Shown here: piece after piece, positions 1-64,000 of the stretch
How positions within the stretch are numbered: position 1 is the stretch's first letter
Layout: every line of letters starts with the position of its first letter
NCBI GenBank assembly: GCA_015063535.1
Contig: SVTY01000002.1
Location: forward strand, 80,034 to 144,033
Direction of reading: 5' to 3'
DNA length: 64,000 nt
DNA from: Oscillospiraceae bacterium
GTDB lineage: Bacteria > Bacillota > Clostridia > Oscillospirales > CAG-272
The notes under the pieces: generated by a model
What the model was told of the DNA's origin: nothing
Seen by the model: only the letters and a program-made list of their open reading frames with translations
Database searches by the model: none
Made by a program: the position numbers and the translations under genes

Positions 1-320
1 TGGCATTGGAGAGCGACGAGGAAATGATCGATGTAGCCAATCGCATTTTGGCTCGCACCATGTCGGTTCGTGAGGTGGAAGCACTGGTTAAACGGATGAA
101 TACCGTGACCGATACGCCTGTGGAGGAAAAAATGCACCCGCAGATCAAGGTACAGATGAAGGAGTTGGAACGCCGTGCCATGTCCACCTTGGGCAGAAAG
201 GTGCGGATCTCCCGTTCGACCCGTAAGAAGGTCGTGGAGCTGACTTACGATAACGATGAAGACCTGGAAGCACTGCTGCGGAGTCTTTGCGGAGAAACAA
301 TTTTTGCGGAAACTGTATAA
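1..320 (+). CDS. parB: ParB/Spo0J chromosome partitioning protein, 3' end only
   Basis: The reading frame is already open at base 3 and ends at TAA 318-320, so about 105 C-terminal residues are visible and the start lies outside the window. The visible part carries the end of the DNA-binding region (SVREVEALVKR) followed by the C-terminal dimerisation segment (LGRKVRISRSTRKKVV, then an acidic DNDEDLEALL helix), as in ParB/Spo0J/Noc proteins that bind parS near the origin and load SMC. serS follows after 36 bases, probably in the same transcript. The parB-serS neighbourhood suggests the window begins close to oriC. The alternative is the paralogue Noc, which cannot be excluded without the N-terminus. 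Confidence 0.8.
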   Translation, partial: ALESDEEMIDVANRILARTMSVREVEALVKRMNTVTDTPVEEKMHPQIKVQMKELERRAMSTLGRKVRISRSTRKKVVELTYDNDEDLEALLRSLCGETIFAETV

Positions 321-356
321 TTACCAAAAAATGGAAATATAAAAGAGGAAAAAGAC

Positions 357-1637
357 ATGTTAGATATTCGATATATTAAGGAAAACCCGGAGGAAGTACT
401 GGCAAGACTGCAAAAGAAGGGAAAGGATGCCAAGGACGAAATTGCTCAAATTCTGTCGTTGGATGCCGAACGGCGCAATCTGATCGCCGAGACCGAGTCG
501 ATCAAGGCAGAGCAGAATAAAATGAACAAGCTGATCCCCGCCTATAAAAAGGAAGGGAAGGATGTTTCGGCTATTTTTGTGCAGATGAAGGAGATGTCTG
601 CCAAAACAAAAGCCATCGACGAGCGTCTGAAGGAGGTCGAAACACAGTTCAATTCGGTCATGCTGGGGCTGCCCAATCTGCCCGATGAGGATCTGCTGCC
701 CGGCGGCAAGGAGAACAATGAGCCGCTGCGGTTCTTCGGGGAGCCTAAGACCTTTGATTTCGAGCCGAAGAATCACGTAGATCTTTGTACCGATCTGGGG
801 CTGATCGACTATAAGCGGGGAACCAAGCTGTCCGGTGCCGGCTTCTGGATCTATCGGGGCATGGGCGCACGCTTGGAGTGGGCGCTGTTGAATTACTTTG
901 TGGATACGCACCTTGGCAACGGCTATGAGCTGGTGCTGGTGCCTCATATGCTGGGCTACGAATGCGGTTTGACGGCGGGACAGTTCCCGAAGTTTGCCGA
1001 TGATGTGTACTGGCTGGAGACCGCTGAGGATGAGCGCCGCCGCTTTATGCTTCCTACCGCCGAGACGGCACTGGTCTCTTTGCATCGTGATGAGATCCTG
1101 ACAGAGGCGGATCTGCCCCGTAAATATATCAGCTATACCCCCTGCTTCCGTCGGGAGGCGGGTAGCTACCGTGCCGATGAGCGAGGCATGGTCAGAGGAC
1201 ATCAGTTCAATAAGGTGGAGATGGTACAGTATACACTCCCCGAAAAGAGCGACGAGGCGTTTGAGGAGCTGGTGGCAAATGCAGAGAATCTGGTCAAGGG
1301 ACTGGGCTTCCATTTCCGCACGGTGAAGCTGGCGGCAGAGGATTGCTCGGCATCGATGGCAAGAACCTACGATATTGAGATCAATATTCCGTCCATGAAC
1401 GGCTATAAAGAGGTCTCCTCCGTGTCCAACGCAAGAGATTATCAGGCACGTCGGGGTATGATGCGTGTCAGACGGGAGGGCGGTAAGACCGAGTTCGTTC
1501 ATACGCTGAACGGCTCCGGCTTGGCAACCTCTCGGATCTTGCCCGCTTTGGTCGAGCAGAATCAGCAGGCGGATGGCTCCGTGGTGGTACCCGAGGTCTT
1601 GCGCAAGTACGTCGGAGTGGATATTATTAAAAAATAA
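357..1637 (+). CDS. serS: Serine--tRNA ligase
   Basis: Class II aminoacyl-tRNA synthetase that charges tRNA-Ser (and tRNA-Sec where present) in the cytoplasm. At 426 residues it is normal length. Residues 1-105 form the antiparallel coiled-coil arm that grips the tRNA-Ser long variable arm; the catalytic core follows with motif 2 (FRREAGSYRADERGMVRGHQF) split around residues 265-285 and motif 3 (GSGLATSRILPALVEQ) near 385-400. The ATG at 357 has GAGGAAAAAGAC in front. Its substrate tRNA-Ser(GCU) lies 2.7 kb downstream. No T-box leader is visible in the 36-base gap to parB, so the two are probably co-transcribed. Confidence 0.97.
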   Translation: MLDIRYIKENPEEVLARLQKKGKDAKDEIAQILSLDAERRNLIAETESIKAEQNKMNKLIPAYKKEGKDVSAIFVQMKEMSAKTKAIDERLKEVETQFNSVMLGLPNLPDEDLLPGGKENNEPLRFFGEPKTFDFEPKNHVDLCTDLGLIDYKRGTKLSGAGFWIYRGMGARLEWALLNYFVDTHLGNGYELVLVPHMLGYECGLTAGQFPKFADDVYWLETAEDERRRFMLPTAETALVSLHRDEILTEADLPRKYISYTPCFRREAGSYRADERGMVRGHQFNKVEMVQYTLPEKSDEAFEELVANAENLVKGLGFHFRTVKLAAEDCSASMARTYDIEINIPSMNGYKEVSSVSNARDYQARRGMMRVRREGGKTEFVHTLNGSGLATSRILPALVEQNQQADGSVVVPEVLRKYVGVDIIKK

Positions 1638-1650
1638 GAGAGATAAAGGG

Positions 1651-1710
1651 GATCGTGGGGCGTTGCCCCACACCCTATTTAAGAACTTTTTGAAAAAAAG
1701 TTCTTAAATA
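1651..1710 (-). repeat. Two-hairpin intergenic repeat, family C, copy 1 (inverted)
   Basis: Two adjacent palindromes: a G/C hairpin GTGGGGC-gtt-GCCCCAC (1655-1671) and an A/T hairpin TTTAAGAACTTTTT...AAGTTCTTAAA (1678-1708). The reverse complement matches the elements at 32511-32570 and 50831-50889 in order, spacing and most bases. It lies between serS and the next gene and may also help end the serS transcript. Function unknown. Confidence 0.85.
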
Positions 1711-1764
1711 TCTCAAAAACTTGCAAACACGAAAAAGACGGTTTTTGAGAGGGGAGATACGAGG

Positions 1765-2460
1765 ATGCATTGGAGTTTTACCGTTCTTGCCGCCGAACAA
1801 GGCTTGTCCTTGTGGCAGGAGTTGTGGCAATATTTTTATGAGACATATTTTACCGATGAGACGGTATATGAGCATTTGAATATGGGCGGCGGCTCTTTGA
1901 TCTCGGTGAGAAATATCATTTTCGGTCTGTTTTTCGGTTTGGTGGTTGCCGGCTTTGCCGTTGTGTTCAACAAACGGGTACCGGGTGGCTTTGTGCGCCT
2001 GCTTTTGAAGGAGGCGTGTCTGTCTCCCGAGACGGGAAGGACACTGCCCGAGCTGAACAGTGCGCATAAGCTGTATATCCGTTATGCGGTACGCCGCAGC
2101 GTGAGCTTGCGTCGGGTCGTCAAGTGCAGAGAAGAGGAGGACTATCTTGCCGAGGAAGCGGCAGAGGAGGAGGCATATGCCAAGCGGCGGGAGGAGGATC
2201 CGAGCCTGCCAAAGCATCGTCGTGTCAAGCCCTTCCGTATCGACCCGGATCGGCATCATTTTTACATCCCCGAGGAAATGAAATATACCGCTGAGATCAA
2301 GTTTGAAAAAAAGGGAACGACATGGTGGGGAGCGGTCTGCTTTGCGGTTATCATGCTGATCGTCTTTGTGCTTGTGTTGGTTGCCCTGCCTCAAATTTTA
2401 GAGGTATTGAATGATTTTGTGGGCAGTATCGGCGCAGACAATGCCGCTGATGCTATCTGA
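1765..2460 (+). CDS. Uncharacterised membrane protein with two predicted TM segments
   Basis: 231 residues. I do not recognise a family. Two hydrophobic stretches are visible: around 50-68 (IIFGLFFGLVVAGFAVVF) and around 187-211 (WWGAVCFAVIMLIVFVLVLVAL). Between them lies a roughly 120-residue, highly charged stretch rich in Arg and Glu (REEEDYLAEEAAEEEAYAKRREE), presumably cytoplasmic. The ATG at 1765 is preceded by GGGGAGATACGAGG. It sits 17 bases before rarA, so it is likely co-transcribed with it. A role in division or envelope near the origin is possible but not shown by the sequence. Confidence 0.7.
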   Translation: MHWSFTVLAAEQGLSLWQELWQYFYETYFTDETVYEHLNMGGGSLISVRNIIFGLFFGLVVAGFAVVFNKRVPGGFVRLLLKEACLSPETGRTLPELNSAHKLYIRYAVRRSVSLRRVVKCREEEDYLAEEAAEEEAYAKRREEDPSLPKHRRVKPFRIDPDRHHFYIPEEMKYTAEIKFEKKGTTWWGAVCFAVIMLIVFVLVLVALPQILEVLNDFVGSIGADNAADAI

Positions 2461-2477
2461 ATTGCGAGGAAAACCGA

Positions 2478-3701
2478 ATGAATACGATCCGAACCGCCGA
2501 GGCACTTCGGCCCAGAACCTTCGATGAGATCGTGGGACAGAGCCATCTGTTCGGCAAAAACGGAGTGATCCGCCGCATGCTTGCATCGGGACGGGTCACC
2601 AATATGATCTTTTACGGACCGCCCGGAACAGGGAAGACCACCGCCGCCGAAATCATCGCAAGAGAGTCCGGTATGGTCTTTCACCGCTTGAATGCGACCA
2701 CAGCCAGCCTGTCGGATGTGAAGGATATTTTGAGCAGTACCAACAATGTCTTTTGTACCGGCGGGATTCTGCTGTATATCGACGAGATCCAATATTTCAA
2801 TAAAAAGCAACAGCAAGCTCTGTTGGAATATATTGAGGACGGTCGGGTCACGCTGATAACCTCTACCACCGAAAATCCGCATTTTTATATTTATAATGCG
2901 ATCATTTCCCGTTCCTCCTTATTTGAATTTAAGCCGGTGGAGCCTGTCGAGTGCGTCAAAGCCTTGCGTCGGGCGTTGGAATGGCTGAATCGGGAGCAGG
3001 GAACTGAAAAGACGGTGAGCGAAGAAACGCTGTTGTATATCGCCCGTTCTACATTGGGGGATGTGCGCCATGCGATCGTTTTGTTTGAAAATTCTTATTT
3101 TGCGGCTGATGGGGAAATTACACAGGAAACGGTGGACGGCTTCCATGTCCGAGTGGGGAATTTCGATGACGATACCCACTATGATCTGCTATCCTGCTTG
3201 CAAAAGTCGATCCGAGGCTCCGATCCCGATGCCGCCGCTTTTTATGTGGCAAAGCTGCTGTCGTTGGGAGAGCTGATCTCGGTCTGCCGCCGTCTTCAGG
3301 TCATTGCCAACGAGGACGTGGGGCTTGCCCATTCCATGGCGGCGGTGGTGACCCGTGCCTGCTGTGAATCGGCAAAGGAGCTGGGAATGCCCGAGGCAAG
3401 GATCCCGTTGGCGCATGCCGCCATCCTACTTGCCACCTCTCCCAAATCCAATTCCGCTTATGTGGCGGTCAATGAAGCTATGGCGGATATCGAGCAGGGA
3501 AGGGGACGGAATGTTCCGCCTCATCTGCAAAGCCCGCTTTTCAAGGGCTATCAATATCCCCATGATTATCCGAATCATTATGTCAAGCAGCAGTATCTTC
3601 CCGAGGATCTGAAGGATAAGCAGTATTATCGGTGGGGAGAAAATAAAAATGAGCAAGCCGCAAAGAGCTATGCGGAGAAGATCAAGGGAGAAAAAGGATA
3701 A
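2478..3701 (+). CDS. rarA: Replication-associated recombination protein A (RarA/MgsA AAA+ ATPase)
   Basis: AAA+ ATPase of the clamp-loader-like RarA/MgsA/WRNIP1 family, acting at stalled or gapped replication forks. 407 residues. Walker A GPPGTGKTT lies around residues 48-56, Walker B LLYIDEIQYFNKKQQQALL around 97-115 and sensor 1 STTENPHFY near 130; the C-terminal half carries the family's oligomerisation region ending in a conserved PHDYPNHYVKQQYLP stretch. GAGGAAA precedes the ATG. The gene name mgsA is also used for this family but would be confused with methylglyoxal synthase, so rarA is used here. Confidence 0.93.
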   Translation: MNTIRTAEALRPRTFDEIVGQSHLFGKNGVIRRMLASGRVTNMIFYGPPGTGKTTAAEIIARESGMVFHRLNATTASLSDVKDILSSTNNVFCTGGILLYIDEIQYFNKKQQQALLEYIEDGRVTLITSTTENPHFYIYNAIISRSSLFEFKPVEPVECVKALRRALEWLNREQGTEKTVSEETLLYIARSTLGDVRHAIVLFENSYFAADGEITQETVDGFHVRVGNFDDDTHYDLLSCLQKSIRGSDPDAAAFYVAKLLSLGELISVCRRLQVIANEDVGLAHSMAAVVTRACCESAKELGMPEARIPLAHAAILLATSPKSNSAYVAVNEAMADIEQGRGRNVPPHLQSPLFKGYQYPHDYPNHYVKQQYLPEDLKDKQYYRWGENKNEQAAKSYAEKIKGEKG

Positions 3702-3721
3702 AAAGAAAGGAGCCTGCCCAT

Positions 3722-4261
3722 ATGGAACGCATCAAAGAGATGATCCGACGGAGAAAGCAACTGATCCTATATCTGCTTTTCGGGGCAGTGACAACGGTTT
3801 GTTCCCTGTTGGCATGTTATATCACTCTGCGGGTCGGCGTTGTTTTTTGGCACGACGAGCAGGGCGACCCTACGGCTGGGTTGGATATTTTGGGAAGTGC
3901 AAGCCAGTGGGTGGTCGGCGTGCTTGTGGCGTTCGTGACCAATAAAAAATGGGTTTTTACCGATGCGGAGCACGGCAGGAAGGCGACGTGGAAGCAGTTG
4001 GGAACCTTTTCGGGCTCCCGTGTGTTTACTTTTGTTTTAGAGGCGGGTATCAATTTGGGCGTGATCGCCCTGCTGGAGGCGTTACACTATCCTTCTCCTG
4101 CTTTCGATTTATTCGGCGTTTCCTTTGAGCTGTCCGAGCGGATCTGGGCAAAGGTGGTGTCGTCTGTTGTGGTGGTGTTTACGAATTATTATATCAGCAA
4201 GCTCTTTGTGTTTCGCAAAAAGGACGAAAAAACCCTTCAGACGGATGACTGTAAGGAATGA
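3722..4261 (+). CDS. GtrA-family membrane protein
   Basis: 179 residues with about four hydrophobic segments and the GtrA signatures: an N-terminal LILYLLFGAVTTVCSLLACY segment, TNKKWVFT near the middle and a C-terminal TNYYISKLFVFRKK. GtrA proteins are thought to flip or help flip polyprenyl-linked sugars for surface glycan modification. AAAGGAG lies before the ATG at 3722, and the gene follows rarA by 20 bases, so it probably belongs to the same transcript. No glycosyltransferase partner is next to it, so the substrate cannot be inferred. Confidence 0.85.
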   Translation: MERIKEMIRRRKQLILYLLFGAVTTVCSLLACYITLRVGVVFWHDEQGDPTAGLDILGSASQWVVGVLVAFVTNKKWVFTDAEHGRKATWKQLGTFSGSRVFTFVLEAGINLGVIALLEALHYPSPAFDLFGVSFELSERIWAKVVSSVVVVFTNYYISKLFVFRKKDEKTLQTDDCKE

Positions 4262-4307
4262 GGCATCGGAAAAAAGAAAGAAAAACGAAAAAGAATCAAA
4301 AAAGATA

Positions 4308-4336
4308 TTGACAAACGGCAGAAAATGGGGTATAAT
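4308..4336 (+). promoter_or_regulatory. Consensus sigma-A promoter of tRNA-Ser
   Basis: TTGACA at 4308-4313 and TATAAT at 4331-4336 with a 17-bp spacer, a perfect match to the consensus, about 47 bases upstream of the mature tRNA 5' end. Confidence 0.92.
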
Positions 4337-4382
4337 AGTTAGGCAAGTTCGGAAATCGGCGGACTTGCGGGGATATCTTTTT

Positions 4383-4476
4383 GGAGAAGTACTCAAGTTG
4401 GCCGAAGAGGCGCCCCTGCTAAGGGTGTAGGCCGGCATAAACCGGCGCGAGAGTTCAAATCTCTCCTTCTCCGCCA
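4383..4476 (+). tRNA. tRNA-Ser(GCU), CCA encoded
   Basis: A complete 94-base cloverleaf. The acceptor stem GGAGAAG (4383-4389) pairs with CTTCTCC (4466-4472), followed by discriminator G and encoded CCA. The anticodon loop CTGCTAA between CCC and GGG gives anticodon GCT, reading AGC/AGU serine codons. The long variable arm GGCCGGCATAAACCGGC is the class II hallmark of tRNA-Ser. The T loop is GAGAGTTCAAATCTCTC. It has its own promoter and terminator. Confidence 0.97.
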
Positions 4477-4482
4477 AATAAG

Positions 4483-4517
4483 AACCGCAATTCTGATACA
4501 AAGGGATTGCGGTTTTT
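4483..4517 (+). terminator. Intrinsic terminator of tRNA-Ser
   Basis: AACCGCAAT (4483-4491) pairs with ATTGCGGTT (4506-4514), followed by TTT. The right arm also contains the -35 box of the next gene's promoter. Confidence 0.85.
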
Positions 4518-4535
4518 GAATTATTATGGTATAAT
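4507..4535 (+). promoter_or_regulatory. Promoter of the orphan gene at 4567, overlapping the tRNA terminator
   Basis: TTGCGG at 4507-4512 and TATAAT at 4530-4535 with a 17-bp spacer. The -35 box is a 4/6 match and lies in the right arm of the tRNA terminator, so an RNA polymerase terminating there would sit on the promoter. Confidence 0.65.
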
Positions 4536-4566
4536 TAAGTCAAATCAACACAAAGGAGTTTCAACA

Positions 4567-5157
4567 ATGATCAATATTACAGAAAAAATATCCTCAAAAG
4601 TAAAGTCGATCATGGACACGTGGGCGGAAGCTGATATTTATGCAATTTCCTTTTTTGTATACTCTAACGAAAGCTATGAATACAAGGAATTCAGCAACGT
4701 GTCATCCTTTGCAATCAGCTACAATACAGAATCTGATTGTGATGGCGCAGATCTGTATGATGAAGAACGTTGGAACTATGCTTTTTGGCGACAAGACGAA
4801 TTTCCCATCATTAACCCCGACGAGCCTGACGAATTGACCAATCTGCTTTTTGAGTGGTACAAGGAAAACGGGATTAACAATATCGGTGAAGAAGACGATG
4901 ATTGTTATGACGAAGATTTCAATTATATTGGCAAAGGTCCTGTTGGACATTATGAACTTTTGCAGATCGTTGCAGAGGTAGCAAAAAAACTGCAATCGGA
5001 AGGATATACAGAAGCGCATTTTGGTAAAAAACTTCCCATCATTATTCATGGACTTGAGTATGCTTGGTATGACATCGAAGCAACACAGAAAGCCAACCTG
5101 AACGGCGAAGCTGATACCTTTATTCAAGCCATGAAGGATTTAGGTATGATTGACTAA
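4567..5157 (+). CDS. Acidic orphan protein, possibly DUF4303-like
   Basis: 196 residues from ATG 4567, which has AAAGGAG nine bases upstream; an in-frame upstream extension to 4507 starts inside the tRNA terminator and is unlikely. The protein is soluble and very acidic (GEEDDDCYDED around residues 118-128), with an aromatic N-terminal half (DIYAISFFVYSNESYEY, RWNYAFW) that reminds me of DUF4303 proteins, some of which sit in toxin-immunity loci; this family call is from memory and weak. The gene is visibly A/T-richer than its neighbours, uses more AAA/AAT codons, has its own promoter and terminator and sits directly behind a tRNA. Together these suggest recent acquisition. No integrase or flanking repeat of the tRNA end is visible. 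Confidence 0.6.
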   Translation: MINITEKISSKVKSIMDTWAEADIYAISFFVYSNESYEYKEFSNVSSFAISYNTESDCDGADLYDEERWNYAFWRQDEFPIINPDEPDELTNLLFEWYKENGINNIGEEDDDCYDEDFNYIGKGPVGHYELLQIVAEVAKKLQSEGYTEAHFGKKLPIIIHGLEYAWYDIEATQKANLNGEADTFIQAMKDLGMID

Positions 5158-5185
5158 GTTTGTATCAAAAATATAGTTATTAGCC

Positions 5186-5225
5186 AAGCCAAAAGCGATG
5201 CAACCATAGCGTTTGGCTTTCTTTG
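5186..5225 (+). terminator. Terminator of the orphan gene
   Basis: AAGCCAAAaGCgATG pairs with CATaGCgTTTGGCTT (two mismatches), followed by a short T-rich run (TCTTTGTTTG). Confidence 0.65.
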
Positions 5226-5251
5226 TTTGAAAGCGAAAATGCCGTACCCCC

Positions 5252-5280
5252 TTGACAAGTGCCTGCTTTTGTGGTAAAAT
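5252..5280 (+). promoter_or_regulatory. Sigma-A promoter of prfB
   Basis: TTGACA 5252-5257 and TAAAAT 5275-5280 with a 17-bp spacer. The predicted RNA start is near 5287, leaving a leader of about 57 bases before the preferred start codon. Confidence 0.88.
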
Positions 5281-5343
5281 AAAACAGTTAAGGATATACT
5301 ACTATTATGAAATGAAAAAGCAACGCTGTTGCGGGAGGTTTCT

Positions 5344-6450
5344 TTGATTATTGCATTGGAAGACGCAAAATATAAGCTGATCGGTATGCGGACGGATATT
5401 GAGGATCTGGGCTCGGCTCTTCGGATTGGGGAGCTTCGTGCTCTTGCTGAGGAGCTGGATCGGCAGACTTTGGATCCCGATTTTTGGTCGAATCAGGAAA
5501 ATTCCTCCAAGGTTTTGCAAAAGGTAAAGCAGACCAAGGATACCATAGAGGGCTTTGATTCCTTACAGGAGCGGCTGGAGGATGCCATTACCTTGGCGGA
5601 AATGGCAATTGAGGAAAACGACGAGAGCTATGTGGAGGAAGTGGAGAGCGAGCTGCAACAGATTGCCAAGATCGCAGAGGAGCGTCGCATAGAGATTCTT
5701 CTGTCGGGCGAGTACGATAAAAACAACGCCATTGTTTCCTTCCATCCCGGCGCGGGCGGCACCGAGGCGCAGGATTGGGCGCAGATGCTGTACCGCATGA
5801 TTACCCGTTGGGCAGAGCGCAGAGGCTACAAATATAAGCTTCTTGACTGGCTGGACGGCGATGCCGCAGGTATTAAGAGTGCAACGATCATGGTCGAGGG
5901 CTTGAATGCCTACGGCTATTTGAAGGCGGAGAACGGCGTTCACCGCTTGGTGCGTGTCTCTCCCTTTGATGCCGCAGGCAGACGGCAGACCTCCTTTGCA
6001 TCCATCGAGGTCATGCCCGAATTTGATAACATCGACAAGGTGGAGATTCGGGACGAGGATATCGAGGTGACCGCCCATCGCTCCAGCGGTGCGGGCGGAC
6101 AGCATATCAACAAGACCGATTCTGCTATCCGTATTTTGCATAAGCCTACGGGCATTGTCGTAGGCTGTCAGACCGAACGTTCTCAGCTTCAGAACAAGGA
6201 AACGGCAATGAAGATGCTGAAGGCGAAGCTGATGGAGATCAAAATTCGGGAACGCCTTGATACCATCGAGGATATTCAGGGAAATAAGACCAATATCGAG
6301 TGGGGCTCTCAGATCTGCTCCTATGTCTTTATGCCCTATACCTTGGCAAAGGATACCCGTACAGGGCATGAGGATGGCAATATCTCCGCTGTCATGGACG
6401 GAGAGATCGACGAGTTTATTAACGAATATTTGAAAATGAATGCGAAATAG
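5344..6450 (+). CDS. prfB: Peptide chain release factor 2
   Basis: Recognises UGA and UAA stop codons and triggers peptide release. The GGQ motif (SSGAGGQHINKTDSA, about residues 240-254) and the RF2 anticodon tripeptide SPF (in VRVSPFDAAGRRQ) are both present, with the N-terminal helical domain before them. 368 residues from TTG 5344, which has GGGAGG five bases upstream; the same frame remains open to a TTG at 5329 that lacks a good ribosome site. The start region contains GGGAGG-TTT-CTT-TGA, nearly the classical RF2 frameshift motif, but an upstream frame ending in this TGA (ATG 5312) would need a -1 or +2 shift, not +1, to enter this gene. I therefore annotate a plain TTG start. Confidence 0.93.
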   Translation: MIIALEDAKYKLIGMRTDIEDLGSALRIGELRALAEELDRQTLDPDFWSNQENSSKVLQKVKQTKDTIEGFDSLQERLEDAITLAEMAIEENDESYVEEVESELQQIAKIAEERRIEILLSGEYDKNNAIVSFHPGAGGTEAQDWAQMLYRMITRWAERRGYKYKLLDWLDGDAAGIKSATIMVEGLNAYGYLKAENGVHRLVRVSPFDAAGRRQTSFASIEVMPEFDNIDKVEIRDEDIEVTAHRSSGAGGQHINKTDSAIRILHKPTGIVVGCQTERSQLQNKETAMKMLKAKLMEIKIRERLDTIEDIQGNKTNIEWGSQICSYVFMPYTLAKDTRTGHEDGNISAVMDGEIDEFINEYLKMNAK

Positions 6451-6455
6451 AATGC

Positions 6456-6487
6456 GGTTACTTTTCTTTTAAAAAAGAAAAGTAACC
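6456..6487 (+). repeat. A/T palindromic repeat, family A, copy 1
   Basis: A perfect 15-bp inverted repeat, GGTTACTTTTCTTTT / AAAAGAAAAGTAACC, with a two-base centre, followed by the family tail CAAAAGAAAAC. It begins six bases after the prfB stop. There is no T-run after the hairpin, so it is not a classical terminator. Confidence 0.85.
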
Positions 6488-6606
6488 AAAAGAAAACTTT
6501 ACCAATTTTATCTTGAAAGTTTGCAATAAAGTAAAAAACAAAGCAAAAAATACAGTTACGGCTTTATGTAGGCGCAACAAAAAATTTTGCTTTGTTTTCT
6601 TTTTTG

Positions 6607-6638
6607 GTACTTTTTTCTTTTTTAAAAGAAAAAAGTAC
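6607..6638 (-). repeat. A/T palindromic repeat, family A, copy 2 (inverted)
   Basis: GTACTTTTTTCTTTT / AAAAGAAAAAAGTAC, preceded by TTTGCTTTGTTTTCTTTTTTG, which is the reverse complement of the family-A tail. It faces copy 1 across about 120 bases. Confidence 0.8.
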
Positions 6639-6735
6639 AGTCCTTTCCTTCTAACTCCACAAAACCGTCACGAAAAAATCATCGAAAATTTAGGGAAAGC
6701 GGAGAAGTGTTCACAGAAAGTTTATAAATATATGA

Positions 6736-6741
6736 TATAAT
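6736..6741 (+). promoter_or_regulatory. Possible -10 box for the Gld-type ABC operon
   Basis: TATAAT at 6736-6741. The best -35 candidate, TTCACA at 6710-6715, is 20 bp away, so the promoter is weak or needs an activator. Confidence 0.35.
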
Positions 6742-6811
6742 GTACTCTGTATCATAATATTTTTTGAAAACAGGAAAATACGCAAAAAACAGGAAAGGAA
6801 ATTCCCGAATT

Positions 6812-7897
6812 ATGATAAAAATTGAGCATCTGGTAAAGAACTACGGCTCCAACTGTGCCGTGGACGATATCAGCTTTGAGGTAAAGAAGGGAGAGATCGT
6901 CGGTCTGCTTGGCCCGAACGGAGCGGGAAAGAGTACGACGATGAACATTCTGACGGGGTATTTATCTGCCACATCGGGCAGTGTATCGGTTGCGGGCTTT
7001 GACGTACTGGACAATCCGTTGGAGGCGAAGAAGCACATCGGTTATTTGCCTGAGCAGCCGCCGCTGTATCTGGACATGACGGTGGAGGAGTATCTGATCT
7101 TCAACTACAATCTGAAGGGCTGTAAGCTGAATCGGGACAAGCACTTGGAGGAGATCTGCGACGTGGTGAAGATCCGTGATGTGTACAAGCGGATCATCAA
7201 GAATCTGTCCAAGGGCTATCGCCAGAGAGTCGGCATTGCGCAGGCACTGATCGGTTCTCCCGAGGTGATCATTTTCGACGAGCCGACGGTGGGACTTGAC
7301 CCCAAGCAGATCATCGAGGTGCGTAATTTGCTGCGAAATTTGGGGAAGGATCACACAGTAATTCTATCTACCCACATTTTGCAGGAGGTGCAGGCAGTCT
7401 GCGATCGGATCGTCATTATCAATAAGGGTAAGATCGTGGCAGACGAGCTGACCGAGAATATTACAAGAGCGGTGGAGAACAACCGTCGCTTTACGGTAAA
7501 GATCTGCGGTCCGCAGAAGGAGGTTCTTGCCATGCTTCGCTCCAAGCCCGGTATCGTGTATGCCGAGGTCATGCCGCAGAGAGACGGCGAGGCATATTGC
7601 TACACCGTGGAGAGCGAGGTCGGAGTGGATATTCGGAAGAATCTGTTTTACACCTTGGCGGAAAAGAACTGGCCCTTAGTGGGCATGGAGGCACTGGGCA
7701 TGAGCCTGGAGGATATCTTCATTGCCATTGTGGATCAGTCCTCTCAGAAAAATCGCTATGAGCGTCGGACAAAGACCCGTGTCGGCGCACGGGGCGAGGC
7801 AGAGAAGGATTTTGCCAAGACCGCCATGGAGAATGCCGGAAAGAAGCAGGGCGGAGAATTTTCCGCACTCTTCGGTGACGGCGAAGAGCAAAAGTAA
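6812..7897 (+). CDS. ABC transporter ATP-binding protein (GldA/NosF type)
   Basis: 361 residues from ATG 6812, preceded by AGGAAAGGAA; an upstream in-frame ATG at 6764 has no ribosome site. Walker A GPNGAGKST lies at residues 34-42, the signature LSKGYRQRVGIAQAL around 135-149 and Walker B VIIFDEPTVGLDP around 153-165, followed by the H-loop STHIL. The C-terminal 100 residues form the extra domain common in ABC-2 exporter ATPases, with a charged tail. It energises the permease and GldG-like proteins encoded next. The four genes overlap or nearly abut, which indicates one complex. Confidence 0.9.
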   Translation: MIKIEHLVKNYGSNCAVDDISFEVKKGEIVGLLGPNGAGKSTTMNILTGYLSATSGSVSVAGFDVLDNPLEAKKHIGYLPEQPPLYLDMTVEEYLIFNYNLKGCKLNRDKHLEEICDVVKIRDVYKRIIKNLSKGYRQRVGIAQALIGSPEVIIFDEPTVGLDPKQIIEVRNLLRNLGKDHTVILSTHILQEVQAVCDRIVIINKGKIVADELTENITRAVENNRRFTVKICGPQKEVLAMLRSKPGIVYAEVMPQRDGEAYCYTVESEVGVDIRKNLFYTLAEKNWPLVGMEALGMSLEDIFIAIVDQSSQKNRYERRTKTRVGARGEAEKDFAKTAMENAGKKQGGEFSALFGDGEEQK

Positions 7898-7912
7898 GGA
7901 GGGAGAAGGAAG

Positions 7913-8659
7913 ATGTTTGCCATTTACAAAAAGGAGCTTCGCTCCTACTTTATCAACGCCATCGGCTATGTTTATGTAGGCGTGTTTTTGGCGGCGGCGG
8001 CGCTGATGTGCTGCTATACTACCCTTGGCTCTCGAAGCTATGATACGGGTAGCTATTTTACCATGCTGATCTTTTCCTTTATTATTTTGATTCCTTTGCT
8101 GACGATGAAGCTGTTTGCCGAGGAAAAGAAGCTTCGTACCGAGCAGTTGCTTCTGACCGCTCCCGTTTCAGTCTGGGGCATGGTCATGGGTAAGTTTTTG
8201 GCGGCGGTTACTCTGTTTGTGGGAACGACACTGGTCTCTTGCATCAACTTTTTCCCGCTGTACAGCTATGCTAACACCGAACGGCTTGCCGATGAATATG
8301 GCGTGACTCATATCGGTCCCGTAACGGCGGAGATCATTTCCTGTCTGGTAGGCGTGATCCTCATCGGTATTGCTTTTGTCGCCATCGGTCTGTTTGTTTC
8401 GTCTCTGTGCGAGAATCAGCTGGCGGCGGCGGTCATTACCGTGGCGATCATTTTGGTCATGCTGATCTTGGATATGGTGAATCAGTATATCAATGTATAT
8501 GCCATTCGCTTTGTAATCAGCTGGATCTCGATCATGAGCCGTTTTTCGAACTTTACCACGGGCATTCTGGACTTTTCGTCCATCCTGTATTATCTGTCCA
8601 TTTCGGGCGTATTTCTCCTGCTTACGGTGCGTGTCTATGACAAGCGCCGTTGGGGTTGA
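7913..8659 (+). CDS. ABC-2 type permease (GldF-like)
   Basis: 248 residues, six hydrophobic segments. It starts MFAIYKKELRSYFINAIGYV, the usual ABC-2 permease entry with KEL before the first membrane helix, and includes LFAEEKKLRTEQLLLTAPVS between helices 2 and 3, characteristic of GldF/NosY-like permeases. GGAGGGAGAAGG precedes the ATG. It pairs with the upstream ATPase. Its stop TGA overlaps a possible ATG at 8659 of the next gene. Confidence 0.87.
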   Translation: MFAIYKKELRSYFINAIGYVYVGVFLAAAALMCCYTTLGSRSYDTGSYFTMLIFSFIILIPLLTMKLFAEEKKLRTEQLLLTAPVSVWGMVMGKFLAAVTLFVGTTLVSCINFFPLYSYANTERLADEYGVTHIGPVTAEIISCLVGVILIGIAFVAIGLFVSSLCENQLAAAVITVAIILVMLILDMVNQYINVYAIRFVISWISIMSRFSNFTTGILDFSSILYYLSISGVFLLLTVRVYDKRRWG

Positions 8660-8679
8660 TGAAAGAGAGGAAACCGAAG

Positions 8680-10344
8680 ATGAAACTGAAATCGGCAACC
8701 AGCCGCAAGCTCCGTTACGGCGGAGTTACGGCGATCCTGACGGCGTGCATCATTGCCGTTGTGATTATCGTCAATGTGATCTTTTCGGCTTTGGCACAAA
8801 AACTTCTTTGGTATGCGGATCTGACACCTGAGATGATGTTCACACTCTCGGATAATGCCATTGACCTTCTGGAAAACGGCGATCCCGAGTTTGAGGATAG
8901 CACGTCTCCCATCGAAATGGTGGACAAGCTCCGTGCTGAGAATCCGGATGAGGATCTTATGATCCGCATCATTTTCTGCGATGACCCCGATGCTTGGACC
9001 GAAAATACCTCCATGCGCTATGTGTATGAGACGGCAAAGCAGATGGAAGATGCGTTTCCCGATCACATTCGGGTGGAAAACGTCAACATCATTTGGAATC
9101 CTTCTGCGGTCAGCGGATATGCGGGAGTGACCACCACCAGCGTGGTAGTGGAGTTCGGAACCGAATATCGGGTTCGTTCGCTGAATCAATTCTATGTATA
9201 CAATACCGAGGATACCACCGAAGCTCCTTGGGCATATAACGGCGAAAAGATTTTGGCATCTGCCATTCTTGCCGTGACCCGTGCGGTATCTCCCATTGCC
9301 TGCTTTACCACCAACCATGACGAGGCACTGTACGACCCCGAGCTGGCACTGACTTTGGAAATTGCGGGCTTCCGTGTGCAGACCATTAATTTGGCAACCG
9401 ATGAGATCCCTGCCAACTGTCGGCTGATGGTGGTGTATAACCCTATGAAGGACTTTATGGTATCTGACGGAGGGATCACATCGGATATTGACGAGATCGA
9501 AAAGCTGGATGCCTTTTTGGACGGCACAAACTCTATGATGGTGTTCATGTCTCCTACGTTGACCAAGCCTCTGACCAATTTTGAGGAATTTCTTGCCGAA
9601 TGGGGTATTTCCTACGATCGCTATGAGGAGGACGGACAGGTTCATCCCCATATTGTACAGGACACCTCTCAGTCTCTCACGGTAGACGGTCATACCGTCA
9701 AGGCGGAGTATGAGACGCAGGGAACGGGCGGAAGCCTGACCAAGGATTTGCGGGCACGCTCCTCTACGCCTCCCGCCGTGATCTTCAAGAACGCCATGAC
9801 CATCTCGTATTCCGATCAGTATTCGCCGGCTCACTACACCGATGAGGAGGATGAAAGCATCTCCTTTGATTACGGTGCCTACGGCGTGGACGGTACCTAC
9901 CGTTCGATTTACGACGTGTTTGTAACAAGTGATAATGCCGTGGCAAATGCCAACGGAAAGGTTGTGGAAAAGGCGACTGCACAGAATCCGCTGAAGCTGA
10001 TGACCGTGACGGTGGAGAATCGAAACGTCAGTGAGGACAACTACGGATATTCCTCTGTTAACGAGGCATCCTATGTGATCGCCTGCGGCTCTCCCGAATT
10101 CGCCGCTCAGAGCTTCCTGCAATCCAATGCCTACGGCAACGGTGCCTTTTTGGAGTATGCGCTGCGGATCATCGGGCAGGAGCCTGTGCCGGTCGGCTTG
10201 ACCTTCAAGCCCTTTGGCGATTACACCATTGATACCGTCACCACCGCCGAGGCGACCCAGTACACGGTCGTGCTGACCGTGGTTCCCGCCGTGCTGGCAC
10301 TGGGCGTGGGTATTGTGGTGATCGTTAGGAGAAAGAACAGATGA
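8680..10344 (+). CDS. GldG-family ABC transport auxiliary protein
   Basis: 554 residues from ATG 8680 with GAGAGGAAA upstream; ATG 8659, which overlaps the preceding stop, is also possible. One N-terminal TM (about residues 14-37, ILTACIIAVVIIVNVIFSAL), a large extracytoplasmic domain and one C-terminal TM (about 528-549) before an RRKNR tail. The extracytoplasmic part resembles the GldG/IFT52-like domain of 'ABC-type uncharacterised transport' proteins (NPDEDLMIRIIFCDDPDAW, then AVSPIACFTTNHDE). In Bacteroidetes GldAFG supports gliding; in Clostridia the role is unknown. It overlaps the next gene by four bases (ATGA). Confidence 0.82.
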   Translation: MKLKSATSRKLRYGGVTAILTACIIAVVIIVNVIFSALAQKLLWYADLTPEMMFTLSDNAIDLLENGDPEFEDSTSPIEMVDKLRAENPDEDLMIRIIFCDDPDAWTENTSMRYVYETAKQMEDAFPDHIRVENVNIIWNPSAVSGYAGVTTTSVVVEFGTEYRVRSLNQFYVYNTEDTTEAPWAYNGEKILASAILAVTRAVSPIACFTTNHDEALYDPELALTLEIAGFRVQTINLATDEIPANCRLMVVYNPMKDFMVSDGGITSDIDEIEKLDAFLDGTNSMMVFMSPTLTKPLTNFEEFLAEWGISYDRYEEDGQVHPHIVQDTSQSLTVDGHTVKAEYETQGTGGSLTKDLRARSSTPPAVIFKNAMTISYSDQYSPAHYTDEEDESISFDYGAYGVDGTYRSIYDVFVTSDNAVANANGKVVEKATAQNPLKLMTVTVENRNVSEDNYGYSSVNEASYVIACGSPEFAAQSFLQSNAYGNGAFLEYALRIIGQEPVPVGLTFKPFGDYTIDTVTTAEATQYTVVLTVVPAVLALGVGIVVIVRRKNR

Positions 10345-12626
10345 GCATTGCGGAAAAGAAAAAGCAGACCCTGATGAAGCGCCGTATGTGGGCGATCATC
10401 ATTTCCGCCATTGTCATCATAGCCCTTGCCATTGCGTTGGTTTTTATCCTTGACTATGTCAAGACATTGACCTTTGAGGATGTGGACGGAACGGTCTATT
10501 ACATTCGAGAAAGGGATGATGTATGGGGCATGTACGACAAGGCGAAGGATCCGGTTCCTACCGAGCCGGAGCATGGGTATTATGTGACGGTTGCCGGAAC
10601 CTTGGTCGATGTGGATCCCGAGACGGGAGAATATACGGTCATTGCCGTGGTGGATACCGAAGGGAACGAGGTGGTCGGATTCAATTCCCGTATTCTGATG
10701 TTCCCGCATATAGAAAAGAAGAATATTCTGTCCTTGGAGGTGCATAACTCCCATGGAACCTATTCCTTTTTGCGGATCAACGAAGAGGGAGAGCTGGACA
10801 TTGAAGGAGACTTTATCATTGCTTCTTCTCCCATGACACCCTACGATCAGGAAAAATTTGCCTCCTTGTATGTCGGTGCCGGATACACAATATCTATTCT
10901 CAAGCTACAGGATCCGATCAAGGATGACGACGGTGAATTTACCGAATACGGACTGGCTCCTCAGACCCGTGTACGAACCACCGACGAGGCAGGCGAGGAG
11001 CTGGAGACGCCCGAGGAATACCTGTATGAGCCGGCATATTATATCATTACCGACGGCTCGGGCAACCGCCACAAGGTCATTATCGGCGACAAGCTGGTGA
11101 CAGGCGGCGGATATTACGCCCAATATGTGGATATCAGCGGTGAGAGCGAGGTCAAGCGGGATGCGGTGTATGTGCTGGATGCCGATACGGGCAACAGCCT
11201 GACCTGTCCTGTGGAGGACTATGTAACGCCGACGCTGACCTATCCCATGACTATGACCGACTACTTTGATGTGGAGAATTTCACTATCTCCCGTCTAAAG
11301 GACAGTGTCTTGCCCGGACAGAAGGAGCTGTATGAGAAGATCATTTCCTTCTCGTATGTGGATCTGGCTGAGCGGGAAAATACCATTGCGCAGACCATGC
11401 CCTATGTATTTGACATTGAGCTGGACGGCTATATGCCGGGAGATACCGCCATAGATGCCTGCTTGCAAAATATATATACTCCCTCCTTTGCGGGCGTCAA
11501 GAAGCTGTCTCCCTCCGATGTGGATTTGGCGGAGTACGGCTTGTATGCCCCCGAGGTGAATGAGGACGGAGAGCCTGTGACCGACAAGGACGGCAATCCC
11601 GTTTATACGCCCTATGCGGCATATGCCATTTCCTTTGAATATGATGTTTTGGATGATAACAAGCAAAAGGCGGGAACCATCCATCAGATGATCCTCATCA
11701 GCGAGAAGAACGAGGATGGCAATTATTACGCCTATACAGCGGTCAGCACGGTGACTGAGGATGAGAACGGCGAGAAGAAGATCGATCTGAGCTATACCTA
11801 CGATATGATCGTAGAGGTAGAGGGACACACCTTCACTTTCCTGGAGTGGGAGCGCTATGATTGGATCGACGCGAGCTATATCGGCGCGGGTATTGCTTAT
11901 GTAAAAAAGATCACGCTGGATTCTCCGAATTATCAAGCGACCTTTGAGGTGGATGACTCGCTCTTTACCATGACTGAAGATGGAATTGATTCCGGCAATC
12001 TGTTTGTTCACGCCTCCGATTCCAACGGAAATCAAATTGATTCCTTTGGGAAAATGACGGTGGTGGATGTCAACAATTTTATCTGGGAGATCACTACCTC
12101 CGAGATCAAGGTATACGATAAATCGGGAACCGAACGGAAAATGGCGGAGGGTGTGCCCTATTACGACTACAACAAGCTTGGCAGACAGGTTCGCTGTCGG
12201 AATGGGTATATCGACGGAGTGGAGTATGATGTGGAGGTCAAGGCGGATGAGATCCGTATTTTGTCCAACGAGGGTGCGCTGATGCAGACCATCGTGCGGT
12301 ATGACAGCAGTTTGTTCCGCAGCTTCTATGCGACACTGATCTACGCAACCATCGTTGACTCTTATGAGATGACCAAGGAGGAAGAGGCGGCACTCATTGC
12401 CGATCCCTCCAAGCACATTCTTACCATGACCATTACCACCGAGGATGCCGACGGAACGACCAAGACAACGACCTATTCCTTCTATTGGCTGTCCTCCCGA
12501 AAGGCATATATCACCATCAACGGAAATGGTGGCTTTTATGTGCAAAAGGCACGGGTGGATAAGTTTATCTCCGATGCGCAACGGTTCTTCGCTTATGAGG
12601 TGATCGAGCCGACAAGCAAGACCTGA
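10341..12626 (+). CDS. DUF4340 membrane-anchored protein
   Basis: 761 residues. One N-terminal TM (about 15-36, AIIISAIVIIALAIALVFIL), with the rest extracytoplasmic. Two DUF4340-like units are suggested by repeated YGL-x-P segments (EYGLAPQTRVRTT near residue 207 and AEYGLYAPEVNEDG near 395), each followed by beta-rich sequence. DUF4340 proteins regularly follow GldG genes. The four-base ATGA overlap with the GldG gene suggests coupled translation and a stable complex on the outer face of the membrane. The substrate is unknown. Two terminator hairpins follow. Confidence 0.82.
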   Translation: MSIAEKKKQTLMKRRMWAIIISAIVIIALAIALVFILDYVKTLTFEDVDGTVYYIRERDDVWGMYDKAKDPVPTEPEHGYYVTVAGTLVDVDPETGEYTVIAVVDTEGNEVVGFNSRILMFPHIEKKNILSLEVHNSHGTYSFLRINEEGELDIEGDFIIASSPMTPYDQEKFASLYVGAGYTISILKLQDPIKDDDGEFTEYGLAPQTRVRTTDEAGEELETPEEYLYEPAYYIITDGSGNRHKVIIGDKLVTGGGYYAQYVDISGESEVKRDAVYVLDADTGNSLTCPVEDYVTPTLTYPMTMTDYFDVENFTISRLKDSVLPGQKELYEKIISFSYVDLAERENTIAQTMPYVFDIELDGYMPGDTAIDACLQNIYTPSFAGVKKLSPSDVDLAEYGLYAPEVNEDGEPVTDKDGNPVYTPYAAYAISFEYDVLDDNKQKAGTIHQMILISEKNEDGNYYAYTAVSTVTEDENGEKKIDLSYTYDMIVEVEGHTFTFLEWERYDWIDASYIGAGIAYVKKITLDSPNYQATFEVDDSLFTMTEDGIDSGNLFVHASDSNGNQIDSFGKMTVVDVNNFIWEITTSEIKVYDKSGTERKMAEGVPYYDYNKLGRQVRCRNGYIDGVEYDVEVKADEIRILSNEGALMQTIVRYDSSLFRSFYATLIYATIVDSYEMTKEEEAALIADPSKHILTMTITTEDADGTTKTTTYSFYWLSSRKAYITINGNGGFYVQKARVDKFISDAQRFFAYEVIEPTSKT

Positions 12627-12633
12627 TACAACA

Positions 12634-12660
12634 AAGGCTCCTGCCAACGGCAGGAGCCTT
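12634..12660 (+). terminator. Hairpin after the DUF4340 gene
   Basis: AAGGCTCCTGCC-aac-GGCAGGAGCCTT, a 12-bp perfect stem without a T-run. It probably protects the 3' end or assists the next terminator. Confidence 0.7.
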
Positions 12661-12668
12661 CGACAAAG

Positions 12669-12697
12669 AAGCCGCCGAGGATTCCTCGGCGGCTTTT
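12669..12697. terminator. Shared terminator between the DUF4340 gene and mscS
   Basis: AAGCCGCCGAGG-att-CCTCGGCGGCTT followed by TT and CTG. It lies between convergent genes and can serve both strands. Confidence 0.85.
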
Positions 12698-12707
12698 CTG
12701 ATCTTTT

Positions 12708-13517
12708 TTATTTGTTTTTGACATTGACATCCAGCTGGTTGAAGGGGATCTCAATGCCCTCTGCCTTGAAGCGGTTGTTTACAGCTTCCAAAATATCAAA
12801 GTTTACTGCCCAATAATCTCCGCTGTTCACCCAAACACGCAGGACGAAATCAAGAGAGCTTGCGTTTTGCTTTGCCATACGGCAGAAGGGTGCAGGGTCC
12901 TTGAGCGCCTTTTCATGCTTTCCTGCCTCCTCCAACAGAATGGTCTTAACCTTTTCTACATCGGTACCGTATGCCACACTAAAGGTAAAGTCCACACGGC
13001 GGGTATCATGTACCGAGTAGTTGACTACCTTGTCGTTCATCAGAGAGCCGTTGGGGATGGTGACCGACTTGTTGTCACCGGTCTTAAGGGTCGTGTAAAA
13101 AATACCGATATCCGTGACCGTTCCGGAAAATCCGCCGGCATCAATGAAATCATCCAGCTTGAAGGGGCGGAAGATCAGGATCATAATGCCACCTGCCAGA
13201 TTGCTCAGGGAGCCTTGGAGGGCAAGACCTACGGCAACGCCGGCAGAAGCAATCACGGCAACCACCGAAGCGGTGGGAACGCCGAGAATGGCGATGATCG
13301 TGACGATCAAAAGGACATTCAGCACAATGCCGATGAAGTTGACCAAGAAGCGATGAACAGTGGGGTCTTCGTGCTTTCCAAGCTTTCTCTTTCTCAGGAT
13401 CTTCTTGATGAGCTTGATCAAGAGGGAGCCGATGACAAGAACGAGGATGGCGGCAATGAGCTTTCCGCCGAAGCTGGTGCCGATCTCGACCAGCTTGTTT
13501 ACAAAGGTTTCAAACAT
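12708..13517 (-). CDS. mscS: Small-conductance mechanosensitive channel (MscS family)
   Basis: 269 residues, typical of minimal MscS. Three N-terminal TM segments (about 15-35, 60-85, 88-115); the pore helix is the glycine/alanine-rich SAGVAVGLALQGSLSNLAGG, followed by the RPFKLDDFI entry to the cytoplasmic beta domain. It opens under membrane tension to release solutes on osmotic downshock. It has its own promoter at 13554-13582 and a shared terminator with the opposite operon. Confidence 0.93.
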   Translation of the reverse strand: MFETFVNKLVEIGTSFGGKLIAAILVLVIGSLLIKLIKKILRKRKLGKHEDPTVHRFLVNFIGIVLNVLLIVTIIAILGVPTASVVAVIASAGVAVGLALQGSLSNLAGGIMILIFRPFKLDDFIDAGGFSGTVTDIGIFYTTLKTGDNKSVTIPNGSLMNDKVVNYSVHDTRRVDFTFSVAYGTDVEKVKTILLEEAGKHEKALKDPAPFCRMAKQNASSLDFVLRVWVNSGDYWAVNFDILEAVNNRFKAEGIEIPFNQLDVNVKNK

Positions 13518-13553
13518 ATTTTTTCTCCTTTTTCTTTTTTATTTTTATAATTT

Positions 13554-13582
13554 ATTATATCATAAAACCCGTTGGATGTAAA
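13554..13582 (-). promoter_or_regulatory. Promoter of mscS
   Basis: On the minus strand, TTTACA (13582-13577) and TATAAT (13559-13554) with a 17-bp spacer; GGAGAAAAA lies before the start codon. Confidence 0.85.
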
Positions 13583-13622
13583 GAGGATTTTTTAACAAGT
13601 TTTAAAAATTTGACCCGTTTGA

Positions 13623-14120
13623 TCAAAATTTGTCGAGCAGCGGTGCCAGATTGATGACCCGCAAGCCTTGGTTTTTGGCATACCGCAGTGTGTAGGCAGT
13701 TCCGCCCTTGTCCGAGGTGCAAAAGCCCACACAGACCTGACTGCCGTCCACCATGAACCGATTGCGCTCATGCATACAGCCCGAGGTATAGCTCTCCCGC
13801 AGAACGATTATTTTGTCCGCACGCTCAAGGATCTCCCGATAGGTCTGTTGCGCAAGCTCACTCCAGCCGGTTTCCTGCCCACGACAGGGAAGGCAAAGCT
13901 CCAATCGGAGTTGGGGATTGCGGGTGCGAAAATCCAAAACCTTCAGTGCCGCCAGCGTATCGAAGCCCAAGGCTCCGCCGGTGCGGAAGGTTGTGACCTG
14001 TCCTTTGATCAGCGATGCGACCGTGCGATCCAGCAAAGCGGAGAGCGCAGGTAGCTGCTCATTGGGTAGGGTTCGGTGACCGGTAAAGCAGCAGGTATAG
14101 GGAGGTTGGGAAGCATTCAT
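13623..14120 (-). CDS. SLOG/DUF1273 (YpsA-like) protein
   Basis: 165 residues. It contains CCFTGHR near the N-terminus, a RTGGALGFDTLAA glycine loop around residue 47 and a DKIIVLRESYTSGCMHERNRFMVD segment, the layout of SLOG Rossmann proteins of the YpsA/DUF1273 group, which are thought to bind nucleotides or nucleotide derivatives. In B. subtilis, YpsA affects cell division when overexpressed. The gene is a stand-alone unit with its own perfect promoter; there is no partner gene to suggest a ligand. Confidence 0.78.
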   Translation of the reverse strand: MNASQPPYTCCFTGHRTLPNEQLPALSALLDRTVASLIKGQVTTFRTGGALGFDTLAALKVLDFRTRNPQLRLELCLPCRGQETGWSELAQQTYREILERADKIIVLRESYTSGCMHERNRFMVDGSQVCVGFCTSDKGGTAYTLRYAKNQGLRVINLAPLLDKF

Positions 14121-14152
14121 GGAAGCACCGTCCTTGATCTTTTTTCAAATTC

Positions 14153-14181
14153 ATTATACGCCTTTTTGAGGAGCTTGTCAA
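14153..14181 (-). promoter_or_regulatory. Consensus promoter of the SLOG gene
   Basis: Minus-strand TTGACA (14181-14176) and TATAAT (14158-14153), 17-bp spacer: a perfect consensus. Confidence 0.9.
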
Positions 14182-14320
14182 GAACTTTGCGGGAATTGTC
14201 GGGAATGAGGGGCGAATTTTCTTTCAAAATACCCAAAAAGCAGTCATAAAATCCACCGCCTGCCGATACAATGGTGGTGAGAGAATTTTGAAGAAACTTG
14301 TGTTTGGAGGATGCTGGGAA

Positions 14321-15658
14321 ATGAAGAAAATGAAGCGCAGAAATCAAAGGAATCGAAGAAATCCCGTCCTGTTTTCGTTCGGCTTTTTGTTTTTGGTGAT
14401 CGCCGCCACCTCTGCCGCCTCGGTTTCGGTCTTTGCTGAGCCCGAATCGCCTGCGGTAGTCTCGCCCGCTCTGTACGTGCTGGCGGAGGAAAACAGCATG
14501 GCGATGGCAGGGCTGAAGGGAGGGAGTATTGAATTTGAGGCGGACGATTTTGCCAGAGCGGTCAATCTGTCGAAGGTGGAGTCCATTACCGTGACCAAAG
14601 CTCCTCCCATTACTGACGGAGAATTGCGAGTGGGCGGTACGGTAGTGACCGGCGGGCAAACGGTCAGCGGTGCCAATCTGTCTCTGATGAGCTATACCGC
14701 CAAGAATGAAAGCCTGACTACCTCTTCCTTCCGTTTTCGGGTCGGAGACTCCCCCTTGGAGCTGACCTGCAAGCTGTATCTGCTGGATAAGGTCAATTAC
14801 AGCCCTACGCTCAGCATGGTTCCCAAGACCTCCTTGGAGGTCAGCACCCACCGAAACATCACGCTGTACGGCACCTTGCCCTGTCATGATCCCGACGGAG
14901 ATGAGACGATCATTGAGATCGTTTCCTATCCCGAAACGGGCTTGCTGAGACTGACCGATCGCACCACGGGTGCCTATACCTTTACCCCCGGAGAAAATTA
15001 CACGGGAAAGGATTCCTTTACCTATGTGGCAAGAGATCTGTACGGCAATTACAGTGCCGCCGCTACCGTTTCTTTGACTGTGATGAAGCCCACCACATCG
15101 GTGGTGTATGCCGACATGGAGGATTCTCCCTCCTACAATGCGGCACTGACGATGACCGAGGCAGGAGTCATGAGCGGTACGCAGGTAGGAAGCAATACCT
15201 ATTTTTATCCTACCCGCACCGTCAGCCGAGGGGAATTTACGGTCATGGCGATGCATACCCTGGGGATCAGCGAGGTTGCTGATGCGGAGCGGACGGTCTT
15301 TGCGGACGACAAAGACATTCCTTCGGGAATCAAGGGATATATTGCCACGGCGTATGAGCTTGGCTATATTCAAGGCGAGATCAACGAGAACGGACAACGT
15401 TGCTTTTACCCCAATCGAGAGATCACTCGGGCAGAGGCGGCGGTCATGATCGGAAACATGATCAATGCGGCAACACCCACCGCTACCCCGAGCTTTTCGG
15501 ACTCGGCGGAGATCCCCGCATGGGCGGCATCCTCTCTGTATTCCCTGAACTCCATGGGAATCATGACCGCCGCTGACGGAAGCATTGAACCCTCTGCCAC
15601 TGTGACAAGAGGAGATGCGGCAGAAATTCTGTCTGCCCTGTTGGTTACGCTGGAATAA
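14321..15658 (+). CDS. Secreted S-layer homology (SLH) protein with a cadherin-like domain
   Basis: 445 residues from ATG 14321, which has GGAGG ten bases upstream (an in-frame TTG at 14288 would add 11 residues). A signal peptide with an Arg-rich n-region ends around residue 40 (SVSVFA/EPES). The middle, about 165-265, is an Ig/cadherin-like domain (HDPDGDETIIEI, TPGENYTGKDSFTYVARD). The last 180 residues hold three SLH repeats with the TRAEAAVMI-type helix (SRGEFTVMAM, TRAEAAVMIG, TRGDAAEILS), which bind pyruvylated secondary wall polymer. It is therefore a cell-wall surface protein. A terminator follows. The ligand of the adhesive domain is unknown. Confidence 0.88.
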   Translation: MKKMKRRNQRNRRNPVLFSFGFLFLVIAATSAASVSVFAEPESPAVVSPALYVLAEENSMAMAGLKGGSIEFEADDFARAVNLSKVESITVTKAPPITDGELRVGGTVVTGGQTVSGANLSLMSYTAKNESLTTSSFRFRVGDSPLELTCKLYLLDKVNYSPTLSMVPKTSLEVSTHRNITLYGTLPCHDPDGDETIIEIVSYPETGLLRLTDRTTGAYTFTPGENYTGKDSFTYVARDLYGNYSAAATVSLTVMKPTTSVVYADMEDSPSYNAALTMTEAGVMSGTQVGSNTYFYPTRTVSRGEFTVMAMHTLGISEVADAERTVFADDKDIPSGIKGYIATAYELGYIQGEINENGQRCFYPNREITRAEAAVMIGNMINAATPTATPSFSDSAEIPAWAASSLYSLNSMGIMTAADGSIEPSATVTRGDAAEILSALLVTLE

Positions 15659-15663
15659 AAAGA

Positions 15664-15691
15664 AAGCCGACTGTAAAAGGTCGGCTTTTTT
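15664..15691. terminator. Shared terminator between the SLH gene and livF
   Basis: AAGCCGAC-tgtaaaag-GTCGGCTT followed by TTTT; convergent genes end on both sides. Confidence 0.85.
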
Positions 15692-15699
15692 GCGGGAAT

Positions 15700-16416
15700 T
15701 TACTCTCCCAAATATGCTTTTTTGATCCGTTCGTCGTTGATGAGGTCGGCGGCGTTTCCTTCTGCCGAGATCGAGCCGGTCTCCAGCACATACACACGGT
15801 CGGAGATGGTCATTGCCTTCTTGGCGTTTTGCTCTACCAGCAGAACGGTCTTTCCTGCCTTGCGGAAGGATTGGATGATCTCAAAGATCTCCGAAACCAG
15901 CAGAGGGGACAGACCCATAGAGGGCTCATCCATGACGATCATCTGAGGATCGGACAGCAACGCTCTTCCCATGGCAAGCATCTGCTGCTCACCGCCCGAA
16001 AGCGTTCCCGCCTGCTGCTTTCTGCGCTCCTTCAGACGGGGGAACTGATCGAATACTTGTTCCATCTGCTCATTGATCTTTGCCTTATCGCTTTGGGTAT
16101 AGGCACCGAGCAGAAGATTGTCATACACACTCAGATTCTGAAAAATACGCCGTCCCTCCGGAACGTGGGCAAGACCTAAGGACACGATCTTATGCGCCGG
16201 TACCTTGGTCAGATCCTGACCGTTGTACACGATCGAGCCGTGCCTGGGGTGGATCAGACCCGTGATCGTATGAAGGGTGGTGGTCTTTCCGGCACCGTTG
16301 GCACCGATCAGCGAGACGATCTCGCCGGGATTGACATGAAAGGAGATGCCCTTCAGCGCCTTGATGACACCGTAGTAGACCTCCAGATCTGTTACTTGAA
16401 GCAAGGGTTCAGACAT
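15700..16416 (-). CDS. livF: Branched-chain amino acid ABC transporter ATP-binding protein LivF
   Basis: 238 residues. Walker A GANGAGKTT around 36-44, signature LSGGEQQMLAMGRAL around 138-152, Walker B MIVMDEPSMGLSP. LivF-type ends (RVYVLETGSISAEG...IKKAYLGE) are present. It energises uptake of Leu/Ile/Val or related amides with LivG. Last gene of the minus-strand livKHMGF operon, 14 bases after livG. Confidence 0.93.
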   Translation of the reverse strand: MSEPLLQVTDLEVYYGVIKALKGISFHVNPGEIVSLIGANGAGKTTTLHTITGLIHPRHGSIVYNGQDLTKVPAHKIVSLGLAHVPEGRRIFQNLSVYDNLLLGAYTQSDKAKINEQMEQVFDQFPRLKERRKQQAGTLSGGEQQMLAMGRALLSDPQMIVMDEPSMGLSPLLVSEIFEIIQSFRKAGKTVLLVEQNAKKAMTISDRVYVLETGSISAEGNAADLINDERIKKAYLGE

Positions 16417-16430
16417 AATTGCCTCCTGTT

Positions 16431-17243
16431 TTATTCGCCGATATAGGCCTTGACGACCTCGGGATTGTTGAGAACCTCTGCCGTTTCTCCCTTGGCAAGC
16501 TCGGTTCCGAAGTTCAGAACGGTCAGCTTCTCGCAGATACCCGCCACCAGCCGCATATCGTGCTCGATCAGCAAAATGGTGATGCCGAATTTTTGGCGGA
16601 TAAAGGTGATAACATCCATCAGCTCTTGGGTCTCGTTGGGGTTCATACCTGCCGCAGGCTCATCCAACAGAAGCAGGGTCGGATTGGTTGCCATCGCACG
16701 GGCGATCTCCAGCTTTCTCTGCTTTCCGTAAGGGAGATTCTGCGCCAAGGTGTCGGCAAATTCCGCAAGACCAAAGACCTCCAACAGCTCTAGAGAACGG
16801 CGGCGGTATTCCGCCTCCGCCTTGAAATGGCGGGGGAGACGGAGCATGGATTGCAGCATATTGCAGGGGATCTGATTGCCAAAGCCGACCATAACATTTT
16901 CCAGTACGGTCAGATTGTTGAACAGTCGGATGTTCTGGAAGGTACGGGCGATCCCCGCACGGTTGATCTCCAACGGTGTTTTTCCCGTGAGGTCATTTCC
17001 GCAGAGGAAGAACCGTCCGGCAGTGGGCTTGTATACTCCCGTCAGCAGATTAAAGACAGTCGTCTTTCCCGCCCCGTTGGGGCCGATGAGTCCGTATAGC
17101 TCGCCTTGGGTGATGGTGAGGTTTACATCATCCACCGCCTTCAGACCGCCAAACTGGATACACAGGTGATCCGCCTTTAAAACGATAGGCTTGCCGTCGG
17201 CATTGGTCGGACAGCCATCGTATGTTTTTTCATTCAAGGACAT
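16431..17243 (-). CDS. livG: Branched-chain amino acid ABC transporter ATP-binding protein LivG
   Basis: 270 residues from the ATG at 17243, chosen because AGAAAGGAAC lies directly upstream; an in-frame ATG at 17270 would add nine residues. Walker A GPNGAGKTT, the LivG-specific insert after it (AGIARTFQNIRLFNNLTVLENV), Walker B LLLLDEPAAGMNP and terminal VVKAYIGE are all present. Second ATPase of the Liv importer. Confidence 0.92.
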   Translation of the reverse strand: MSLNEKTYDGCPTNADGKPIVLKADHLCIQFGGLKAVDDVNLTITQGELYGLIGPNGAGKTTVFNLLTGVYKPTAGRFFLCGNDLTGKTPLEINRAGIARTFQNIRLFNNLTVLENVMVGFGNQIPCNMLQSMLRLPRHFKAEAEYRRRSLELLEVFGLAEFADTLAQNLPYGKQRKLEIARAMATNPTLLLLDEPAAGMNPNETQELMDVITFIRQKFGITILLIEHDMRLVAGICEKLTVLNFGTELAKGETAEVLNNPEVVKAYIGE

Positions 17244-17279
17244 GGCAGAGTTCCTTTCTAAATTGTTCATTCTGTACCG

Positions 17280-18356
17280 TTACGGTTCGGTTTGAATATC
17301 CGTTTCGGCGTTCGGTTGCTTCTTTTTGAAGAGCTTGGATTTTACATAGCCCCAGTTCAGCTTTTCCCGCAGGGGAGCCAGCTTCGGTGCCGAGCTGACG
17401 ATCATCATGATGATGAGGATGAGCGCATACACCAGATTTTTCACACCCGCCAGATTGCCTGTCAGGATCGAACGAAGCTGAACGTTCAAAAATACGATGA
17501 TAATAGAGGAAATCAGACTGCCGAACACACTGCCCATACCGCCCAGCACGACCATGACCAAAAATTCGATGGAATAGTTGTAGTCGAAAATAGAGGGGCT
17601 GACGGTGGTGTAGCTGGCAAAGATCGCTCCGGCGACCCCCGCAAAGAAGGCGGCAATAGCGAACACGATCAGCTTATAGTAGGTGATGTTGACGCCCATG
17701 GCACGGGCGGCGATCTCGTTGTCCTTAATGGCGGTAATGGCACGGCCGTGCTTACTCTTGACGATATTCTGGACGCAGAACAGGGTCAGAAGTACCAGCA
17801 CAAATGCAATCAGGAACAGGTACTTGGAGTAGGGAGCCGCAAGGTCTTTGATATTGAAGCCGATAGCGGGGCTCTTGATGAATTCGCCTACGGTGATATT
17901 CTTCAGCACGCCTCGAACGATCTCGCCGAAGGCAAGGGTCACGATGGCAAGATAGTCGCCCCGCAGACGCAGAGCGGGCAGACCGACGATAAAGCCGAAG
18001 AGCATAGCACTAAGACCGCCGAGCAGGGTCGCAAGAACAAAGCGCAACAGGGATAGGGAAATGATATCCTGGGTGTAATACATGAACAGCCCCGCCACAT
18101 AGGCGCCGATGTACATAAATCCGGCGTGACCCAAGGACAGCTCTCCAAGAAAGCCCACCACAAGATTGAGAGATACTACCATAATCATGGTAAAGGCGAT
18201 CTGCGTCAGCAGATCGGGGGTGATGACGGGAGTTCGCTTGGTTAAGACTCCAACGGCGGTCAGGACAGCCGCTACAACGGCGATCACACCGACCAGCAGA
18301 TAGGATTTGTTATCGAGCAGGATGCGCCCGAAGCTTTTGTTTGTGTTCTTCTTCAT
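17280..18356 (-). CDS. livM: Branched-chain amino acid ABC transporter permease LivM
   Basis: 358 residues with eight to ten TM segments. The LivM hallmarks GFLGELSLGHAGFMYIGAY (around 65-83) and LRLRGDYLAIVTLAFGEI are clear. The EAA-like loop region FMGVNITYYKL contacts the ATPase. It pairs with LivH, which ends nine bases upstream. Confidence 0.93.
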   Translation of the reverse strand: MKKNTNKSFGRILLDNKSYLLVGVIAVVAAVLTAVGVLTKRTPVITPDLLTQIAFTMIMVVSLNLVVGFLGELSLGHAGFMYIGAYVAGLFMYYTQDIISLSLLRFVLATLLGGLSAMLFGFIVGLPALRLRGDYLAIVTLAFGEIVRGVLKNITVGEFIKSPAIGFNIKDLAAPYSKYLFLIAFVLVLLTLFCVQNIVKSKHGRAITAIKDNEIAARAMGVNITYYKLIVFAIAAFFAGVAGAIFASYTTVSPSIFDYNYSIEFLVMVVLGGMGSVFGSLISSIIIVFLNVQLRSILTGNLAGVKNLVYALILIIMMIVSSAPKLAPLREKLNWGYVKSKLFKKKQPNAETDIQTEP

Positions 18357-18365
18357 GGCGACACC

Positions 18366-19241
18366 TCACACTTTCTCGTGTCGCTTCTTGCCGAGGATAC
18401 CCGAGGGCTTGACAAGAAGAACCACGATCAGAATAGCGAATACGATGGCATCCGAATAGGGAGCCAAGAACTCGTAGCGAAGCGCCAGCTGCTCCACGAT
18501 ACCGAGGATCAGTCCGCCCACGGCGGCACCCGGTATGCTGCCGATACCGCCCAATACTGCCGCCACGAATGCCTTGATTCCGGGCATGGCACCCAGCGTG
18601 GGGTTGGTAACGGGAGCGACAAACAGCATAAAGACGCTTGCCAGCGCTGCCAAAGCGGAACCGATGGCGAAGGTGATGGCGATGGTGCGGTTGACGTTGA
18701 CGCCCATCAGCTGAGCGGCGCCTCTGTCCTCACTGACCGCCAGCATGGCACGTCCGGCTTTGGATTTATTGACAAACAGGGTCAGAACGATCATGACGAT
18801 GATTCCGACAGCCAAGGTAATAATCGACTCCATTTTGATCGTTACGCCGCCCAGCTCGATTGCCTTGAAATTAAACATCGGCACCTGCTTGGGGGTGACC
18901 GTAAAGATCAGCTGCGCCACGCTCTGTAAGAAAAAGCTGACGCCGATGGCGGTGATCAGAACCGCCAGAGAGGGAGCGCCCCGAAGAGGGCGATAGGCGA
19001 TCCGTTCCACAAGGATGCCCAAGATCACACAGAAGACGATCGCCATGAAAATGGCGACAAAGGGGTTTTTGATGATCTTCATGGTAAACAGGAACAGCAC
19101 ATAAGAGCCGACCATGATCACGTCTCCGTGAGCGAAGTTCAGCATCTTGGCAATTCCGTATACCATGGTATAGCCCAAAGCGATCAGCGCATAAACGGCG
19201 CCCATGCTCAGACCGTTGATCAATGTACTGATAATACTCAT
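18366..19241 (-). CDS. livH: Branched-chain amino acid ABC transporter permease LivH
   Basis: 291 residues, about eight TM segments. It begins ISTLINGLSMGAVYALIALGYTMVYGIAKMLNFAHGD, the typical LivH entry. The nearest ribosome-site-like AAAGG is about 17 bases from the ATG, unusually far, so translation may be weak or a different start used. It is separated from livK by 190 bases that contain two strong hairpins. Confidence 0.92.
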   Translation of the reverse strand: MSIISTLINGLSMGAVYALIALGYTMVYGIAKMLNFAHGDVIMVGSYVLFLFTMKIIKNPFVAIFMAIVFCVILGILVERIAYRPLRGAPSLAVLITAIGVSFFLQSVAQLIFTVTPKQVPMFNFKAIELGGVTIKMESIITLAVGIIVMIVLTLFVNKSKAGRAMLAVSEDRGAAQLMGVNVNRTIAITFAIGSALAALASVFMLFVAPVTNPTLGAMPGIKAFVAAVLGGIGSIPGAAVGGLILGIVEQLALRYEFLAPYSDAIVFAILIVVLLVKPSGILGKKRHEKV

Positions 19242-19301
19242 AAAAAATCAGACCGTTGCCTTTCCAATACTCAATATCGGCACTTGTGCCGGTAGGGGGT
19301 G

Positions 19302-19326
19302 CTTGGAGGCAGGCGAAGCCTCCAAG
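19302..19326 (-). other. Hairpin in the livK-livH gap
   Basis: CTTGGAGGC and GCCTCCAAG form a nine-base-pair stem around AGGCGAA. It lies between livK and livH and may act as an RNA processing or stability element. Confidence 0.45.
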
Positions 19327-19387
19327 GTTAATATGAATGCTCTGCCTTGCAGAAGGGGGTAGAAAAAAGAGGACTGTCTTTAAATGG

Positions 19388-19418
19388 GGCAATGACCGGA
19401 GTGTGTCCGGTCATTGCC
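19388..19418 (-). other. Strong hairpin directly after livK, probable attenuator or mRNA stabiliser
   Basis: GGCAATGACCGGA-gtgtg-TCCGGTCATTGCC, a 13-bp perfect stem 13 bases after the livK stop. On the minus strand no T-run follows, so it is more likely to stabilise livK mRNA or reduce downstream expression than to terminate fully; this fits the excess of binding protein over permease common in such operons. Confidence 0.6.
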
Positions 19419-19431
19419 GAAAAGCCGAATG

Positions 19432-20568
19432 TCAGTCGATGGTGATGGTAACGGGAGCCTTCACAGCGGCACCCTTCTCATCCCAAGTCATCTTGCCGGT
19501 TACGCCCACATACTCGAAGTCACCCTGAAGAACAGCGGTGATCTTGTCGCACAGGTCGCTTGCGGTGATTTCGGGATCATCGATCTCGGCAGCCTTCATA
19601 GCCTCAAAAATAACGTAAACAGCATCGTACGCATCGGCAGCGAACTGGTCGGGAACCTCATTGTACTTTGCCTTGTAGTCAGCTACGAACTTGCTGATCT
19701 TTTCATCGGTGCTCTCTACGTCAATGGGAGCGAGATACTTCAAGCCCTTGATCTGCTCGGAGAGAGTAGCATTGTCGGCAACGTGCTTTACGATACCGTC
19801 CATACCGTCACAGCCGTAGAACTTCACGGACATGCCCTGCTTGTTTGCCTCGGCGATGATGAGGGAAGCCTCCTGATAGTAGATGGGCAGGAAGATCACA
19901 TCACAGCCGGCTTCCTTCATAGCGGAGACCTGACCGGAGAAGTCGGTAGCCTTGTCAGCGAAGGAACGGGTCACATATGCATCCTTCTTGTTCAGCTCTG
20001 CCATCTTGGACTCGAAACCGCCCAACAGACCGGTGGAGTAAGCATCGTCTACGTTGTAGATCACACCGATCTTGGTGTAATCCTTTGCCAAAGCCTCAGC
20101 GGCATACATACCCTGGTCGGGGTCGCCGAAGCAGATGCGGTAACCGTTGGAGTTGGCAATAGCGTCATCGGCAGAAGCGGAGGGAGTGATGAAGAACAGG
20201 TTGTCGTTCTTGGACTCAGCCGCAAAGGAAATGCAGGAGCCGGAGGTAACGCTTCCGATGGAAGCGACCATACCCTTGGAAATGAGGGTGTTGTATGCAT
20301 CGGTAACCTTGTCGCCGGATGCTTCGTCATCGATCATCTCGAAGGTGAACTTAACACCGTTCAGACCGCCTGCGGCGTTGATCTCCTCGATGGCAAGCTT
20401 AGCACCGTTCTGAACGGACAGACCGTAGCTTGCAGCGGAGCCGGTCAAGGGACCGGTCGCACCGATCACATAGGTTGCCTCTTCCTTCTCACCGCACGCA
20501 GCAAGCGCGCCGAGAGCAAGGATCAGGCACAGACAAAGGGAAAGAGCCTTCAAAACTGTCTTTTTCAT
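19432..20568 (-). CDS. livK: Branched-chain amino acid ABC transporter substrate-binding lipoprotein
   Basis: 378 residues. The lipoprotein signal LSLCLCLILALGALAACGEK has the lipobox cysteine at about residue 25. The mature part is a type I periplasmic-binding fold of the LivK/BraC family (ATGPLTGSAASYGLSVQNGAKLAIEEINAAGG, a classic opening). It captures branched-chain amino acids or related ligands outside the membrane and hands them to LivHM. First gene of the operon, driven by the promoter at 20636-20664. Confidence 0.93.
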   Translation of the reverse strand: MKKTVLKALSLCLCLILALGALAACGEKEEATYVIGATGPLTGSAASYGLSVQNGAKLAIEEINAAGGLNGVKFTFEMIDDEASGDKVTDAYNTLISKGMVASIGSVTSGSCISFAAESKNDNLFFITPSASADDAIANSNGYRICFGDPDQGMYAAEALAKDYTKIGVIYNVDDAYSTGLLGGFESKMAELNKKDAYVTRSFADKATDFSGQVSAMKEAGCDVIFLPIYYQEASLIIAEANKQGMSVKFYGCDGMDGIVKHVADNATLSEQIKGLKYLAPIDVESTDEKISKFVADYKAKYNEVPDQFAADAYDAVYVIFEAMKAAEIDDPEITASDLCDKITAVLQGDFEYVGVTGKMTWDEKGAAVKAPVTITID

Positions 20569-20635
20569 AGTTTTTTACCTCGTTTTGTAAAATTTTTTCG
20601 AGAAAAGGGACAGTCCTCACCTTTTCATACATTAT

Positions 20636-20664
20636 ATCATATCATACTCCTTTCCAAATGTCAA
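20636..20664 (-). promoter_or_regulatory. Promoter of the liv operon
   Basis: Minus-strand TTGACA (20664-20659), 17-bp spacer, TATGAT (20641-20636). A second TATAAT-like hexamer follows five bases later. Confidence 0.85.
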
Positions 20665-20983
20665 GGTTTTTTCAAACAAATATCGGCAATTTTGGCATAA
20701 AACCGTATAAAAAATACCACTCGGGAAATTTTTTCGGCGCCTCCTTTTTTGTTTTTTGAAAATTGTTTTTGAGCAAAAGATAACGAAAAGCTTTGATTTG
20801 TGATGAAAATTACAATATCATAAACCAAAAAACAAACGAAATTATGAAAATTAAAACATAAAATGTGACGAAAAAAAGAACAGAGGATTTTTGCGCTTGT
20901 AGGAATTTTTAAAAGCCCTTTCTCTTTGCAATGCAAAAAACTCGGTAAGAGAAAGTTTTCAAGGATTTATTTAAAGAAAGCTC

Positions 20984-21012
20984 TTGACAATTGGGGGATA
21001 GAATGGTAAAAT
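20984..21012 (+). promoter_or_regulatory. Promoter of the giant surface protein gene
   Basis: TTGACA 20984-20989 and TAAAAT 21007-21012, 17-bp spacer. Confidence 0.88.
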
Positions 21013-21076
21013 AAATATATATATCCTTTTGAAGAAATCAGTTTTGAATTTTTGAGTATGAAACAGGAGAACCGAT

Positions 21077-24000
21077 ATGAAAAAATTTGTGTGGAAAAGA
21101 ATGCTTCCGGTTCTGATGGCGGTCGTTATGCTGACCTCCGCCTGTCTTTCGGTCGGTGCGCTGAGCGCTTCGGCGCCAACCGAGGAGGAGCCGATCTGGA
21201 CAGTAATACTGGAGGACGGTGTTCTGCGGGTACAGCTGAACGCCGAGCGACTGCATGCCCTGTTGGCGGATAAGCAGCTGACCAAGGAGGAGCTGAAGCT
21301 GCTTTTGCCCGAGGCGGTGACAGATGCGATAGAAAGCGGCGAGCTGTCCGCACAGGCGGTCCTTTCTCTGCTGACGGAATATCTTTCCACAGAAGATCTG
21401 ACCGAGCTGTTGGCGATGCTTCCCACCGAGCTGTTCTGGACATATTTTCCCTTTGAGGCGTGGGAGCAGCTGTTGACGGTGGAGGAGCTTCTTGCGATTA
21501 TTCAGCCCGATGCTATGTTGGCATCCGTTACGCCGGACGATCTGCGGAAAGTGCTGACCCCCGAGGTGTTGGAGCAGCTGTTAGAGAATTCGGACGCCAA
21601 GCAGGCGTTCCTCAACAGTGTCTGTGCCGATATGATCGACATAGAGGGGCTTTTGGCAAGCGATACCGACGGCTCTCTCCGTCGGGAGCTGGCGGGGCTG
21701 ATTGATTCCGATGTGGTGAATCAGCTGTTGAACGAGAATTCGTCTGCCAAAGAAAAGCTATTGAATTTTGCGGAATCGGGAACCATGCGTGACCGTGTGC
21801 TGGCGAACCACGATGCGGTGACCGGCTTGAAGAACTATTTCCTCAAGCCCGAGCATGATGCACAGGTCAATAACTTCGTTCACAACGAAACGGTCGAGCA
21901 GGAGCTGTACGACTCCGAGGAAGTTCATGCGTTTATCGAAACACATGTAGAGGTATTGACGGCACTGGAAAAGGTACTGACCGAGCACGGAACCGTCAAT
22001 CCCGCCAAGCTGACCGAGGCAAAGTGGAATCAGTGGCTGAATGCCTTGCATGTGGATATTGATGCCGACTTTGTTTCCACCCACCGCACCGAGCTGTTTG
22101 GCAGAGAGCTGACCGACTTGGAATTGGCGGACTTGGTGAACGGAAAAACAGAGTATCAGATGGTCTGTGACGGAACCGTTAAGCTCACCAAAATCGTAGA
22201 GATTTATAACCGAGAGCATGCCAATACGCCCATTACGGTCAAGAGCATGATCGACGCAGGGTTCTTTACCAACAAGGACATTGCCGACATGATGCACGAC
22301 AACTGGGCACAGCTATTGCAGACAGACGGGCTGATCGAGGTGATCTTAGAAGCGGTCGAGATTCCCTTGATCCTGCAGTATTTCCCCATCAAGGAGTTGG
22401 TCGAGGAAGCACTCGGCGGCTATGTGGGCATGTGGGAACACGGACTTCTGACCGAGGAGGAGATCATTGACGCAGTCGGCGGCTATGACACGCTTTTGAA
22501 TGCCCTGTTGCCCGAGCAAGCCGAGAAGATCATTGAGATCGTCGGCTATGAGGCACTGGCGACCTACTTGAATTTCCCCAAGCTGTTTGATGCGATCGGC
22601 GGCTACGAGACAGCACTCTCTTGGTACAGCATGCCCGAGCTGATCGATATTGTGAAGTTGATCCCCAAGGAAAAGCTGCTGTCCTTCGTTCGGGGCTTGG
22701 ATTTTGATAAGAAAGCACTGCTCACCCGTACCGTTGCCGAGCTTCGCCCGTTGCTTGCCGCAAAAAAAGATGAGGCAAAAACCTTCCTGAAGGCGGCGCT
22801 GAACGGTGTGATGACGATGCTGACCGAGCAGATCCCGCTGGTCGAGTTGAACGATCGGGCGATCATCAAATACGGAACCTTCCGCTTGAATGACTTTGTG
22901 ACCGAGTTGCTCCTTTGCCTGCCCGATATTGAGACCTTCCTTGCCATGGACGATACGAATCGCACGCTGTTTGAGCTGACCGTGACGGCACACATCGGCG
23001 GCGAGACCTTGGCGGAAGCCACCGAGGAGATGACATTGGGTGTGGTCGTAGAGCTGACGGGCGATCTGACTGCGCTCCAAGACCTTGTTTCGGATTATGC
23101 CGATTATTTTGACATTACCATTACTGAGCCGACAGGTGACGAGGCATTGGACGTTACCATGGATGTGATTGCGCCCGAAAAGCTGTCCGAGCTGTACAAG
23201 AAGGCGTTTGAGAGTGAAAAGCTGCCTGCCGAAGCCAAGCAGAAGCTTTTGGAAATTCCCACTATGACGGTGGCAGCGCTTGCCGATTGGCTGGAGAGCT
23301 TGACGCCCGAGCAGATGAAGGAGTGGGCGGATGCCTTGGAGGGATATTTGCCCGAGGGCTTGTTGGATAAGGTGCCGGATCGTGTGACCGAGCTGACAAG
23401 CGAAGAAAAACTGGATCTCCTTCGGGATAAGGTATTGACTGTTCTCAAAAAAGCAGAGGGCGTTGCGGCAGACCGCATCGTAGCCGATCTGTATGGCGAG
23501 GAGGGTATGTTTACCTTTACGCAGGAGCCGATCGACCTGTATGAGAAGCTGGCAAGATTCATTTCCGACGAAGAACTGTTGGAAAAGATCTATTTGTTCT
23601 TTGACAACAATATGTTCTTGAATATTCAGGGAACGGTCAATGTAAAGATCAACGGCTTGTATGAGCTGACCGTTACGGATGAGAGCGGCGTAGCCCATAC
23701 CTATTTCCTGCCCGACGGATTTGCTCTGAAGCATCTGAATACCTACGGCGGTCTGTCGTTGGATGCTCTTGACGGTGCAACCATGCCCGCCGAGGATTCG
23801 GCGTTATACTGGATCTATCTGTACGACAGCTATGAAAACGGCGAGTACGGCAATCTGACCGAAAAGATCCCTTACTGGAAGGGACAGTATACCGACAGCC
23901 TGTTGCCTGCCCTTCCTCCTCCTGCGGCGGATATGACCGAGGGACGGTGGATCCTGTCGGAGGCGACCGACGGCGATGCGGTGATCGTGAAAGCATACCC

Positions 24001-25849
24001 TGTATACAGCGAGCTGAATTATGTGGAGTTCTATATTGATGCCAACAACGATGGCGAGTGGGAGCTTTACAAGACCCTTGATTATATCAAAGGAACGACG
24101 GCGGTCGTTGCACCTGCTACTCCTCAAAGAGCGCATTATACCGCAACTTGGGAAGAATACGAAAGCCGTCTGAATACCCAAAAGACCGTCAAGGTATATG
24201 CGCAGTATGCGGCAACGAGCTACACGATCACGTATACCATTAACGGAGTGATCCACACGGATACCTATACCGTGGAGGATGGTTATGCCGATCTCGAGCT
24301 GCCCGATGTTCCTACCAAGCAGGGCTACAATCCGCCCCGTTTGGTATGGATGGATGGAGCAGTGGCAAGACCTTGGAGCGAATACGACTTTACCCGAGGC
24401 GGAGACATCTCGGTGTTTGCCGATTACGGAACTCCGATCGACTATACAGTTACCTTTAAGTTAAATGGGGAGACAGTGGGAACCTCCACCTTTAACGTAT
24501 TCGATATTGAGAACGGAACGTTTCTTGATGCGACCAAGCTGCCTACCATTCCCACAAAGCAGCACTATCATACACCCACATGGCAGTACACCCTGAAGTA
24601 CGACCATATTACCATCGAAGCGGTCTACGTTCCCATTGACTATGCCATTGCGTATTTCGTGGACGGTGCGCTCTACCCCCACAGCGGAAGCGCGACCTAT
24701 ACCGTAGAGACCCAAAAGGGAACGCTGAGCATTCCTGCCGTACCGCAAAAGACCGGCTATACCGGCGAATGGGTATGGATGGATGGAGATGTTGCCAAGC
24801 CCTGGTCGGAATACGACTTTACCCGAGGCGGACAGATTCGTGTTCTGGCATCGTACAATAAGATTACCTATGAAGCGGCATTTTGCGTGAACGGCGTGCC
24901 GCAGGATACGGTATACTTTACCATTGACGATGTCAATGCGGGCAGACTGCCCCGCATTCCCGAGGTTCCCGCCAAGAAGGGCTATACCGGCGAATGGGCA
25001 TCCTATACCCTGAGATGTAGGAGCTTTTCGGTGGAGGCGATCTATACCGCCATTATCTACACCGCAACCTTTATTGCAGACGGCGAGGTGCAGGGAACCG
25101 TGAACTTTACGGTGGAGGACGATTCCATTCAGGAGCCGCCCGTTCCCGAAAAGGAAGGATATATCGGCGCATGGGAGCCCTACACCTTGGATGCGAAGGA
25201 TCTGGAGATCCATGCGGTCTATACCGCTATCGGCAGCGGAGAGACTCCCGGTGGAACGCCTGATACCTCTACGGATACCGAGGAACCCGACAAGACCAAG
25301 CCGGGAGTTCCGGGAGACGACGGTGACGATGATGACGACAAGGGCGGTCTTAGCTGGATCTGGTGGCTGATCCTGATCCTCATTCTCATCATTGCGATCC
25401 TTCTGACGGTCATTCTCATCATGAGAAACATGCACAATGATGACGACGATGACAACACGCCTCCTCCCGCACCTGCGGTAGTGCCCGAGCCTGAGCCCGA
25501 GCCCACGCCCGAACCCATTGTCGTTGTGGAGGATGTGGATGTGGAAACGGCAGATGCTCTGATGAGCGATGCTACGGCACTGTCGGTGATCGAAACCGTC
25601 GGCGGAGCCGGTGTCGGACTCCGAGTGATCATCAATGTTCATGACTTGGAGGCTCGCTTCCAAGCAGGAGATACGGTAGATCTGGAGACATTGAAGGCGA
25701 TGAAGCTGGTTCCCGCCAAGGGACAGCGCCTGAAGGTGCTTGCCGATGGACATTTGAGCAAGCCGTTGACGGTCATTGCCGATTCCTTCTCGGTACAGGC
25801 GGTGAAGATGATCACGTTGACAGGCGGAAAGGTCATCCAAAAGAAGTAA
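21077..25849 (+). CDS. Giant membrane-anchored surface protein with InlB-type repeats and a ribosomal L15-like cytoplasmic tail
   Basis: 1590 residues. A signal peptide (KKFVWKRMLPVLMAVVMLTSACLSVGALS) covers about residues 1-32. Residues 35-860 are helical and very rich in Leu/Glu, with recurring short units such as IGGYETAL, VGGYDTLL and EELLAII. Residues about 1046-1385 are five Listeria-Bacteroides (InlB B-type) beta repeats, each opening Y-x-(I/V/A)-x-(Y/F)-x-x-(N/D)G. An acidic Thr/Pro linker leads to one TM (about 1425-1449, WIWWLILILILIIAILLTV), then a PEPEPEPTPEP linker and, from 1518 to the end, a segment matching the C-terminal half of ribosomal protein L15 (INVHDLEARF, LKVLADGHLSKPLTV, FSVQAVKMI, GGKV). 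Topology would place the adhesin outside and the L15-like domain inside. It has its own promoter and terminator. Function unknown. Confidence 0.8.
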   Translation: MKKFVWKRMLPVLMAVVMLTSACLSVGALSASAPTEEEPIWTVILEDGVLRVQLNAERLHALLADKQLTKEELKLLLPEAVTDAIESGELSAQAVLSLLTEYLSTEDLTELLAMLPTELFWTYFPFEAWEQLLTVEELLAIIQPDAMLASVTPDDLRKVLTPEVLEQLLENSDAKQAFLNSVCADMIDIEGLLASDTDGSLRRELAGLIDSDVVNQLLNENSSAKEKLLNFAESGTMRDRVLANHDAVTGLKNYFLKPEHDAQVNNFVHNETVEQELYDSEEVHAFIETHVEVLTALEKVLTEHGTVNPAKLTEAKWNQWLNALHVDIDADFVSTHRTELFGRELTDLELADLVNGKTEYQMVCDGTVKLTKIVEIYNREHANTPITVKSMIDAGFFTNKDIADMMHDNWAQLLQTDGLIEVILEAVEIPLILQYFPIKELVEEALGGYVGMWEHGLLTEEEIIDAVGGYDTLLNALLPEQAEKIIEIVGYEALATYLNFPKLFDAIGGYETALSWYSMPELIDIVKLIPKEKLLSFVRGLDFDKKALLTRTVAELRPLLAAKKDEAKTFLKAALNGVMTMLTEQIPLVELNDRAIIKYGTFRLNDFVTELLLCLPDIETFLAMDDTNRTLFELTVTAHIGGETLAEATEEMTLGVVVELTGDLTALQDLVSDYADYFDITITEPTGDEALDVTMDVIAPEKLSELYKKAFESEKLPAEAKQKLLEIPTMTVAALADWLESLTPEQMKEWADALEGYLPEGLLDKVPDRVTELTSEEKLDLLRDKVLTVLKKAEGVAADRIVADLYGEEGMFTFTQEPIDLYEKLARFISDEELLEKIYLFFDNNMFLNIQGTVNVKINGLYELTVTDESGVAHTYFLPDGFALKHLNTYGGLSLDALDGATMPAEDSALYWIYLYDSYENGEYGNLTEKIPYWKGQYTDSLLPALPPPAADMTEGRWILSEATDGDAVIVKAYPVYSELNYVEFYIDANNDGEWELYKTLDYIKGTTAVVAPATPQRAHYTATWEEYESRLNTQKTVKVYAQYAATSYTITYTINGVIHTDTYTVEDGYADLELPDVPTKQGYNPPRLVWMDGAVARPWSEYDFTRGGDISVFADYGTPIDYTVTFKLNGETVGTSTFNVFDIENGTFLDATKLPTIPTKQHYHTPTWQYTLKYDHITIEAVYVPIDYAIAYFVDGALYPHSGSATYTVETQKGTLSIPAVPQKTGYTGEWVWMDGDVAKPWSEYDFTRGGQIRVLASYNKITYEAAFCVNGVPQDTVYFTIDDVNAGRLPRIPEVPAKKGYTGEWASYTLRCRSFSVEAIYTAIIYTATFIADGEVQGTVNFTVEDDSIQEPPVPEKEGYIGAWEPYTLDAKDLEIHAVYTAIGSGETPGGTPDTSTDTEEPDKTKPGVPGDDGDDDDDKGGLSWIWWLILILILIIAILLTVILIMRNMHNDDDDDNTPPPAPAVVPEPEPEPTPEPIVVVEDVDVETADALMSDATALSVIETVGGAGVGLRVIINVHDLEARFQAGDTVDLETLKAMKLVPAKGQRLKVLADGHLSKPLTVIADSFSVQAVKMITLTGGKVIQKK

Positions 25850-25918
25850 CCCTTGATTATGCGCTGTTATTTCGGTCTGCTTTTCTCCTTTCGGGAACGA
25901 AATAACAAAACCTTTTGT

Positions 25919-25952
25919 GGCGCAGCTGCGACTTTGCGGCTGCGCCTTTTTT
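25919..25952 (+). terminator. Terminator of the giant surface protein gene
   Basis: GGCGCAGC (25919-25926) pairs with GCTGCGCC (25939-25946), followed by TTTTTT. Confidence 0.9.
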
Positions 25953-25991
25953 CGCTATTGGGGATTTTCCGAGAGATGTGTTTAAAATCTA

Positions 25992-26020
25992 TTGTAAAAA
26001 AATGAAAACTGTGGTAAAAT
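25992..26020 (+). promoter_or_regulatory. Promoter of the comM/M42 operon
   Basis: TTGTAA 25992-25997 and TAAAAT 26015-26020, 17-bp spacer. Confidence 0.75.
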
Positions 26021-26085
26021 ATAAGAACAGAGATTTGACACGACGGGGACGGCTTTTTGAGCGCATGCCCCCGAAAGGAGAGGCT

Positions 26086-27630
26086 ATGTTATCAACCGTT
26101 TACAGTGCAGGGCTTTACGGAATCGACGGATATATTGTCACTGTGGAGTGCAATGCTCAATCCAGACTTCCCCAATTTGAGTTGGTGGGCTTACCCGATC
26201 TGGCGGTAAAGGAAGCCAAGGAGCGAGTACGTACCGCTTGTGAGAACAGCGGTTTTCGCTTTCCCTCTATGGCACTGATGTTGAATCTGGCACCTGCCGA
26301 CCGCCGCAAGGAGGGCTCCGCCTTCGACGTGGCGATCCTTTTGGGTATTCTGCGTTGCGGTGGGATCCTTGAGGATCGGGTGGATCTTTCGGATAAATGC
26401 TTTGTGGGCGAGCTATCCCTGTCGGGGCGTCTGCGCCCTGTCCGAGGTACACTTTGCTTATGCGTAGCGGCGAGAGATGCGGGTATGCGGGAATTTTACG
26501 CCCCTGCCGAAACGGCGAAGGAAGCAGCGGCGGTGGACGGCATTCGTGTGTACGCCGTGGAGACGGTCGCACAGCTGGTCGCTCATCTGAACGGTACCTG
26601 TCCTATGACCCCCATCGCCTGCGATACAAGTACTTTTGAGGAAGGGCTTTTGCAGACCTCCCTTGATTTTGCCGATGTGCGGGGACAGGGCATGGCGAAG
26701 CGGGCTATGGAGATCGCCGCCGCAGGCGGTCACAACATTCTGCTGATCGGTCCGCCCGGTACGGGAAAATCCATGCTCTCCAAGCGGCTTTCCTCCATTT
26801 TGCCGCCCATGACCTTTGAGGAAGCCATCGAAACCACCAAGGTTCATTCAGTGGCTGGAACTCTGCCCGACGGGTCGGCACTGGTGGCGCAACGACCCTT
26901 CCGCTCCCCGCACCATACCATGAGTGCGGTGAGCCTTGTGGGCGGAGGTGCCAATCCGTTGCCCGGCGAGGTCTCCCTTGCCCATAACGGCGTGCTGTTT
27001 CTTGACGAGCTCCCCGAATTTCCCAAGCAGGTCACCGATGCTCTGCGGCAGCCCTTGGAGGATCGACGGGTCACCATTACCCGAGCCAACGGCAGAGTGA
27101 CCTACCCCTGCTCCTTTATGCTGGTGGGCGCTATGAATCCCTGCCGATGCGGATATTTCGGGCATCCGTCCCGCCCCTGTACATGCAGTGCCGCCGATGT
27201 CAAGCGATATGTGTCCCGTATCAGCGGACCCATGCTTGACCGCATTGACATTCAGATCGAGCTACCTTCCTTGTCTTATGAGGAGCTGTCGGACAGCACC
27301 CACACAGAGGAGCCATCGGCGGTCATTCGGGAACGGGTCAAGCGTGCGAGAGCCTTTGCGATGGCGAGAATGGGCGAGCAGTCGGGAATGTATTGCAATG
27401 CCCAATTGGATGCGGCAGCCATTCGCCGCTATTGCGTGGCAGATGCGGGCGCACAGGCATTGCTGAAGGCGGCGTATGAGCGAATGGGTATGTCTGCCCG
27501 AGGCTATGATCGGGTCATGCGGGTAGCGAGAACCATTGCCGATCTGGACGAGGCGGAGATCATCGGCTCCAAGCACATTGCCGAGGCGATCCAATACCGC
27601 AGTCTGGATAAAAAATACTGGGGAACCTGA
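26086..27630 (+). CDS. comM: YifB/ComM-family Mg-chelatase-like AAA+ ATPase
   Basis: 514 residues from ATG 26086, with GAAAGGAGAGG directly upstream; the open frame extends further 5' but across the promoter. Domains in order: an N-terminal Lon-like ChlI fold (about 1-200, SRLPQFELVGLPDLAVKEAKERVR), the AAA+ domain with Walker A GPPGTGKS (about 222-229), Walker B GVLFLDELPEF and sensor AMNPCRCGYFGH with a Cys-rich CRCGYFGHPSRPCTC zinc-like stretch, then a C-terminal chelatase-like domain. ComM is a branch-migration helicase in natural transformation in Gram-negatives; the role in Clostridia is less clear. The first M42 peptidase gene follows after 20 bases. Confidence 0.9.
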   Translation: MLSTVYSAGLYGIDGYIVTVECNAQSRLPQFELVGLPDLAVKEAKERVRTACENSGFRFPSMALMLNLAPADRRKEGSAFDVAILLGILRCGGILEDRVDLSDKCFVGELSLSGRLRPVRGTLCLCVAARDAGMREFYAPAETAKEAAAVDGIRVYAVETVAQLVAHLNGTCPMTPIACDTSTFEEGLLQTSLDFADVRGQGMAKRAMEIAAAGGHNILLIGPPGTGKSMLSKRLSSILPPMTFEEAIETTKVHSVAGTLPDGSALVAQRPFRSPHHTMSAVSLVGGGANPLPGEVSLAHNGVLFLDELPEFPKQVTDALRQPLEDRRVTITRANGRVTYPCSFMLVGAMNPCRCGYFGHPSRPCTCSAADVKRYVSRISGPMLDRIDIQIELPSLSYEELSDSTHTEEPSAVIRERVKRARAFAMARMGEQSGMYCNAQLDAAAIRRYCVADAGAQALLKAAYERMGMSARGYDRVMRVARTIADLDEAEIIGSKHIAEAIQYRSLDKKYWGT

Positions 27631-27650
27631 GTTCCATAGAGGAAGAAAAT

Positions 27651-28742
27651 ATGGAAGAAAATAAAACGAAGCAACAGGAATTGAAGGAACAGATTTTGTC
27701 TTTGTGCGGCATCATGTCTGTGTCGGGCTTTGAGCCGAGAGCGACCGAAGCCATTCGGGAGAAGCTGGGAGCGGCGTTTGACGAGCTGACTGTCGATGCG
27801 GTAGGCAACCACCTTTTGGTCAAGCGGTGCGGCAGAGCCAAGGCACCTCTTGTGTTGGTGGACGCCCATTTTGACGAGATCGGAATGCTGGTGACCGAGC
27901 TTTGCGAGGACGGTTTTGTACGGGTGGCGTCGGTAGGCGGACTGTCTGCCACCGTTCTTCAGGCGGCGGATGTCATTCTGTACGGCAAGGAGCCGGTGCG
28001 GGGTGTGGTGACCTCCACACCGCCCCATCTGAAAAAAAATGACGAGGAGTCTCTGCCCGAGGCGGAGGAGCTTTTGGTGGATACGGGATATTCCAAGGAG
28101 CGGCTTGCCGAACTTGTATCGGTAGGCACGCCTGTGGGCTTTTCTCCCTGCTATTCCGAGCTTCTCGGCGGATGCCTTGCGGGCAAGAGCTTTGACAATA
28201 AGGCGTGTGCCGCCATTGCGGCGTATGCCATTGCCCATACGCCCAAGGAGCGGCTTGCTGCCGACGTGGCGTTTCTGCTCTCCTCCTATGAGGAGACCTC
28301 TGCCAAGGGCGGCGTATCGGCGGCGACCTACCGCTTGCAACCCGATTATGCCATGGTCATCGACGTGAATCTGGCGACCGTTCCCGACGTACCCAAGCGG
28401 GAAACCGTTCCCTTGGGAGCAGGAGTGTCTCTTTCGGTTTCGGCGGCGACCGACCGACGGCTGACCGCCATGACCCGCGCCCTCTGCGAGGATCGGGCGA
28501 TCCCGCATACTATGATCGCCGCACCGTCCTCTACGGGAACCAACGCCACTTCGGTGAATTTGGTTCGGGGCGGTATTCCCGTGGTAGATGTGGGTCTGCC
28601 TCTGCGGAGCATGCATACCTATAATGAAGTGATCTCCCTGAAGGATGCGCAAGCTCTTTGCGAGCTGGTGGAAGCGTTTATCGGCAGTCAGCGGCTTGCC
28701 GACACCTTCGGGTACACAGAGAAGGAGGAGCTTCCTATATGA
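27651..28742 (+). CDS. M42-family aminopeptidase, paralogue 1
   Basis: 363 residues. M42 enzymes are two-metal aminopeptidases forming tetrahedral dodecamers that trim peptides released by proteases. Visible motifs are HFDEIG (usually HMDEIG), GKSFDNKAC in place of the common LDDR metal site, SSYEETSAKGG with the catalytic Glu pair, VIDVN and the terminal MHTYNEVISLKD histidine. The asparagine in FDN rather than DD sets it apart from paralogues 2 and 3. AGGAAG precedes the start. It ends in an ATGA overlap with the next gene. Confidence 0.9.
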   Translation: MEENKTKQQELKEQILSLCGIMSVSGFEPRATEAIREKLGAAFDELTVDAVGNHLLVKRCGRAKAPLVLVDAHFDEIGMLVTELCEDGFVRVASVGGLSATVLQAADVILYGKEPVRGVVTSTPPHLKKNDEESLPEAEELLVDTGYSKERLAELVSVGTPVGFSPCYSELLGGCLAGKSFDNKACAAIAAYAIAHTPKERLAADVAFLLSSYEETSAKGGVSAATYRLQPDYAMVIDVNLATVPDVPKRETVPLGAGVSLSVSAATDRRLTAMTRALCEDRAIPHTMIAAPSSTGTNATSVNLVRGGIPVVDVGLPLRSMHTYNEVISLKDAQALCELVEAFIGSQRLADTFGYTEKEELPI

Positions 28743-29851
28743 AAACTGCCATAGATTCGGTCTCTCTGATTCGGGAGATGTGCGGTCTGTTCGGCCCCTC
28801 CGGCTGTGAGGGAGAGGTCGCAGACAGGATCGAGCAAAGGATCCGTCCGTTCTGCGACAGCGTGGTACGGGATCGGATGGGCAATGTGCTGGCACTGATC
28901 CGAACGGGGAGCAATCGGACGGACGACCGCTGTCGGATCATGCTGTCCGCCCACATGGATGAGGTGGGCGTGATGCTCACCGAGCTTTGCGAGGACGGAC
29001 TGTTTCGCTTTGATACGGTGGGTGGGATCTCTCCCGCCGTGCTGGAGGGAAGAAAGGTGACACTGGGAGACGAGATCAATCGCCTTTCCGGTGTGATCGC
29101 CTCCAAAGCCATTCACCATAAGAAAAAAAGCGAGCGGAACAAGCCCACGCCCATTGAGCAAATGGTCATTGATATTGGCGCCGAAAGCAAGGAGGAGGCG
29201 GAACGCTATCTGTCGATAGGCTCCTTCGGTACCTTTGATTCGGAATGCTATCTCTTCGGTGAGGAGGACGGCTTTATTAAAGCGAAGGCGTTGGATGACC
29301 GTATGGGTTGTGCCGCACTGATCGAAATTATGCGATCGGTCTTTGAGAACCGTCCCACTGCCGACCTTGATCTGTATTTCTGCTTTACCGTGCGGGAGGA
29401 GATCGGCTTGTCGGGAGCTAAGGTAGCGGCGGAGAAAATCGCCCCCGACTATGCTATCGTTTTGGAAACCACGGCGGTTGCCGATCTGCCCGAAACGCCT
29501 GTGGGGCGGCGGGTAGCAAGCCTTGGCAAGGGCGGCGTGCTGTCGGTCATGGATCGCTCTACCATATACGATCATGAATTTTTCATGAAAGCGAGACAGA
29601 TTGCCGAGACAAACGGCATTCCCACCCAAGTGAAGCAGTATGTATCCGGCGGAAACGATGCGGGATCGATCCACAAAACGGGAGTGGGCGTTCGTTGCCT
29701 TGCTCTGTCGGTTCCCACCCGATACCTGCATTCGCCCTCTTGCGTGGCAAGTCTGTCTGATTATCGGGCAGTGCGGGAGCTGACTGAGGTACTGATCCGT
29801 ACCTGCCCGCTGTGGTGTACAGACGAAATGAAAAAGGAGAAAACAGTATGA
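28739..29851 (+). CDS. M42-family aminopeptidase, paralogue 2
   Basis: 370 residues from ATG 28739, which overlaps the previous stop (ATGA) with GAAGGAGGAG just upstream. Motifs are HMDEVG, KALDDRMGC, VREEIGLSGA, VLETTAV (Glu where many relatives have Asp) and HSPSCVASLSD. It carries an extra KKKSERNKPTPIEQM basic loop around residues 123-137, before the VIDIGAESKEEAE segment. Middle gene of a coupled trio. Confidence 0.9.
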   Translation: MKTAIDSVSLIREMCGLFGPSGCEGEVADRIEQRIRPFCDSVVRDRMGNVLALIRTGSNRTDDRCRIMLSAHMDEVGVMLTELCEDGLFRFDTVGGISPAVLEGRKVTLGDEINRLSGVIASKAIHHKKKSERNKPTPIEQMVIDIGAESKEEAERYLSIGSFGTFDSECYLFGEEDGFIKAKALDDRMGCAALIEIMRSVFENRPTADLDLYFCFTVREEIGLSGAKVAAEKIAPDYAIVLETTAVADLPETPVGRRVASLGKGGVLSVMDRSTIYDHEFFMKARQIAETNGIPTQVKQYVSGGNDAGSIHKTGVGVRCLALSVPTRYLHSPSCVASLSDYRAVRELTEVLIRTCPLWCTDEMKKEKTV

Positions 29852-30852
29852 AATTATATACAACGTTACAAGCCCTCTGTGCCACTCCGTCAGTGTCGGG
29901 CAGAGAAGAAGCGATCCGAGAGGTGCTTCGGGAGCGCATCGTCCCCTTTGCCGACGAGGTTCGGGTCGATCCGTTGGGAAACCTGATTGCGACCAAGAAG
30001 GGAAGCAGTGCGGGAAAGAGTGTGTTGCTCTGTGCGCATATGGATGAGATCGGCTTTCTTGTCACCTTTGTGGAGGAGAACGGATGGCTGCGGGTCGCTC
30101 CCGTGGGCGGAATCTCGTTTGCGGCGTCTGCCTTTTCCTCTGTGGTATCCGAAAACGGTGTGCGTGGCTCCTTGGTTCCCGAGGAGAAGGTGAAGCCCGC
30201 CGACTATACCGCCGATCGGTTTTATATTGACATCGGTGCCAAGAACTGCAAGGAAGCCCAAAAGCAGGTTTCGATAGGAACATTTTTTGTGGCGGAGGGC
30301 GGAGTGCGCCGTCTGAAGGGCAAGCGAGTTATGGGCAGACCGCTGGATGACCGTATCGGCTGTGCGGTGTTGCTTGCCGTTGCCGAACAGCTTGCCGAGG
30401 TATTGCTTGAGGGAGACGTGTATTATGTGTTCTCGGTTCAGGAGGAGGTTGGATGCCGAGGTGCCCTGCCTGCGGCGTTCGGACTTGCGCCCGAGTATGC
30501 ACTTTGCTTCGATGTTACGGCAACAGGTGACGTGCCGGGCACAGCTCCCATGGCATGCTCCTTGGGAGGCGGAGCGGCGATCAAGATCAAGGATCGGTCG
30601 GTGATCTGCTGTGAAGAGGTGGTCAAGAGACTTTGCTCCTTGGCAGAGGAGAATAAGATCCCCTGTCAGCGGGAGATACTGACCTACGGCGGAACCGATA
30701 CCTCCTCTATGCAGCTCGCAGGCGGCGGCTGTCGGGCAGGTGCTTTGTCGATTCCCTGCCGCTATATCCATACCTCCGTCGAGCAGTGCGACCTTGCCGA
30801 TGCCGAAGCCTGCGTCACCTTGGCGGTTGCGTTTGTGAAGGATGCGGTATAA
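29848..30852 (+). CDS. M42-family aminopeptidase, paralogue 3
   Basis: 334 residues from ATG 29848, again an ATGA overlap with the preceding gene and an AAAAAGGAG ribosome site. Motifs are HMDEIG, RPLDDRIGC, VQEEVGCRGA, CFDVTATGDVPG and IHTSVEQCDLADAE, all in the family-standard form, so of the three this is the most canonical M42 peptidase. A family-A repeat starts just after the stop. Confidence 0.92.
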   Translation: MKLYTTLQALCATPSVSGREEAIREVLRERIVPFADEVRVDPLGNLIATKKGSSAGKSVLLCAHMDEIGFLVTFVEENGWLRVAPVGGISFAASAFSSVVSENGVRGSLVPEEKVKPADYTADRFYIDIGAKNCKEAQKQVSIGTFFVAEGGVRRLKGKRVMGRPLDDRIGCAVLLAVAEQLAEVLLEGDVYYVFSVQEEVGCRGALPAAFGLAPEYALCFDVTATGDVPGTAPMACSLGGGAAIKIKDRSVICCEEVVKRLCSLAEENKIPCQREILTYGGTDTSSMQLAGGGCRAGALSIPCRYIHTSVEQCDLADAEACVTLAVAFVKDAV

Positions 30853-30860
30853 GGATGCGT

Positions 30861-30890
30861 CTTACTTTTCTTTTAAAAAAGAAAAGTAAG
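30861..30890 (+). repeat. A/T palindromic repeat, family A, copy 3
   Basis: CTTACTTTTCTTTT / AAAAGAAAAGTAAG palindrome, preceded by GGATGCGT and followed by CAAAAGAAAACACTGCAAAAA. The tail is repeated once more at 30939-30966 and leads to module B at 31014. Confidence 0.88.
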
Positions 30891-31013
30891 CAAAAGAAAA
30901 CACTGCAAAAATTATCTTTAAGATTTGTGTAAAAGATAAAGTAAGCAAAAGAAAACATTGCAAAAATATTCTCATAAAAATTGGTGCGAACATATGCAAA
31001 AACGCACAAACTT

Positions 31014-31039
31014 GTAGGGACAGGCGTCCTCGACTGTCC
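31014..31039 (+). repeat. 26-bp repeat module B, copy 1
   Basis: A 26-bp sequence (GTAGGGACAGG...CGACTGTCC) that occurs as an exact reverse complement at 35256-35281. It is itself partly palindromic (GGACAG...CTGTCC). Confidence 0.9.
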
Positions 31040-31121
31040 AAAAAAGAGAATCTTCTTCTGTATAAACCCATTTTTAAAAGTTTCTTTGTGAACCCCCTAT
31101 ACATATCAAAAAGGAGCAATT

Positions 31122-32411
31122 ATGAAATTTTCCGATAAAATTCTAACCTTGGCAAACGAGGCGGAGACCGCCCTTGCCGACCGATTTGCGGCAATTGACC
31201 GCATTGCGTTTGAAAATACCCAACGGGTCATGGATGCCTTTCGGGAGCACCGTGTCAGCGAGGCAATGTTCAACCCCACCAGCGGCTACGGCTACGACGA
31301 TCGGGGACGGGATACCTTGGATGCCATTTGGGCAGACGTGATGGGAGCCGAAGCTGCTTTTGTGCGGCACAGCATCGTCAACGGAACCCAAGCGCTGACC
31401 ATTGGTCTGTTCGGCTTGCTCCGTCCGGGAGACATCCTGTTCTCGGTAGCGGGAAAGCCTTACGATACCTTGGATGAGGTTATCGGAAACGTGGGAGAGG
31501 CGGGCAACGGTTCCTTGCGTGATTTCGGCGTGGAGTACCGACAGGCAGAGCTTTTGTCTGACGGATGCTTTGACTGGGAAGCCATCCGCCGAGTTCTTAC
31601 CGAGGAGGGTGAGCGGGTCAAGGTGGTCTTTGTCCAACGCTCCAAGGGATATCTGAACCGAAAGACCCTGTCCGTCTCGCAGATCGGCGAGCTGGTCGCC
31701 TTCGTCAAAGCGATTCTTCCCAACACCTATGTGGTGGTGGATAACTGCTACGGCGAATTTACCGAAACAGTAGAGCCGACGGCGGTGGGAGCCGATATGA
31801 TCATCGGCTCACTCATCAAAAATCCGGGCGGTGGAATGGCGGAGACCGGCGGCTACATTGCGGGAAGCGCACGGGCGGTAGAGCTTGCCTCCTACCGTTT
31901 GACCTCTGTCGGATGCGGCTTGGAGGTTGGCGCAAGCTTGGGACAGAACAAAAATCTCTTTAAGGGGCTGTTCTATGCCCCCCATACCACGGCGCAGGCG
32001 TTGAAGACCGCCCATCTGGCGGCATATGTATTCGGGGAGAAGGGCTTGGGCTTTGAGGTAGAGCCAAGCTGGGATGAGGAGCGGCACGACATCATCCAAA
32101 CGGTCATCACCCATTCTCCCGACATGCTTTGCGCCTTCTGCCGAGGCATTCAGGCAGGTTCTCCTATTGATTCCTTCGTGACCCCCGAGCCGTGGGATAT
32201 GCCGGGCTATACCGATAAGGTCATTATGGCGGCAGGTGCCTTTACCCAAGGCTCCTCCATCGAGCTGTCTGCCGACGGTCCTCTGCGAGAGCCCTATACC
32301 GCCTATTTTCAGGGTGGTCTGACCTACGAAAGCGGTAAGATCGGCATTCTCAGTGCCGCAGAGGCGGTTTATGGGGATGCGTCTTACTTTTCTTTTAAAA
32401 AAGAAAAGTAA
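31122..32411 (+). CDS. Methionine gamma-lyase family PLP enzyme, C-terminus supplied by a repeat
   Basis: 429 residues. It belongs to the fold-type I PLP group annotated as methionine gamma-lyase family or aluminium-resistance protein: FNPTSGYGYDDRGRDTLD near the N-terminus, HSIVNGTQALTIGLFGLLRPGD for the cofactor phosphate, VVVDNCYGEF with the PLP-binding Asp and MIIGSLIKNPGGGMAETGGY with the Schiff-base Lys. The true substrate is uncertain. AAAGGAG precedes the ATG. Its last 11 residues (DASYFSFKKEK) and stop codon are encoded by a family-A repeat at 32375-32412, so the native C-terminus has been replaced or extended. Confidence 0.85.
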   Translation: MKFSDKILTLANEAETALADRFAAIDRIAFENTQRVMDAFREHRVSEAMFNPTSGYGYDDRGRDTLDAIWADVMGAEAAFVRHSIVNGTQALTIGLFGLLRPGDILFSVAGKPYDTLDEVIGNVGEAGNGSLRDFGVEYRQAELLSDGCFDWEAIRRVLTEEGERVKVVFVQRSKGYLNRKTLSVSQIGELVAFVKAILPNTYVVVDNCYGEFTETVEPTAVGADMIIGSLIKNPGGGMAETGGYIAGSARAVELASYRLTSVGCGLEVGASLGQNKNLFKGLFYAPHTTAQALKTAHLAAYVFGEKGLGFEVEPSWDEERHDIIQTVITHSPDMLCAFCRGIQAGSPIDSFVTPEPWDMPGYTDKVIMAAGAFTQGSSIELSADGPLREPYTAYFQGGLTYESGKIGILSAAEAVYGDASYFSFKKEK

Positions 32412-32412
32412 G
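32383..32412 (+). repeat. A/T palindromic repeat, family A, copy 4, overlapping a CDS end
   Basis: The same GGATGCGT + CTTACTTTTCTTTT/AAAAGAAAAGTAAG palindrome and CAAAAGAAAACACTGCAAAAA tail as copy 3, here in frame with the preceding gene so that its TAA (32409-32411) is the stop codon. Confidence 0.9.
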
Positions 32413-32510
32413 CAAAAGAAAACACTGCAAAAATTATCTTTAAGGTTTGTGCAAAAGAAAAACAAGCAAAAGAAAACATTGCAAAAAATTTTTAAAAGTT
32501 TTTGAAGATT

Positions 32511-32570
32511 CTTAAGAAACTTTTTTCAAAAAGTTTCTTAAGTGGGTTGTAGGGCAAAGCCCTACAAATC
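32511..32570 (+). repeat. Two-hairpin intergenic repeat, family C, copy 2
   Basis: CTTAAGAAACTTTTT-tca-AAAAGTTTCTTAAG followed by TGTAGGGC-aaa-GCCCTACA and AATC. It is joined to family-A copy 4 by a tail of about 98 bases. Confidence 0.88.
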
Positions 32571-32611
32571 GCCTCCCTTGGCTACATATGAAATGAATGA
32601 AAGGTGTAGCC

Positions 32612-34003
32612 ATGCTGTTTTCTTCTCTTGAATTTTTGTATTTGTTTTTGCCTCTTTCCTTAGCGGTGTATTTTCTTTGTCCGCAGCGGTGGCGCAATGC
32701 GGTCTTGCTGTTGGTGAGTCTGATCTTTTACGGTTTGGGCGAGCCGATGTATTTGCCCTTGATGCTTCTGACGGTAGCGGCGGATTACGGCTTTGGCTTG
32801 CTTCTGTCCCGTCGGATGCGAAAGAACCGCTCCCACCGCTGGGTCTTGATTTTGGCGGTGGTATTCAATCTGTCCCTTCTCGCCTTTTTCAAGTATTATG
32901 ACCTGATAGCTCCGCTCGTTTTTTTGCCCGAGTTGGGTCTTTCTTTACCCATCGGCATCTCGTTTTATACCTTTCAAGCACTTTCCTATGTGATCGACGT
33001 ATACCGCAGGGAGACCGAGGCGCAACGGAGTTTTGTGGATTTCGGTACCTATGTCTCCTTGTTTCCGCAACTGATCGCAGGCCCCATCGTGCGGTATACC
33101 GAGATCGACGAACAGCTAAAAGAGAGAACGCATACCCTGTCCCGTATCTCCTCCGGTGTAACGGTTTTTTTGGCTGGGTTGTGCAAAAAGGTTCTGCTTG
33201 CCAATCCTGCGGGAGCGTTGGGCGAGAGCCTGCTTGCGGGTGCTGGCATTGAGACGGTCGCTGGCGTATGGCTGTGGCTGATTTCATATGCCTTTCAGAT
33301 CTATTTCGATTTTTCGGGCTATTCCGATATGGCAATCGGTCTTGGGCGGATCCTCGGCTTTGAGTTCCCGCAGAATTTCCGCTATCCCTATGTGTCCCGC
33401 AGTATTACCGAGTTTTGGCGGCGGTGGCACATCACCTTGTCCTCTTGGTTTCGGTCGTATGTCTATATCCCTTTGGGCGGAAATCGGCGGGGCAGATGGC
33501 GGACATACCGCAATCTGTTGATCACGTGGGCACTGACGGGGCTTTGGCACGGGGCGGCATGGAATTTTCTTTTGTGGGGTCTGTATTTCTTTTTGCTGTT
33601 GGCGCTGGAGAAGGCATTTCTTTTGCGGGCGGCGGAGCGACTGCCCTCTGTGTTGCGGTGGGGCGGTACGCTGTTTTTGATCCTTGCGGGGTGGCTGATC
33701 TTTGCCTCGGATTCTCTCGGGGATGTTTCGGGGCTGGTTCTGTTCGGACGGCTGTTTGGCGTGGGGGTCAACGGGGTATTCTCGGGCTTGACCGTGTATG
33801 AAGCGGTTCGGAATCTTCCCCTGCTTGCGGTCATGGCGGTTGGCTGTACCCCTTTGCCCAAAAGGCTGTATGAGCGGCTTTGTCGGACACGTCCCCGAAT
33901 GGCAACGGCGGCACGCATCGTGCTTTGTCCCATTGCGTTGTTGCTTTGCACGGCGTATCTTGTAGATTCCGGCTACAATCCATTTTTATATTTCAGATTT
34001 TGA
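32612..34003 (+). CDS. MBOAT-family O-acyltransferase (AlgI/DltB-like)
   Basis: 463 residues from ATG 32612, with AAAGGTG upstream. About ten TM segments. The MBOAT hallmarks are present: YFDFSGYSDMAIGLGRILGF, FWRRWHITLSSWFRSYVYIPLGG and the catalytic histidine in GLWHGAAWNFLLWG. This class transfers acetyl or other acyl groups across the membrane to alginate, cellulose, teichoic acid or other wall glycans. The usual partner (AlgJ/AlgX-like SGNH or DltD) is not adjacent; a metal transporter gene follows instead, so the acceptor is unknown. Confidence 0.9.
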   Translation: MLFSSLEFLYLFLPLSLAVYFLCPQRWRNAVLLLVSLIFYGLGEPMYLPLMLLTVAADYGFGLLLSRRMRKNRSHRWVLILAVVFNLSLLAFFKYYDLIAPLVFLPELGLSLPIGISFYTFQALSYVIDVYRRETEAQRSFVDFGTYVSLFPQLIAGPIVRYTEIDEQLKERTHTLSRISSGVTVFLAGLCKKVLLANPAGALGESLLAGAGIETVAGVWLWLISYAFQIYFDFSGYSDMAIGLGRILGFEFPQNFRYPYVSRSITEFWRRWHITLSSWFRSYVYIPLGGNRRGRWRTYRNLLITWALTGLWHGAAWNFLLWGLYFFLLLALEKAFLLRAAERLPSVLRWGGTLFLILAGWLIFASDSLGDVSGLVLFGRLFGVGVNGVFSGLTVYEAVRNLPLLAVMAVGCTPLPKRLYERLCRTRPRMATAARIVLCPIALLLCTAYLVDSGYNPFLYFRF

Positions 34004-34015
34004 TAGGAGTATACG

Positions 34016-35176
34016 ATGACATCTCTTTTATGTAGGCTTTTTGTGAAAGATCGGGAGAACCTTCGCTCCTCGGCGGTACGCCATGCGTACGGAAGCATGG
34101 CGAGCGGTGTGGGGATCGTTGCCAATTTGCTGCTGTCGGCAGCAAAGCTGGTGGCGGGCGTGCTGTCGGGGGCGATCTCGGTAACGGCGGACGGACTGAA
34201 TAATCTGTCGGATGCGGGTTCGCAGGTCATATCGCTGCTCAGCTTCAAAATATCCGCCAAGCCCGCCGACAGGGATCATCCTTTTGGGCATGCCCGCATC
34301 GAATATGTGGCTTCCATGATCGTTTCCTTTTTGGTTCTGCTGGTGGGCTTTGAGCTTCTGAAGGAATCGGCTCGGCAGGTGTTTTACCCCACCGAAACGG
34401 ATTTTTCTTGGATCGTTCTTGTGATCCTTGCCGTATCGGTCGCCGTAAAGCTGTGGCTGTTTTTCTTTTACCGCAGTATCGGCAAGCGGATCGAGTCCTC
34501 GGTCATGCGGGCGACGGCGGTGGATTGTCTGTCCGATGCCGCTTCTACGGGGGCGGTCTTGGTGTCGGGGATCGTTGCCCACATGACGGATTTGCGAACC
34601 GATGCGTACATGGGAATTTTGGTGGCGATTTTGATTTTGGTGGCAGGCATCCGTATCTTGAACGACACGAAAAATTCGATTTTGGGCAGTGCGCCCGACC
34701 CCAAGGAGATCGAGGAGATCGTTGCCTTGACCGCCGAATATCCGCAGATTTTGGGCATTCACGACATGGTGGTGCACCATTACGGCGCAGGCAACGTGAT
34801 CGCTTCCTTCCATGCAGAGGTGGACGGTGCCGCCGATGTGTTTATCACCCATGATGTGATCGACACGGTGGAGCGACGCTTGTGGAGCGAGCTTGGCATT
34901 CGGGCAACGGTGCATATGGATCCCATCGTTACCGATGATGAGCGAGTACAAGCTCTGCGAATGGCGGTGGCGGAGCGGGTCAAGGGGCTGGATGACCGCC
35001 TGAGCATCCATGATTTTCGCTTTGTGGAGGGGCAGACCCATTCCAACCTGATCTTCGATGTCTCCGCTCCCTTTGAGCTGAAACAGACCGATGACGCCTT
35101 GAAGCGAAAGATCAGCTCAGCGATCAGCGAGCTTTCTCCTAACTATTTTGCGGTGATTACCATTGACAGACAGTAA
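34016..35176 (+). CDS. Cation diffusion facilitator (CDF) family metal transporter
   Basis: 386 residues. Six TM segments in the first 210 residues with the metal sites: DGLNNLSDAG in helix 2 and DCLSDAASTG in helix 5, plus DRDHPFGHARIEYVASM in the loop after helix 2. The C-terminal cytoplasmic dimerisation domain (about 215-300) contains GIHDMVVHHYGAGNVIASFHAEVD. An added 80-residue C-terminal extension makes it longer than FieF/CzcD. It exports divalent metal (Zn, Fe, Mn or Co; not resolved) by proton antiport. Confidence 0.9.
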   Translation: MTSLLCRLFVKDRENLRSSAVRHAYGSMASGVGIVANLLLSAAKLVAGVLSGAISVTADGLNNLSDAGSQVISLLSFKISAKPADRDHPFGHARIEYVASMIVSFLVLLVGFELLKESARQVFYPTETDFSWIVLVILAVSVAVKLWLFFFYRSIGKRIESSVMRATAVDCLSDAASTGAVLVSGIVAHMTDLRTDAYMGILVAILILVAGIRILNDTKNSILGSAPDPKEIEEIVALTAEYPQILGIHDMVVHHYGAGNVIASFHAEVDGAADVFITHDVIDTVERRLWSELGIRATVHMDPIVTDDERVQALRMAVAERVKGLDDRLSIHDFRFVEGQTHSNLIFDVSAPFELKQTDDALKRKISSAISELSPNYFAVITIDRQ

Positions 35177-35191
35177 TAAAACTCGTCAAAA

Positions 35192-35225
35192 AAGAAAGCC
35201 CTTTCCGCTTTGGAAAAGGCTTTCT
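35192..35225 (+). terminator. Probable terminator of the CDF gene
   Basis: GAAAGCCcTTTCC-gcttt-GGAAaAGGCTTTC hairpin followed by TCGTTGTT; the T-run is weak. Confidence 0.6.
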
Positions 35226-35255
35226 CGTTGTTATAGAGAATATTTTTAATGCTTC

Positions 35256-35281
35256 GGACAGTCGAGGACGCCTGTCCCTAC
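35256..35281 (-). repeat. 26-bp repeat module B, copy 2 (inverted)
   Basis: Exact reverse complement of 31014-31039. With family-A copy 5 it repeats the A-then-B architecture seen at 30861-31039, in the opposite orientation. Confidence 0.9.
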
Positions 35282-35337
35282 GGACGGAAGATAGTACAAA
35301 CATAGCAACAATCCATTTTTGCAATGTTTTCTTTTTG

Positions 35338-35369
35338 GTTACTTTTTCTTTTTTAAAAGAAAAAGTAAC
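35338..35369 (-). repeat. A/T palindromic repeat, family A, copy 5 (inverted)
   Basis: GTTACTTTTTCTTTT / AAAAGAAAAAGTAAC, preceded by TTTTTGCAATGTTTTCTTTTTG (reverse complement of the family tail) and followed by ACGCATTTCC (compare GGATGCGT in the other copies). Confidence 0.88.
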
Positions 35370-35379
35370 ACGCATTTCC

Positions 35380-36630
35380 TTAATACAACGGATACTTCTT
35401 ACAGATCGCAGCAACCTCTGCACGGACGGCATCGGCGGTGTTTTCGAAATCTCTTGCCACCATACCGAACAGGCGAGCGATGGTCTTCATATCCTCTTCC
35501 ACCAGACCTCTGGAGGTCACGGCGGGGGTACCCACACGCACACCCGACGTTACAAAGGGCTTCTCGGGGTCGTTGGGTATGGCGTTCTTGTTCACGGTGA
35601 TATGCACGGCATCCAAGCGAGCCTCAAACTCCTTGCCCGTCACCTTCATGGGGCGCAGATCGACCAGCATCAGGTGGTTGTCGGTACCGCCCGAAACGAG
35701 ATCAAAGCCCTCGGCGAGCAAGCCTTCGGCAAGCACTGCCGCATTCTTCACGATCTGATGCTGATATGCCTTGAATTCGGGTGTCAATGCCTCACCGAAG
35801 CAGACTGCCTTGGCGGCGATGGTGTGCATCAAGGGGCCGCCCTGCGTACCGGGGAAGATCGCCTTGTTGATTTTCTTCGCCAGCTCCTCATCGTTGGTCA
35901 GGATCATACCGCCGCGGGGACCCCGCAGGGTCTTGTGGGTGGTGGTGGTCACCACATCGGCGTAGGGCATGGGAGAGGGATGCTCCCCTGCGGCGACAAG
36001 TCCCGCAATGTGTGCCATATCCACCATAAAGTAGGCGCCGACCTCATGGGCGATGGCTGCCATTTTTTCAAAATCAATGGTTCTCGGATACGCCGATGCC
36101 CCTGCCACGATCAGCTTGGGCTTATGCTCCTTGGCAAGACGCTCATAGGCTTCCATGTCAATGCGCTGGGTCACGGGATCCAGCTCATAGGGAACGAAGT
36201 TATAGTACATGCCCGAAATGTTCACGGGGCTTCCGTGGGTCAGATGTCCGCCGTGAGCAAGGCTCATGCCCATCACGGTGTCACCGGGCTGAAGCAGAGC
36301 AAAGTAAACGGCAGTGTTTGCCTGGGCGCCGCTGTGGGGTTGAACGTTGGCAAAGCCTGCACCGAACAGCTTTTTTGCCCGCTCAATGGCGATATTTTCG
36401 GCAATATCCACGCAGGAGCAGCCGCCGTAGTAGCGTTTACCGGGATATCCTTCCGCATATTTGTTGGTCAGCACCGAGCCCATGGCGCACATCACTGCCT
36501 CGGATACCACATTCTCCGATGCGATCAGCTCCAGTCCGTCATTTTGGCGATTGTATTCGGCAGAGATTGCCTCCGCAATTTCGGGGTCGGTCACCGCCAC
36601 CGTTTTGATCATTTCTTGAATCATGTTCAA
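35380..36630 (-). CDS. glyA: Serine hydroxymethyltransferase
   Basis: 416 residues, normal length. PLP enzyme converting serine and tetrahydrofolate to glycine and 5,10-methylene-THF. Motifs are [18 protein letters not shown] at the N-terminus, [39 protein letters not shown] and the PLP-lysine segment [23 protein letters not shown] precedes the start codon on the minus strand. Single-gene unit with its own promoter. Confidence 0.97.
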
Positions 36631-36662
36631 ATTCCTCCGTTTTTGTCAGTTCTATGATATAT

Positions 36663-36691
36663 ATTATAAAGGAAAATCGAAAAAAAAACAA
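36663..36691 (-). promoter_or_regulatory. Promoter of glyA
   Basis: Minus-strand TTGTTT (36691-36686) and TATAAT (36668-36663), 17-bp spacer. No PurR-like or riboswitch structure was recognised in the short leader. Confidence 0.65.
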
Positions 36692-36750
36692 TAGGATTTT
36701 GATAGATTTTGCAAGATTTCAGTTTTTTTATAAAATATTACCGAATGGCA

Positions 36751-36780
36751 TTGACAAACACCCCAAAAAAATGGTATAAT
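36751..36780 (+). promoter_or_regulatory. Promoter of the methylglyoxal-synthase-like gene (and probably thrS)
   Basis: TTGACA 36751-36756 and TATAAT 36775-36780 with an 18-bp spacer. Confidence 0.85.
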
Positions 36781-36866
36781 AATCATGGGGTAGTTTTTAA
36801 CGGAGCCTCATTCTGTAAAATAACATCGAAAAACATAGATAGCACGAAACGATCGGAGGACAGTAG

Positions 36867-37319
36867 ATGGAAATTGCAATCATAGCACATGATATGAAAA
36901 AAGAACTGATGGCGCAGTTTTGTATCGCCTATTGCGGTATTTTGAGTAAGCACAGGCTGTGTGCCACTGCCGCCACGGCAAAATATATATCGGAGGCGAC
37001 AGGTCTTTCCGTTGACCGCCTGATGTCGGGCAGTCAGGGTGGAGAGGAGCAGATCGCTTCCCGCATTGCATACAACGAGATCGACATTTTACTGGATTTT
37101 CGGGATACCCGTCCCACCGCCAAGGTCAAGCCTGCCGAGCTGGAGCTCCTTCGCATGTGCGACCTGTACAACATTCCCGTCGCTACCAATATTGCCACCG
37201 CCGAGGTGGTCATTACGGCATTGGAGCGGGGAGATCTGGACTGGCGGGAGATCGTGAACCCTCGGTCTGACTACAACAATCCGCCCCCTCAGAAGCCCGC
37301 AAGCGGCAGAAGAAAATAA
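36867..37319 (+). CDS. Methylglyoxal-synthase-like protein with altered active-site residues
   Basis: 150 residues, family-normal length, preceded by GGAGGACAGTAG. It aligns end to end with methylglyoxal synthase (DHAP to methylglyoxal plus phosphate): IAIIAHDMKKE at the start, LSVDRLMSGSQGGEEQI, ATNIATAEVVI and the clostridial ERGDLDWREIVNPR end. Compared with E. coli MgsA numbering as I recall it, His19 and Asp91 are kept (H8, D80), but catalytic Asp71 is Glu60, His98 is Val86, Asp101 is Ala89, and the phosphate loop ATGTTG is ATAATA. It may be inactive on DHAP, have another substrate or be a sensor. I withhold the symbol mgsA for that reason. Confidence 0.75.
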   Translation: MEIAIIAHDMKKELMAQFCIAYCGILSKHRLCATAATAKYISEATGLSVDRLMSGSQGGEEQIASRIAYNEIDILLDFRDTRPTAKVKPAELELLRMCDLYNIPVATNIATAEVVITALERGDLDWREIVNPRSDYNNPPPQKPASGRRK

Positions 37320-37339
37320 TCGACGGAGCCACGCAAAAA

Positions 37340-37526
37340 AACATGTCCCTACCGACACCCCATTCCAGAGAGAGGGCGCAGGCTGAGATGCCCTTATGGA
37401 AGGACGGCGGCGGATACCGCTTTTTGCGCCGTTGACATATGCATACTCAAAAGTGAAAAATCCGGGTGGAACCGTGCAAGAGCTTTTTGCACCCCGGGCG
37501 ATTTGTTGTCGCCCGGGGTGTTTTGA
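37340..37526 (+). promoter_or_regulatory. T-box leader (tRNA-sensing riboswitch) of thrS
   Basis: AGAGAGAGGGC...GCTGAGATGCCC (37367-37395) resembles the conserved specifier-stem region, and the T-box motif GGGTGGAACCGTGC sits at 37466-37479. GTGCAA...TTGCAC forms the antiterminator, while CACCCCGGGCG / CGCCCGGGGTG + TTTT (37492-37526) forms the competing terminator. Uncharged tRNA-Thr should favour readthrough into thrS. An ACC triplet at 37418-37420 is a possible Thr specifier, but I cannot assign it firmly. No separate promoter is obvious, so the upstream gene's promoter may feed it. Confidence 0.88.
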
Positions 37527-37559
37527 ATCATAGAATACAAATTTCAGGAGGAATCAATA

Positions 37560-39503
37560 ATGAAGATCAAATTCGGAGACATCGTTCTCGAAAAAAATGA
37601 GACGCTGACGGTGTATGAGGCGGCGCAGGAGGCAGGGCTTGTCAGTCGTGCGGTGCTTGCCGCCAAGGTAAATGGGGAGGTGTGCGCACTGACGGCTCCG
37701 CTGACGGCAGATGCCGAGGTCGAATTGCTCACCTTTGCCGACGAGGAGGGGGCGCATGTGTTCCGCCATTCGGCGTCGCATGTGCTGGCGCAGGCGGTGA
37801 AGCGTCTGTATCCCGAAACCAAGCTTACCATCGGACCTGCCATCGACGGCGGTTTCTATTACGATTTTGACAGCGAGATCTCCTTTACGCCCGAAATCTT
37901 GAAGGCGATTGAGGATGAGATGAAGAAGATCGTCAAGGAGAACCATAAGATCGAGCGGTTTGAGCTGCCCCGTGCGGAGGCGATTGCACTCATGACCGAG
38001 AAAAATGAGCCCTATAAGGTACAGTTGATCGAGGAGCTGCCCGCCGATGCGGTCATCAGCTTCTATCGGCAGGGAGAGTTTACCGATTTGTGTGCCGGAC
38101 CTCATCTGTTTTCCACGGGGGCGATCAAGGCGTTGAAGCTGACCCAGTGTACGGGAGCTTATTGGAAGGGCGATCAGAACAACAAAATGCTGCAACGGGT
38201 CTACGGAACGGCATTCCCGTCCAAGGAGGAGCTGAAGGCGCATCTGGAACGGATCGAGGAAGCCAAGAAGAGAGATCACAACAAAGTGGGACGGGACTTG
38301 GAGTACTTCACTACCGTGGATTCGGTGGGACAGGGTCTGCCCATCATGCTTCCCAAGGGTGCCAGAACCATCCAGCTTCTTCAGCGTTGGGTGGAGGACG
38401 AGGAGCAGAAGCGGGGCTATTTGCTGACCAAGACTCCCTTGATGGCAAAGCGGGATCTGTACAAGATCTCGGGTCACTGGGATCATTATCTCGACGGCAT
38501 GTTCATTTTGGGCGACCCCTATGACGAGACCAAGGAGTGCTTTGCGCTCCGACCCATGACCTGCCCCTTTCAGTATCAGGTGTTCCTGAACAAGAAGCGT
38601 TCCTATCGTGATCTGCCTATGAGATTGGGCGAGACCTCCACACTGTTTCGTAACGAGGACAGCGGCGAGATGCACGGACTGATCCGTGTGCGGCAGTTCA
38701 CCATTTCCGAGGGACATCTGGTGCTCCGTCCCGAACAGCTTGCCGAGGAATTTAAGGGCTGTTTGGCGCTTGCCAAGCATTGTCTGAGTGCCGTGGGTCT
38801 GTGGGAGGACTGCTATTTCCGCTTCTCTCAGTGGGATCCCAACCGAACCGACAAATATGAGGGCACGCCCGAGCAGTGGAACGAGGCGCAGACCGTCATG
38901 GGCGAGCTGTTGGACGAATATCTGGGCAAGGGCAATTACACCATCGGCATTGACGAGGCGGCATTCTACGGGCCCAAGCTGGATATTCAGATGCGGAACG
39001 TCCACGGCAAGGAGGATACCCTTGTGACCATTCAGATCGACATGCTGCTTGCCAAGAAGTTCGGCATGGAGTATGTGGATTCCGACAATACCCTCAAGAC
39101 GCCGTATATCATTCACCGTACCTCTTTGGGCTGCTATGAGCGGACACTCGCACTGTTGCTTGAAAAGTATGCGGGTGCGTTGCCTATGTGGATGGCACCC
39201 GAGCAGGTTCGCTTCCTGCCCATCGGAGACGAGCAGGCAGACTACTGCCGTTCCCTTGCCGAGAAAATGCAAGATCTCGGTATGCGGGTGACAGTGGATG
39301 AGCGCAATGAAAAGATCGGCTACAAGATCCGTGCCGCTCAGCTGGAAAAGATCCCGTATATGCTGGTCATCGGCGAGAAGGAGATGACCGAGGGAACCGT
39401 AGCGGTTCGCTCCCGCAAGACGGGCGATATGGGGGCTATGTCTGCCGAGGAATTTATTTCCTTTGCCAAGGCACAGGTGGACGAAAAGCGGCTGGATAAC
39501 TGA
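37560..39503 (+). CDS. thrS: Threonine--tRNA ligase
   Basis: 647 residues, full length. Domains are TGS (1-60), the editing/SAD domain (about 60-225, HSASHVLAQAVKRLYPETKLTIGPAIDGGFYYDF and CAGPHLFSTG), the class II catalytic core (about 240-535) with the zinc Cys in MTCPFQYQVF and motif 2 FRNEDSGEMHGLIRVRQF, and the anticodon-binding domain (545-647, VRFLPIGDEQADYCRSLAE). GGAGGAATCAATA lies before the ATG. Controlled by the T-box leader just upstream. Confidence 0.97.
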   Translation: MKIKFGDIVLEKNETLTVYEAAQEAGLVSRAVLAAKVNGEVCALTAPLTADAEVELLTFADEEGAHVFRHSASHVLAQAVKRLYPETKLTIGPAIDGGFYYDFDSEISFTPEILKAIEDEMKKIVKENHKIERFELPRAEAIALMTEKNEPYKVQLIEELPADAVISFYRQGEFTDLCAGPHLFSTGAIKALKLTQCTGAYWKGDQNNKMLQRVYGTAFPSKEELKAHLERIEEAKKRDHNKVGRDLEYFTTVDSVGQGLPIMLPKGARTIQLLQRWVEDEEQKRGYLLTKTPLMAKRDLYKISGHWDHYLDGMFILGDPYDETKECFALRPMTCPFQYQVFLNKKRSYRDLPMRLGETSTLFRNEDSGEMHGLIRVRQFTISEGHLVLRPEQLAEEFKGCLALAKHCLSAVGLWEDCYFRFSQWDPNRTDKYEGTPEQWNEAQTVMGELLDEYLGKGNYTIGIDEAAFYGPKLDIQMRNVHGKEDTLVTIQIDMLLAKKFGMEYVDSDNTLKTPYIIHRTSLGCYERTLALLLEKYAGALPMWMAPEQVRFLPIGDEQADYCRSLAEKMQDLGMRVTVDERNEKIGYKIRAAQLEKIPYMLVIGEKEMTEGTVAVRSRKTGDMGAMSAEEFISFAKAQVDEKRLDN

Positions 39504-39574
39504 CGTATATCTGTTGCATTTCTGTCATACGATGAACTAACAAAAATTTTTTACAAACAAGGAGAAGTCTCATT

Positions 39575-39964
39575 ATGAAAAAGAGAAGTGTTGCGGCAGT
39601 TATTATTTTGACGCTGATTACCTGTGGAATTTATGGTGTTTACTGGGCATATGTTGTTGCAGATGCACTGAAAAAAGAAAGCGAAAAGATAAGAATTTCT
39701 CCCGCAATTTACTTGGTTTTGATGCTGTTTGTGTCGAGTGCGGCAATGGCTTTGTTGGGGTATGAGGCAAACGATGTTATCAATGATATCAAACTGAGAC
39801 GTGGTGCAAAGACCGACGATAATTTGATTCTTTGGGTGGTGTTGGGTGCTTTTCTTCCCATTGTAGTGATCGGCTTGATCCAGAACGAGATTAACCATCT
39901 GCCCGAGGCACCGAAGGCAGAGGAGTGGACGGTCAACGAGGAAGGTCCCGCCGAGACGCTGTAA
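39575..39964 (+). CDS. Small membrane protein, DUF4234-like
   Basis: 129 residues, three hydrophobic segments: RSVAAVIILTLITCGIYGVYWAYVV at the N-terminus (the DUF4234 signature of a Gly-Ile-Tyr turn followed by W), about 45-62, and about 88-104. AAGGAGAAG lies before the ATG. Function unknown; usually found as a stand-alone membrane protein. A hairpin follows. Confidence 0.75.
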   Translation: MKKRSVAAVIILTLITCGIYGVYWAYVVADALKKESEKIRISPAIYLVLMLFVSSAAMALLGYEANDVINDIKLRRGAKTDDNLILWVVLGAFLPIVVIGLIQNEINHLPEAPKAEEWTVNEEGPAETL

Positions 39965-39970
39965 AAACCC

Positions 39971-39998
39971 GAGGGAGAGCGACCGCTCTCCCTCTTTT
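39971..39998 (+). terminator. Hairpin terminator between the DUF4234 and DUF2752 genes
   Basis: GAGGGAGAGCG-ac-CGCTCTCCCTC followed by TTTT. Confidence 0.75.
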
Positions 39999-40018
39999 GA
40001 AAAATCAAGGAGGGGCAA

Positions 40019-40417
40019 ATGAAATCGGAAGGTCAAGGAGCGGCAAAACGGGGGCGATTGTTCCGTGTTTGCCTGATCTGGGGCGGAGCGGGGCTTGCCG
40101 CTCTGCTGTATTTGCTTGCCGTGCGTCTGTTGGGCTTCGGCTTGCCCTGCCCGCTGTATGAGCTGACGGGGCTTTCCTGCCCGGGATGCGGGCTGACACG
40201 GGCGGCGGTGGCGCTCAGCCGAGGCGAGCTTCGGACGGCGCTGTCTTATAACGCCATGCTTGTGCCGTATGGCGGCTATGTGGGCTGGCTTGCGGTGACG
40301 GCATCGGTTCGGTATATCAGAGGAGAGAAGGAGCCGTTTTTCTTCGGGCCCCAATGGGTGCATATCGGCTTTCTTGCATTGACGGTGCTGTTTGCCGTTT
40401 TGCGAAATATTTTGTAG
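40019..40417 (+). CDS. DUF2752 membrane protein
   Basis: 132 residues. The DUF2752 signature CPLYELTGLSCPGCGLTRAAVALSRGEL is split around residues 44-70 (CPxCG followed by TR), with three hydrophobic segments around 17-36, 75-100 and 110-130. AAGGAGGGGC before the ATG. Unknown function; the CPGCG pair suggests metal binding or redox chemistry at the membrane. A terminator begins at the stop codon. Confidence 0.82.
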   Translation: MKSEGQGAAKRGRLFRVCLIWGGAGLAALLYLLAVRLLGFGLPCPLYELTGLSCPGCGLTRAAVALSRGELRTALSYNAMLVPYGGYVGWLAVTASVRYIRGEKEPFFFGPQWVHIGFLALTVLFAVLRNIL

Positions 40418-40448
40418 CGTGTCGATCGTCGGATCGACACGCTTTTTT
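40417..40448 (+). terminator. Terminator of the DUF2752 gene
   Basis: GCGTGTCGATC and GATCGACACGC around a short loop, followed by TTTTTT. The last base of the stop TAG is the first base of the stem. Confidence 0.92.
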
Positions 40449-40468
40449 CGGTAAATTGAAAAAAGCTC

Positions 40469-40497
40469 TTGACAAAGAGAGAAGAACCGTGTATAAT
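40469..40497 (+). promoter_or_regulatory. Consensus promoter of the zinc-uptake operon
   Basis: TTGACA 40469-40474 and TATAAT 40492-40497 with a 17-bp spacer, a perfect match; such a strong promoter normally needs repression. Confidence 0.92.
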
Positions 40498-40498
40498 A

Positions 40499-40513
40499 TG
40501 AGAGTAATTCTCA
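40499..40513 (+). promoter_or_regulatory. Candidate Zur operator
   Basis: A 15-bp palindrome TGAGA-gtaat-TCTCA placed directly over the expected transcription start and adjacent to a Fur-family repressor gene. The arms differ from the B. subtilis Zur box, so the assignment rests on position and symmetry. Confidence 0.55.
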
Positions 40514-40528
40514 ATTTTGGAGGAGCGT

Positions 40529-40963
40529 ATGGCAGAATACCGTACCGAACAAAAAACCATGCTGTCGGATTTTTTGCGAGCGAACCGAGAGCATGCCTAT
40601 ACGGTGGACGAGCTGGCGGAGGGCATGCGCCTTTCGTACGGCGAGGCGGCACCCGGAAAGAGCACTGTCTATCGGCTGATGACACATTTGGTGGAGGAGG
40701 GAACCGTGAAACGGTTCGTCAAGGGACACAGCCGCCGATTTGTCTATCAGATCGTGGGAGGAGCAGACTGCCATTCTCATCTGCATTTGAAGTGTATGGA
40801 ATGCGGCAAGCTGTTGCATTTGGACGAGGAGGTCTCGGAGCGCCTGTTGCGTGCCGTTCGGAGCAGCAATGATTTTTCGGTGGACGAGGAGGAAACGGTG
40901 TTGTTCGGTGCCTGTGCCGTCTGTATGCAAAGCAAAAGAGAAACGGGAGGAAAAACCGAATGA
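40529..40963 (+). CDS. zur: Fur-family metal-responsive repressor (probably Zur)
   Basis: 144 residues from ATG 40529, with GGAGGAGCGT upstream; an in-frame TTG at 40517 is less likely. N-terminal winged helix (AYTVDELAEGM, STVYRLMTHLVEEGTVKRF), then the metal/dimer domain with CHSHLHLKCMECGKLLHLDEE, where CxxC of the structural zinc site is clear, and the second pair CAVC near the C-terminus. Zinc specificity is inferred from the downstream znuACB genes, with which it overlaps by four bases (ATGA). It likely represses its own operon through the palindrome at 40499-40513. Confidence 0.85.
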   Translation: MAEYRTEQKTMLSDFLRANREHAYTVDELAEGMRLSYGEAAPGKSTVYRLMTHLVEEGTVKRFVKGHSRRFVYQIVGGADCHSHLHLKCMECGKLLHLDEEVSERLLRAVRSSNDFSVDEEETVLFGACAVCMQSKRETGGKTE

Positions 40964-41955
40964 AACGGAGAAAACGGATGATAGCGGTGTTGCTGAGTCT
41001 TCTCCTTCTGTTGCCCTGTCTGAGTGCCTGCTCACGGGAGCCGAGAGAAGAGAAGGTGACCGTGGTCTGTACGGTCTTTCCTCTGTATGACTGGGCAAGA
41101 GAGATCATCGGAGACAGCGAGGGGGCAGAGGCGGTTCTGCTGATCGGAAACGGAACCGATGCCCATAGCTATCAGCCCTCTGCGGAGGATATCCTTCGCA
41201 TTCGCAGAGCGGCGGTGATGGTGTATGTGGGCGGAGAATCGGACGCTTGGATCGAGGAGGCGCTGGCAGGAGATGCCGAGAGAGATCGGCAGAGCTTGCG
41301 GCTGTACGACACACAAGGGGTGACTCTGCGGCAGATCGCCGAGGAATCGGTGGGATCCGACTGTGACGAAGATTGCCACGAGGAAGGACATAGCCATGCC
41401 CACGGCGGAGCCGAGACGGACGAGCATATCTGGCTGTCACTCGGCAATGCGGCGGCTTGCGTGCGAGCCATGACCGAGGCTCTTTGTGCGAAGGATGAGG
41501 ACAATGCGGAGACATATCGCAGCAATGCCGAGGAATATCTTGCCCGCTTGCACACCGTAAAGAGCAGCTATGAAGCATTCGCGAAGGAGATACAGGGCGA
41601 GACCTTGCTATTTGCCGACCGTTTTCCGTTTGTCTATCTGGCAGAGGAATGCGGCATGCGCTATGTTGCCGCCTTTCGGGGCTGTACCACCGAGGCAGAT
41701 GCCGACCCCGATACCGTCATCCGCCTTGCTCGAACGGTGGATGAGCAGGGCTTGCGGACGATCTTTGTGACCGAAAGCTCAGACGGCGCACTGGCAGAGG
41801 CGGTTCGCCGTGCCACCGCCGCCAAGGATCAGCACATCGTGGCACTGGATTCTCTGCAATCGGTCACAGCGGCAGATCGGGAAGCGGGCGTGACCTATCT
41901 GTCGGTCATGGAGAAAAATTTGGAAATTCTTCGGCAGAGCCTTCTGCCCGAATGA
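40960..41955 (+). CDS. znuA: Zinc ABC transporter substrate-binding lipoprotein ZnuA
   Basis: 331 residues. Signal with lipobox LPCLSAC (Cys at about residue 25). Cluster A-1 binding protein for Zn or Mn: FPLYDWAREIIGD, GTDAHSYQPSAEDI with the first metal His, and a His/Asp/Glu-rich loop (DCDEDCHEEGHSHAHGGAETDEHIW) typical of zinc-specific ZnuA rather than manganese proteins. Start ATG overlaps the regulator's stop. Confidence 0.92.
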   Translation: MKRRKRMIAVLLSLLLLLPCLSACSREPREEKVTVVCTVFPLYDWAREIIGDSEGAEAVLLIGNGTDAHSYQPSAEDILRIRRAAVMVYVGGESDAWIEEALAGDAERDRQSLRLYDTQGVTLRQIAEESVGSDCDEDCHEEGHSHAHGGAETDEHIWLSLGNAAACVRAMTEALCAKDEDNAETYRSNAEEYLARLHTVKSSYEAFAKEIQGETLLFADRFPFVYLAEECGMRYVAAFRGCTTEADADPDTVIRLARTVDEQGLRTIFVTESSDGALAEAVRRATAAKDQHIVALDSLQSVTAADREAGVTYLSVMEKNLEILRQSLLPE

Positions 41956-41967
41956 AAGGATAGAGAT

Positions 41968-42675
41968 ATGGAACAACTGATCTGCAAGGATGTTTCCTTG
42001 GGCTATGGCGGCTCCGTGGTCAGCGAGCATGTGAGCTTTGCCGTCCGCAAGGGGGACTATCTTTGTATCGTAGGAGAGAACGGTTCGGGAAAAAGCACCC
42101 TGATGAAGGTCTTGCTTGGCTTGATGGAGCCACTTGGCGGACAGGTGATGTGGGGAGAGGGGATCCGTCCGTGCGACATCGGCTATCTGCCTCAGCATAC
42201 CGAGGCGCAAGCCGATTTTCCCGCCTCTGTGTGGGAGGTGGTTCTGTCGGGCTGTGTGGGACGGTCGGATTTTCGGTTTTGGGCAGGTAAGGAGCACCGT
42301 CGGAGAGCGGAGGCTTGCCTGAAGCGATTGGAGATCACCGAGCTGAAAAATCGCCCCTTCCGTTGCCTGTCGGGCGGACAGAGGCAGAGAGTGCTTTTGG
42401 CGAGAGCCTTGTGCGCCGCCGAAAAGGTCTTGCTGCTGGACGAGCCGACGGCAGGGCTGGATCCCCATGCCGCCGCCGATTTTTATGAGACCGTGCGGCA
42501 GCTGAATCGGGAGGAGGGCATGACGGTCATCATGGTTACCCACGACCCAGCCGCCGTCCGAAGCTATGCTGATTGTGTCCTGCATATGGGCAATTCCTCC
42601 ACCTTCTTTTCGGCTGAGGAGGAGCTCTGCCGCCGACGGGGAGCCGAGGGAGAAAGGGAGGAAGATCATGATTGA
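41968..42675 (+). CDS. znuC: Zinc ABC transporter ATP-binding protein ZnuC
   Basis: 235 residues. Walker A GENGSGKSTL around 37-46, IGYLPQHTEAQADFPASVWEVV Q-loop region, signature LSGGQRQRVLLARAL and Walker B LLLDEPTAGLDP. Follows znuA by 12 bases with AAAGGATAGAG before the ATG; overlaps znuB by eight bases. Confidence 0.93.
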   Translation: MEQLICKDVSLGYGGSVVSEHVSFAVRKGDYLCIVGENGSGKSTLMKVLLGLMEPLGGQVMWGEGIRPCDIGYLPQHTEAQADFPASVWEVVLSGCVGRSDFRFWAGKEHRRRAEACLKRLEITELKNRPFRCLSGGQRQRVLLARALCAAEKVLLLDEPTAGLDPHAAADFYETVRQLNREEGMTVIMVTHDPAAVRSYADCVLHMGNSSTFFSAEEELCRRRGAEGEREEDHD

Positions 42676-43513
42676 GCAAATGCATCGGCTTGCCGAGTAT
42701 CTTTCCTATGATTTTGTCCGTTATGCGCTCATCGTGGGCGTGCTGATCGCATTGTGTTCGGCATTGTTCGGCGTGATACTGGTGCTGAAGCGGCTGTCCT
42801 TTATCGGGGATGGTTTGTCGCATGTGGCGTTTGGAGCGTTGGCGATAGCGGCGGTGCTGGATCTGACCGACCGCATGTGGCTCGTGCTTCCCGTGACCGT
42901 GCTGTGCGCCGTTTTGCTTCTCAAAACGGGACAGCATGCGGGGCTGAAGGGAGATGCCGCCATTGCTGTGATATCGGTGGGGGCCTTGGCGGTGGGCTAT
43001 TTGGTGATGGATGCCTTTTCCGCCTCTGCCAATGTGGCGGGTGATGTGTGCAGCAGCCTGTTCGGCTCCTTTTCGATCCTGACCCTGTCGGGTGCGGAGG
43101 TTTGGCTGTGCGTGATCCTTTCGGTGGTGGTGATCGGTCTGTTCCTGTTGCTCTACCATCGGATCTTTGCCGTGACCTTTGACGAGGATTTTGCCCATGC
43201 CACGGGGCTTCGGGCATCGCTTTACAATCTGTTTGTTGCGGTTATTACCGCCGTCATCATCGTGCTTGCCATGAATCTGGTGGGGTCGCTTCTGATCTCG
43301 GCGCTGATCGTCTTTCCCGCCCTGTCCGCCATGCGGGTCTGTCGGAGCTTTCGGAGCGTGGTGGTCTGCTCGGCGGTGCTTTCGGTGCTCTGCGCCGCAG
43401 GGGGTATCTTGCTCTCTTTGCTTCTGTCCTCTCCCGTAGGTCCCACGGTAGTCGGCGTAGATATGGTAGCTTTTGCGGTCTTTTGGATCGTCGGAACCGT
43501 CAAAAACGCATAA
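42668..43513 (+). CDS. znuB: Zinc ABC transporter permease ZnuB
   Basis: 281 residues from ATG 42668, which has GGGAGGAAG upstream and overlaps the znuC end. Eight or nine TM segments; the family signature VLKRLSFIGDGLSHVAFGALAIA follows helix 1-2, and SANVAGDVCSSLFGSFSILT is the permease loop facing ZnuC. Completes the zinc importer. Confidence 0.93.
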   Translation: MIEQMHRLAEYLSYDFVRYALIVGVLIALCSALFGVILVLKRLSFIGDGLSHVAFGALAIAAVLDLTDRMWLVLPVTVLCAVLLLKTGQHAGLKGDAAIAVISVGALAVGYLVMDAFSASANVAGDVCSSLFGSFSILTLSGAEVWLCVILSVVVIGLFLLLYHRIFAVTFDEDFAHATGLRASLYNLFVAVITAVIIVLAMNLVGSLLISALIVFPALSAMRVCRSFRSVVVCSAVLSVLCAAGGILLSLLLSSPVGPTVVGVDMVAFAVFWIVGTVKNA

Positions 43514-43520
43514 AAATCAA

Positions 43521-43551
43521 GGGCGTTCGATACAATCGAACGCCCTTTTTC
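43521..43551. terminator. Shared terminator between znuB and gatB
   Basis: GGGCGTTCGAT and ATCGAACGCCC followed by TTTTT on the plus strand; on the minus strand it ends in A-rich DNA read as U-rich. gatB ends at its right edge. Confidence 0.88.
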
Positions 43552-44987
43552 TATTGGGTAATGTTGTGATTCAGCTCCCGCTCCAACAGCTCTGCGGCAA
43601 GCATAGGGTCGGCTCTGCCCTGTGTGAGAGCCATGATCCGCCCGAGAATGGCTCGTGCGGCGGCAGTCTTTCCGCTTCGGTAATCGGCGACCGAGCGGGG
43701 GGAGTCGGCAATGGCTTCTTTCACGATGGGCAACAGACGTGCGGGGTCGCCGATCTGTGTCAGCTTTTGCTCCTCAGCAAGACGCTTGGGGTCGTCATCC
43801 CGCTCCCAAAGCAGCCCCAACAGCTTTTTGATATTGGAGCTTCCCAAAGCACGGCTTCCCGCCAGATCGGCAAGAGAGGCAAGGTGATCGGGCGAGATGG
43901 GACAGACAAAGGCATCGGCAGACTGAAGCCGCAACAGCTCTGTCAGAAACAGATTGGCAAGAATACGAGGGTAAGAGGTCTGTGCGGCGGCAGCCTCAAA
44001 GCAGTCCGCCATGGCACGGTCGGAGGTCAGCAGAGCCGCCTCGGCGGCGGGAATACCGTACTCCTCCCGATACATTCGCTGTCGTTCCCTCGGCAGGCGG
44101 GGCAACAGACGGCGGTTGTGTGCGATCTGCTCATCCGAAATTGAAAAGGGCGGCAGGTCGGGGTCGGGAAAATACCGATAATCCCTTGCGTTCTCCTTTG
44201 AGCGCATGGGATAGACCTTGCCCGTGACGGGGTCAAAGCGCAGGGTCTCCTGACGGATCTGACCGCCCGATTCCAACAGCATCACTTGGCGTTGAAATTC
44301 TGCCTCGATCGCCTTGACCGCAAAGGAGAAGGAATTGAGATTTTTCAGCTCGGTGCGGGTTCCGAAAGCCGTCTCTCCTTTCTTTCGTACCGACAAATTG
44401 ACGTCACAGCGGAAGGAACCCTCGTTCATGCGGCAATCGGAAACGCCCGTGTAAAGCAGAATCGACCGAAGGGCTTGCAGATAGGCCTTGGCTTCGGCGG
44501 CGGAGCGGATATCCGGCTCGGATACGATCTCAATGAGAGGAATGCCGCAGCGGTTGCCATCCAACAGCGTTTGCGCATCCTTGTCGTGGATCAGCTTGCC
44601 CGCATCCTCCTCAATGTGAATACGGGTAATGCCGATGCGCTTTTCTCCTGCCTCGGTGTCAACGGTAAGCGAGCCGCCGAAGCAAAGAGGCGTGTCGTAT
44701 TGAGATATTTGATACGCCTTGGGCAGATCGGGGTAAAAGTAATTTTTCCGATCCATGCGGGAGACCCGTGCGATCTCACACCCTGTGGCAAGCCCCGCCC
44801 GAATCGCATACTCAATGACGGCTTGATTCAGAACGGGTAATGCTCCCGGCAGTCCCATACAAACAGGACAGCAGACGGTGTTCGGCTCTGCGCCGAAGGT
44901 CACGGGACAGGAGCAGAAGATCTTGGCTTTGGTGGCAAGCTCGGCATGGACCTCCAAGCCTACCACAAGCTCATAGTCGTTTCTCAT
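43551..44987 (-). CDS. gatB: Aspartyl/glutamyl-tRNA amidotransferase subunit B
   Basis: 478 residues, full length. Activates Glu-tRNA(Gln)/Asp-tRNA(Asn) for amidation. Opens [23 protein letters not shown] with the metal-site residues, has [26 protein letters not shown] and [22 protein letters not shown], and a C-terminal helical/YqeY-like tail for tRNA. Overlaps gatA by four bases. Confidence 0.96.
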
Positions 44988-46438
44988 CGGCAGACCTCCT
45001 TCGTTTCCGTCACCTGCTCCAGTGCCTCACCCAAGCGATAGAGCAACGGTTCGGAAAAATCCTTTCCGATCAGCTGAAGTCCGATGGGCAAGCCGTCTGC
45101 CGTACCGCAGGGAAGTGACAGCGCAGGAGCGCCGCAAAGGCTGGCCGGAACAGTGTAGATGTCGCCGTAATAGGCGCTTGTAGGATCCTCCGACCGCTCC
45201 GAAAAGCGGCGGGGGAGGGTGGGAGCCGTGGGGCAGAGCAGGGCATCGCACTCCCGCCAAAGAGTGTCCAACTCTCGGCGGAGGAGCGAGCGCACCGACA
45301 GCGCCTTTTTGTAATAGCTTTCGTAAAATCCATCGGACAGCGCAAAGGTTCCCAACAGAATGCGGCGCTTGACCTCATTGCCGAAGCCCTCCGAGCGGGA
45401 ACGGCGGTATAGCTCCTCCAAGGTATCGTATCGTTCGGCACGGTGACCGTAGCGAATGCCGTCAAAGCGTGCCAGATTGGAGGAGGCTTCGGCGGCGGAC
45501 AGGATATAATACGCCGCCAAGGCAGGCTCTATGGACGGAAGTGAAACGGGAACAAGACGGACACCCATCCGCTCAAGCCGAGCGGCGGCAGTCTCTGTTG
45601 CTTGCCGTATTGCGGGACAAAGCTCCTCTCCCAAGCATTCCTTGGGCAGACCGAGGCGCAGACCCTTTACCGAGGAGCCAAGCTTTGCTGAGAGATCGGT
45701 ACAGGGATGGGCAAGCGAGGTGGCATCCTTGGGATCTTTGCCCACAAGGCAGGATAAGATTACGGCATTATCCCGCACCGTGCGGCTCAAGGGACCGACC
45801 TGATCCAGCGAGGAGGCAAAAGCCACCAGTCCGTAGCGGGAAACGGCTCCGTAGGTGGGCTTCATTCCCACCACACCGCAAAATGCCGCAGGCTGACGCA
45901 CCGAGCCGCCTGTGTCCGAGCCGAGGGCAAAGACCGCCTCCCCAGCCGCCACGGCGGCGGCAGAGCCACCTGAGCTACCCCCGGGAATGCGGGTCGGGTC
46001 ATGAGGATTGCGTGTTGGCTGATATGCCGAATGTTCGGTGGAGGAACCCATGCCGAACTCATCCATGTTCAGCTTTCCCAGCAGAACAGCGCCGGCACGG
46101 TACAGCCGCTCAATAACGGTGGCATCGTAAGGAGGACGGTAGCCCTCCAGCATGCGGGAGCCACAGGTGGTGGGGATATTCTTGGTGCAAAGATTGTCCT
46201 TGACGGCAAAGGGAATGCCGTCAAGCAAGCCAAGAGACACATCCGCCGCCCGACGGCGATCCGACTCCTCTGCGGCACGCAAGGCGGCAGAGGCAGTTAC
46301 CTCCAGATAGGCACCGATGACGGGATCGGTCTGCTCTATGTGTCGAAGCAGAGCGGCGGTCAGCTCTCGGGCGGAATACTCCCGATTTGCCAACGCTGCG
46401 GCATGCTCTGCAAGGGAGCGCTCAAAAAGCTCAGCCAT
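44984..46438 (-). CDS. gatA: Aspartyl/glutamyl-tRNA amidotransferase subunit A
   Basis: 484 residues. Amidase-signature glutaminase subunit: catalytic Lys in [12 protein letters not shown] (around 76), the [14 protein letters not shown] loop with the cis-Ser (about 153-166), and the nucleophile Ser in [12 protein letters not shown] (about 172-183). It releases ammonia from Gln or Asn and channels it to GatB. Overlaps gatC by eight bases. Confidence 0.96.
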
Positions 46439-46721
46439 GGCAGTCCTCCTCCGTCACCGTTTTTGGAACCGTGATATATTGGTCGGTATGGGTTGGCGCA
46501 CTGCGGAGCAGCTCGGTACGTGGGGTACAGGGAAAGGGGACATCCGCACGCAGGGCGGCTTGGCAAGCTATTTCCTCATCAAAGTCTTGCTCCCACATGG
46601 TCAGACGGTCGGCAAAGGAGACCAACCGCTCCATATCCCGAAGCAGGACGCTCCGTTCCTCTTCGGATAACTCCAACTGTGCCAGCTCGGCGAGCCGATC
46701 CAGATCAAAGGCGTGTGTCAT
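46431..46721 (-). CDS. gatC: Aspartyl/glutamyl-tRNA amidotransferase subunit C
   Basis: 96 residues. Small clamp subunit between GatA and Gat[32 protein letters not shown] is the standard N-terminal helix pair, and the extended C-terminal tail is in place. It starts by an ATGA overlap with the preceding membrane-protein gene. Confidence 0.93.
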
Positions 46722-47269
46722 GCGTCCTCTCCTTCGGCGGTGTCGGACGGATCGGACTCGGTGGGGGTCAGAAGCTCAAACAGGGTCTGATCGTAGGCAA
46801 GGCGCAAGGCGAGGGTCTCTCCGCCCTCTTCCGCCAGCAAAAGGATGCTTTCCGTGGGGTGAAGATCCACCGTGTAGTCATACAATCGGATGCGCTCCTT
46901 CTTCAGCTCCTTCAGAGCGGCATCAAACTCGGTCTGAGAGGATACCAGACGGCGGTGGCGGATCTGAGACAGCCCGATCCGACATACCGTAACCGCACGT
47001 TTTCCGTTGGCGGCGGCTTCGGTTACCGTCAGATCGACCGCTCCCCCCGCCGTCGGCTCCGTGCGGTAGATATACAGCTTGGTCACGTATCGGGTCACCA
47101 AAAAGATCGCCGCAGTCAGAAGTGCCAGAGCAAACAGCTGAAAGACCCACCGAAAGGGAATGGCGGGAACCAAAAGGGTCAGTGCAAACAGTGCCGCCGC
47201 CCCCGCAAAAAAGAGCAGGATCAGCTTGCGTGCGGTTTGATTGGTCTTTTGGGGAATGAATTCGTACAT
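46718..47269 (-). CDS. Uncharacterised two-TM membrane protein heading the gat operon
   Basis: 183 residues from the ATG at 47269, with AAGGAAGG upstream. Two TM segments at about 15-35 (LILLFFAGAAALFALTLLVPAI) and 41-60 (VFQLFALALLTAAIFLVTRYV), followed by a 115-residue soluble domain with a PH-like feel (LYIYRTEPTAGGAVDLTVTE, then KERIRLYDYTVDLHPTESILLL). I do not recognise the family. The four-base overlap with gatC shows tight coupling to the tRNA amidotransferase genes. Confidence 0.75.
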   Translation of the reverse strand: MYEFIPQKTNQTARKLILLFFAGAAALFALTLLVPAIPFRWVFQLFALALLTAAIFLVTRYVTKLYIYRTEPTAGGAVDLTVTEAAANGKRAVTVCRIGLSQIRHRRLVSSQTEFDAALKELKKERIRLYDYTVDLHPTESILLLAEEGGETLALRLAYDQTLFELLTPTESDPSDTAEGEDA

Positions 47270-47359
47270 AACAGGGTTCCTTCCTTTGCATTTTTTGAAA
47301 AATTTCCCGTTCTTTTTTTGAAAATTTGCGATTTTTCCCGTTGCATCCTGCAAAAAGAC

Positions 47360-47388
47360 TTGAATTTAACGGCAAGGTGTGGTATAAT
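47360..47388 (+). promoter_or_regulatory. Plus-strand promoter for the gene at 47469
   Basis: TTGAAT 47360-47365 and TATAAT 47383-47388, 17-bp spacer; the expected start is near 47395. Confidence 0.8.
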
Positions 47389-47446
47389 ATGTATACGCAA
47401 AAAGAAAAAAGAGCAAAAAAGACGGCTTTGGATTGACGATACTACC

Positions 47447-47475
47447 ATTATACCGAAAAGGAGTCAAAATGTCAA
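47447..47475 (-). promoter_or_regulatory. Consensus minus-strand promoter for the gat operon
   Basis: Minus-strand TTGACA (47475-47470) and TATAAT (47452-47447), 17-bp spacer, perfect consensus. Its -35 box covers the start codon of the plus-strand gene, and transcription (from about 47440) runs through the plus-strand promoter. Confidence 0.85.
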
Positions 47476-48215
47476 GAGTTTCGAGAGGGTTCCGTATCAC
47501 GGGATGGGTGATAAAATGTCTTTTTTTTGCGACGGTCTTTTCGGTCATCGCTTTTCTTTTGTGGCGGGTCTTTTCTTCGGGCGATCCCAAGTCGATGAAG
47601 ACCATAACTCCCAACGAAAAGCTTTGCGCCGCCTACGAGCGGGCGGGGGGAGAGCCGGAGATGTTCCGACAGGAACAGAATATGATCACCCGAGGTGAAA
47701 AAAATGCGGGATATTTTGCTGTGACCGACTGCGTATTTATTCCCGATGCCAATCAGGTTCAGGTGGTGGTTCGGTATAACAACAGCACCGTTCGGGCACT
47801 TGCAGAGGACTATTCCTTGGAGGAGATCCCCTCACGGGAGGCGGAGCTGTTCGACATCAGCCTGACCGTTGCCACCGATCTCACACCCGATACGGAGGAG
47901 GACAATAAGGGCAATGACCCCGAATCGGTCGCCTTTACCCGAGTTGTTCCCTGTTCGGTGAGTGCCGATACCAAAAATCTGTACAATTACCGCCGTTTGG
48001 TCTTTGATCTGGACGAGGCAGGGCTTTCCCTTTCCGATCTGCTGTCCGAGGAGACGTTGTTGGCAGTCTATGTGGATATTTACTATCAGGACGATATTCG
48101 CTATGAGGAGCCGGCATACGGCACACTGTGCTTGTATGATTATCTGACCGAGCGAGAGTCGGTGGAGCTGGAGGCGAGAGATCGCAAGGCGATCGAGGCC
48201 TACCAAAATCCGTAA
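47469..48215 (+). CDS. Uncharacterised membrane-anchored protein
   Basis: 248 residues from ATG 47469, with AAAAGGAG upstream. One N-terminal TM (about 11-34, GWVIKCLFFATVFSVIAFLLW), then a soluble extracytoplasmic domain with beta character (GYFAVTDCVFIPDANQVQVVVRYNNST, RRLVFDLDEAG, VYVDIYYQDDIRYEEP). I do not recognise a family. The RNHCP gene follows after 12 bases, so the two are probably one transcript. Confidence 0.75.
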   Translation: MSRVSRGFRITGWVIKCLFFATVFSVIAFLLWRVFSSGDPKSMKTITPNEKLCAAYERAGGEPEMFRQEQNMITRGEKNAGYFAVTDCVFIPDANQVQVVVRYNNSTVRALAEDYSLEEIPSREAELFDISLTVATDLTPDTEEDNKGNDPESVAFTRVVPCSVSADTKNLYNYRRLVFDLDEAGLSLSDLLSEETLLAVYVDIYYQDDIRYEEPAYGTLCLYDYLTERESVELEARDRKAIEAYQNP

Positions 48216-48227
48216 CGGAGAGAACGT

Positions 48228-48569
48228 ATGGAGCTGGAGCAAAAGCGATTCTTAAAAAACGACGATTTCTTTGTCTGCCTGCACTGCGGACGTGAGGTGC
48301 CGCCCTTGGGGTATACCTCCCGCAACCACTGTCCCTATTGCCTGTGGTCGGTGCATGTCGATATTCATCCGGGCGACCGTGCCAATCCCTGCGGCGGCGC
48401 ACTCCGTCCGATCCGAACCGAGCCGGATGCGAAAAAGGGCTTTGTGGTCATTCATCGGTGCGAAAAGTGCGGAGAGATCCGCCGAAACAAGGCGGCGCTG
48501 AAGGGAACAGTGCCCGACGATCGGAAGCTTCTGATCCGATTGACCGCAGGGGAGAACATCCTGTTATAA
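48228..48569 (+). CDS. RNHCP-domain zinc-ribbon protein
   Basis: 113 residues. The RNHCP motif is explicit (TSRNHCPYCLWSVHVD), accompanied by FVCLHCGREV in front and HRCEKCGEIRRNKAAL behind, giving three CxxC-type pairs for two zinc ribbons. The family is widespread in Gram-positives but uncharacterised; nucleic-acid binding is plausible from the basic C-terminal pair. Confidence 0.87.
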   Translation: MELEQKRFLKNDDFFVCLHCGREVPPLGYTSRNHCPYCLWSVHVDIHPGDRANPCGGALRPIRTEPDAKKGFVVIHRCEKCGEIRRNKAALKGTVPDDRKLLIRLTAGENILL

Positions 48570-48608
48570 CTTCTTGAAAGGGGCAACCGCCCGATAACGG
48601 AGAATGAC

Positions 48609-49472
48609 ATGAAACGAAATTTGTTAGCGGAGATCGAGGCAGGAATGCCCACCTTTTCCAAGGGACAAAAGCTGATCTCCCATTATGTTTTGGAAAATTA
48701 CGAAAAGGCGGCATACATGACGGCATCCCGCTTGGGAAAGATCGTGCATGTATCCGAATCCACGGTAGTGCGCTTTGCCATTGAGCTGGGCTATGAGGGA
48801 TATCCCGAATTTCAGCACGCCCTGCAGGAGATCGTCCGTACCCGCCTGACCTCCTTTCAGCGGATGGAGGTCACCAACAATCTGATCGGAGACGGCGATG
48901 TGCTGTCCAAGGTGCTGTTGGGGGATGCGGAAAAGATCAAGCATACGCTGGACGGCATTGATCGAGCCGCTTTTGAGGAAGCGGTGGAGCGGATCGTTTC
49001 CGCAAGAGAGATCTACATTCTCGGCGTCAGAGCCTCCTCCTCCTTGGCGGGATTTTTGGCGCACGGCTTGCGTATGATCTTCGATAACGTAAAATTTGTC
49101 CAGACTACCTCTGGCAGCGAAATGTTTGAGCAGATCATGAGCATTCGTCCCGAGGATGTGATGATCGCTATCAGCTTTCCCCGATACTCCAAGCGTATCA
49201 TCCATGCGGTGGAATTTGCCAAGCATGCGGGAACGGATGTCATTGCCATTACCGACAGCACTGCCTCTCCCATTGCTCCGCAGGCAGATCAGCTTCTCAT
49301 CGCCAAGAGCGACATGGCATCCTTCGTGGATTCACTGGTCGCGCCGCTGAGCATTATCAACGCCATCATCGTGGCGGTCTCCCGCAAAAAGCAGGAGGAT
49401 CTGCGGATCCGTTTGCGTCAACTGGAGGAGATCTGGGACGAATATGATGTATATGACAAAAACCAAGAATAA
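48609..49472 (+). CDS. RpiR/MurR-family transcriptional regulator
   Basis: 287 residues. N-terminal HTH_6 domain (about 1-80, with KIVHVSESTVVRFAIELGYEGYPEFQ as the recognition region) and a SIS sugar-phosphate-binding domain (about 125-265, REIYILGVRASSSLAGFLAHGL, VMIAISFPRYSKRIIHAVEFAKHAGTDVIAITDS). It probably senses a phosphosugar or MurNAc-6-P, but no sugar gene is adjacent. BaiN-like gene follows after 24 bases. Confidence 0.9.
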   Translation: MKRNLLAEIEAGMPTFSKGQKLISHYVLENYEKAAYMTASRLGKIVHVSESTVVRFAIELGYEGYPEFQHALQEIVRTRLTSFQRMEVTNNLIGDGDVLSKVLLGDAEKIKHTLDGIDRAAFEEAVERIVSAREIYILGVRASSSLAGFLAHGLRMIFDNVKFVQTTSGSEMFEQIMSIRPEDVMIAISFPRYSKRIIHAVEFAKHAGTDVIAITDSTASPIAPQADQLLIAKSDMASFVDSLVAPLSIINAIIVAVSRKKQEDLRIRLRQLEEIWDEYDVYDKNQE

Positions 49473-49496
49473 AACGGATCTGCTGAAGGAAGGGTC

Positions 49497-50732
49497 ATGG
49501 AACAGAAACGAATTGCGGTGATCGGCGGCGGTGCCGCCGGAATGATGGCGGCGATCTATGGTGCCGAGACGGGTGCCGAGGTGACTCTCTTTGAAAAAAT
49601 GAGTGCTTGCGGACGGAAGCTGAGGATCACAGGCAAGGGACGCTGTAACGTGACCAATGACTGTACCCTTCAGGAATTTCTGCAACAGGTTCCCACCAAT
49701 CCGAGGTTTTTATACAGCGCCTTACATTTCTTTTCTACCGAGCAGACCCAAGCCTTCTTTGAGGAACGGGGTGTTCCGCTGAAGGTGGAACGGGGCAAGC
49801 GGGTGTTTCCCGTGTCCGATAAGGCAGAGGATATCGTTCGGTGTCTGACCGAGACCTGTCGCCAAAGCGGCGTGGAGATCCGATATGAGCGGGTAGAAGA
49901 GCTGCTGGCGGAGGATGGCTGTATTCGGGGGCTTCGTACCCCGAGCGGAGAAGCCCGCTTTGACCGAGTGATCGTCTGTACGGGAGGCATGTCCTATCCC
50001 CGAACCGGCTCCGACGGAGACGGATACAGACTGGTAAAGCAGGTCGGACATACCGTGACCGAGCTGTCTCCCTCCTTGGTTCCCGTGGTCAGCCGAGATC
50101 GGCTGTGCGTCGAATTGCAGGGGCTGTCTTTGCGGAATGTTTCCTTGCGTGTGGTGGATCGGACAAACGGAAGAACGGTCTATGAGGACTTTGGGGAAAT
50201 GATGTTTACCCACTTCGGGCTGACGGGCCCCATGATCCTGTCTGCCTCCGCCCATATTCGGGATATTTGCCCTGGCAGGTACGAGGCACAGATCAACCTG
50301 AAGCCTGCGTTGGATGAAAAAACGCTGGACGGACGGATCCTGTCGGATTTCTCCGCCTATCATAATAAGGATTTTATCAATGCACTCGGAGATCTCCTTC
50401 CGCAGAAGCTGATTCCCGTCGCCGTCCGCCTGTCGGGGATAGACCCCCGAAAAAAGGTTCATTCGGTGACCAAAGAGGAGAGAGCCGCCTTGGTTGGTGT
50501 GATCCGTAAGCTGACTGTCTCTATGGACGGCTTCCGCCCCATTACCGAGGCAATCGTTACCAAGGGTGGCATCCCGACCAAGGAGGTCGATCCCAAAACC
50601 ATGGAATCCAAGGTTTGCCGAGGGCTGTATCTTGCGGGCGAGCTGTTGGACGTGGATGCCTATACCGGCGGCTTTAACCTCCAGGTCGCCTTTTCCACAG
50701 GTGCTTTGGCGGGTCACAGCGCAGGGATGTAA
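49497..50732 (+). CDS. NAD(P)/FAD-dependent oxidoreductase of the HI0933/YhiN (BaiN) family
   Basis: 411 residues. FAD-binding GGGAAGMMAAIYGAETGAEV (about 10-29) followed by the family motif ACGRKLRITGKGRCNVTND; a second conserved block FTHFGLTGPMIL lies near 238 and the C-terminal dinucleotide motif LYLAGELLDVDAYTGGFNLQVAFSTG near 380. Physiological substrate unknown; one relative, BaiN, reduces bile-acid intermediates, but the family is broad and that role should not be assumed here. Confidence 0.88.
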   Translation: MEQKRIAVIGGGAAGMMAAIYGAETGAEVTLFEKMSACGRKLRITGKGRCNVTNDCTLQEFLQQVPTNPRFLYSALHFFSTEQTQAFFEERGVPLKVERGKRVFPVSDKAEDIVRCLTETCRQSGVEIRYERVEELLAEDGCIRGLRTPSGEARFDRVIVCTGGMSYPRTGSDGDGYRLVKQVGHTVTELSPSLVPVVSRDRLCVELQGLSLRNVSLRVVDRTNGRTVYEDFGEMMFTHFGLTGPMILSASAHIRDICPGRYEAQINLKPALDEKTLDGRILSDFSAYHNKDFINALGDLLPQKLIPVAVRLSGIDPRKKVHSVTKEERAALVGVIRKLTVSMDGFRPITEAIVTKGGIPTKEVDPKTMESKVCRGLYLAGELLDVDAYTGGFNLQVAFSTGALAGHSAGM

Positions 50733-50830
50733 GGGATGCGAGGATGCGTCACAGAACCTTTCTTGGAAGAAAGATTCCGTACCTCCAAAGAACTTCCGAA
50801 AAAATTATTTTTGTTTCAAGTTTTTGAAAT

Positions 50831-50889
50831 TCTTAAAAACTTTTTTTAAAAAGTTTTTAAGTGGGGTGTGGGGCGAAGCCCCGCAAATC
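50831..50889 (+). repeat. Two-hairpin intergenic repeat, family C, copy 3
   Basis: TTCTTAAAAACTTTTT..AAAAAGTTTTTAAG followed by GTGTGGGGC-gaa-GCCCCGC and AAATC. A GGATGCGTC start block (50752-50760) and a TTTCTT-gg-AAGAAA hairpin precede it, resembling the entry to family A. Located between the BaiN-like gene and cmk. Confidence 0.85.
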
Positions 50890-50910
50890 AACCCATACGA
50901 GGTAATTAGT

Positions 50911-51585
50911 ATGATTCAGATTGCGATTGACGGACCGGGCGGTGCGGGCAAAAGTACGATCTCCAAGGCGGTAGCGGCGAAGCTGGGTATCGTCTATGTG
51001 GATACAGGTGCACTGTATCGGACGGTCGGATATTATGTACGGACACAGAATATTGATCCGCACGATCGGGTGGGGGTCAGCGGTTGCCTACCTCAAATCG
51101 TCATTGAAGTTCGCTATGTGGACGGAGCGCAGCGGGTCTATCTGAACGGAGAGGATCTGGGCGATCGGATCCGTACGCCCGAAATGTCCATGTATGCGTC
51201 GGCGGTATCCGCCATTCCCGAGGTAAGAGCTTTTCTGTTGGAAACACAGAAGGATATTGCCCGCAAAAACAGTGTCATCATGGACGGACGGGATATCGGA
51301 ACGGTCATTTTACCCAATGCGGACGTCAAGATCTTCCTGACCGCATCGGCGGAGTGTCGGGCGAAACGGCGCTATGACGAGCTGATCGCCAAGGGGCAAA
51401 CGGTTCGTTATGAGGATGTATTGCGGGAAATGAACGAGCGTGATACGCAGGACAGTACCCGAGAGATCGCACCGGCACAGGCGGCATCGGATGCCATTGT
51501 CTTTGACAACACAGGAATGAAGTTGGAGGAGAGCGTGGAGGCGATCGTTTCGTTGATCCGAGAAAAAACCGGCTTTGCCGGATAA
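50911..51585 (+). CDS. cmk: (d)CMP kinase
   Basis: 224 residues from ATG 50911 with CGAGGTAAT upstream; the frame is open further 5' through the repeat, but that part is not conserved-looking. Walker A IDGPGGAGKST at residues 5-15, DTGALYRTVGYYV substrate region and MDGRDIGTVILPNADVKIFL. Phosphorylates CMP/dCMP. First gene of the clostridial cmk-plsC-ispH/rpsA cluster. Confidence 0.95.
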   Translation: MIQIAIDGPGGAGKSTISKAVAAKLGIVYVDTGALYRTVGYYVRTQNIDPHDRVGVSGCLPQIVIEVRYVDGAQRVYLNGEDLGDRIRTPEMSMYASAVSAIPEVRAFLLETQKDIARKNSVIMDGRDIGTVILPNADVKIFLTASAECRAKRRYDELIAKGQTVRYEDVLREMNERDTQDSTREIAPAQAASDAIVFDNTGMKLEESVEAIVSLIREKTGFAG

Positions 51586-51599
51586 AGGAGCGTTTTGCT

Positions 51600-52310
51600 A
51601 TGGCAAAGACCAAACGAACCAAGACCGAGCAAAAAAAGCAGCGCAAAAAAAAGGAAACGAGTACCGGCTACCGTGTCTGCTATGCCATTTTTGCCCGCCT
51701 TGTGGGTTGGCTGTTTCGCATTCATGTGATCGGACGGGAGAACGAGCCGGAGAAGGGCGGTTTTATCGTGTGCGGAAATCATACTTCCGCCACGGATGCG
51801 GTGGTGCTGTGCTATGCCTTTCGAAAGCATCAGATCCGATTTATGGCAAAGAAGGAGCTGTTTAAAATTCCGCTTCTTGCGCCGCTGATCCGTATGCTCG
51901 GTGCTTTCCCGATCGATCGGGGCGGCAACGATGTAGGGGCTATCAAGGCGGCGGTAGAAATGGTGAAGGAGGGACGGTGCATGGGCATGTTTCCTCAAGG
52001 GCATCGGTATCCGCAGGTTGATCCCCGAACCACCCCTACCAAAAACGGAGCGGCGCTTATCTGTACCCGTGCGAATGCCGACGTGATCCCTACCTATATT
52101 ATGAGAAAAAATAATGCCTTCAAGCTGTTCCGCAGGACGTATGTAATCATCGGAAAGCCGATCCCCTACGACAGCTTTGCGTATGATCCCGAGGCGGTGG
52201 GAGAATACGGACGGATCACAGATCGTATCTTTGATGAGATCTGTACATTGGGCGAGGCTTTTGCCGCCGAACACACCCGAAAAAATAAAAATAAAGGAAC
52301 CGAACCATGA
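51600..52310 (+). CDS. plsC: 1-acyl-sn-glycerol-3-phosphate acyltransferase
   Basis: 236 residues. A basic N-terminus (KTKRTKTEQKKQRKKKE) precedes the membrane-associated acyltransferase domain. The HX4D motif is NHTSATDAVVL (about 62-72) and the glycerophosphate-binding block is FPQGHRYP (usually FPEGTRS), a slightly unusual variant. It makes phosphatidic acid. Overlaps ispH by four bases (ATGA). Confidence 0.9.
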   Translation: MAKTKRTKTEQKKQRKKKETSTGYRVCYAIFARLVGWLFRIHVIGRENEPEKGGFIVCGNHTSATDAVVLCYAFRKHQIRFMAKKELFKIPLLAPLIRMLGAFPIDRGGNDVGAIKAAVEMVKEGRCMGMFPQGHRYPQVDPRTTPTKNGAALICTRANADVIPTYIMRKNNAFKLFRRTYVIIGKPIPYDSFAYDPEAVGEYGRITDRIFDEICTLGEAFAAEHTRKNKNKGTEP

Positions 52311-54421
52311 TTGAAATTGCAAAAAACGCAGGCTTTTGCTTTGGGGTAAAGAGAGCTACCGACCGTTTGGAGGAGGTGCTTGCCGAACAAACGGGAGAGC
52401 GGATCTATACCTTGGGGATGCTGATTCATAACGATACATATAACCGAAAGTTAGAGGAGGCGGGCGTGGGGATCACCTCCATTGACCGCATTCCGGCACT
52501 GGTCGCCACGGCAACGGCAAAGTCTCCCGTGCGGGTCTTTGTGCGAGCCCACGGTATTCCCAGAGAGGATGAGGAGCTGCTTTCCGCCATGACACGGATC
52601 AATCCGTATTTTCACTACGAGGATTGCACCTGCCCCTTTGTCAAAAAGATCCACAAAATTGCATCGGAATATTCCGAACCGGAGAATTTGTTTATTCTCA
52701 TGGGCAAGGCTACGCATCCTGAAGTTGTGGGTATTATGAGCTATTTTGAATACGACAAACTGACCTTTGAGACCGCCGATGCGTTGGAGACGGCGATCAA
52801 GCAGGGAGTTTTTGAAAAATATAGGGACAAAACGCCGATTTTAGTGGCACAAACCACGCAAAATTTGGGCGAATGGAAGAAAAGTCAAAAACTTTTGCAA
52901 AACCTATATACAAATGCCTTAATTTTTGATACAATATGTAGTGTCACGGAAGAGCGGCAGACCGAGGCGGAGGCTTTGGCGGCTCGCAGTGAGGTGATGA
53001 TCGTCATTGGCGGACGGGAAAGCTCCAACACCGCCAAGCTGTACGATATATGTAAGAAAATCTGCCCCGCAACCGTTCGGATTGAACGGCCGGATGAGCT
53101 TGCGGAGCTGAATTTAATAATGTCCGCCCACACAAGAGTGGGTATTGCCGCGGGAGCATCGACCCCGTCAGGCGTCATTCAGGAGGTGTACAAAACCATG
53201 AGCGAAATGAAAGAAAATTTTGAAGAAATGCTTGATTCATCGTTCAAAACTTTAAATACAGGAGATATCGTGACCGGTACCGTGACAAACGTGACCGACG
53301 CAGAGCTTACGCTTGACCTTGGTGCGCAAGTAACCGGCTTTATCAAAGCGGAACAGATCACCGACGATCCTTCTGTAAAGCTGAGCGAGCTGTTCAAGAA
53401 GGGCGACGAGATCGAAGCCCGTGTCGGACGTGTCAGTGACATCGAAGGCATTGCGGAGCTATCCAAGAAGGCAGTGGATTCTGCCAAGAGCTGGCAGAGG
53501 ATCGTGGATGCTTGCGAAAGCGGAGAGATCCTTTGCGGCAAGGTCGTAGAGGTGATCAAGGGCGGCATGACCGTACTGGTCGGAGCCAATAAGATCTTCG
53601 TTCCCGCTTCTCACAGCGGAGTTCCGAAGGATGGCGACCTTTCTGCTATGAAGGGAACTGAGGTTCGGATCAAGATCATTGAGATCAAGGGCAACCGTGC
53701 CATCGGTTCGGTTCGTGCGGTTCTCCGTGAGGAGCGTCGGGCGCAAGAGGCTGCCTTCTGGGCAGAGGTAGAGGAGGGCAAGGTCTATACCGGCGTGGTA
53801 AAGAGCATGACCTCTTACGGTGCTTTTGTTGACCTTGGCGGCGTTGACGGTATGGTACATAAGACCGAGCTGTCCTGGAAGCCCATCGCAACTCCTGCGG
53901 CTGTTGTTTCCGTGGGACAGGAGCTGACGGTTTACGTCAAGAGCTTTGATGCCGAGAAGAAGCGCATCTCGTTGGGTTATAAGACCGATGATACCAATCC
54001 TTGGTATGCGTTCACCGCAAAGTATGCGGTGGGTGATGTGGCTGAGGTAAAGATCGTCAGCCTGATGCCCTTCGGTGCTTTTGCCGAGATCGTGGACGGC
54101 GTAGACGGCTTGATCCACATTTCTCAGATCGCACAGGAAAAGATCAACAAGCCTGCCGATGTGCTGACGGTAGGACAGGTGGTTGAGGCAAAGATCATCG
54201 CTATCGACGAAGAGAACCAAAAGGTTAGCCTGTCGATCCGTGTGCTGTTGGATGAAGCACAGGCTGCTGCCGAGGCAATGCCCGAGGAGGTAGTCGAGGA
54301 GGCTGCTCCCGAGGTCGTTGAGGAAGCGGCAGAGGAGGTTGCTGCCGAGGCTGTGGAGGTGTCCGCAGAGGCTCCTGCCGAGGAAACCACCGAGGCAGTG
54401 GAAGAAACGGTTGCCGAGTAA
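52307..54421 (+). CDS. ispH: IspH (HMBPP reductase) fused to ribosomal protein S1
   Basis: 704 residues. Residues 1-285 are 4-hydroxy-3-methylbut-2-enyl diphosphate reductase, the last MEP-pathway step, with its three Fe-S cysteines in NAGFCFGVKRA, EDCTCPFV and FDTICSVTEERQ. Residues about 310-660 contain four S1 RNA-binding motifs (GDIVTGTVTNVTDAEL, GEILCGKVVEVIKGG, GKVYTGVVKSMTSYG, GDVAEVKIVSLMPFG), followed by a Glu/Ala/Val tail. This fusion is well known in Clostridia and links isoprenoid synthesis to the ribosome for unknown reasons. A shared terminator follows. Confidence 0.95.
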   Translation: MIEIAKNAGFCFGVKRATDRLEEVLAEQTGERIYTLGMLIHNDTYNRKLEEAGVGITSIDRIPALVATATAKSPVRVFVRAHGIPREDEELLSAMTRINPYFHYEDCTCPFVKKIHKIASEYSEPENLFILMGKATHPEVVGIMSYFEYDKLTFETADALETAIKQGVFEKYRDKTPILVAQTTQNLGEWKKSQKLLQNLYTNALIFDTICSVTEERQTEAEALAARSEVMIVIGGRESSNTAKLYDICKKICPATVRIERPDELAELNLIMSAHTRVGIAAGASTPSGVIQEVYKTMSEMKENFEEMLDSSFKTLNTGDIVTGTVTNVTDAELTLDLGAQVTGFIKAEQITDDPSVKLSELFKKGDEIEARVGRVSDIEGIAELSKKAVDSAKSWQRIVDACESGEILCGKVVEVIKGGMTVLVGANKIFVPASHSGVPKDGDLSAMKGTEVRIKIIEIKGNRAIGSVRAVLREERRAQEAAFWAEVEEGKVYTGVVKSMTSYGAFVDLGGVDGMVHKTELSWKPIATPAAVVSVGQELTVYVKSFDAEKKRISLGYKTDDTNPWYAFTAKYAVGDVAEVKIVSLMPFGAFAEIVDGVDGLIHISQIAQEKINKPADVLTVGQVVEAKIIAIDEENQKVSLSIRVLLDEAQAAAEAMPEEVVEEAAPEVVEEAAEEVAAEAVEVSAEAPAEETTEAVEETVAE

Positions 54422-54434
54422 GGCAAGTCAATAG

Positions 54435-54467
54435 AAAAATGCCCTGACGGCTGTCAGGGCATTTTTC
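54435..54467. terminator. Bidirectional terminator between ispH/S1 and the AraC gene
   Basis: AAAATGCCCTGAC and GTCAGGGCATTTTT form a strong hairpin with A/T runs on both sides. The last codons and stop of the minus-strand AraC gene lie within the stem. Confidence 0.9.
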
Positions 54468-55434
54468 TGTGATTTTTACGGTATTGCTTCGGTGTCATGT
54501 CGTAGCGATTTTTAAATTCCTTGTGAAAATAACTGCTGTTCTCATAGCCGATGCGATGGATGATATCGCCGATTGGCATGTTGGTGGTGCAAAGCAGCTC
54601 ACAGGCGGCGGCAAATCGCTCTCTCAGCAACAGCTCCTTGAAGGTCTCCCCAAAGCTCTCGCACACCAATCGGCTCAGATAGGGAACCGATAAGCCGAAC
54701 ATATCCGCCGCTTCGGTCAGCGTGGCGGTGCTGTATGTAGTGTGAATATAGTTCAACAGCCTTTTTTTGAGCGTTTCCTTCGAATCGGAGGTACCGAGGG
54801 GCTCTTGCTCGGACATGGAGGCAAGATGGGAGAGCAGGAGAGACAGGGATTGCTGAAGCAGATAGCCATCGGTATTTCTTTCGATCATGACCGTGGCGAT
54901 CATTCCCTCTATCAGATTGCGGACGGCGATATTCTCCTTGGCAGAGAACACCAGATACGGCGTTCCGTTTTTGCGGAACAGCCCCTCCAGTACTTGCCCC
55001 TTCAGATAGGAATTGCTTCGCATGGTATAAAACAAGGATTCAAAAAGATCTACGGAAATGATCAGATTGATCCCGATATCATTTTGCTCCGCTTTAAGGA
55101 TCGAATGCTTGGTATCCCGTCCCAGCAGGATCATTTCATCGGCATGCAGACAAACGGTTTCGTTTTCCAACACATGGGTGATGCTTCCGCTGCATACATA
55201 CATCAGCTCGATAAAATCGTGAGAATGGGCGGGAAATTCCCGAAAACGGGGGTGGGAATTGATGCAGATGGGGGCGGTGGCTTCTCCGAACGCTATATGA
55301 GACATGTGACGGCGCTCGATCACAAACCGTCCGGGCTTGGCATACAGGCTCTGATCGAAGGCATTCGTCTCGACCAGATTGTATTGTTCTTCTTCCGTTA
55401 CTTGAAACAGAAAGTCCAAAATTTCCCGATTCAT
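54454..55434 (-). CDS. AraC-family regulator of the rhamnose genes (RhaS/RhaR-like)
   Basis: 326 residues from the ATG at 55434; farther upstream ATGs (55461, 55488) fall inside or before the promoter. N-terminal cupin sugar-sensing domain (about 25-190, NSHPRFREFPAHSHDFIELMYV with metal-like His) and C-terminal double HTH (about 225-323, LTEAADMFGLSVPYLSRLVCESFG, then IGDIIHRIGYENSSYFHKEFKNRYDMTPKQYR). It is divergent from rhaB with back-to-back promoters, so it probably activates rhaBA in response to L-rhamnose. Its 3' end is embedded in the opposite operon's terminator. Confidence 0.88.
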   Translation of the reverse strand: MNREILDFLFQVTEEEQYNLVETNAFDQSLYAKPGRFVIERRHMSHIAFGEATAPICINSHPRFREFPAHSHDFIELMYVCSGSITHVLENETVCLHADEMILLGRDTKHSILKAEQNDIGINLIISVDLFESLFYTMRSNSYLKGQVLEGLFRKNGTPYLVFSAKENIAVRNLIEGMIATVMIERNTDGYLLQQSLSLLLSHLASMSEQEPLGTSDSKETLKKRLLNYIHTTYSTATLTEAADMFGLSVPYLSRLVCESFGETFKELLLRERFAAACELLCTTNMPIGDIIHRIGYENSSYFHKEFKNRYDMTPKQYRKNHRKMP

Positions 55435-55459
55435 GGCGGCACACTCCCATTTTTTCTTC

Positions 55460-55488
55460 ATTATAGCATAAAATAAAGTGCTTTTCAA
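55460..55488 (-). promoter_or_regulatory. Promoter of the rhaBA-linked AraC gene
   Basis: Minus-strand TTGAAA (55488-55483) and TATAAT (55465-55460), 17-bp spacer; leader of about 19 bases. Confidence 0.8.
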
Positions 55489-55531
55489 TAGAAATCATAA
55501 AAAAAGACACTTTTTTGGTGAAATAACGACC

Positions 55532-55560
55532 TTGTTTTTCTGCTTCAAATGTTTTATAAT
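55532..55560 (+). promoter_or_regulatory. Promoter of rhaBA
   Basis: TTGTTT 55532-55537 and TATAAT 55555-55560, 17-bp spacer. The 43 bases between this and the divergent -35 box are the likely AraC-type operator region; no clear repeat was identified there. Confidence 0.75.
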
Positions 55561-55602
55561 ATAAGCAAGGATTAAAATGATCCAAAAAAAGGAGGAAATA
55601 AG

Positions 55603-56997
55603 ATGAAGGGTTCCTATTATCTTGCCGTAGATATCGGCGCATCCAGCGGAAGGCATATTTTGGGGTGGATAGAGGACGGACGCCTCTGCTTGGAGGAGGT
55701 CTATCGCTTTCCCAACGGAATGAGCCCCAAAAACGGACATATGTGTTGGGATCACGAGGCACTGACCGCGCATATTTTAGAGGGCTTGCGGCGGTGTGCC
55801 GAGGTAGGAAAGAAGCCGTCTTATATGGCGATCGACACATGGGGCGTGGATTTTCTGCTGTTGGACGGTGACGGACAAGTCATCGGAGATGCCGTCGGAT
55901 ATCGGGATGACCGAACCGAGGGGATCGATCAAGCGGTTTATGAAAAGCTTTCCGAGGAGGAGCTGTATGCCCGCACAGGTATCCAAAAGCAGCCCTATAA
56001 CACGATCTATCAGCTGATGGCACTGCAAAAGCAGGCACCCGAGCAGCTGGCGCAGGCGGAGCATCTGCTGATGATGCCCGACTATCTGAGCTACCGTCTG
56101 ACCGGCGTGTGCCATCAGGAATATACCAACGCAACCACCGCACAGCTGGTAAGCCTGACTACGGGACAGTGGGACAAGGAGCTGATCGAACGGCTGGGCT
56201 ATCCCACCCGCCTGTTCGAACCGTTACATATGCCGGGAGAGACGGTAGGACGGCTGTTGCCCGAGCATGCGGCGGCGATCGGATATGATCTGACCGTCCT
56301 GCACCCCGCCTCCCATGATACGGCGTCTGCCGTGCTGGCGGTTCCCACCAATTCGGATCAAGTGGCATTTTTAAGCTCGGGAACATGGTCGCTGATGGGC
56401 ATGGAGCGGATGGAGCCCGATTCCTCCGCCAAGGCGCACGATTGTAACTTTACCAATGAGGGAGGCTTTGCTCACCGCTACCGCTTCCTGAAAAATATTA
56501 TGGGGCTTTGGATCATCCAGTCGATCCGTCGGGAGCTGGACGGCAAGTATTCCTTTGCAGAGCTGTGCGACATGGCAGAGGCAGTGGAGGATACCCCCTA
56601 TCGCATCAACGTCAACAGCAACGACTTTTTGGCACCGAGCTCCATGATCGACGCCATCCGAGGTGCATGCCAAGCCCCCGAAATGAGCCTTGGAGAATTG
56701 CTCTGTTGCGTGTATCGCAGTCTGGCGGAGTGCTATGGCGAAACGATTCGGGAGCTGGAGACGGTCACGGGAAAGAAGCCCGAGGCACTGCATATCATCG
56801 GCGGCGGAAGCAAGGATCCGTACCTGAACCGCTTGACGGCAGAGGCGTTGGATATTCCCGTCTATGCAGGTCCCACCGAGGCGACCGCCATCGGAAATCT
56901 GCTGTCTCAGATGCTGGGAACAGGCGTATTTGGCTCTGTTGCTGAGGCGAGAGAGACCGTATTCCGTTCCTTTGATGTACAAAAAATCTTGAAATAA
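55603..56997 (+). CDS. rhaB: Rhamnulokinase
   Basis: 464 residues. FGGY-family kinase phosphorylating L-rhamnulose: YLAVDIGASSGRHILG (phosphate 1), IDTWGVDFLLLDGDG, HDTASAVLAVP and LHIIGGGSKDPYLNRLTAEAL adenosine motif. AAAGGAGGAAATAAG precedes the ATG. Acts after RhaA, encoded next. Confidence 0.94.
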   Translation: MKGSYYLAVDIGASSGRHILGWIEDGRLCLEEVYRFPNGMSPKNGHMCWDHEALTAHILEGLRRCAEVGKKPSYMAIDTWGVDFLLLDGDGQVIGDAVGYRDDRTEGIDQAVYEKLSEEELYARTGIQKQPYNTIYQLMALQKQAPEQLAQAEHLLMMPDYLSYRLTGVCHQEYTNATTAQLVSLTTGQWDKELIERLGYPTRLFEPLHMPGETVGRLLPEHAAAIGYDLTVLHPASHDTASAVLAVPTNSDQVAFLSSGTWSLMGMERMEPDSSAKAHDCNFTNEGGFAHRYRFLKNIMGLWIIQSIRRELDGKYSFAELCDMAEAVEDTPYRINVNSNDFLAPSSMIDAIRGACQAPEMSLGELLCCVYRSLAECYGETIRELETVTGKKPEALHIIGGGSKDPYLNRLTAEALDIPVYAGPTEATAIGNLLSQMLGTGVFGSVAEARETVFRSFDVQKILK

Positions 56998-57023
56998 CGA
57001 TACAGAAAGAGAGGATATGAACC

Positions 57024-58271
57024 ATGACAAACGAATATGCAATTGCCAAAGAACGGTACGCCGCCATTGGGATCGACACCGATGCGGTCATCGATACTCT
57101 GAAAAACATTCCGATCTCCCTCCACTGCTGGCAGGGCGACGATGTTAAGGGCTTTGATTTTAAAGGCGCGCTGAGCGGCGGTATTCAGACCACGGGCAAC
57201 TACCCTGGACGGGCAAGGACCCCCGCAGAGCTGATGGCAGACATCGACAAGGTGCTGGCGCTGGACGGCGGCGCCCATAAGCTCAACCTGCACGCCTGCT
57301 ACGCTATTTTCGAGGAGGGCGAATGGGCAGACCGCGATGCGCTTCAGCCCAAGCATTTTGCCAAATGGGTAGAATTTGCCAAGGCACGGGGCATGGGTAT
57401 TGATTTTAACCCTACCTTTTTCTCCCACCCCAAGGCAGATGGCTTGACCCTTGCCTCCCCCGACGAGGAGATCCGTGCCTTTTGGGTGCGCCACGGGCAG
57501 GCTTGTTTGCGGATCGCCGAATATTTTGCCAACGAAACGGGCATCCCCTGCGTGATGAATGTGTGGATCCCCGACGGATATAAGGATATCCCCGCCGACC
57601 GTTTGTCTCCCAGAGCTACCTTTGCCCGCTCCATGGATGAGATCTTGGGCATCGGCTACGACAGAGAAAAGGTTCTCGTCTGCCTGGAATCCAAGGTGTT
57701 CGGCATCGGGCTGGAGTCCTACACCGTCGGCTCTGCCGAATTTGGACTGGGCTATGTTCTCAGCCGCGGCATCGTTCCGCTGATGGATAACGGGCACTAC
57801 CACCCCACCGAGGTAGTTTCCGATAAGATCTCGTCCATGCTCCTGTTTTCTCCCAAACTGGCACTGCACGTCACCCGTTCGGTTCGTTGGGACTCCGACC
57901 ATGTGGTTCGCTTGGATGATGAGACCAAGGAGATCGCCAAGGAGATCGTGGCAAGCGGACGGATCGACGATATCGCCATTGCACTGGATTACTTTGACGC
58001 AAGCATCAACCGTGTGGCGGCATGGGTCATGGGACTGCGGAGCTTCCGCAAAGCCCTGCTGATCGCCCTGCTGACACCTCATAAGGAGCTGTCAGACCTG
58101 CAAAAGGCAGGATGCTTTACCGAGCTAATGCTGCGGCAGGAGGAGCTGAAGACCTATCCGTGGGGAGCTGTGTGGGCGGAATATTGCCAAGCCTGCGGCG
58201 TGAAGAGCGGCGAGGCTTGGTTTGAGGATGTCAAGCAATATGAGAAGGATGTCCTGTCCAAACGAGTATAA
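57024..58271 (+). CDS. rhaA: L-rhamnose isomerase
   Basis: 415 residues, family length. Metal-dependent aldose-ketose isomerase with SLHCWQGDDVKGFD (about 32-45), MGIDFNPTFFSHPKADGLTLASPDEE, GYDREKVLVCLESKVFGIG and IVPLMDNGHYHPTE, which carry the metal ligands. 26 bases after rhaB. The aldolase RhaD and a transporter are not in the window, so the pathway is completed elsewhere. Confidence 0.95.
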   Translation: MTNEYAIAKERYAAIGIDTDAVIDTLKNIPISLHCWQGDDVKGFDFKGALSGGIQTTGNYPGRARTPAELMADIDKVLALDGGAHKLNLHACYAIFEEGEWADRDALQPKHFAKWVEFAKARGMGIDFNPTFFSHPKADGLTLASPDEEIRAFWVRHGQACLRIAEYFANETGIPCVMNVWIPDGYKDIPADRLSPRATFARSMDEILGIGYDREKVLVCLESKVFGIGLESYTVGSAEFGLGYVLSRGIVPLMDNGHYHPTEVVSDKISSMLLFSPKLALHVTRSVRWDSDHVVRLDDETKEIAKEIVASGRIDDIAIALDYFDASINRVAAWVMGLRSFRKALLIALLTPHKELSDLQKAGCFTELMLRQEELKTYPWGAVWAEYCQACGVKSGEAWFEDVKQYEKDVLSKRV

Positions 58272-58300
58272 AAAAGAGAAACAGATCATAAAAGAAATGA

Positions 58301-58338
58301 GAGCCGTCTCACAGATCGTGAGACGGCTCATTCTTTTT
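58301..58338. terminator. Bidirectional terminator between rhaA and the second AraC gene
   Basis: GAGCCGTCTCAC-agatc-GTGAGACGGCTC followed by ATTCTTTTTC. The minus-strand AraC gene's stop codon (58309-58311) lies inside the left arm. Confidence 0.9.
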
Positions 58339-59097
58339 CTTGCTGTACTGTCCGGGTGACAGCCCGGTCTGTTGCTTGAACATTTTGGAGAAGTGGTAGA
58401 CATTGCAGTAGCCCACCGCATCGGCAACCTCTGCGATCGTTCCGAAATCACTCCGCAGCATCTCCTTTGCCTTTTGGATCCGCAGACCGTGAACATACGC
58501 CATCGGAGCCTGCCCCATCAGGCGGGTGAACAGCTTGCGGAAGTACACACAGGATAGTCCCGTCATTGCCGCAAGCTCCTCATTGCACAGGGGCTGATGA
58601 TAATTTCGGACGATATGCTCCACGGCGGGAGCGATACGCTGTCGTTGCTCCGAGGGAAGATAGGAGGCATGAGTGCGAAAGAGGCGCAAAAGAACGGTGT
58701 ACGCATCCCGAATGCTCTCCTGCTCAAAAAAGGGGGCATGCGCCGCCCGCTTGTACTCCAGCTCTCGGAGCATCTGCAAGGTACGGTCGCCCTTTGACAG
58801 AGGAAGGGAAAGGATCGTGTCTGCGGACAGAGGGCTTTCAAACTCCAATGCCATGAAATGTCCCGCCTGCGTGCAATGCCACTCATAAGAGGCACCTGCC
58901 GGTAAAAGAACGGCGCAGGAGGCATTCGAGCGAAGCTGTGTGCCATTCTGCGTATAAATGGTCTCCCCCTCATATTTCACGATCAAGCCCCAACGGGGGC
59001 GGTCGATCTTTCGCATGTGTTTGCCGGCATCGTTGTACATGGTCGCCACCGAGCAGATTTTCGTAATGACCAAATCGGACAAATCCAAAAGCTTCAT
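58309..59097 (-). CDS. AraC-family regulator, probable controller of the 59-64 kb cluster
   Basis: 262 residues from the ATG at 59097, with AGGACGG upstream; an open extension to 59154 crosses the promoter. N-terminal cupin-like part (NDAGKHMRKIDRPRWGLIVKYEG, ASCAVLLPAGASYEWHCTQAG), C-terminal tandem HTH (about 160-255, NEELAAMTGLSCVYFRKLFTRLMG, then IAEVADAVGYCNVYHFSKMFKQQTGLSPGQY). Divergent from the dehydroquinase-like gene, which makes that cluster its likely target rather than rhaBA. Confidence 0.87.
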   Translation of the reverse strand: MKLLDLSDLVITKICSVATMYNDAGKHMRKIDRPRWGLIVKYEGETIYTQNGTQLRSNASCAVLLPAGASYEWHCTQAGHFMALEFESPLSADTILSLPLSKGDRTLQMLRELEYKRAAHAPFFEQESIRDAYTVLLRLFRTHASYLPSEQRQRIAPAVEHIVRNYHQPLCNEELAAMTGLSCVYFRKLFTRLMGQAPMAYVHGLRIQKAKEMLRSDFGTIAEVADAVGYCNVYHFSKMFKQQTGLSPGQYSKKKNEPSHDL

Positions 59098-59125
59098 TTT
59101 TTGCCGTCCTATCTTTTTTTTTATG

Positions 59126-59154
59126 ATTATATCACGTTTTTTAAAGCCCGTCAA
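59126..59154 (-). promoter_or_regulatory. Promoter of the second AraC gene
   Basis: Minus-strand TTGACG (59154-59149) and TATAAT (59131-59126), 17-bp spacer. Confidence 0.85.
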
Positions 59155-59160
59155 GTAAAA

Positions 59161-59182
59161 ATTTCGGAAAAATTTGAGAAAG
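59161..59182. promoter_or_regulatory. Tandem 11-bp direct repeat, possible AraC operator
   Basis: ATTTCGGAAAA (59161-59171) is followed directly by ATTTGAGAAAG (59172-59182), matching at 8 of 11 positions. It lies between the two divergent promoters; AraC-type activators often bind direct repeats spaced by about one helical turn. Confidence 0.4.
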
Positions 59183-59217
59183 TAGTATCAGAATACATAA
59201 AAAAAGCAAAATCCACA

Positions 59218-59246
59218 TTGACGCACCGCCTCAATTATGCTATACT
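59218..59246 (+). promoter_or_regulatory. Promoter of the uncharacterised catabolic cluster
   Basis: TTGACG 59218-59223 and TATACT 59241-59246, 17-bp spacer. Confidence 0.8.
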
Positions 59247-59264
59247 GATGCTGGAGGTGAAGAA

Positions 59265-60083
59265 ATGAAGCAACGATTATCACAGCTACCGGCTCCGGCT
59301 CTTGCGGGAGTGGTAAGAGAACAACACACACGCAGTGCCGTCGCTGCCGTCAAAAACTGTCTGTACGGCGGAGCGGATATGATCGACCTGCACCTGTCCT
59401 GTCTGGAGCAAACCGATACGGAAAGCCTGAGGAGGATCATCTGCGCATCAACGCTTCCCGTGCTGGCACTGAACTACAACAATACCTATGATTGGCAGGA
59501 TGCCCGTCTTTCCGAGGAGGAGCGGATCAACAGCCTTCTGCGCGCCGTAGCGGCAGGTGCGGCGGGTATTGACATGCAGGGATATACCTATCATCTACCC
59601 TCCAAGGAGCATTTTTGCGGCTCTGACCGTTATTCCTTTACCAAGGGAGACCCCAAGGAGATCGTCACCGAGGAAGCGGTCATTGCCAAGCAATGCGCCC
59701 TGATCGAACAAGTCCATGCCATGGGTGCTGAGGTTTTGCTTTCCTGTCACCCGGGCATTCCCATGAATGCTGAACAGGTCACAGAGCTGGCACGCTTCTT
59801 GGAGCAACGAAAGCCCGATATCATCAAAATCGTTACCAAAGCCGAAACCGAGGAGGATTTGATTGAAAGCTTCCGTACCATGGCGACCCTGAAAAAGGAG
59901 GTCGGAACGCCCGTCAGCTATCACGCAAGCGGAGCGGCTGGGAGTCTGTCTCGCATCGTCAACCCAATGCTCGGCGGACAGATCATTTTCTGCGTGGATC
60001 GCTATGACCGAGGCAGTACCATGGAGCAGCTTGACCTGCGAACCGTCCGCTCGGTCGTAGACGGCATGAAAAAGCTTCGATAA
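59265..60083 (+). CDS. Type I 3-dehydroquinate dehydratase-like (beta/alpha)8 protein, altered substrate site
   Basis: 272 residues, slightly longer than AroD. The barrel layout matches type I dehydroquinase: ADMIDLHLSCL on strand 2, VLLSCHPGIP with the catalytic-base His162, DIIKIVTKAETEEDL with the Schiff-base Lys188 and GAAGSLSRIVNP with Arg230. However, the E-x-R on strand 2 that binds the DHQ carboxylate is D-L-H (41-43), and the RSxxEGG Arg on strand 3 is replaced by LNYNNTYDW. It probably performs Schiff-base lyase or aldolase chemistry on a different substrate. First gene of the cluster, GGAGGTGAAG before the ATG. Confidence 0.75.
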   Translation: MKQRLSQLPAPALAGVVREQHTRSAVAAVKNCLYGGADMIDLHLSCLEQTDTESLRRIICASTLPVLALNYNNTYDWQDARLSEEERINSLLRAVAAGAAGIDMQGYTYHLPSKEHFCGSDRYSFTKGDPKEIVTEEAVIAKQCALIEQVHAMGAEVLLSCHPGIPMNAEQVTELARFLEQRKPDIIKIVTKAETEEDLIESFRTMATLKKEVGTPVSYHASGAAGSLSRIVNPMLGGQIIFCVDRYDRGSTMEQLDLRTVRSVVDGMKKLR

Positions 60084-60094
60084 GGAGAAAAACG

Positions 60095-61102
60095 ATGAAC
60101 AACAAACAGATTCTATTTACCGACGTCCATCGGGCAGAACTGCTGGAGAAGGAGATTCAGGAGCCAAAAGGGGACGAAGTGCTGACCCAAATGGAATATA
60201 CCGTCATCAGCGGCGGAACCGAGCGGGCGAATCTTATGGGGATGCCCAACGCAGGCGGCATGTACTTTCCGAAACACCTTGGCTATTGCGGTGTAGGTCG
60301 GGTGATACAGGTGGGCGAGTCGGTTAAAACCGTTGCCACTGGCGATCGTGTTCTGGTCTATCACGGCTACCATGCCAAATACAATCTCAGACCCGAGGCG
60401 GATATCACCAAGGTTGTGCAGACACAGGTCTCCTCCTTGGATGCCGCATTTGTCATCATCGCTTCCATGGGTCTTGGCGGCGTGAGAAAGCTGGAGATCG
60501 AGCTTGGCGAGAGTGCCATGGTCATGGGCCTTGGCTTGCTTGGTATCTTCGCCGTGCAGTTTTGCCGTCTAAGCGGTGCTTATCCCATTATCGCCGCCGA
60601 CCTCAACCCCGAACGGCGCAAGCTTGCCTTACAGCTTGGCGCCGATTATACCCTTGACCCCTCCGCTCCCGATTTTGTCGAGCAGGTCAAGAAGCTCACG
60701 GGCGGTAAGGGAGTCAACGCTACCGTTGAGGTCACGGGCGTGTCTGCCGCCATGAAGCAAGCACTGGACTGCGCTTCGTGGATGGGAAGAATTTCCTTGC
60801 TTGGCTGTACCCGTGTCTCGGATTGCGCCGTGGACTATTATCAACAGGTGCACCGTCCGGGCGTCAAGCTGATCGGAGCGCACAATTTCGTTCGACCAAA
60901 GTTCGAATCCTACCCCCATCACTGGACGCATCAGGATGACTGCCAAGCCATTCTTTCTCTGATCGCCGCAGGACGGATCGAGGTCGCTCCCATCTGTTCC
61001 CGTGTGGTGTCTCCCGAGGAGGCGACGGCGGTCTATAATGCGCTTTGCGATGACCCGAAATTCCCGATGGGTACGGTGTTCGATTGGAGGAATATCCAAT
61101 GA
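60095..61102 (+). CDS. Medium-chain dehydrogenase/reductase lacking the usual zinc site
   Basis: 335 residues. GroES-like N-terminal domain and Rossmann domain with MVMGLGLLGIFAVQFCRLSGA (about 146-166) and AADLNPERRKLALQLGADYTL, Asp favouring NAD. The usual catalytic-zinc cysteine segment (GICGTD) is replaced by ISGGTERANLMGMP and the GHE motif by LGYCGVG, as in the zinc-independent bi-domain oxidoreductase subgroup. It presumably oxidises a polyol or sugar-like intermediate. AAGGAGAAAAACG lies before the ATG; overlaps the next gene by four bases. Confidence 0.82.
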   Translation: MNNKQILFTDVHRAELLEKEIQEPKGDEVLTQMEYTVISGGTERANLMGMPNAGGMYFPKHLGYCGVGRVIQVGESVKTVATGDRVLVYHGYHAKYNLRPEADITKVVQTQVSSLDAAFVIIASMGLGGVRKLEIELGESAMVMGLGLLGIFAVQFCRLSGAYPIIAADLNPERRKLALQLGADYTLDPSAPDFVEQVKKLTGGKGVNATVEVTGVSAAMKQALDCASWMGRISLLGCTRVSDCAVDYYQQVHRPGVKLIGAHNFVRPKFESYPHHWTHQDDCQAILSLIAAGRIEVAPICSRVVSPEEATAVYNALCDDPKFPMGTVFDWRNIQ

Positions 61103-62112
61103 AAAAGCTAAAGATCGGTCAGATCGGCATCGGACACAACCACGGAGAAGCAAAAATGAAAGCTGTTCGAAAATTTCCCGAGCTGTTCTGTGTGATCGGC
61201 TATGCCGAGGAAAACGAGCGTTGGATCGAAAAGAGAGGCGACCTCAAGGGCTACGAGGGACTTCCCCGCCTAAGCGTGGAGCAGATCATCGAGCAGTCGG
61301 ATGCCGTGCTGATCGAAAGCGACGTGTGGGATCTGACCAAATACGCAAGGATGTGCGTCGATGCGGGCAAGCATGTCCATTTGGATAAGCCCGCAAGTGG
61401 AACGCTTGAAGAATACAAAGCTGTATTGGATACGGCAAAAGCGAAAAGGCTTGTCGTTCAGCTTGCCTATATGTACCGCTACAATCCTGCCGTTTTGCAG
61501 TGCTTGGCGCACATCAAAAACGGAGACCTTGGCGAGATCTATTCGATCAACGCCGAAATGAGCACCTTCCACTCCGCAGAGTACAAAAGGTGGCTGACCA
61601 ACTTCGGCGGCGGGATCATGTACATTCTCGGAAGCCATCTGGTCGATCTGGTCGTGTATATGCTGGGCGAGCCGCAAAGGATCACCTCCTTTTTGAAGCA
61701 TACGGGGCTGGACGGGATCGACCTTGCCGACAACAACTTAGCTGTACTGGAATATGACAAGGCACTTGCCCGTATCTTTGTTTCCTCCGTGGAGGTCAAC
61801 GGCTTCGGACGGCGTCAGCTTGTGGTATCGGGAAGCAAGGGAACGGTCAATATCTGTCCCTTGGAACGACCCATTAGCATGACCTATTCGGATACAAGCA
61901 TTGCCGACAAGACCTATGAGGACAGAAAAAAGAGCTATCTGTTTGAGGATCATACGGCAGACGGCCGTTATGACACGATGATGCAGGATTTTTATGCATA
62001 CATTCAAGGAACCAAGAAAAATCCATTTACCTATGAGCACGACTATTTGGTACAAAAGGTATTGAACGAGATCGTGGGAGGAGTACGATTCCATGGCAAA
62101 GCTATTGATTAA
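61099..62112 (+). CDS. Gfo/Idh/MocA-family NAD(P)-dependent oxidoreductase
   Basis: 337 residues from ATG 61099 (ATGA overlap). KIGQIGIGHNHGEAKM is the Rossmann loop (variant GxGxNH), and HVHLDKPASGTLEEYKAVLDTAKAKRL carries the conserved catalytic Lys of the EKP-type motif (here DKP). C-terminal beta-sheet domain with GGIMYILGSHLVDLVVYML, containing the active-site His/Asp. Typical for cyclitol or sugar-acid oxidation. Overlaps the amidohydrolase by 20 bases. Confidence 0.9.
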   Translation: MKKLKIGQIGIGHNHGEAKMKAVRKFPELFCVIGYAEENERWIEKRGDLKGYEGLPRLSVEQIIEQSDAVLIESDVWDLTKYARMCVDAGKHVHLDKPASGTLEEYKAVLDTAKAKRLVVQLAYMYRYNPAVLQCLAHIKNGDLGEIYSINAEMSTFHSAEYKRWLTNFGGGIMYILGSHLVDLVVYMLGEPQRITSFLKHTGLDGIDLADNNLAVLEYDKALARIFVSSVEVNGFGRRQLVVSGSKGTVNICPLERPISMTYSDTSIADKTYEDRKKSYLFEDHTADGRYDTMMQDFYAYIQGTKKNPFTYEHDYLVQKVLNEIVGGVRFHGKAID

Positions 62113-63160
62113 AAACGGATGTGTCTGGGACGGAGAACGCTTTGAGAAAGTCGATATTCTGATCAACGGACAGACCGTCGAGCGTATCGAGCCGACCATT
62201 GCCGAGACGGCGGATACCGTCTATTACGCCGACGGAAAAACCGTGTCTGCGGGATTGGTGGATGCCCATGTTCATATGCGGGGCATTTCCGCCGACCGAT
62301 ACGGTATCGGTGTCGATCTGAGCTGTATTCCCTTTGGCGTCACTGCGGCGGCGGACGCCTCCGGCGTACACGGTGATCGGGTGCTGTTGGATTCCTTTAC
62401 CGTAAAAAATACCGTGTTTGTCTGCGCAGATATTCGGGACAATCGGGCTGATCTTACCAAGGCAGAGGAGATGCTGATACGGTACGGCGACAAGGCAGTG
62501 GGGATCAAGGTGTATTTTGATACCGTTGTGTCTGAGGTGTTCGATAGCGAGCCGCTCCGTCAGATCTGCGCCTTTGCCCGAGCCAAGGGCTTGCGTGTGA
62601 TGGTGCATTGCTCCCATTCTCCCACGCCTATGTCCGAGATCCTGGAAGCCCTCAGCCCCGGCGATATCCTCACCCATGCCTTTCACGGCGGAGAGAATAA
62701 CGCCGCCGAGGACGGCTTTGTAAGCATGAAACAAGCCCAAAGCAGGGGCGTGGTGATCGACGTAGGCTTTGCCGGCAATGTTCATACCGATTTCGGCATC
62801 CTGCGGCGGGCAATCGAGGCAGGCGTGATCCCCGATATCATCAGCACTGATGTAACAAAGCTCAGTACCTATACCCGAGGGGGCAGGTACGGAATGACGA
62901 TGTGTATGTCGATTGCCGCTGCAATGGGGATGAGCGTGGAAGCACTCTTCCGTGCTGTTACCTCCCATCCCGCAACAGCCTTGGGTAAGGCAGAGGAATG
63001 GGGATATCTGAAGGTCGGACGGTGTGCTGATCTTGCCGTACTGGCATATACCGATGAGGGCTTTGACCTGACCGACAGAGCAGGAAATCGTATCAAAAGC
63101 AAAAGAGGCTACCGATGTGTCCTGACCGTAGCGGACGGACGTGTGGTCTATCAAGGTTAA
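62093..63160 (+). CDS. Amidohydrolase-superfamily enzyme (dihydroorotase-like, EF_0837/Atu3266 type)
   Basis: 355 residues. Metal ligands in order: VDAHVHMRG (about 55-63), a carboxylated-Lys candidate in GIKVYFDT (about 141), MVHCSHSP (about 172), LTHAFHGGEN (about 197) and IISTDVTKL with the catalytic Asp (about 253). This arrangement matches the COG3964 'amidohydrolase/deacetylase' group, of which some members cleave acetylated alpha-hydroxy acids; substrate here is unknown. Its start lies 20 bases inside the oxidoreductase gene with GGGAGGAG upstream. Confidence 0.85.
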   Translation: MAKLLIKNGCVWDGERFEKVDILINGQTVERIEPTIAETADTVYYADGKTVSAGLVDAHVHMRGISADRYGIGVDLSCIPFGVTAAADASGVHGDRVLLDSFTVKNTVFVCADIRDNRADLTKAEEMLIRYGDKAVGIKVYFDTVVSEVFDSEPLRQICAFARAKGLRVMVHCSHSPTPMSEILEALSPGDILTHAFHGGENNAAEDGFVSMKQAQSRGVVIDVGFAGNVHTDFGILRRAIEAGVIPDIISTDVTKLSTYTRGGRYGMTMCMSIAAAMGMSVEALFRAVTSHPATALGKAEEWGYLKVGRCADLAVLAYTDEGFDLTDRAGNRIKSKRGYRCVLTVADGRVVYQG

Positions 63161-63179
63161 CGGAGTAAAGGAGAGAAAC

Positions 63180-63944
63180 ATGAACAAAGTAGCATTTATC
63201 ACAGGAGCCGGCGGATATATCGGAAGCGAGACCGCCTGTACCTTGGCAAAAGCAGGTATTGCGGTGGCGGTTTGCGATATCAACGAAGAAAGTGTTCAAC
63301 GAACCGTGCAGCGAATCACGGCAGACGGCGGAAAGGCAAAGGGCTATGTGGCGGATGTATCCGAGTCGGCAAGCATCCATGCCGCCGTCGATACCGCCGT
63401 TCGGGAGCTTGGGCGGTTGGATATCTTCGTTCACGTAGCAGGCGGTAGTGCTCGCATCGCAGGAGCGCAGGCAAAATTTGTTCCCCTTGTCGAGCAGGAG
63501 GACTATGTGATCGATCGAGTGCTGAAGGTCAACCTGTACGGTGCCATTTACGGAAGCCGTGCGGCAGCACGGGTCATGATCCGACAGGGGGAGGGCGGCA
63601 AGATCGTCAACTTCTCCTCCGCCGTAGGGCTGAACGGTCTGAAATGCTGTTGTGATTATGCGGCGGCAAAGGGAGGCGTGATGTCTTTCACCAAAGCCCT
63701 TGCCAAGGAGCTGGGACCATATAAGATCAACGTCAACAGTGTGGCGCCGGGCATCGTCATGCGCCCCGAGGAAACGGGAGGGGACGACCGAGCCTTCAAG
63801 ACAAACCTGTTGGGAGAGAAATGTACTGCCAAGGATGTGGCACAGCTTGTGGAATTTTTGTGCAGTGAGCGAGCAAGATTTATTACGGGGCAGACCTACG
63901 TCATAGACGGCGGACGAAGCCTCTCAATGAAAGGAAGTGACTGA
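63180..63944 (+). CDS. Short-chain dehydrogenase/reductase (SDR)
   Basis: 254 residues from ATG 63180, with AAAGGAGAGAAAC upstream. Classical SDR: TGAGGYIGSETACTLAKAG cofactor loop (about 8-26), CDIN Asp favouring NAD, HVAGGSA (variant of NNAG), Ser in FSSAVGLN and catalytic YAAAKGG Y-x-x-x-K (about 160), then VNSVAPGIVMRPEE. 3-oxoacyl-reductase-like in sequence, but context indicates a sugar or cyclitol intermediate. Confidence 0.9.
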   Translation: MNKVAFITGAGGYIGSETACTLAKAGIAVAVCDINEESVQRTVQRITADGGKAKGYVADVSESASIHAAVDTAVRELGRLDIFVHVAGGSARIAGAQAKFVPLVEQEDYVIDRVLKVNLYGAIYGSRAAARVMIRQGEGGKIVNFSSAVGLNGLKCCCDYAAAKGGVMSFTKALAKELGPYKINVNSVAPGIVMRPEETGGDDRAFKTNLLGEKCTAKDVAQLVEFLCSERARFITGQTYVIDGGRSLSMKGSD

Positions 63945-63945
63945 T

Positions 63946-64000
63946 ATGAAAGCCATGCTGGTCGATGAACAAAAGCGATTGGTCTGGTCGGAGGTTGCCG
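63946..64000 (+). CDS. Second MDR alcohol dehydrogenase, 5' end only
   Basis: ATG 63946 with GGAAGTGA upstream; 18 codons are visible (MKAMLVDEQKRLVWSEVA) before the window ends. MKAxL...LxWxEV is the usual opening of zinc- or NADPH-dependent medium-chain dehydrogenases. It overlaps nothing but follows the SDR stop by one base, so the operon continues. Confidence 0.7.
   Translation, partial: MKAMLVDEQKRLVWSEVA

Follow-up and report, generated by a model that had tools for sequence, protein, structure and literature searches.

A uL15-derived domain that appears to serve as a shared inner module of clostridial surface and biofilm proteins

The window analysed here, a stretch of 64,000 nucleotides of Oscillospiraceae DNA, encodes a giant surface protein of 1590 residues whose C-terminal domain appears to have been borrowed from a ribosomal protein as a shared inner module of surface and biofilm proteins. 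We term this module L15L and define it by the combination of a helical cap motif and the signature KMIxLTGG on a membrane-anchored protein; the tail of the window protein has both. That this tail is related to ribosomal protein uL15 is supported by profile searches and by structure prediction. The Pfam L15 family PF00828 matches it with an E-value of 4.9e-15 and 56.1 bits (cut-off 21.5), covering all 72 positions and far above noise, solved uL15 chains match it from an E-value of 6.3e-10, and the predicted structure superposes on L15. The blocks from which the earlier note had recognized the resemblance, namely INVHDLEARF, LKVLADGHLSKPLTV, FSVQAVKMI and GGKV, are all present in the translation. 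That note had treated the last 73 residues as the unit; the assignment to L15 stands, but the module begins further upstream, near residue 1487, with a two-helix cap (residues 1489-1503) predicted within the same fold. As the source assembly is 83.9% complete, comprises 22 contigs and is presumably metagenome-derived, a chance resemblance or an assembly chimera might be suspected; this is vanishingly improbable given the above E-value, an intact second copy of the tail in the same assembly and 252 confirmed relatives in a named GTDB collection.

The gene is an intact open reading frame at 21077-25849 on the forward strand, evident from the open reading frame list and its translation, with an ATG start and, by eye, AGGAG seven bases upstream of it. 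It probably constitutes its own transcription unit, because it is preceded by a sigma-70-like promoter (TTGACA-17-TAAAAT, 20984-21012, 11 of 12 matches, with TG before the second hexamer) and followed by an intrinsic terminator-like hairpin of 12 pairs and T6 (25919-25946), both on the same strand. These are consensus matches only: the promoter is the best of seven sites in the region, against 4.2 expected in shuffled sequence, and the terminator scan gave eight sites against 4.3 expected. The order of elements described in the earlier note is borne out throughout the protein, all on the forward strand. By simple hydropathy there is a signal-peptide-like N-terminus with a hydrophobic stretch at residues 8-31 (21077-21169), followed by a region of InlB/Listeria-Bacteroides-type repeats at about residues 985-1395 (24029-25261, outer limits by eye), in which PF09479 matches three stretches, with copies at 24729, 24954 and 25131, at a marginal 28.1 bits against a cut-off of 27. 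A single C-terminal transmembrane (TM) segment (residues 1421-1454; 25337-25438; peak hydropathy 3.67) leads into an acidic, PEP-rich linker apparent in the translation (1455-1486; 25439-25534), the cap recognized by its motif ETADALMSD and predicted fold (25541-25585), and the L15-like domain delimited by Pfam, the uL15 chains and the predicted structure (1518-1587; 25628-25837), within which tail comparison places the family signature KMITLTGG (25805-25828). No Pfam family other than PF00828 and PF09479 scored above cut-off in the protein. It thus resembles InlB-repeat surface proteins in its signal-peptide-like start and marginal PF09479 repeats, but differs in being anchored by a TM segment with an L15-like tail, with no LPXTG-type end visible by eye.

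Of uL15 (rplO; PF00828, TIGR01071) the window tail has the C-terminal L15/L18e/L27A domain: its match begins near L15 residue 70, and in place of the Gly/Arg-rich N-terminal half, which in uL15 enters the rRNA, there are the acidic linker and the TM segment. L15L further differs from uL15 in its helical cap, the KMIxLTGG signature and several altered basic positions, and the rplO equivalog model TIGR01071 gives only 36.2 bits for the whole protein and 41.3 for the tail alone, against a cut-off of 77.95. We rejected the notion that it is a real ribosomal protein or an L15 replacement on account of this score and of the separate L15-sized frame (143-175 residues) found in 13 of the 21 tail-bearing genomes of the same genus; no such frame was found in the other eight. 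In the window's own genome the search, which also missed one of 14 control genomes, recovered neither a separate L15 nor SecY, and because SecY was not found either, the likely cause is that the ribosomal spc operon is missing from this incomplete assembly. A third PF00828 match in that genome (contig C7, position 92966; 12 bits, E 0.4) lies inside an unrelated repetitive surface protein and was taken as chance.

A column-by-column comparison of 23 L15 sequences with 91 L15L domains revealed that L15L retains most of the L15 core signature, whereas the E following G, present in 100% of L15, is variable. Four lysine columns of L15 (K in 87%, 87%, 91% and 100%) are respectively changed to P (56%), E (49%), I or V (51% and 37%) and M (95%), the AA ahead of GG becomes LT, and lysine is commoner in three L15L columns (87%, 78% and 92% against 13%, 30% and 0 in L15); of these, the 95% M, the LT and the 92% lysine lie inside KMIxLTGG, by which 80 of the 91 domains were found, and are biased, the remaining columns being unbiased. 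The lysine columns at 87% against 13% and 78% against 30% both lie outside every pattern used for searching. Likewise, KMIxLTGG is invariant in 72 aligned rows, but 71 of these were found by that signature, and since the pattern used for searching contained the letters K, M, I, L, T, G and G, the named loci are invariant at these positions by construction. The net charge of the L15L domain is mostly positive, from -2 to +8; the two true L15 domains for which charge was counted carry -1 and +1.

The cap, with the motif EEADxLMSD, corresponds to helices 13-19 and 22-27 of the structural model, upstream of the domain, and the prediction for it is as highly confident as for the domain itself. Among 37 tails found with PF00828, 27 have both cap motif and LTGG and ten have neither. 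Similarly, with cap states assigned by hand, 41 of 51 L15L rows have both, nine neither and one LTGG only; as these rows offer only two supported independent contrasts, we make no statistical claim for joint evolution. The cap pattern missed eight of 80 named proteins, seven of which have a recognizable cap by eye (L137 does not), as well as L070; it flagged two proteins judged false by eye (L036 and L060), and L071, where it found no domain, was left out of the set of 37. In a tree of 74 domains (23 L15, 51 L15L) a single branch parts L15 from L15L with support of 100/96, which is consistent with L15L having arisen once; the tree is unrooted, comes from a short alignment with bootstrap values not fully settled, and draws its L15 rows from the window's order only.

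The arrangement put forward in the earlier note, an adhesin outside and the L15-like tail inside, stands as a prediction: the window protein has one TM segment after its signal-peptide-like start, and the tail probably sits in the cytoplasm. Consistent with this, 55 of 70 relatives carry more K and R after the last TM segment than before it, and a cytoplasmic L15L also agrees with the relatives that have an N-terminal TM segment or a YjbR/YdhG-like domain between the TM segment and L15L. These assignments are based on hydropathy and charge counts. Unlike the window protein with its one segment, 15 proteins of the genus have by hydropathy a pair of C-terminal hydrophobic segments in addition to the N-terminal one; their tails would then lie outside, unless a further, weaker segment also spans the membrane, as by eye may be the case in L034 and L048.

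The second tail in the window's genome belongs to L034 (positions 5748-10349 of the locus, on contig C7), which encodes a helical-looking surface protein of 1534 residues with a DUF1542 match and extra hydrophobic segments, with two at the C-terminal end by hydropathy. Tail proteins, one or two per genome, occur in 21 of the 29 relatives searched in the same genus, 12 of which encode two; the other eight, four of them at least 90% complete, have none, so the module is accessory. Conservation of the TM segment plus L15-like tail across Clostridia, a possibility raised in the earlier note, holds, but in this patchy form. L15L tails were also recovered in two of six other genomes of the family, and a search of 23 genomes representing the order's other families yielded no long frame carrying an L15-like domain. 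Of 394 genomes of the order, nine contain an exact DNA pattern for KMIxLTGG, each of them a member of the window's family; in a class sample the pattern occurs in two of 196 genomes, one being the window's own. The pattern matched 276 stretches of the named GTDB collection, 252 of them confirmed and 80 kept; NCBI places 77 of the 80 in Clostridia, including one Candidatus Borkfalkia, with two in Bacilli and one assigned no further than Bacillota. Such pattern counts miss members with other forms of the signature.

The 80 named proteins comprise 31 with a large ectodomain followed by a TM segment, 23 with an N-terminal TM segment and a long cytoplasmic part, 16 small ones with an N-terminal TM segment, and ten that show no TM segment or an open 5' end. 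Judged by these predicted layouts, the L15L family occurs on several unrelated architectures. Comparison of the window protein with ten distinct homologues from the 25 best-matching rows gave 51-69% identity for the tail, against 24-32% for the best partial alignment of the ectodomain; the tail is under tighter constraint than the ectodomain.

Several relatives contain a second conserved domain of about 165 residues (VRYxRSFxAKLIQ ... RGKTLxLYLALDP; L123:2972-3472, L118, L114, L126 and others), which we call YRSF. It occurs in one or two copies per protein and corresponds to no clear Pfam family, none being matched in more than three of 27 members. We suspect a YjbR/YdhG-like fold; identity to YjbR, YdhG (DUF1801) and frataxin-like proteins is 8-11% in the rows compared, and the Foldseek E-value is 0.09 at best. 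The window protein lacks this domain; a search run without a known positive genome recovered it in none of 30 genomes of the genus, and it is present in a genome of the same family (G030, locus L071). In L125, L126, L128 and L136 a second gene near the L15L gene encodes a protein ending in YRSF, and as only 4 to 9 residues remain after it, no L15L follows.

The small forms showed a conserved gene neighborhood. Ten of the 20 L15L proteins shorter than 260 residues are encoded directly after a gene for a SipW-type signal peptidase; six others have no such neighbor, and the neighborhoods of L111, L119, L121 and L130 could not be judged. There is no gap between the two genes in eight cases and one of 15 bases in L113, and in L092 the peptidase was missed by the greedy gene picker; in nine of the ten the genes overlap by four bases (ATGA or GTGA). 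Eight of the loci and L092 have a gene for a protein of about 170 residues (P170) ahead of SipW (L113 starts at a contig end), and eight loci and L092 have TasA-like genes one or two genes downstream of L15L, with none within three genes downstream in L089. Nine of the 16 peptidases found were scanned, and all nine match the SipW model with scores under the cut-off; of 15 TasA-like neighbors scanned, of 27 found, 14 match PF12389 (Peptidase_M73/camelysin) and 13 the SipW-dependent signal model. These P170-SipW-L15L-TasA-like clusters lie in uncultured Clostridia (L085:4507-11863, L094, L107 and seven other loci); by eye their SipW proteins have a charged, coiled-coil-like C-terminus, and five loci have a second SipW-type gene. 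They are reminiscent of TapA-SipW-TasA, described as the matrix operon of Bacillus (PMC4551309, PMC6334530), in combining SipW-type peptidases with TasA/CalY-like proteins, but differ in adding the membrane protein of about 170 residues and the L15L protein. The gene order links L15L to matrix secretion in genomes with the SipW-linked small forms, and not in the window's genome, where no SipW match was found at E<=1e-10 in the 83.9% complete assembly. Six of 30 genomes of the genus match SipW at that threshold, only three strongly, and as four genomes (G000, the window's own, G001, G010 and G011) have L15L tails and no SipW match, we rejected SipW as a universal partner.

Computation supports the uL15 homology, the capped form of the predicted fold, attachment to the membrane with a predicted inner position of the domain, and its presence on unrelated ectodomains, together with the overlap of small-form genes with SipW, their nearness to TasA-like genes and a tail conserved more than the ectodomain. 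We propose, tentatively and with a little less than even confidence, that L15L is a repurposed C-terminal domain of uL15 acting as a common cytoplasmic adaptor beneath a set of envelope proteins. The uL15 domain would have been duplicated, have lost its rRNA-binding N-terminal half and, in most members, have gained the helical cap and acidic tether. Every L15L would then bind either a single cytoplasmic partner common to all or further L15L domains, and this binding may hold, cluster or position adhesins and the matrix-fiber machinery at the membrane. A common partner or self-pairing appears most likely because the conserved domain occurs with unrelated ectodomains as well as in small proteins that have none. 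Alternatively, L15L might still bind RNA or ribosomes, either to tether ribosomes or its own mRNA to the membrane or to repress its own synthesis, as many ribosomal proteins do. The retained core signature, the new conserved lysines and the mostly positive charge would fit this; we nevertheless consider it unlikely, given that the Gly/Arg-rich half is gone, that the common L15 lysines have been replaced (the column now 95% M being part of the search pattern), and that the uL15 site on the ribosome should be filled by the true L15, for which frames of suitable size exist in most tail-bearing genomes of the genus.

The single TM segment with a compact, confidently predicted fold behind it would also suit a passive knob, a fast-folding cytoplasmic domain that keeps a giant protein from being dragged across the membrane or extracted from it. 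Against this, the tail is conserved far better than the ectodomain, it occurs on small proteins with no ectodomain to hold, and its lysines and cap motif look conserved beyond the need of a knob; we regard this reading as quite improbable. We give similarly little credence to L15L being a sensor that reports contact or secretion state to gene expression. SipW of B. subtilis is reportedly bifunctional, controlling biofilm formation besides cutting signal peptides, and the gene overlap and SipW C-termini described above would accord with such a role, but the window protein has no fused known regulator domain and L15L tails occur in genomes without this SipW. One may also conceive, with rather low probability, of an undescribed trans-envelope system in uncultured Clostridia, in which adhesins, TasA-type fiber machinery and a second family, of YjbR-like membrane proteins, would all use capped uL15 domains as inner plugs to dock on a single receptor in the cytoplasm; this receptor might be nucleic acid or even the translation machinery.

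The L15 fold itself is known, and the listings and opening lines of abstracts in the open-licence PMC literature gave no description of surface or membrane proteins using it as a tail module. Few proteins in biology are as constrained as the universal ribosomal proteins; if this proves a clear case, a ribosomal protein copied, stripped of its rRNA-binding half and spread as a module under surface proteins would show a ribosomal fold evolving along an unusual route, and L15L would offer a handle on how gut Clostridia tie adhesins and matrix fibers to the cell. As Pfam calls the domain, such proteins likely carry an automatic L15 label, which on large membrane proteins is misleading, and these tails could contaminate marker-gene sets. 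We also considered a role in defense and rejected it, PADLOC giving no match for the window protein and weak PDC-S18 matches only on the YRSF part of L114. Elsewhere in the window, at 27651-30852, three genes in a row encode proteins that by eye resemble M42-type aminopeptidases, downstream of a gene that by eye is ComM-like.
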